From Candidatus Lindowiibacteriota bacterium (GTDB taxonomy: Bacteria; Lindowbacteria; 2-12-FULL-62-27), in contig JAHFCY010000055.1 of NCBI GenBank assembly GCA_023249255.1, positions 1-15,027 on the forward strand: a DNA stretch of 15,027 nt, given 5' to 3'. The translations under genes and the position numbers were made by a program. The notes below the pieces were generated by a model. That model was not told the origin of the DNA and made no database searches. It saw only the letters and a list, made by a program, of their open reading frames with translations. Shown here in pieces: positions 1 through 15,027 of this stretch. How positions within the stretch are numbered: position 1 is the stretch's first letter; each line of letters starts with the position of its first letter.

Positions 1-363
1 TGGCCGGGAGCGCGGGCGGTCGACTGGATCGGATTCGACGTCCACGGCCGGCCGGAACTGGACGACACCGGCATCGCGCTCAAACTGTTCCCGGCCGACC
101 GCGTTGCCGAACGGATCGCGGACGCGGCGCAATATGAAAAACCAGTCTGTCTGGCCGACATCGCCTGTGAAAATATGCGGGGGCAGGGTCAGTGGTGGGC
201 GGACGCGCTACGGCAGATACGCACGCCCGCGCTGGCCGGCGTGCGGGCGTTGATCATCGTGGAGGGAACCGACCCGGCCACGGCGAACTTTCGCTTGAAA
301 CCCGACTCGGCCTACGCGATTCGGAGCCAACTGGCCGATCCGTATTTTTCGGGGAGTGACTGA
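1..363 (+). CDS. C-terminal fragment of a GH26-like (beta-mannanase-type) glycoside hydrolase domain protein
   Basis: The reading frame is open from the first base to a TGA at 361-363, giving the last 120 residues of a protein that starts outside the window. The segment AVDWIGFDVHG near the left edge resembles the strand of GH26-type TIM barrels that reads YVDWIGxDxY. The later KPVCLADIACEN lies where those enzymes have KPxxxAEfG, the strand carrying the nucleophile Glu. A WWADAL helix and a final strand GVRALIIVEG follow, as in the end of the barrel. In this alignment the nucleophile position is Asp rather than Glu, so activity is uncertain and the protein may be a non-catalytic or divergent relative. 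The assignment rests on these motifs only. Other clan GH-A barrels are possible. Downstream is a hairpin with a T-tract that could end its transcript. Confidence 0.5.
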   Translation, partial: WPGARAVDWIGFDVHGRPELDDTGIALKLFPADRVAERIADAAQYEKPVCLADIACENMRGQGQWWADALRQIRTPALAGVRALIIVEGTDPATANFRLKPDSAYAIRSQLADPYFSGSD

Positions 364-375
364 CGGGTCCGACCG

Positions 376-417
376 AAGTGATATCATGATATATATCATG
401 ATATCACTTTTGTTTTT
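376..417 (+). terminator. Perfect 34-bp palindrome plus T-tract: probable intrinsic terminator
   Basis: Bases 376-409 are a perfect palindrome without mismatch. Its core is two head-to-tail copies of ATATCATGATAT (381-392 and 393-404), each itself palindromic, flanked by AAGTG and CACTT. A T-rich run (408-417, interrupted by one G) follows on the plus strand. It lies between two convergent genes, where a terminator is expected for the plus-strand gene. There is no matching T-run on the minus side, so it would be weaker for adenine deaminase. Such an AT-pure island in GC-rich DNA could also be a protein-binding site. Confidence 0.55.
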
Positions 418-433
418 GGGCGCGAGGCGGCCG

Positions 434-2164
434 TCATCCCGTCCAGAGGCTGACGTGTTTGAAGAGTTTGACGTCGACGAGGCCTCGGTCGGTGAGTTTG
501 AGTTCGGGAATGACGGGCAGGGCGAGGAATGCGAGGGTCATGAAGGGATCGCCGATGGACGATCCGAGCCGGTCGCGCAGGACGCCGAACAGGCGGTCCA
601 TAGCCTCGCACACTTCCGGAAATGACCGGTCGCTCATGAGGCCCGCGATCGGCAGGGGAAGGTGTTCCAGAATCGTCTCATCCAGCGCGACGGCGATGCC
701 GCCCCCGATTTTTCGAATCCGGACGATGGCTTTCATGATGTCGGCGTCGTTCATGCCGATGGCGATGATGTTGTGCGAGTCGTGGGCGATGGTTTGAGCC
801 CACGCGCCCGATTTCAAACCGAATCCGCGGACGAATCCCACGCCGACATGCTTCGCCTGATGCCGATCGACCACGACAATTTTGGCGATGTCGCGAGCCG
901 GATCGGACACGGCCTGGCCATCCCGCACGATCGGGTCCATCTGAACTTCGCGCGTGTAGAGCGATTTGGGGACGATTTCTATCACGCGGATTTTTCCGCT
1001 TTGGACCGGAACGACGAAATCGGACGGCTCGAGCCATTTGATGTTGACGGTGCTTCGAATTTCGAGATCTTTTTTGACCGGCGGCGTGTAGAGGAGCCGG
1101 CCGTCGCGCGCCACCAATTCTCCATTTTTGAAAACCATATCGACTTTGAACGACTTGAGGTCGTCGACGACCAGCAGATCGGCGATATAACTCGGTGCGA
1201 CGGCGCCGAGCGATTCGAGCTTGAAATAGTGGGCTGTGTTGTAAGAGGCCATCTTGACGGCGAGGAGCGGATCAAGTCCCAGACGGATGGCCTTGCGGAC
1301 GATCGCGTCCATGTGGCCGTGGTCCCGCAGGGTGTGGGGATGCCGGTCGTCGGTGACAAACATGAAGCGCGTGTGGTTGCGCTCGGTCACGAGCGGGAGA
1401 AGATCCTCCAGATTTTTGGCGAGGCTTCCCTCGCGGATCATGACGTGCATGCCCCGCGACAGTTTCTCTTCCGCTTCGTCCCGGCCGATGCACTCATGAT
1501 CCGATTTGATGCCGGCTGACAGATAGGCGTTCAGCGGTTTGCCGCGCAGATCCGGAGCGTGGCCGTCGATGCGTTTGCCCATCGACTGCGCCAGATCGAT
1601 TTTTTCAAGGACTCCCTTGTCGGCGTGAATGACGCCGGGATAATTCATCATCTCGGCGAGTCCCACCACCCACTTATTCTGGAAATAACTCCAGAGATCG
1701 AACGCCGATAGTTTCGAACCCGCCGTTTCCAGGTCGGTGGCCGGGACGCAGGACGGCAGACACACGTAAACCGTCAGCGGCTGATACTTGGACGACTCGA
1801 GCATGTAGCGGATGCCGTCGAGACCGAGGACGTTGGCGATCTCGTGGGGGTCGATGATGATGGTCGTGGTGCCGTGCGGGACCACACACCGGGCGAATTC
1901 GGGAATGGTCAGCATCGTGCTTTCAACATGGAGGTGGCCGTCCAGAAGGCCGGGAACCAGAAATTTTCCGTCCAGTTGAATTTCCCGGTTCCCGCGATAG
2001 CCTTCCGACGATACTCCCGCGATTTTGTTTCCACAGACGGCGACGTCCATGCGTTCGAGAATCCGCCCGTTGAAGACGTCCAGAACCCGGGCGTTCTTAA
2101 AGACGAGGGGCGCCGGATCGACGCCGCGCGCGACACGAATGAGTTGTTCGAGAGACTGGGTCAT
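434..2164 (-). CDS. ade: Adenine deaminase
   Basis: Adenine deaminase of the amidohydrolase superfamily hydrolyses adenine to hypoxanthine and ammonia in purine salvage, using a metal centre in the cytoplasm. The 576-residue product has the family's usual length. Visible marks are the metal-binding DGHLHVEST motif (His77, His79), GTTTIIIDPHEIANVLG, DGHAPDLRG, SDHE, FVTDDRHPH, and the C-terminal domain with HNIIAIGMND and LPLPIAGLMSD. The ATG at 2164 overlaps the stop of the upstream ridA gene by 4 bp (ATGA), which supports this start and translational coupling. It is the last gene of the tmk-pap-aroK-ridA-ade run. Its partner in the pathway, a phosphoribosyltransferase, is not in the window. 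The assignment is firm because several family-specific motifs are present in order. Confidence 0.95.
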   Translation of the reverse strand: MTQSLEQLIRVARGVDPAPLVFKNARVLDVFNGRILERMDVAVCGNKIAGVSSEGYRGNREIQLDGKFLVPGLLDGHLHVESTMLTIPEFARCVVPHGTTTIIIDPHEIANVLGLDGIRYMLESSKYQPLTVYVCLPSCVPATDLETAGSKLSAFDLWSYFQNKWVVGLAEMMNYPGVIHADKGVLEKIDLAQSMGKRIDGHAPDLRGKPLNAYLSAGIKSDHECIGRDEAEEKLSRGMHVMIREGSLAKNLEDLLPLVTERNHTRFMFVTDDRHPHTLRDHGHMDAIVRKAIRLGLDPLLAVKMASYNTAHYFKLESLGAVAPSYIADLLVVDDLKSFKVDMVFKNGELVARDGRLLYTPPVKKDLEIRSTVNIKWLEPSDFVVPVQSGKIRVIEIVPKSLYTREVQMDPIVRDGQAVSDPARDIAKIVVVDRHQAKHVGVGFVRGFGLKSGAWAQTIAHDSHNIIAIGMNDADIMKAIVRIRKIGGGIAVALDETILEHLPLPIAGLMSDRSFPEVCEAMDRLFGVLRDRLGSSIGDPFMTLAFLALPVIPELKLTDRGLVDVKLFKHVSLWTG

Positions 2165-2538
2165 GAAAGCGCCGCAATCGCGTCTATTTCGACGCGCGAT
2201 CCTTTCGGCAGGGACGCGACCTGGACCGTTGACCGGGCCGGACGGTGGTTGCCGAAGAAAGTTTGATAGACGGTATTAAACGCGGAAAAATCGGAGAGGT
2301 CGGTCAGGAACACGGTTGTTCGGACCACGTCCGATAATTTCCCGCCGGACGATTCAACGATTGCCTGCAGATTGGCCAGCGCGCGGCGGGACTGGGACTC
2401 GATGTCCGTGCCGACCAACTCGCCGTTGTCCGGATGAAGCGCGATCTGGCCGGAGACGAATAAAAATCCGTTGGCGTAAACTGCCTGGCTGTAGGGGCCG
2501 ATCGCCCGGGGCGCGGCATCCGTCTGAATGTTTTTCAT
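2161..2538 (-). CDS. ridA: RidA family 2-iminopropanoate deaminase
   Basis: RidA proteins are small cytosolic trimers that hydrolyse reactive enamine/imine intermediates released by PLP enzymes. The 125-residue length is typical. The N-terminus shows AIGPYSQAV and the C-terminus RPARSTVQVASLP followed by VEIDAIA. These hold the conserved Arg that binds the substrate carboxylate and the conserved Glu near the end. The ATG at 2538 lies 33 bp after the shikimate kinase stop, and the gene ends overlapping ade by 4 bp. No strong ribosome binding site is visible upstream, so coupling to upstream translation is likely. Its place beside adenine deaminase is not explained by the textbook RidA role, although RidA paralogues do occur in purine and pyrimidine catabolic operons. 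Confidence 0.93.
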   Translation of the reverse strand: MKNIQTDAAPRAIGPYSQAVYANGFLFVSGQIALHPDNGELVGTDIESQSRRALANLQAIVESSGGKLSDVVRTTVFLTDLSDFSAFNTVYQTFFGNHRPARSTVQVASLPKGSRVEIDAIAALS

Positions 2539-2571
2539 GGGTGAGAAGTGTATCCGTTCAACGGGGCAGAG

Positions 2572-3132
2572 TCAAATTGCATGTTCGTCCATATACGGAT
2601 CAAGTTTTCGAAGAACCCGGGCCGCAATTTTTTTTGCTTTCGCCTTGCCGACGTCGACGACGACGTGAGCGGCGCGGCGGTAAAACGGCGCGCGGCGGCG
2701 CATGATCCCGGCCGGATCGGCGCCGACGCCCAGCGCGGGCCGGCGCGGGTCCCGGGCGATTTTTTTTGCGATTCTGTCAGGATCGGCGCGGAGCCAGACC
2801 ACCATGGCGTGTTTTCGGAGGAGCCGGACTTTCCGGGCGCTGAATTTTTCGCGGCCGGCGCGGTCGAGGTCGACGACGATTCCGCCGCCGCAATCCAAAA
2901 TGACGTCCTTGAGCCTGCAGGCTTTTTTCAGAATTTGATATTCCTGCTCCCGGAATTTTCTCCATGCGGCCGGGCCGCCGCCGTTTTTCCGGATGAATCC
3001 GGCGATCGACTGGCCGGTTTCATACGCGAAAATCGCGTCGGTGCCGACCACCGCGCGACGAAGGAGCACCGACAGGCGGCGCGAGGATTTTGTTTTACCG
3101 GCTCCGCGCGCGCCGATCAGGGCGATATTCAC
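2572..3132 (-). CDS. aroK: Shikimate kinase
   Basis: This ATP-dependent kinase phosphorylates shikimate to shikimate 3-phosphate in the chorismate pathway. The 186-residue product begins VNIALIGARGAGKT, with the P-loop about 8 residues from the start. It continues with GTDAIFAYETGQSIAGFI (the shikimate-binding Asp and the Glu-x-x-Thr-Gly-x-Ser-Ile motif), an FRxxE segment, the CGGG loop, and RPAL plus RAPFY in the lid region. I chose the GTG at 3132 because it overlaps the pap stop by 4 bp (GTGA) and sits directly before the first strand. A longer reading to 3279 would add about 49 basic, low-complexity residues lying inside the upstream gene. It sits among other P-loop kinases, although its pathway is unrelated to nucleotides. 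All expected substrate residues appear present. Confidence 0.88.
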   Translation of the reverse strand: MNIALIGARGAGKTKSSRRLSVLLRRAVVGTDAIFAYETGQSIAGFIRKNGGGPAAWRKFREQEYQILKKACRLKDVILDCGGGIVVDLDRAGREKFSARKVRLLRKHAMVVWLRADPDRIAKKIARDPRRPALGVGADPAGIMRRRAPFYRRAAHVVVDVGKAKAKKIAARVLRKLDPYMDEHAI

Positions 3133-4622
3133 AACTTCGATTTGATCGCGTTGCAGACGGTTTCGAGGGCCTTGATGCGGGCCCAGTATTTGCAGTTGCC
3201 TTCGACAACCGTCCAGGGAGCGAAGGGCATGCTTGTTTTTTCGATCAACTCGGACACGGCGCGGTCGTACTGCGGCCACTTCTCCCGGTTGCGCCAGTCC
3301 TCGTCAGTGAGTTTCCAGCGTTTGAACTCGATCGACTCGCGTTCCTTGAACCGGCGAAGTTGTTCCTCCTGGCTGATGTGAATCCAGAATTTGATGACGA
3401 TCGTTCCGAAATTCGCAAGTTGGCGCTCAAATTCCACAATCTCGTCGAAGGCCCGTTTCCATTCGTCCTCGCGGCAAAATCCCTCGATGCGTTCAACCAT
3501 CACGCGGCCGTACCACGACCGGTCAAAAATCGCGATGTGACCCGCCTTGGGAAGATGGTTCCAGAACCGCCAGAGGTAATGATGGGTCCGTTCGGCGCCC
3601 TGGGGCGCGGCGATAGGGGTCACGTCATAGCCCCGGGGATCGAGTTTTTCTGTGATCCGCTTGATGTTGCCGCCCTTACCGCCCGCATCCCAGCCTTCGT
3701 ACACGATCACAACCGGCAGGCGTTTTTCGTACAGGCGATATTCATAATCGACGATACGATCCTGAAGATCATCGAGGCGCGCGGCATATTCCTCTTTCGT
3801 CAGCGTTTTATTGAGATCGATGCGGGAGAGGAGGGTCGGCTTTGAAGCGGGCGGCGTCGATTCCGCCGTTGGCGCGGGTGCCGCCGCCTGCGCTTTCGCT
3901 GCGGCCTTTTCCTTTCGTTTAACCGCATTTTGAATCGCCGCAACGACGGCCCTCATGATTTTGAGCGTCGACACGCGCTTGTCATGAGATTCAACCGCCG
4001 TCCAAGGCGCATGGGGCGCGTCGGTTTTCGCGAACATGTCCTCCGCCGCCTCGTAAAATTTGTCGTATTCCTTGTGATGCTTCCAATCGGTCTTCGTGAT
4101 TTTCCAGCCCCGGAAGGGATCCTTCAGAAAATGTTTGAACCGGCTTTTCTGCTCCTTTTTCGAAATGTGGAGCCAGAATTTGATGAGGAGCGCGCCGTCG
4201 TCGGCGAGGAGCCGTTCGAATTCATTGATTTCGGCGTAGGCCCGGCGCCACTCTTTTTTCGGAGCGAGTTTGTCGACGCGTTCAACGAGGACTTTTCCGT
4301 ACCAGCTTCGGTCAAAAATCCCGATCTCGCCGCGGCCGGGCAGATCGCGCCAGAACCTCCAGAGGAACGGCCGGAGCGCCTCCTCCTCGGTCGGCGCCTT
4401 GGTGTGGTGGACTTTGAACCCGCGCGGGTCAATCCGCCGTACGAGAGATCCGATGGCTGTGCCTTTGCCCGCCGCCTCCCAGCCCTCAAAGATGATGATG
4501 ACGGGAATGCCGAGGTCCACGACTTTTCGTTGAAGAACGCCAATGTCGAACTGCAATTTGGAAAATGCGTCGTGAAATGTTTTCTTATCGAGTTCCTGAT
4601 CGAGATTCAGTTTTTCGAGCAT
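3129..4622 (-). CDS. pap: Two-domain polyphosphate kinase 2 (polyphosphate:AMP phosphotransferase type)
   Basis: PPK2 enzymes use inorganic polyphosphate to phosphorylate nucleotides. Two-domain members are usually class II, converting AMP to ADP. The 497 residues hold two PPK2 domains, about 15-235 and 265-497, joined by an Ala/Lys/Pro-rich linker (about 235-265). Domain 1 has the P-loop GWEAAGKG (Lys53) and FDRSWYGK (Asp104). Domain 2 has GWDAGGKGG (Lys316) and FDRSWYGR (Asp367). Both also show LWRFW and a KFWxHIS strand. In many class II enzymes the N-terminal domain is degenerate, whereas both look intact here. The ATG at 4622 lies 39 bp after the second thymidylate-kinase-like gene, and the stop overlaps aroK by 4 bp. 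Substrate choice (AMP or a nucleoside diphosphate) cannot be settled from the sequence. Confidence 0.9.
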   Translation of the reverse strand: MLEKLNLDQELDKKTFHDAFSKLQFDIGVLQRKVVDLGIPVIIIFEGWEAAGKGTAIGSLVRRIDPRGFKVHHTKAPTEEEALRPFLWRFWRDLPGRGEIGIFDRSWYGKVLVERVDKLAPKKEWRRAYAEINEFERLLADDGALLIKFWLHISKKEQKSRFKHFLKDPFRGWKITKTDWKHHKEYDKFYEAAEDMFAKTDAPHAPWTAVESHDKRVSTLKIMRAVVAAIQNAVKRKEKAAAKAQAAAPAPTAESTPPASKPTLLSRIDLNKTLTKEEYAARLDDLQDRIVDYEYRLYEKRLPVVIVYEGWDAGGKGGNIKRITEKLDPRGYDVTPIAAPQGAERTHHYLWRFWNHLPKAGHIAIFDRSWYGRVMVERIEGFCREDEWKRAFDEIVEFERQLANFGTIVIKFWIHISQEEQLRRFKERESIEFKRWKLTDEDWRNREKWPQYDRAVSELIEKTSMPFAPWTVVEGNCKYWARIKALETVCNAIKSKL

Positions 4623-4661
4623 AAGATGATTTCCCGGTCCTTTCCGAGGTTAGTCAATATG

Positions 4662-5375
4662 TCAATCTACGTCCCCCATGAGGCTCTCGATTTTGGCCTG
4701 CAGTTCCATCGAGACCCGGCGGGCGGAGCGGTTGGCGTCGACGATGTTGAATCCGTAGACGCCGTGCATGCGCATGAATTCGGCCTGCATGAGTTTCTGA
4801 TAGCGGATGAAACTGTCGAACATGTCGCGGGACAGGCCGACGTCCATGCCTGATTCCCAGAAATTGAGCGTCGCGTTTTTCATGAAATTCCGTTCGACAA
4901 GCTGTTTCGGATTGATTTTGAGATAAAAGACGGCGTCGGGGACGAGGGCCATGCCGTAGAGCGATTCGACCCAAGAGCGGTCGGCGCCCCGGACAATGTC
5001 CCGCGCCATGAGCGTATAAATGTACCGGTCGGCCAACACCACAAATCCGGCCTTGAGGGCGGGAATGATGATGTTTTCGAGTTGGTCGGCGAAATCGGTG
5101 GCGTAGAACAGCGAAAACGTGACGGGGTTCAGCACGTTCCCCTGGAGGATCTCGCCGAGTTTTTTGCTGACGAGGTTGGACCGCCGAAGGCCGACGTCGA
5201 CGATCGCGTGGCCTTTGGACTCAAGCCAGGCCTTGAGAAATTCGACCTGCGTGGACCGCCCCGCGCCGTCAGGGCCTTCGATGACGATCAGCATTCCCTG
5301 AAGGGTCTTGAGGCCGACGCCGGGAAGACCGCGGCCATAGAATCGTTTGGGCGGGAGAGCGGATTTTCGGGCCAT
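4662..5375 (-). CDS. Thymidylate-kinase-like protein with Arg in place of the P-loop Lys (second of a tandem pair)
   Basis: The 237-residue product belongs to the thymidylate kinase fold, whose members transfer phosphate from ATP to a nucleoside monophosphate. It has a P-loop GPDGAGRST at about residues 34-42, so the usual Lys is Arg40. It keeps the DRY motif (Asp116-Tyr118) in LADRYIYT and an ARDIVRG segment. The REPGGT segment of ordinary thymidylate kinases is absent. About 27 residues precede the first strand. It resembles its upstream neighbour throughout (TFSL, TDFAD, DRYIYT, ARDIVRG), so the pair probably arose by duplication. I chose the ATG at 5375, which shares a base with the upstream stop (TGATG). 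An ATG at 5393 would add six residues. Its true substrate is unknown, and it could be a low-activity or regulatory partner of its neighbour. Confidence 0.8.
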   Translation of the reverse strand: MARKSALPPKRFYGRGLPGVGLKTLQGMLIVIEGPDGAGRSTQVEFLKAWLESKGHAIVDVGLRRSNLVSKKLGEILQGNVLNPVTFSLFYATDFADQLENIIIPALKAGFVVLADRYIYTLMARDIVRGADRSWVESLYGMALVPDAVFYLKINPKQLVERNFMKNATLNFWESGMDVGLSRDMFDSFIRYQKLMQAEFMRMHGVYGFNIVDANRSARRVSMELQAKIESLMGDVD

Positions 5376-6112
5376 CAGCGTTTGATTTTCCATTTGAACG
5401 CCGGCAGGTCGATTTTTTCGGCCACGATCCGGCGGACGTCTTTTTGCTGGCGTTCGATCGAGCGCGACGCGTCGATCACGGTGAAATTATGGGGTTTGAT
5501 CATGGACAGGTATTGATTGAGAATCCGGCCCTGAAAAATTTTGAAACTCTCGTAGATGTCGGACGACAGGTTGAGGTCCATGCCGGCCTCATGATATTTG
5601 AGCGCGGGCCGGCCGTCGAGGATTCGCGAGAGGGCGAGCTGGAGCGGCGTTTTGAAAAAAAACGTGATGTCAGGCTGGGCGGCGAAACTGTAGAGTTTGT
5701 GGACCCAGTCGGGGCTGCATCCGCGAACGATGTCGCGCGCGAACGCGGTGTAGATATAGCGGTCGCAGAGGACGATGTATCCGGCGCGCAAGAGCGGCAG
5801 GATCTGCCGTTCGTAGCGGTCGGCAAAATCGGTGCAGTGAATCAGGCTGAACGTCGACGGCGTGAGCAGTTTCAGTTTTTTTCCCTTGCTGGTGACGTCC
5901 TTGACCATGACGGACGAATTCCATTCAGTGAAAAAGACTTTGAGTTGTTGAATTTCGAGCCAGCGCTTCAGGAGATACAACTGGGTGGACTTGCCACTCC
6001 CGTCGAGGCCTTCGACCGCAATCAATTTTCCCTCGACCGGCCGGTCGCGCGCGGACAATTTCTGCGGCACAGGCGCGGCGGGAGAGTGAACCCTGGATTT
6101 GACTTTCGGCAT
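5375..6112 (-). CDS. Thymidylate-kinase-like nucleoside monophosphate kinase (first of a tandem pair)
   Basis: The 245-residue protein has a thymidylate kinase fold with an intact P-loop GLDGSGKST at residues 35-43 (Lys41), the DRY motif at 117-119 in LCDRYIYT, and a helix YESFKIFQGRILNQY like the one following the lid in thymidylate kinases. The REPGGT loop expected after the second strand is replaced by FTEWNSS, and the usual AYQG segment reads ARDIVRG. Substrate specificity may therefore differ from dTMP, and I give no gene symbol. A charged tail of about 28 residues precedes the fold. The ATG at 6112 has AGGAAG seven bases upstream, so it is preferred over the long in-frame extension into rarA. 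It is the first gene of the minus-strand kinase operon and overlaps the next one by one base. Confidence 0.85.
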   Translation of the reverse strand: MPKVKSRVHSPAAPVPQKLSARDRPVEGKLIAVEGLDGSGKSTQLYLLKRWLEIQQLKVFFTEWNSSVMVKDVTSKGKKLKLLTPSTFSLIHCTDFADRYERQILPLLRAGYIVLCDRYIYTAFARDIVRGCSPDWVHKLYSFAAQPDITFFFKTPLQLALSRILDGRPALKYHEAGMDLNLSSDIYESFKIFQGRILNQYLSMIKPHNFTVIDASRSIERQQKDVRRIVAEKIDLPAFKWKIKR

Positions 6113-6119
6113 GGCCAAT

Positions 6120-6125
6120 CTTCCT
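6120..6125 (-). promoter_or_regulatory. Ribosome binding site of the first thymidylate-kinase-like gene
   Basis: AGGAAG on the minus strand lies seven bases before the ATG at 6112. It fixes that start against the open frame that continues upstream to 6592 inside rarA. Confidence 0.7.
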
Positions 6126-6164
6126 ATCCACGAAGCAGAATTACCCCTACTCGCGAATACGTAT

Positions 6165-6195
6165 ACTATAGGGCCGGAAAAAAAGAAATGGTCAG
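6165..6195 (-). promoter_or_regulatory. Possible promoter of the kinase operon
   Basis: The 79-base gap between rarA and the first kinase gene holds an AT-rich patch containing TATAGT (6170-6165), five of six matches to a -10 box. A weak -35 candidate, CTGACC (6195-6190), lies 19 bases upstream. TATACG at 6165-6160 is an overlapping alternative -10. The assignment rests mainly on the -10 box and the position before a gene with a good ribosome binding site. Confidence 0.4.
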
Positions 6196-6207
6196 ACCGG
6201 CCGGTCT
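6178..6207 (-). terminator. Weak terminator candidate after rarA
   Basis: The 14-bp palindrome AGACCGGCCGGTCT (6207-6194) overlaps the rarA stop codon. Six bases later comes a T-rich run (6188-6178, one C) on the minus strand. The stem is only five pairs with a four-base loop and the spacer is long, so termination would be inefficient at best. Confidence 0.25.
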
Positions 6208-7427
6208 TTGGGGTTCGGGCGGTAGTAGGTCCGGGGCTCGGGGAGATATTTCTGTTTCCCGGCCTCTTCGGGGTGCGTGTGCGGGTAGATGTACCCTTCC
6301 GCCGTGTAGGGATCACCGCGAAGGTGCACGGGAACTTCGAGGACATCGCCTTTTTCGACGTCGGCAAGGGCGCGGTTGATGCCGTCGTAGGCGCTGTTGG
6401 ATTTGGGCGAGCGCGCGACGTAGAGGGCGGCCTCGGCCAGCGGAATGCAGCCTTCTGGCATGCCGACGTGGTCGACCGAATCGAACGCGGCCTGCGCGAC
6501 GACCAGCGCATGGGGGTTGGCGAGACCCACGTCTTCGGCGGCGCAGATGACGATGCGGCGCGCGATGAACCGGGGATCCTCGCCTGCGGCAATCATGCGG
6601 GCCAGCCAGTAGAGGACCGCATCGCCGGCGCCACCGCGCATGCTTTTGATGAACGCCGAGATCACGTCATAATGATCGTCGCCCTTGCGGTCGTACCGGA
6701 CCGCCATGGCCGGCAATCCATCGAGCATCTTGTCCGTGACCGTAATCGCGCGGTCGCCTTCGAGCGAAAGAAGTTCAAGCGCATTGAGAAGCCGGCGGGC
6801 GTCGCCGGCGGCGGACCGGACAAGCCGGGTGCGGACATCGGCGGACATCGACAGATCGACGCCGGATTCAGACCGAAGATGACGGATCGCCATGTCGAGA
6901 ATGGCCGAAAGATCCTCGGCCGCGAGCGGCTCAAACCGCAACAGGAGCGAACGCGAGACAATTCCTTTGGCGAGGACAAAGTTCGGATTTTCAGTCGTGG
7001 CCGACGCGAAATAAAATCCACCTTCTTCAAGAAACGGCAGGAGGACTTCCTGCTGATTTTTGGCCATCCGGTGAATCTCGTCGAGAAAGAGAAAGAGCGG
7101 GCGGGCGGATTCAAAAAGGGATGACGGAGCGCCGGACGAGAGAGGCGCGCGACGCTGAAGTACAGCGCGAAGATCGGCGACCGACGCGGACGTTCCCGAC
7201 AAAATGCTGATGTCGGCGTTCAGCCGTTCGGCCAAAAGATGCGCGAGAGCGGTCTTGCCGCAGCCGGGCGGGCCGTGGAAAACAAGAGGCGGGATTGCGC
7301 CCCGGTCGAGCGCGCGGCAGAGCGGCGTGTCCGGGCCGACGATGTGGCGTTGCCCGACAAAAAGATCAAGGGACGACGGCCGCAGACGGCGCGGAAGCGG
7401 GGGCGGGAGGGATTTTTCGGAGCTTAT
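6192..7427 (-). CDS. rarA: Replication-associated recombination protein A (RarA/MgsA), atypical start codon
   Basis: RarA (the WRNIP1 family) is an AAA+ ATPase acting at stalled replication forks. Visible in order are the N-terminal LRPSSLDLFVGQRHIVG, Walker A GPPGCGKT (about residues 52-59), Walker B FLDEIHRM, sensor 1 ATTENPNF, the GDARRLLNALE helix, and the C-terminal tetramerisation region with YDVISAFIKSMRG, EDVGLANP and YIYPHTHPE. From the proposed start the protein has 411 residues, close to the family's usual length. No ATG, GTG or TTG occurs in this frame between the in-frame stop at 7577-7575 and Walker A. The first TTG (7235) would remove Walker A. The best candidate is ATA at 7427, overlapping the upstream TAA in the manner of an ATGA junction. 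The start codon is therefore uncertain, but the identity is not. Confidence 0.9.
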   Translation of the reverse strand: MSSEKSLPPPLPRRLRPSSLDLFVGQRHIVGPDTPLCRALDRGAIPPLVFHGPPGCGKTALAHLLAERLNADISILSGTSASVADLRAVLQRRAPLSSGAPSSLFESARPLFLFLDEIHRMAKNQQEVLLPFLEEGGFYFASATTENPNFVLAKGIVSRSLLLRFEPLAAEDLSAILDMAIRHLRSESGVDLSMSADVRTRLVRSAAGDARRLLNALELLSLEGDRAITVTDKMLDGLPAMAVRYDRKGDDHYDVISAFIKSMRGGAGDAVLYWLARMIAAGEDPRFIARRIVICAAEDVGLANPHALVVAQAAFDSVDHVGMPEGCIPLAEAALYVARSPKSNSAYDGINRALADVEKGDVLEVPVHLRGDPYTAEGYIYPHTHPEEAGKQKYLPEPRTYYRPNPKDRPV

Positions 7428-8107
7428 CGTTCTTCGATGATCGACCGGATGGATTTTTCGACCGTGGACCTCGGCTGGAGGCCGAGCAGCCGGTCGAGAG
7501 CTTCGCCTTTCCTCAAAAACAGCATGGTCGGCACGTGGAACACGCGAAAGCGCGTCGCCAGATCGCGGGAATCGTCAAAATTTGCGATGCAAAACCGGAC
7601 CTTGTCCTTGTATTTTTCGGTCATCTCCTGAAATTCCGGAATGAGCATCCAGCTCGGCTCGTGATCGTGCTTCCAAAAATTGAGGATGGTGAGGATGGCC
7701 GAGTGTTCCACAGTTTCCTCAAAATTGGATTCGGTCACATGAAGGAGCCCCGCCGGCAGGCGGTCGAACCGGCTGCCTCCTATTTTTTCGACGAACGTTT
7801 CCATGTTGTCGGCATAGCCGATGCTGGTCATTCGGTCGAGGACCTCGCCGCGGTTGAAGATGAGCAGAGCGGGGACGGACCGCACGCCGTATTCCAGCGC
7901 GAGATCCTTGTTGCGATCGATGTCCAGCCTCAAGAATTTGATTTTAGCGGAATGTTTCTGCGCGAGTTTTCGAAATTCATCCTGCTTGATATTGCAAAGC
8001 CCGGAATCCTTCAAATAACAGAAAATAACCGCCGGCTTGGACGACTGCAACACCATATCGTCAAATGCATCTTTGGTCACGATGGGAAGTTCTTCGGATC
8101 CAGCCAA
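7424..8107 (-). CDS. Protein with two thioredoxin folds lacking CXXC motifs
   Basis: The 227 residues contain two thioredoxin-like domains, about 8-105 and 110-225. Each keeps the cis-Pro segment (VRSVPALLIF and FHVPTMLFL). In domain 1 the position of the CGPC redox motif reads SGLC (Ser35-Cys38). In domain 2 it reads HEPS, with no Cys. Disulfide exchange as in thioredoxin is thus unlikely, and a binding, chaperone or monothiol role is more plausible. No signal peptide is evident, so it is probably cytosolic. I chose the TTG at 8107 because GGAGG lies five bases upstream. A TTG at 8122 adds five residues but has no ribosome binding site. The gene follows the probable 6S RNA and its stop touches the proposed rarA start. 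I do not recognise a specific named family. Confidence 0.8.
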   Translation of the reverse strand: MAGSEELPIVTKDAFDDMVLQSSKPAVIFCYLKDSGLCNIKQDEFRKLAQKHSAKIKFLRLDIDRNKDLALEYGVRSVPALLIFNRGEVLDRMTSIGYADNMETFVEKIGGSRFDRLPAGLLHVTESNFEETVEHSAILTILNFWKHDHEPSWMLIPEFQEMTEKYKDKVRFCIANFDDSRDLATRFRVFHVPTMLFLRKGEALDRLLGLQPRSTVEKSIRSIIEER

Positions 8108-8112
8108 CCTGT

Positions 8113-8117
8113 CCTCC
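8113..8117 (-). promoter_or_regulatory. Ribosome binding site deciding the start of the thioredoxin-like gene
   Basis: GGAGG on the minus strand (8117-8113) lies five bases before the TTG at 8107. It would fall inside the coding region if translation began at the TTG at 8122, which argues for the shorter protein. Confidence 0.6.
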
Positions 8118-8132
8118 AGCAAAAGCTTCTAT

Positions 8133-8349
8133 GAAATAAAAATCCAGGGTGCCGTAGGATAGTCGAGTATTGAACCGCGATTTCCAAGTGGGCTTCCCGC
8201 GAACGGCCGCTGTGGCTTCCCTCACCCCCCGCATGTGTTGCCACATTCGGAAGGGGTCATGCCGGCGGTCGCCCGACGACGGATTCCCGTTCGGTGCTTG
8301 TTGGCTCAATGACTGCGAAAACCTGACGCACACCCCAGACGCATTTCTT
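8133..8349 (-). ncRNA. ssrS: Probable 6S RNA (SsrS)
   Basis: 6S RNA binds housekeeping RNA polymerase by imitating an open promoter. This 217-base minus-strand stretch folds as one long rod. Paired segments are 8339-8331 with 8151-8143 (9 pairs, two wobble), CGT/ACG (8328/8155), AGG/CCT (8324/8158), AGTC/GACT (8314/8164) and ATTGAGCC/GGTTCAAT (8310-8303 with 8176-8169). An asymmetric unpaired bubble follows, then CGAACGG/CCGTTCG (8293-8287 with 8206-8200) and an apical ATGTG-GCAA-CACAT hairpin (8246-8233). Closing stem, large central bubble and terminal arm are the 6S layout, and the strands TGAGCC and GGTTCAA match those flanking the E. coli bubble. A promoter lies just upstream and a T-rich run ends the stretch. 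From memory, B. subtilis 6S-1 also lies close to rarA, which supports the call. Exact ends are inferred. Confidence 0.78.
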
Positions 8350-8356
8350 GAGCACC

Positions 8357-8385
8357 TGTTTAGCCCAGCCACGCGCAGTCGTCAA
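8357..8385 (-). promoter_or_regulatory. Promoter of the probable 6S RNA
   Basis: TTGACG (8385-8380, five of six -35 matches) is followed after exactly 17 bases by TAAACA (8362-8357, a weak -10 that keeps the first TA). Initiation would fall near 8350, at the predicted 5' end of the folded RNA. It may also supply readthrough transcription of the thioredoxin-like gene and rarA. Confidence 0.6.
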
Positions 8386-8390
8386 GTCCG

Positions 8391-8413
8391 CGGACGCCCA
8401 GCCCACGCGTCCG
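8391..8413. repeat. Inverted repeat between divergent promoters
   Basis: CGGACGC (8391-8397) and GCGTCCG (8407-8413) form a perfect 7-bp inverted repeat with a nine-base spacer. The 10-bp palindrome GTCCGCGGAC (8386-8395) overlaps it and touches the -35 box of the 6S promoter. It could be an operator, but in GC-rich DNA it may also be chance. The rest of 8350-8490 holds only the two promoters and a G-rich ribosome binding site. Confidence 0.35.
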
Positions 8414-8435
8414 CCGTCGTCATCCGGATTTTGTC

Positions 8436-8464
8436 TTGACAGTGACCGGGATTGCAGACATCGT
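8436..8464 (+). promoter_or_regulatory. Promoter of addBA
   Basis: A perfect -35 TTGACA (8436-8441) is followed after 17 bases by CATCGT (8459-8464), which keeps the A at position 2 and T at position 6 of a -10 box. Initiation near 8471 would leave a leader of about 20 bases before the addB ATG. Confidence 0.5.
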
Positions 8465-8490
8465 CGGATGGATTTACCCGGGGGGAACCG

Positions 8491-11400
8491 ATGGATTCCA
8501 CAACGACATTGACCATTCTGCCGACGGCTCTGGCCGCGCGGGATTTTGTGACGCGAGAGGCGGAGCGCCGGGTTGTTTTCGGACACGCTGCGCTGTCTCG
8601 AAGCCAGTTTGTTCGAATGGCGGTCGTGGCGGCGAACCCGGACCGGGTCTGGCTGACCGACGGCGAGCAGTTGGCGGTGGTCGCAATGGCCGTGGACGAC
8701 GTGTACGGGCGATTTCCGGACGCGCCGTTTGCGGGACTCAGACGGCGGGCGGGATTCTGGCGGAGTCTTCAACATTTTCTCAATGAATGCCGGACGGCGT
8801 GTCTTGAGCCGGCGGAACTTTCCGAGGCGCTTCAAGCGGGCGGCGTGAGCACGATGCGCGCGGAACTTCTTGGCAAATTGTATGGAGCGTACACGGAACA
8901 TCTGGCCGAACTGAACGCGGTTGATTCGGCTACGGCCGAATGGGATCTGGCGGCGGTTCTGCGCGAGCGGTTCGAGCGGCTCACATTTTTGGAGGACATA
9001 ACCGAGATTCATGTGCGCGGCGTCTACGACATCAAACCTGCGACATTCGAGTGGATCGTCGCGCTGTCACGGCGGATTCCGACAACCGTTTTTTTTCCCC
9101 TGCCAAAGGAACATCCACGGAGCATCAAGTGGCTCGAATGGACTTACGGAAAATTCGAATATCTTGCCGAGGAGGGGCCGGAGGGGCTGAGCGTGCAATC
9201 CGAGGATCTCCAGTCTGACCGGGCGCTGGAGCCGCTCCTGCCGAGGCTGTTTCAACCAATCGCAAAACTCAAACAGGACCGCGCGCCTCTTCTGGACGCC
9301 GGCGTGCCGATCCGCGTGATGGAATCGTCCGATCCGAAAAAAGAAATTTTGGAGATCGCGCGGCAAATCCGGGCCCTGCTGGATGGCGGCACAGCGCCGG
9401 AACGGGTGGCGGTCATTCTTCGGAAGCCCGACCAGTATCCGAACGCGGCGGACGCGTTCGAAACATTCGGCGTGCCGATCGATGTTTCCCCGGACCTTCG
9501 CGCGGCGTGGGAACCGGGAGAGATCGGACGTGAAGCGCTCGATTTTGCGACGCTGGCGGCGAACGGATTCGAACGCGAGGAACTTGCCGGCTGGCTCGGC
9601 CGGACTCGCTGTGAATTGCCCGATTCCCTGCTCCATCCCGATCTTGCGCGGCATCTTCGCGAAGCGGGCATCCTGCGGGGCGATCCGGAGACCATCCGCG
9701 AACGGCTTGCGGCGCGGGCTGAAACATTGAAGAACTCCGATGAGCGCCGGTTGGTCAAACAAATCGCGGACGATCTTGTCGATATCCTCGGCGGCGCGGA
9801 GATGCTGGCGGAGCCGCAGACACCGGCGCGATATTTCGAAACGCTCGAGGAAACGCTCACCTCCATCGGACTCTTTCGATCGCCATTTACCGACCGTGCG
9901 CCGGATTTGACGACGGCATTTCACCGGATGGAGACGATCGTCCGGCCGTGGAAACACAAACTCGATCCGCACGTTCTTCTCGATCTGGCCGCGGGTATCG
10001 AGGCCGATCCGGCCGGAAACACCGAGGGCGTGCGCCTGTTGTCCGTCCATGATCTTGCGGCAATCGACGTCGATCATCTGTTTCTGCCCGGACTTCTGGC
10101 CGGCGTCTATCCGGCCGAACCAAAACAGGAAGTGTTTCTCAAGGACCGGGAGAGAAAGGCGGTGGGGAAAGCCTACGCAGAGCGCAATCGCGGCCGCTGG
10201 GGCGCGCATCTGGCGGGACACCGCGTGTTCGACACGGCCGATGAAGAGAGATTGCGGGAAAATTTTCTGTTTTTTTTGTGTCTGGCTCTGCCGCGGCGGA
10301 GCGTGACGCTGTCGTATCCGAGACTCGATCCGGAAGGCCGGCCGTCGACTCCGTCTCCATATCTGGACGAGATCGCCAAGCAATTCGACAAGCCCGCCGA
10401 CGTTCGGACAATCGGCGGCGCCGGACCGAAATCTCCGGCGGAATTGGACGCCGACGCCATCCGGCGGATAGACGCCGGAGACACGAACGTGGAGGTGAGC
10501 GACCCTCTGCGTCTGGCAATCGTGGCGGCGCATCTTGACATCGAGCGGCGTCGCGAACGATTTTACATCGAACGCGACCGGACGACCCGGTCCCGATGGG
10601 CGTTCGAATACACGGGGAGACTCGCCGCGACCGGTCCGTACTGGACGCGGCCGGACATGCCGGCTCGAACGATCGAGACGTTTGCGGGGTGTCCATTCCG
10701 GGGATTCGCCTGCGAGATCGCAAAAATCCGGGATGTCGACCGTCCGGAAGAAGGATATTCGGCGAAGGACATCGGCATTTTGATGCACCGGTTCATGGAA
10801 TTATTCTGGCGACGCCTCATCAGCGAGCATCCGGCCGTGCCCGATCCCGAAAGAGCCCGCGATTTTGCGCGGGAGATTGCGCCGGCGGTGTTCGAGGAGG
10901 CCTGCGCGGGGTTGCCGGGCATGACAAATCCCCTGCGGGCAAGCCAGAGAACGTCTCTGAAATATCTGATCGATTCTATCGTGGACCGCGCGCGGGACGA
11001 CGCGGCGGACGGATTCTGGCCGGAGGCGCTCGAGGAAAAAGTCTCAGCGGCTGTGGCCGATGCGGCGCCCGTGACCGCGCTCGTCGGCCGGATCGACCGG
11101 CTGGACACCGGACCGGAACAATCCGCGCGGATCGTCGATTATAAACTCTCCGACGTATCGGGCCTGCGGGCGCGCAAGAAAAAATTGTGGACGACGGAAA
11201 TCCAGCTTGCGATTTACGCTCTTGCGGCGGCCGATCGCTGGAACTGGCCGGCCGACCGGACGCTCTCGCTTCTCTATCTCTCGCTTCGGCACTCCGCGGA
11301 ACCGATCGAGATGTGGACCGGCGCCGTGTCGGAAATTCGGATGCTCTTCCACCCTGAAACGATTCTTCAGACGATCTCACGCGGCGCGTTTGACGTGACG

Positions 11401-11493
11401 CCGGCCGATCCGTCGCTCTGCGATCAATGCGAGGTTCGGCGCGCATGCCGGATATTGCCGGTGCTGGCCGAAGAAACTCCGGAGGAGCCGTGA
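8491..11493 (+). CDS. addB: AddB-like helicase/nuclease subunit
   Basis: AddB pairs with AddA to resect double-strand breaks for RecA loading. The 1000 residues have a long superfamily 1-like region without a visible Walker A, then a C-terminal RecB-type nuclease. The nuclease shows the His of LMHRFME (about residue 765), the Asp of GRIDRLD, the IVDYK motif (about 882-886) and QLAIYA. Four Cys fit the AddB iron-sulfur cluster: Cys734 in FAGCPF, and Cys977, Cys980 and Cys986 in LCDQCEVRRAC. The ATG at 8491 follows a GGGGGA stretch and is preferred to the TTG at 8452, which lies upstream of the likely transcription start. The stop is four bases before addA. The absent P-loop suggests a structural helicase part, as in AddB types lacking ATPase activity. 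The iron-sulfur and nuclease residues make the call firm. Confidence 0.9.
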   Translation: MDSTTTLTILPTALAARDFVTREAERRVVFGHAALSRSQFVRMAVVAANPDRVWLTDGEQLAVVAMAVDDVYGRFPDAPFAGLRRRAGFWRSLQHFLNECRTACLEPAELSEALQAGGVSTMRAELLGKLYGAYTEHLAELNAVDSATAEWDLAAVLRERFERLTFLEDITEIHVRGVYDIKPATFEWIVALSRRIPTTVFFPLPKEHPRSIKWLEWTYGKFEYLAEEGPEGLSVQSEDLQSDRALEPLLPRLFQPIAKLKQDRAPLLDAGVPIRVMESSDPKKEILEIARQIRALLDGGTAPERVAVILRKPDQYPNAADAFETFGVPIDVSPDLRAAWEPGEIGREALDFATLAANGFEREELAGWLGRTRCELPDSLLHPDLARHLREAGILRGDPETIRERLAARAETLKNSDERRLVKQIADDLVDILGGAEMLAEPQTPARYFETLEETLTSIGLFRSPFTDRAPDLTTAFHRMETIVRPWKHKLDPHVLLDLAAGIEADPAGNTEGVRLLSVHDLAAIDVDHLFLPGLLAGVYPAEPKQEVFLKDRERKAVGKAYAERNRGRWGAHLAGHRVFDTADEERLRENFLFFLCLALPRRSVTLSYPRLDPEGRPSTPSPYLDEIAKQFDKPADVRTIGGAGPKSPAELDADAIRRIDAGDTNVEVSDPLRLAIVAAHLDIERRRERFYIERDRTTRSRWAFEYTGRLAATGPYWTRPDMPARTIETFAGCPFRGFACEIAKIRDVDRPEEGYSAKDIGILMHRFMELFWRRLISEHPAVPDPERARDFAREIAPAVFEEACAGLPGMTNPLRASQRTSLKYLIDSIVDRARDDAADGFWPEALEEKVSAAVADAAPVTALVGRIDRLDTGPEQSARIVDYKLSDVSGLRARKKKLWTTEIQLAIYALAAADRWNWPADRTLSLLYLSLRHSAEPIEMWTGAVSEIRMLFHPETILQTISRGAFDVTPADPSLCDQCEVRRACRILPVLAEETPEEP

Positions 11494-11497
11494 CGGC

Positions 11498-14400
11498 ATG
11501 GCATCGATCCTCGATCTGATTTTTGACGAAGCCGGGGCGAAGGACGGGAAGGACGAGCAGAAAGACGTTCTGCGCCATCCGGACAGTCTTTGTCTCTCGG
11601 CCGGCGCCGGAAGCGGCAAAACCCGGACACTCGTCGGCAAATACATCCAGCTTCTGGTCATCGACGGGCGTCCCCCGGCGGAGATTCTGGCGATTACGTT
11701 CACGGAAAAGGCGGCGGCTGAGATGCGCCTGCGAATCCGCGAGGCGCTGAAAGAACTCATCGCGCGGGAATCCGACCCTCAAAAATGCGGGGAGCTGGAG
11801 GAAAAATTAACGGCGATCGGCGGTGGATGGATTTCGACAATCCATTCCTTTGGCGCGCGGGTCTTGCGCGAGCATCCCGCCGAGGCGGGCATCGATCCGT
11901 CGTTTGCCCCGCTGGCCGGACAGGACGCCGACGAATTATGGGAGTCGGCGGCGGTGGCGGCAATTTTGGAGCAGGCCGAACGCGACGTGGTTGTCGGCGA
12001 ACTTGTGTTCCGGCTGGGACTTTCCGGCGGGCGCGGCCGAAATCTCGTGTCTGTCCTGTTGTCGATCAAACGACAGCTCGAATCGACAGGCGCCGATCCC
12101 GCAGACCTCCTCGTTCCGGATGCCCCGGCAGCCTCAGGCGCGCCGAGTCCGGCGATGCTTCGCAACGCGATCGAGGCGATTCTCGGTCGAGCCGAGCCCG
12201 GCGCAACGATTCAGAAAAAAGCGCGGGACTGGCAGGATCTTTGTGCGGCGCTGACGGAACCGGTCCCTGACGCAGCCGGAATTCTTCGGGCGCTGACAAG
12301 GGCGGGCTGGGACGAAAAAACGGAACGGCTTCGTCCGGGCGGCGTGCTGAAAAAAAGCGAGGCGGAAGCCTTCGCATCCGTCGAGACAACCTCGCGAATG
12401 CTCGCGGCAAACGCGGCCGATGTTTGCCAGCAGCGTGCCGGGTCGACTCTCAAGCGTCTGACGCTGTCGATGTGGCGGCACGCGGAAAGCGAAAAAGCGA
12501 GACGGCGGGCGCTCGATTTTGCCGATCTTGAATTAAAAACGCTGAAATTATTTGAAACCTATCCGGAGATCACGGCGGCCTATCAGGAACGATTCACGCA
12601 CATTCTGGTCGATGAATATCAGGACGTAAACGCGGTCCAGGCAAAACTCGTGCGGATTCTTTCCGGCGGCCGGCCCCGGAGTTTATTTGCGGTCGGCGAT
12701 CCGAAACAATCGATCTATCTTTTTCGCGGGGCTGACATCACGCAATTCCAAACGCTCTGGACCGGCATGTCGGAGAGAGGCGCGGCATTCGAGCTGAAAC
12801 GGAATTTCCGGAGCCATCCACGGCTGGTTCGCGCCGTCAACGATTTTTTCGACAAACGCGTTTTTGGCGGAAGCCCGCCGGTTGAGATGGTCCCGGCGAA
12901 ACCGTCGGCCGATCCAGAGGGCCGCCCGAGAATTCAGTGGCTGAACATCGCGTTCGACGACGCCCGTTCGTCCGAACGGCGGGAAATCGAATCCGCCCGG
13001 ATTGTGGCACACATCAGCCGCTTGATGGATCTACCGGCCGGCGATGTCGTGGAAGACCGGGCGATGTCGTTCGGCGATGTCGCGCTTCTGTTTCGGGCGA
13101 CGACGTCGCTTTACATTTACGAGGAGACATTCCGGCGGGCGCAGATTCCGTACGAACTGGTGAAGTCGGGCACGGCCTTTCAGTCGCAGGAAGTTCTCGA
13201 TTGCCTGAATGTGCTGACGGTTTTCACCGATCCATCAGATGCCGTATCATGGCTGGGATTTCTCCGGTCGCCCATGGCCGGAATTTCGGATGACGGAATA
13301 TTTGTTCTCGCGAAATCCGGCGACATCCGAAATTATTTTTTGGAAAACGGACCGATGCCAGCCGGATCGTCCGACGCCGACCGCCAGGCTGTTGAGCGCG
13401 CACGGGAATTATATCGGCGCGGATCAGCCGAACGAAAAATTCGAACGCCGCTGTCGCTCCTCGACTGGCTGATTGCCGAAACCGGCTACGGGACTATTCT
13501 AAGCGGAATGCCCCAGCCGGCTGCGCGGCTTCGATACATTGAGGCGCTTCGAACGCTTGCCGCGCAATATGGCCGCAGCCGGCCCGATCCGTTCACGGCG
13601 TTTCTGGAAACCGCATGGCGGATGGTGGACAGGCGCGAGAAGGAATCGGGTTCGGATTCGCCCGATTCAGACGCGGTCAAACTCATGACGATTCATCAGG
13701 CCAAGGGACTGGAATTTCCCGTCGTGCTTCTGCCGGACCTTCTCCGGCCGGAGCGAAACGATACGCCGGACATTCTTGTGACGCGGAGAGAAGGCGGCGT
13801 GGCGCTGTCGGCGCGCGTGAAATTGCCGGGGCTCGCGCAGGCGTTTGCGACCAGACGATGGACGGAAGACCGCGAGATGCTGGCAGAGGGCGACCACGAG
13901 GAGCAAAAGAGGCTCTTGTACGTCGCGATGACGCGCGCGCAGGACCTGCTCGTGTTGCCCGGGCCGGACGCGCAAGTGCGTGGGCATTCGATATGGGAGC
14001 TTCTCTACGTTTTTCTCAAAGAAGAGCCCCGGCACGTCGAAGTCGTCGAGACCGCGATGACCCGCATGGCCGATCTTCCGGCGCCGATCTCAACCGCCGG
14101 CCGACTGCCGCACGTGCGACTGGCGCCCGCAACCCTCGCGCGCGTATATCCGTCCCGGCGAATCGTAACGCCGTCGTCGTTTGCGGCCAAACGGCCGCTG
14201 CAGGTCCGCGAAACGAAACCCAGGCCGCGCGTTGAGCGAAGCGCCGCATACGCGGTCGAACTGGGCACCCTCGCCCACAACGCGCTTCAGCATCTGGATC
14301 TCTCTGCGCCGGCGGATCGGCAGGCAAAGCAACTGGACCGCTTTTTGAAATCGCGCCTGCGGTGGACGCCGATTCCCGCCAAGCCCGCAGAACAACTTTT

Positions 14401-14830
14401 GGATGATCTCCGGAATTTTTTGCGCTCGCCGATGGCCGAACGGATGCGTACGGAACGCCGGATCGTCCGGCGCGAATATCCGTTCGAGATGGGGTTGGAA
14501 TCGGGCAAGCCCGCGCTGTTTGTGCGGGGGAAGGTTGACCTCCTGATCGCCGGCGGCTCATCGGTCGAAATTTACGATTACAAATATCAGCCGCCGATGT
14601 CCAGCCTCGGGGACTACGAAGGCCAGCTCATGGCCTACGCGCTGGCCGCCTGCCGGGCGTTTGATCTCACACTCGTGACGGTGGGCCTGCAGTTTCTGAT
14701 GGGCGATCAGGCGCTGGTTCGGCGGGAGGTCGGCGCAGATGAGGCCGAAAATATTCTAAGAAGAATTTTATCGAATCTTGATGCGCCGGTCAGCCGCGGC
14801 AAAATTGAAAGTGTCAAAGTGTCAGAATGA
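11498..14830 (+). CDS. addA: AddA helicase-nuclease subunit
   Basis: AddA is the 3'-5' UvrD/Rep-type helicase and nuclease of the AddAB recombination complex. In its 1110 residues all helicase motifs are visible: Walker A AGAGSGKT (35-42), TFTEKAAAEMR, motif II VDEYQD (about 371), VGDPKQSIYLFRGAD (about 399), LKRNFRSHP, TIHQAKGLEFP (about 731) and LLYVAMTRAQD (about 805). The C-terminal nuclease follows with GTLAHNALQH (about 922), KVDLLI (about 1013) and YDYKYQ (about 1025), so both ATPase and nuclease appear intact. The ATG at 11498 is four bases after the addB stop and has GGAGGAG (11481-11487) upstream, so the genes form one unit. The protein is somewhat shorter than B. subtilis AddA. Only 13 bases separate its stop from the convergent amidase gene. 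Confidence 0.95.
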   Translation: MASILDLIFDEAGAKDGKDEQKDVLRHPDSLCLSAGAGSGKTRTLVGKYIQLLVIDGRPPAEILAITFTEKAAAEMRLRIREALKELIARESDPQKCGELEEKLTAIGGGWISTIHSFGARVLREHPAEAGIDPSFAPLAGQDADELWESAAVAAILEQAERDVVVGELVFRLGLSGGRGRNLVSVLLSIKRQLESTGADPADLLVPDAPAASGAPSPAMLRNAIEAILGRAEPGATIQKKARDWQDLCAALTEPVPDAAGILRALTRAGWDEKTERLRPGGVLKKSEAEAFASVETTSRMLAANAADVCQQRAGSTLKRLTLSMWRHAESEKARRRALDFADLELKTLKLFETYPEITAAYQERFTHILVDEYQDVNAVQAKLVRILSGGRPRSLFAVGDPKQSIYLFRGADITQFQTLWTGMSERGAAFELKRNFRSHPRLVRAVNDFFDKRVFGGSPPVEMVPAKPSADPEGRPRIQWLNIAFDDARSSERREIESARIVAHISRLMDLPAGDVVEDRAMSFGDVALLFRATTSLYIYEETFRRAQIPYELVKSGTAFQSQEVLDCLNVLTVFTDPSDAVSWLGFLRSPMAGISDDGIFVLAKSGDIRNYFLENGPMPAGSSDADRQAVERARELYRRGSAERKIRTPLSLLDWLIAETGYGTILSGMPQPAARLRYIEALRTLAAQYGRSRPDPFTAFLETAWRMVDRREKESGSDSPDSDAVKLMTIHQAKGLEFPVVLLPDLLRPERNDTPDILVTRREGGVALSARVKLPGLAQAFATRRWTEDREMLAEGDHEEQKRLLYVAMTRAQDLLVLPGPDAQVRGHSIWELLYVFLKEEPRHVEVVETAMTRMADLPAPISTAGRLPHVRLAPATLARVYPSRRIVTPSSFAAKRPLQVRETKPRPRVERSAAYAVELGTLAHNALQHLDLSAPADRQAKQLDRFLKSRLRWTPIPAKPAEQLLDDLRNFLRSPMAERMRTERRIVRREYPFEMGLESGKPALFVRGKVDLLIAGGSSVEIYDYKYQPPMSSLGDYEGQLMAYALAACRAFDLTLVTVGLQFLMGDQALVRREVGADEAENILRRILSNLDAPVSRGKIESVKVSE

Positions 14831-14843
14831 CCCCTCCGTCCTT

Positions 14844-15027
14844 CTACCGGTTGTTCTGAACAAACGTCTCGATGCCGGACGCCAAGGCCTGCGCGATCAC
14901 CGATTGGAAATAGGCGTCCATGAGAAGGTCGGCTTCCGGCGGCCACATGAGGTAACCGCATTCGACGAGAATTGACGGAACATAAGTCTGCCGGGTGACG
15001 TGCAAATTTCCGTAATGCAGCCCGTCA
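14844..15027 (-). CDS. C-terminal fragment of N-acetylmuramoyl-L-alanine amidase (Amidase_3 family)
   Basis: Sixty residues and a TAG stop (14846-14844) remain of a gene entering from the right edge. The family's zinc amidases cleave the bond between MurNAc and the stem peptide of peptidoglycan, normally outside the cytoplasmic membrane. The segment NLHVTRQTYVPSILVECGYL matches the Amidase_3 region in which the VE Glu is catalytic. An acidic ADLL turn and a final helix IAQALASGIETF close the domain, as is usual. The N-terminal zinc ligands and any signal peptide lie outside the window. The gene is convergent with addA and no terminator hairpin is visible in the 13-base gap. Confidence 0.85.
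   Translation of the reverse strand, partial: DGLHYGNLHVTRQTYVPSILVECGYLMWPPEADLLMDAYFQSVIAQALASGIETFVQNNR

Follow-up and report, generated by a model that had tools for sequence, protein, structure and literature searches.

A very probable 6S RNA upstream of thioredoxin-like and rarA genes in an uncultured relative of Candidatus Lindowbacteria

The E. coli 6S RNA gene, ssrS, forms a two-gene transcript with ygfA. 6S RNAs bind the RNA polymerase holoenzyme by mimicking a promoter, and the enzyme is released by a process driven by synthesis of a pRNA (PMC9130861, PMC12005410). Characterised pRNAs follow a rule in which GG occupies positions 4/5 or 5/6 and the start is preceded by an A (PMC8414754). 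In lactic acid bacteria the 6S gene is adjoined by rarA, situated upstream, and in B. subtilis rarA is also a neighbour but runs in the opposite direction (PMC8414754).

The sequence analysed here (the window) is a 15,027 nt stretch of DNA from an uncultured bacterium related to Candidatus Lindowbacteria. The original prediction placed a 6S RNA at 8133–8349, to be checked by a covariance-model search of the minus strand and by comparison with related genomes, and both checks bear it out. The Rfam 6S family (RF00013) matches the minus strand from 8344 to 8137 with 53.0 bits (E 2.4e-8), 6.6 bits over the curated cut-off of 46.4, which is a moderate excess. The alignment is full-length (model positions 1–187 of 187), with ends within five bases of those predicted. 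This is the single match to the 6S model in the whole genome, and of 4227 Rfam families scanned, 6S is the sole one to score above its cut-off for this RNA. From the sequence, 8137–8344 is very probably the 6S RNA (ssrS) of this bacterium; it is ordinary in kind, a member of a known family, and it is the host group that is new.

Three genomes of one family make up the phylum sample: the window genome (G000), G001 and G002. G001 is the closest named relative by a search with the thioredoxin-like protein (MFPR01000004.1, Candidatus Lindowbacteria RIFCSPLOWO2_12_FULL_62_27; 59% identity), a search that gave a single Lindowbacteria match and no other named relatives. It belongs to a related genus and carries the corresponding RNA at the corresponding locus (58.2 bits with the Rfam 6S model). 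The features of the window locus, all on the minus strand, are as follows.

8380–8385, minus: −35 hexamer TTGACG; read directly, identical in G001
8357–8362, minus: −10 hexamer TAAACA, 17 nt from the −35 hexamer; read directly, identical in G001
8137–8344, minus: very probable 6S RNA (ssrS); RF00013 match, conserved in G001; transcript probably about 8349 to 8133
8326–8343, minus: closing stem, 5′ strand; pairs with 8155–8139, 15 of 17 Rfam pairs, covariation across phyla
8303–8310, minus: ATTGAGCC, helix at the bubble edge; pairs with 8176–8169, Rfam alignment and fold, invariant in G001
8289–8302, minus: central bubble, 5′ side; read directly
8281–8288, minus: GGGAATCC, arm above the bubble; pairs with 8197–8190, minimum-energy fold
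8233–8246, minus: apical hairpin ATGTG-GCAA-CACAT; from the fold, in a variable region with a 23-nt insertion in G001
8190–8197, minus: GGAAGCCC, partner of GGGAATCC; minimum-energy fold and comparison with G001
8177–8189, minus: central bubble, 3′ side; Rfam alignment and fold
8169–8176, minus: GGTTCAAT, partner of ATTGAGCC; Rfam alignment and fold, invariant in G001
8139–8155, minus: closing stem, 3′ strand, with a U-rich run at its end; RF00013 alignment, covariation across phyla
7424–8107, minus: protein with a double thioredoxin domain; Pfam PF00085 (3.2e-30), 59% identical in G001
6192–7427, minus: rarA/mgsA; Pfam PF12002 (3.5e-51), first codon uncertain

Folded alone, 8133–8349 gives a long rod of −93.4 kcal/mol at the place where a 6S-like rod had been proposed. 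Dinucleotide shuffles average −75.3 kcal/mol (z = −3.8), and 0 of 200 are as stable. The minimum-energy fold and the Rfam alignment concur on a closing stem, a large central bubble and an upper arm, and the resemblance of the bubble to a melted promoter is supported. The original prediction differed in the detail of this region, where it drew a perfect CGAACGG/CCGTTCG arm above an asymmetric bubble of 9 nt against 23 (8302–8294 and 8199–8177). Those two strands are complementary, as claimed, but energy and comparison support a different arm, GGGAATCC/GGAAGCCC, which is the Rfam-aligned arm and is present in the minimum-energy fold of the window. It has two mismatches in the window; its counterpart in G001 is a fully paired 8-bp helix and lies within 2 kcal/mol of the minimum. 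If the CGAACGG/CCGTTCG arm is imposed, the penalty is 7.2 kcal/mol for the window and 18 kcal/mol for G001, in which five of the seven pairs of this arm are left. Since the arm above is GGGAATCC/GGAAGCCC, the bubble consists of 8302–8289 and 8189–8177 (about 14 + 13 nt) and is close to symmetric. The GCAA-capped apical hairpin is found at 8246–8233, as foreseen.

Sequence identity between the window and G001 is 86.7% over the RNA, compared with 66.7% in the thioredoxin-like gene, 73.2% in rarA and 67.6% in the DNA further upstream. Inside the RNA the two genomes are set apart by two insertions, one of 23 nt and one of 1 nt, so that no frame is conserved across it; a conserved ORF spanning the interval was considered and rejected, every frame being broken, in agreement with the earlier view that the interval holds no credible ORF. 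In G002, the remaining genome of the family, no 6S was found with the Rfam model at E values up to 10, by BLAST or by Rfam on two contig stretches, and no RarA domain was found either; as this genome is 81% complete, the absence may reflect loss or a gap in the assembly. A strong hairpin in G002 (L072, 1405–1534) has many sub-threshold matches to microRNA families on both strands, and is probably a near-perfect inverted repeat.

Compensatory changes in the helices, which the original prediction looked for in related genomes, are found in the closing stem across phyla; within Lindowbacteria the changes are one-sided only. The covariation count is confined to the closing stem because the whole-structure alignment (20 sequences, MAFFT) is too ragged in the apical arm. 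In 31 6S sequences from many families, a closing stem makes on average 12.7 of 17 pairs when both strands come from one sequence and 9.7 when they are exchanged between sequences. Pairs were counted by position from the ends, which puts sequences with inserts there out of register, and the own-strand figure is thus understated. The window stem makes 15 of 17 pairs; with one or the other strand replaced by its counterpart from the 30 other 6S RNAs, the mean is 10.1. Across the set, positions 6–181 and 10–177 each show four pair types, and single positions range over C-G, G-C, U-A and A-U. Between the window and G001, the closing stem shows pair-keeping changes on one side (G-U to G-C, U-G to C-G), and covariation inside the group is almost absent because the helices hardly vary within Lindowbacteria.

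A promoter with 17 bp spacing had been proposed at the 5′ end of the RNA and is present there (TTGACG, 8385–8380; TAAACA, 8362–8357), both hexamers and the spacing being unchanged in G001. A generic sigma-70 scan did not flag it. Transcription is expected to start at around 8350–8348.

The placement of the RNA between divergent genes is confirmed, with the thioredoxin-like gene on the minus strand and the gene for an AddB-like nuclease on the plus strand, where there is also an AddA-like gene. The order on the minus strand is 6S, thioredoxin-like, rarA, two thymidylate kinase-like genes, PPK2, shikimate kinase-like, RidA-like and adenine deaminase, and G001 has the same 6S-trx-rarA-tmk-tmk-ppk2 order. 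The thioredoxin-like gene has a probable TTG start at 8107, preceded by GGAGG (8117–8113). The rarA frame has no ATG, GTG or TTG ahead of the conserved start region; an ATA at 7427–7425 overlaps the thioredoxin stop (ATAA) and is possibly a rare start codon. G001 likewise has an ATA there, with a GTG two codons further on. The two thymidylate kinase-like genes (4662–6592) are adjacent and diverged (about 39% identity in G001) and stand beside a two-domain PPK2, an order kept in G001. That genome also has a gene for a 446-aa protein between 6S and addB (L014, 1783–3123), ending just before the 6S promoter; by eye it is possibly of RNA-methyltransferase type, and the gene is absent from the window.

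Transcription of the RNA would begin at the conserved promoter that precedes it. By analogy with the family, the RNA would, when growth slows, bind the holoenzyme of RNA polymerase with its housekeeping sigma factor, blocking many promoters. On outgrowth, the polymerase would copy the 5′ strand of the bubble into a short pRNA (5′-GUUGGCUCAAUG...), which would refold the 6S RNA and free the enzyme. The start of this pRNA is predicted opposite C8300. The product of the template would read GUUGG..., with GG at 4/5 and A8299 just before the start, in keeping with the rule for characterised pRNAs; in G001 it would read GUAGG..., again with an A before the start, and the predicted counterpart is GUAGGCUCAAUG. 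A role as a global regulator of RNA polymerase would follow from family membership. As the 3′ end of the 6S RNA (8137) is about 20 nt before the GGAGG of the thioredoxin-like gene, a shared 6S-trx-rarA transcript is likely, in which case 6S would probably form its 5′ end and be cut from it or partly terminated.

The link to rarA was surveyed in 192 genomes, mostly of different families, searched with the 6S model and the RarA domain. A 6S match was found in 104, and 92 have both 6S and rarA (a count from two lists). In at least 14 of the 92, belonging to 11 families, rarA follows 6S on the same strand at a distance of no more than about 1 kb (G000, G001, G017, G023, G039, G047, G089, G093, G112, G117, G144, G164, G170 and G175; loci L033, L037, L046–L054 and L057, and window 6192–8344). 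Chance adjacency would account for roughly 0.1 to 0.2 cases, by our own estimate (about 2.5 kb in 3 Mb). In most of the other genomes, 6S is away from rarA. The rarA coding region starts within about 10–30 nt of 6S in G017, G164 and G112, and the gap could hold a gene in G047 and G093. One contig (G089:C67) carries two 6S-like matches 15 kb apart (106325–106506, 52.9 bits; 121585–121744, 39.7 bits), the first of which alone is beside rarA, a possible 6S-1/6S-2 pair.

The original prediction likened the proximity of rarA to that in B. subtilis 6S-1, which is documented (PMC8414754), and the neighbourhood is wider than lactic acid bacteria and B. subtilis. No report of the wider pattern was found in the open literature covered, which did not include the surveys Barrick 2005 (which may describe 6S neighbours) and Wehner 2014, and novelty is not claimed for it. 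A tentative idea, on balance doubtful, is that 6S and a co-oriented rarA downstream of it form an ancient transcription unit, recurring across deep bacterial lineages, that couples global promoter shutdown to replication-fork rescue, to which Lindowbacteria add a thioredoxin-like protein.

Three other explanations of the RNA were weighed. It might be another RNA that binds RNA polymerase, such as one resembling Ms1, whose target is the core enzyme and not the holoenzyme. In structure Ms1 is a relative of 6S (PMC9130861), and specificity for core or holoenzyme cannot be read from sequence; nevertheless Ms1 is reported from Actinobacteria (PMC9130861), 6S is the one Rfam family above cut-off, and the conserved bubble and pRNA-template letters are of the 6S type, making this very improbable. 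A structured leader regulating the trx-rarA operon behind it and nothing else, with no 6S function, would agree with the ribosome-binding site about 20 nt past the RNA and with the recurrence of the 6S-rarA order in other families. It is more improbable still, given that the 6S match is full-length, that the conserved parts are the bubble and its bordering helices rather than a switchable terminator, and that 6S is away from rarA in most other genomes.

That the fold arose by chance, or that the RNA is the decayed remnant of a 6S, is scarcely credible: the moderate bit score and the two mismatches above the bubble could be read in this way, but they stand against the E value of 2.4e-8, the lack of any shuffle of equal stability and the stronger conservation of the RNA and its promoter compared with neighbouring DNA. 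The preferred reading, a 6S RNA, places this regulator in a little-studied candidate phylum, where the RNA as such is an expected find. The remaining interest of the locus is the 6S-rarA linkage: a gene neighbourhood already reported in Firmicutes is present in many other lineages as well, so that a functional or transcriptional link becomes testable.

Compared with the RF00013 family (E. coli ssrS, B. subtilis 6S-1), the window RNA shares the match over the full model, the closing stem, the central bubble, the conserved GAGCC and CCCACyUGGA letters and a pRNA template with GG at 4/5. It differs in having two unpaired positions in the upper arm and in its length of 208 nt, a little above the 187 positions of the model, owing to an apical arm that is G+C-rich and variable. 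Like Ms1 RNA of Actinobacteria, it is rod-like and would bind RNA polymerase, but Ms1 is of another family and host range and the window RNA scores with 6S only. As in E. coli ssrS-ygfA, the 6S RNA is directly upstream of a co-oriented protein gene, although its partners are trx-rarA and not the folate enzyme gene ygfA. With the 6S of lactic acid bacteria and B. subtilis 6S-1 it shares a nearby rarA (PMC8414754); in the window and 10 other sampled families, unlike in those organisms, 6S comes first and rarA after it on the same strand, and in the Lindowbacteria group a thioredoxin-like gene stands between the two.
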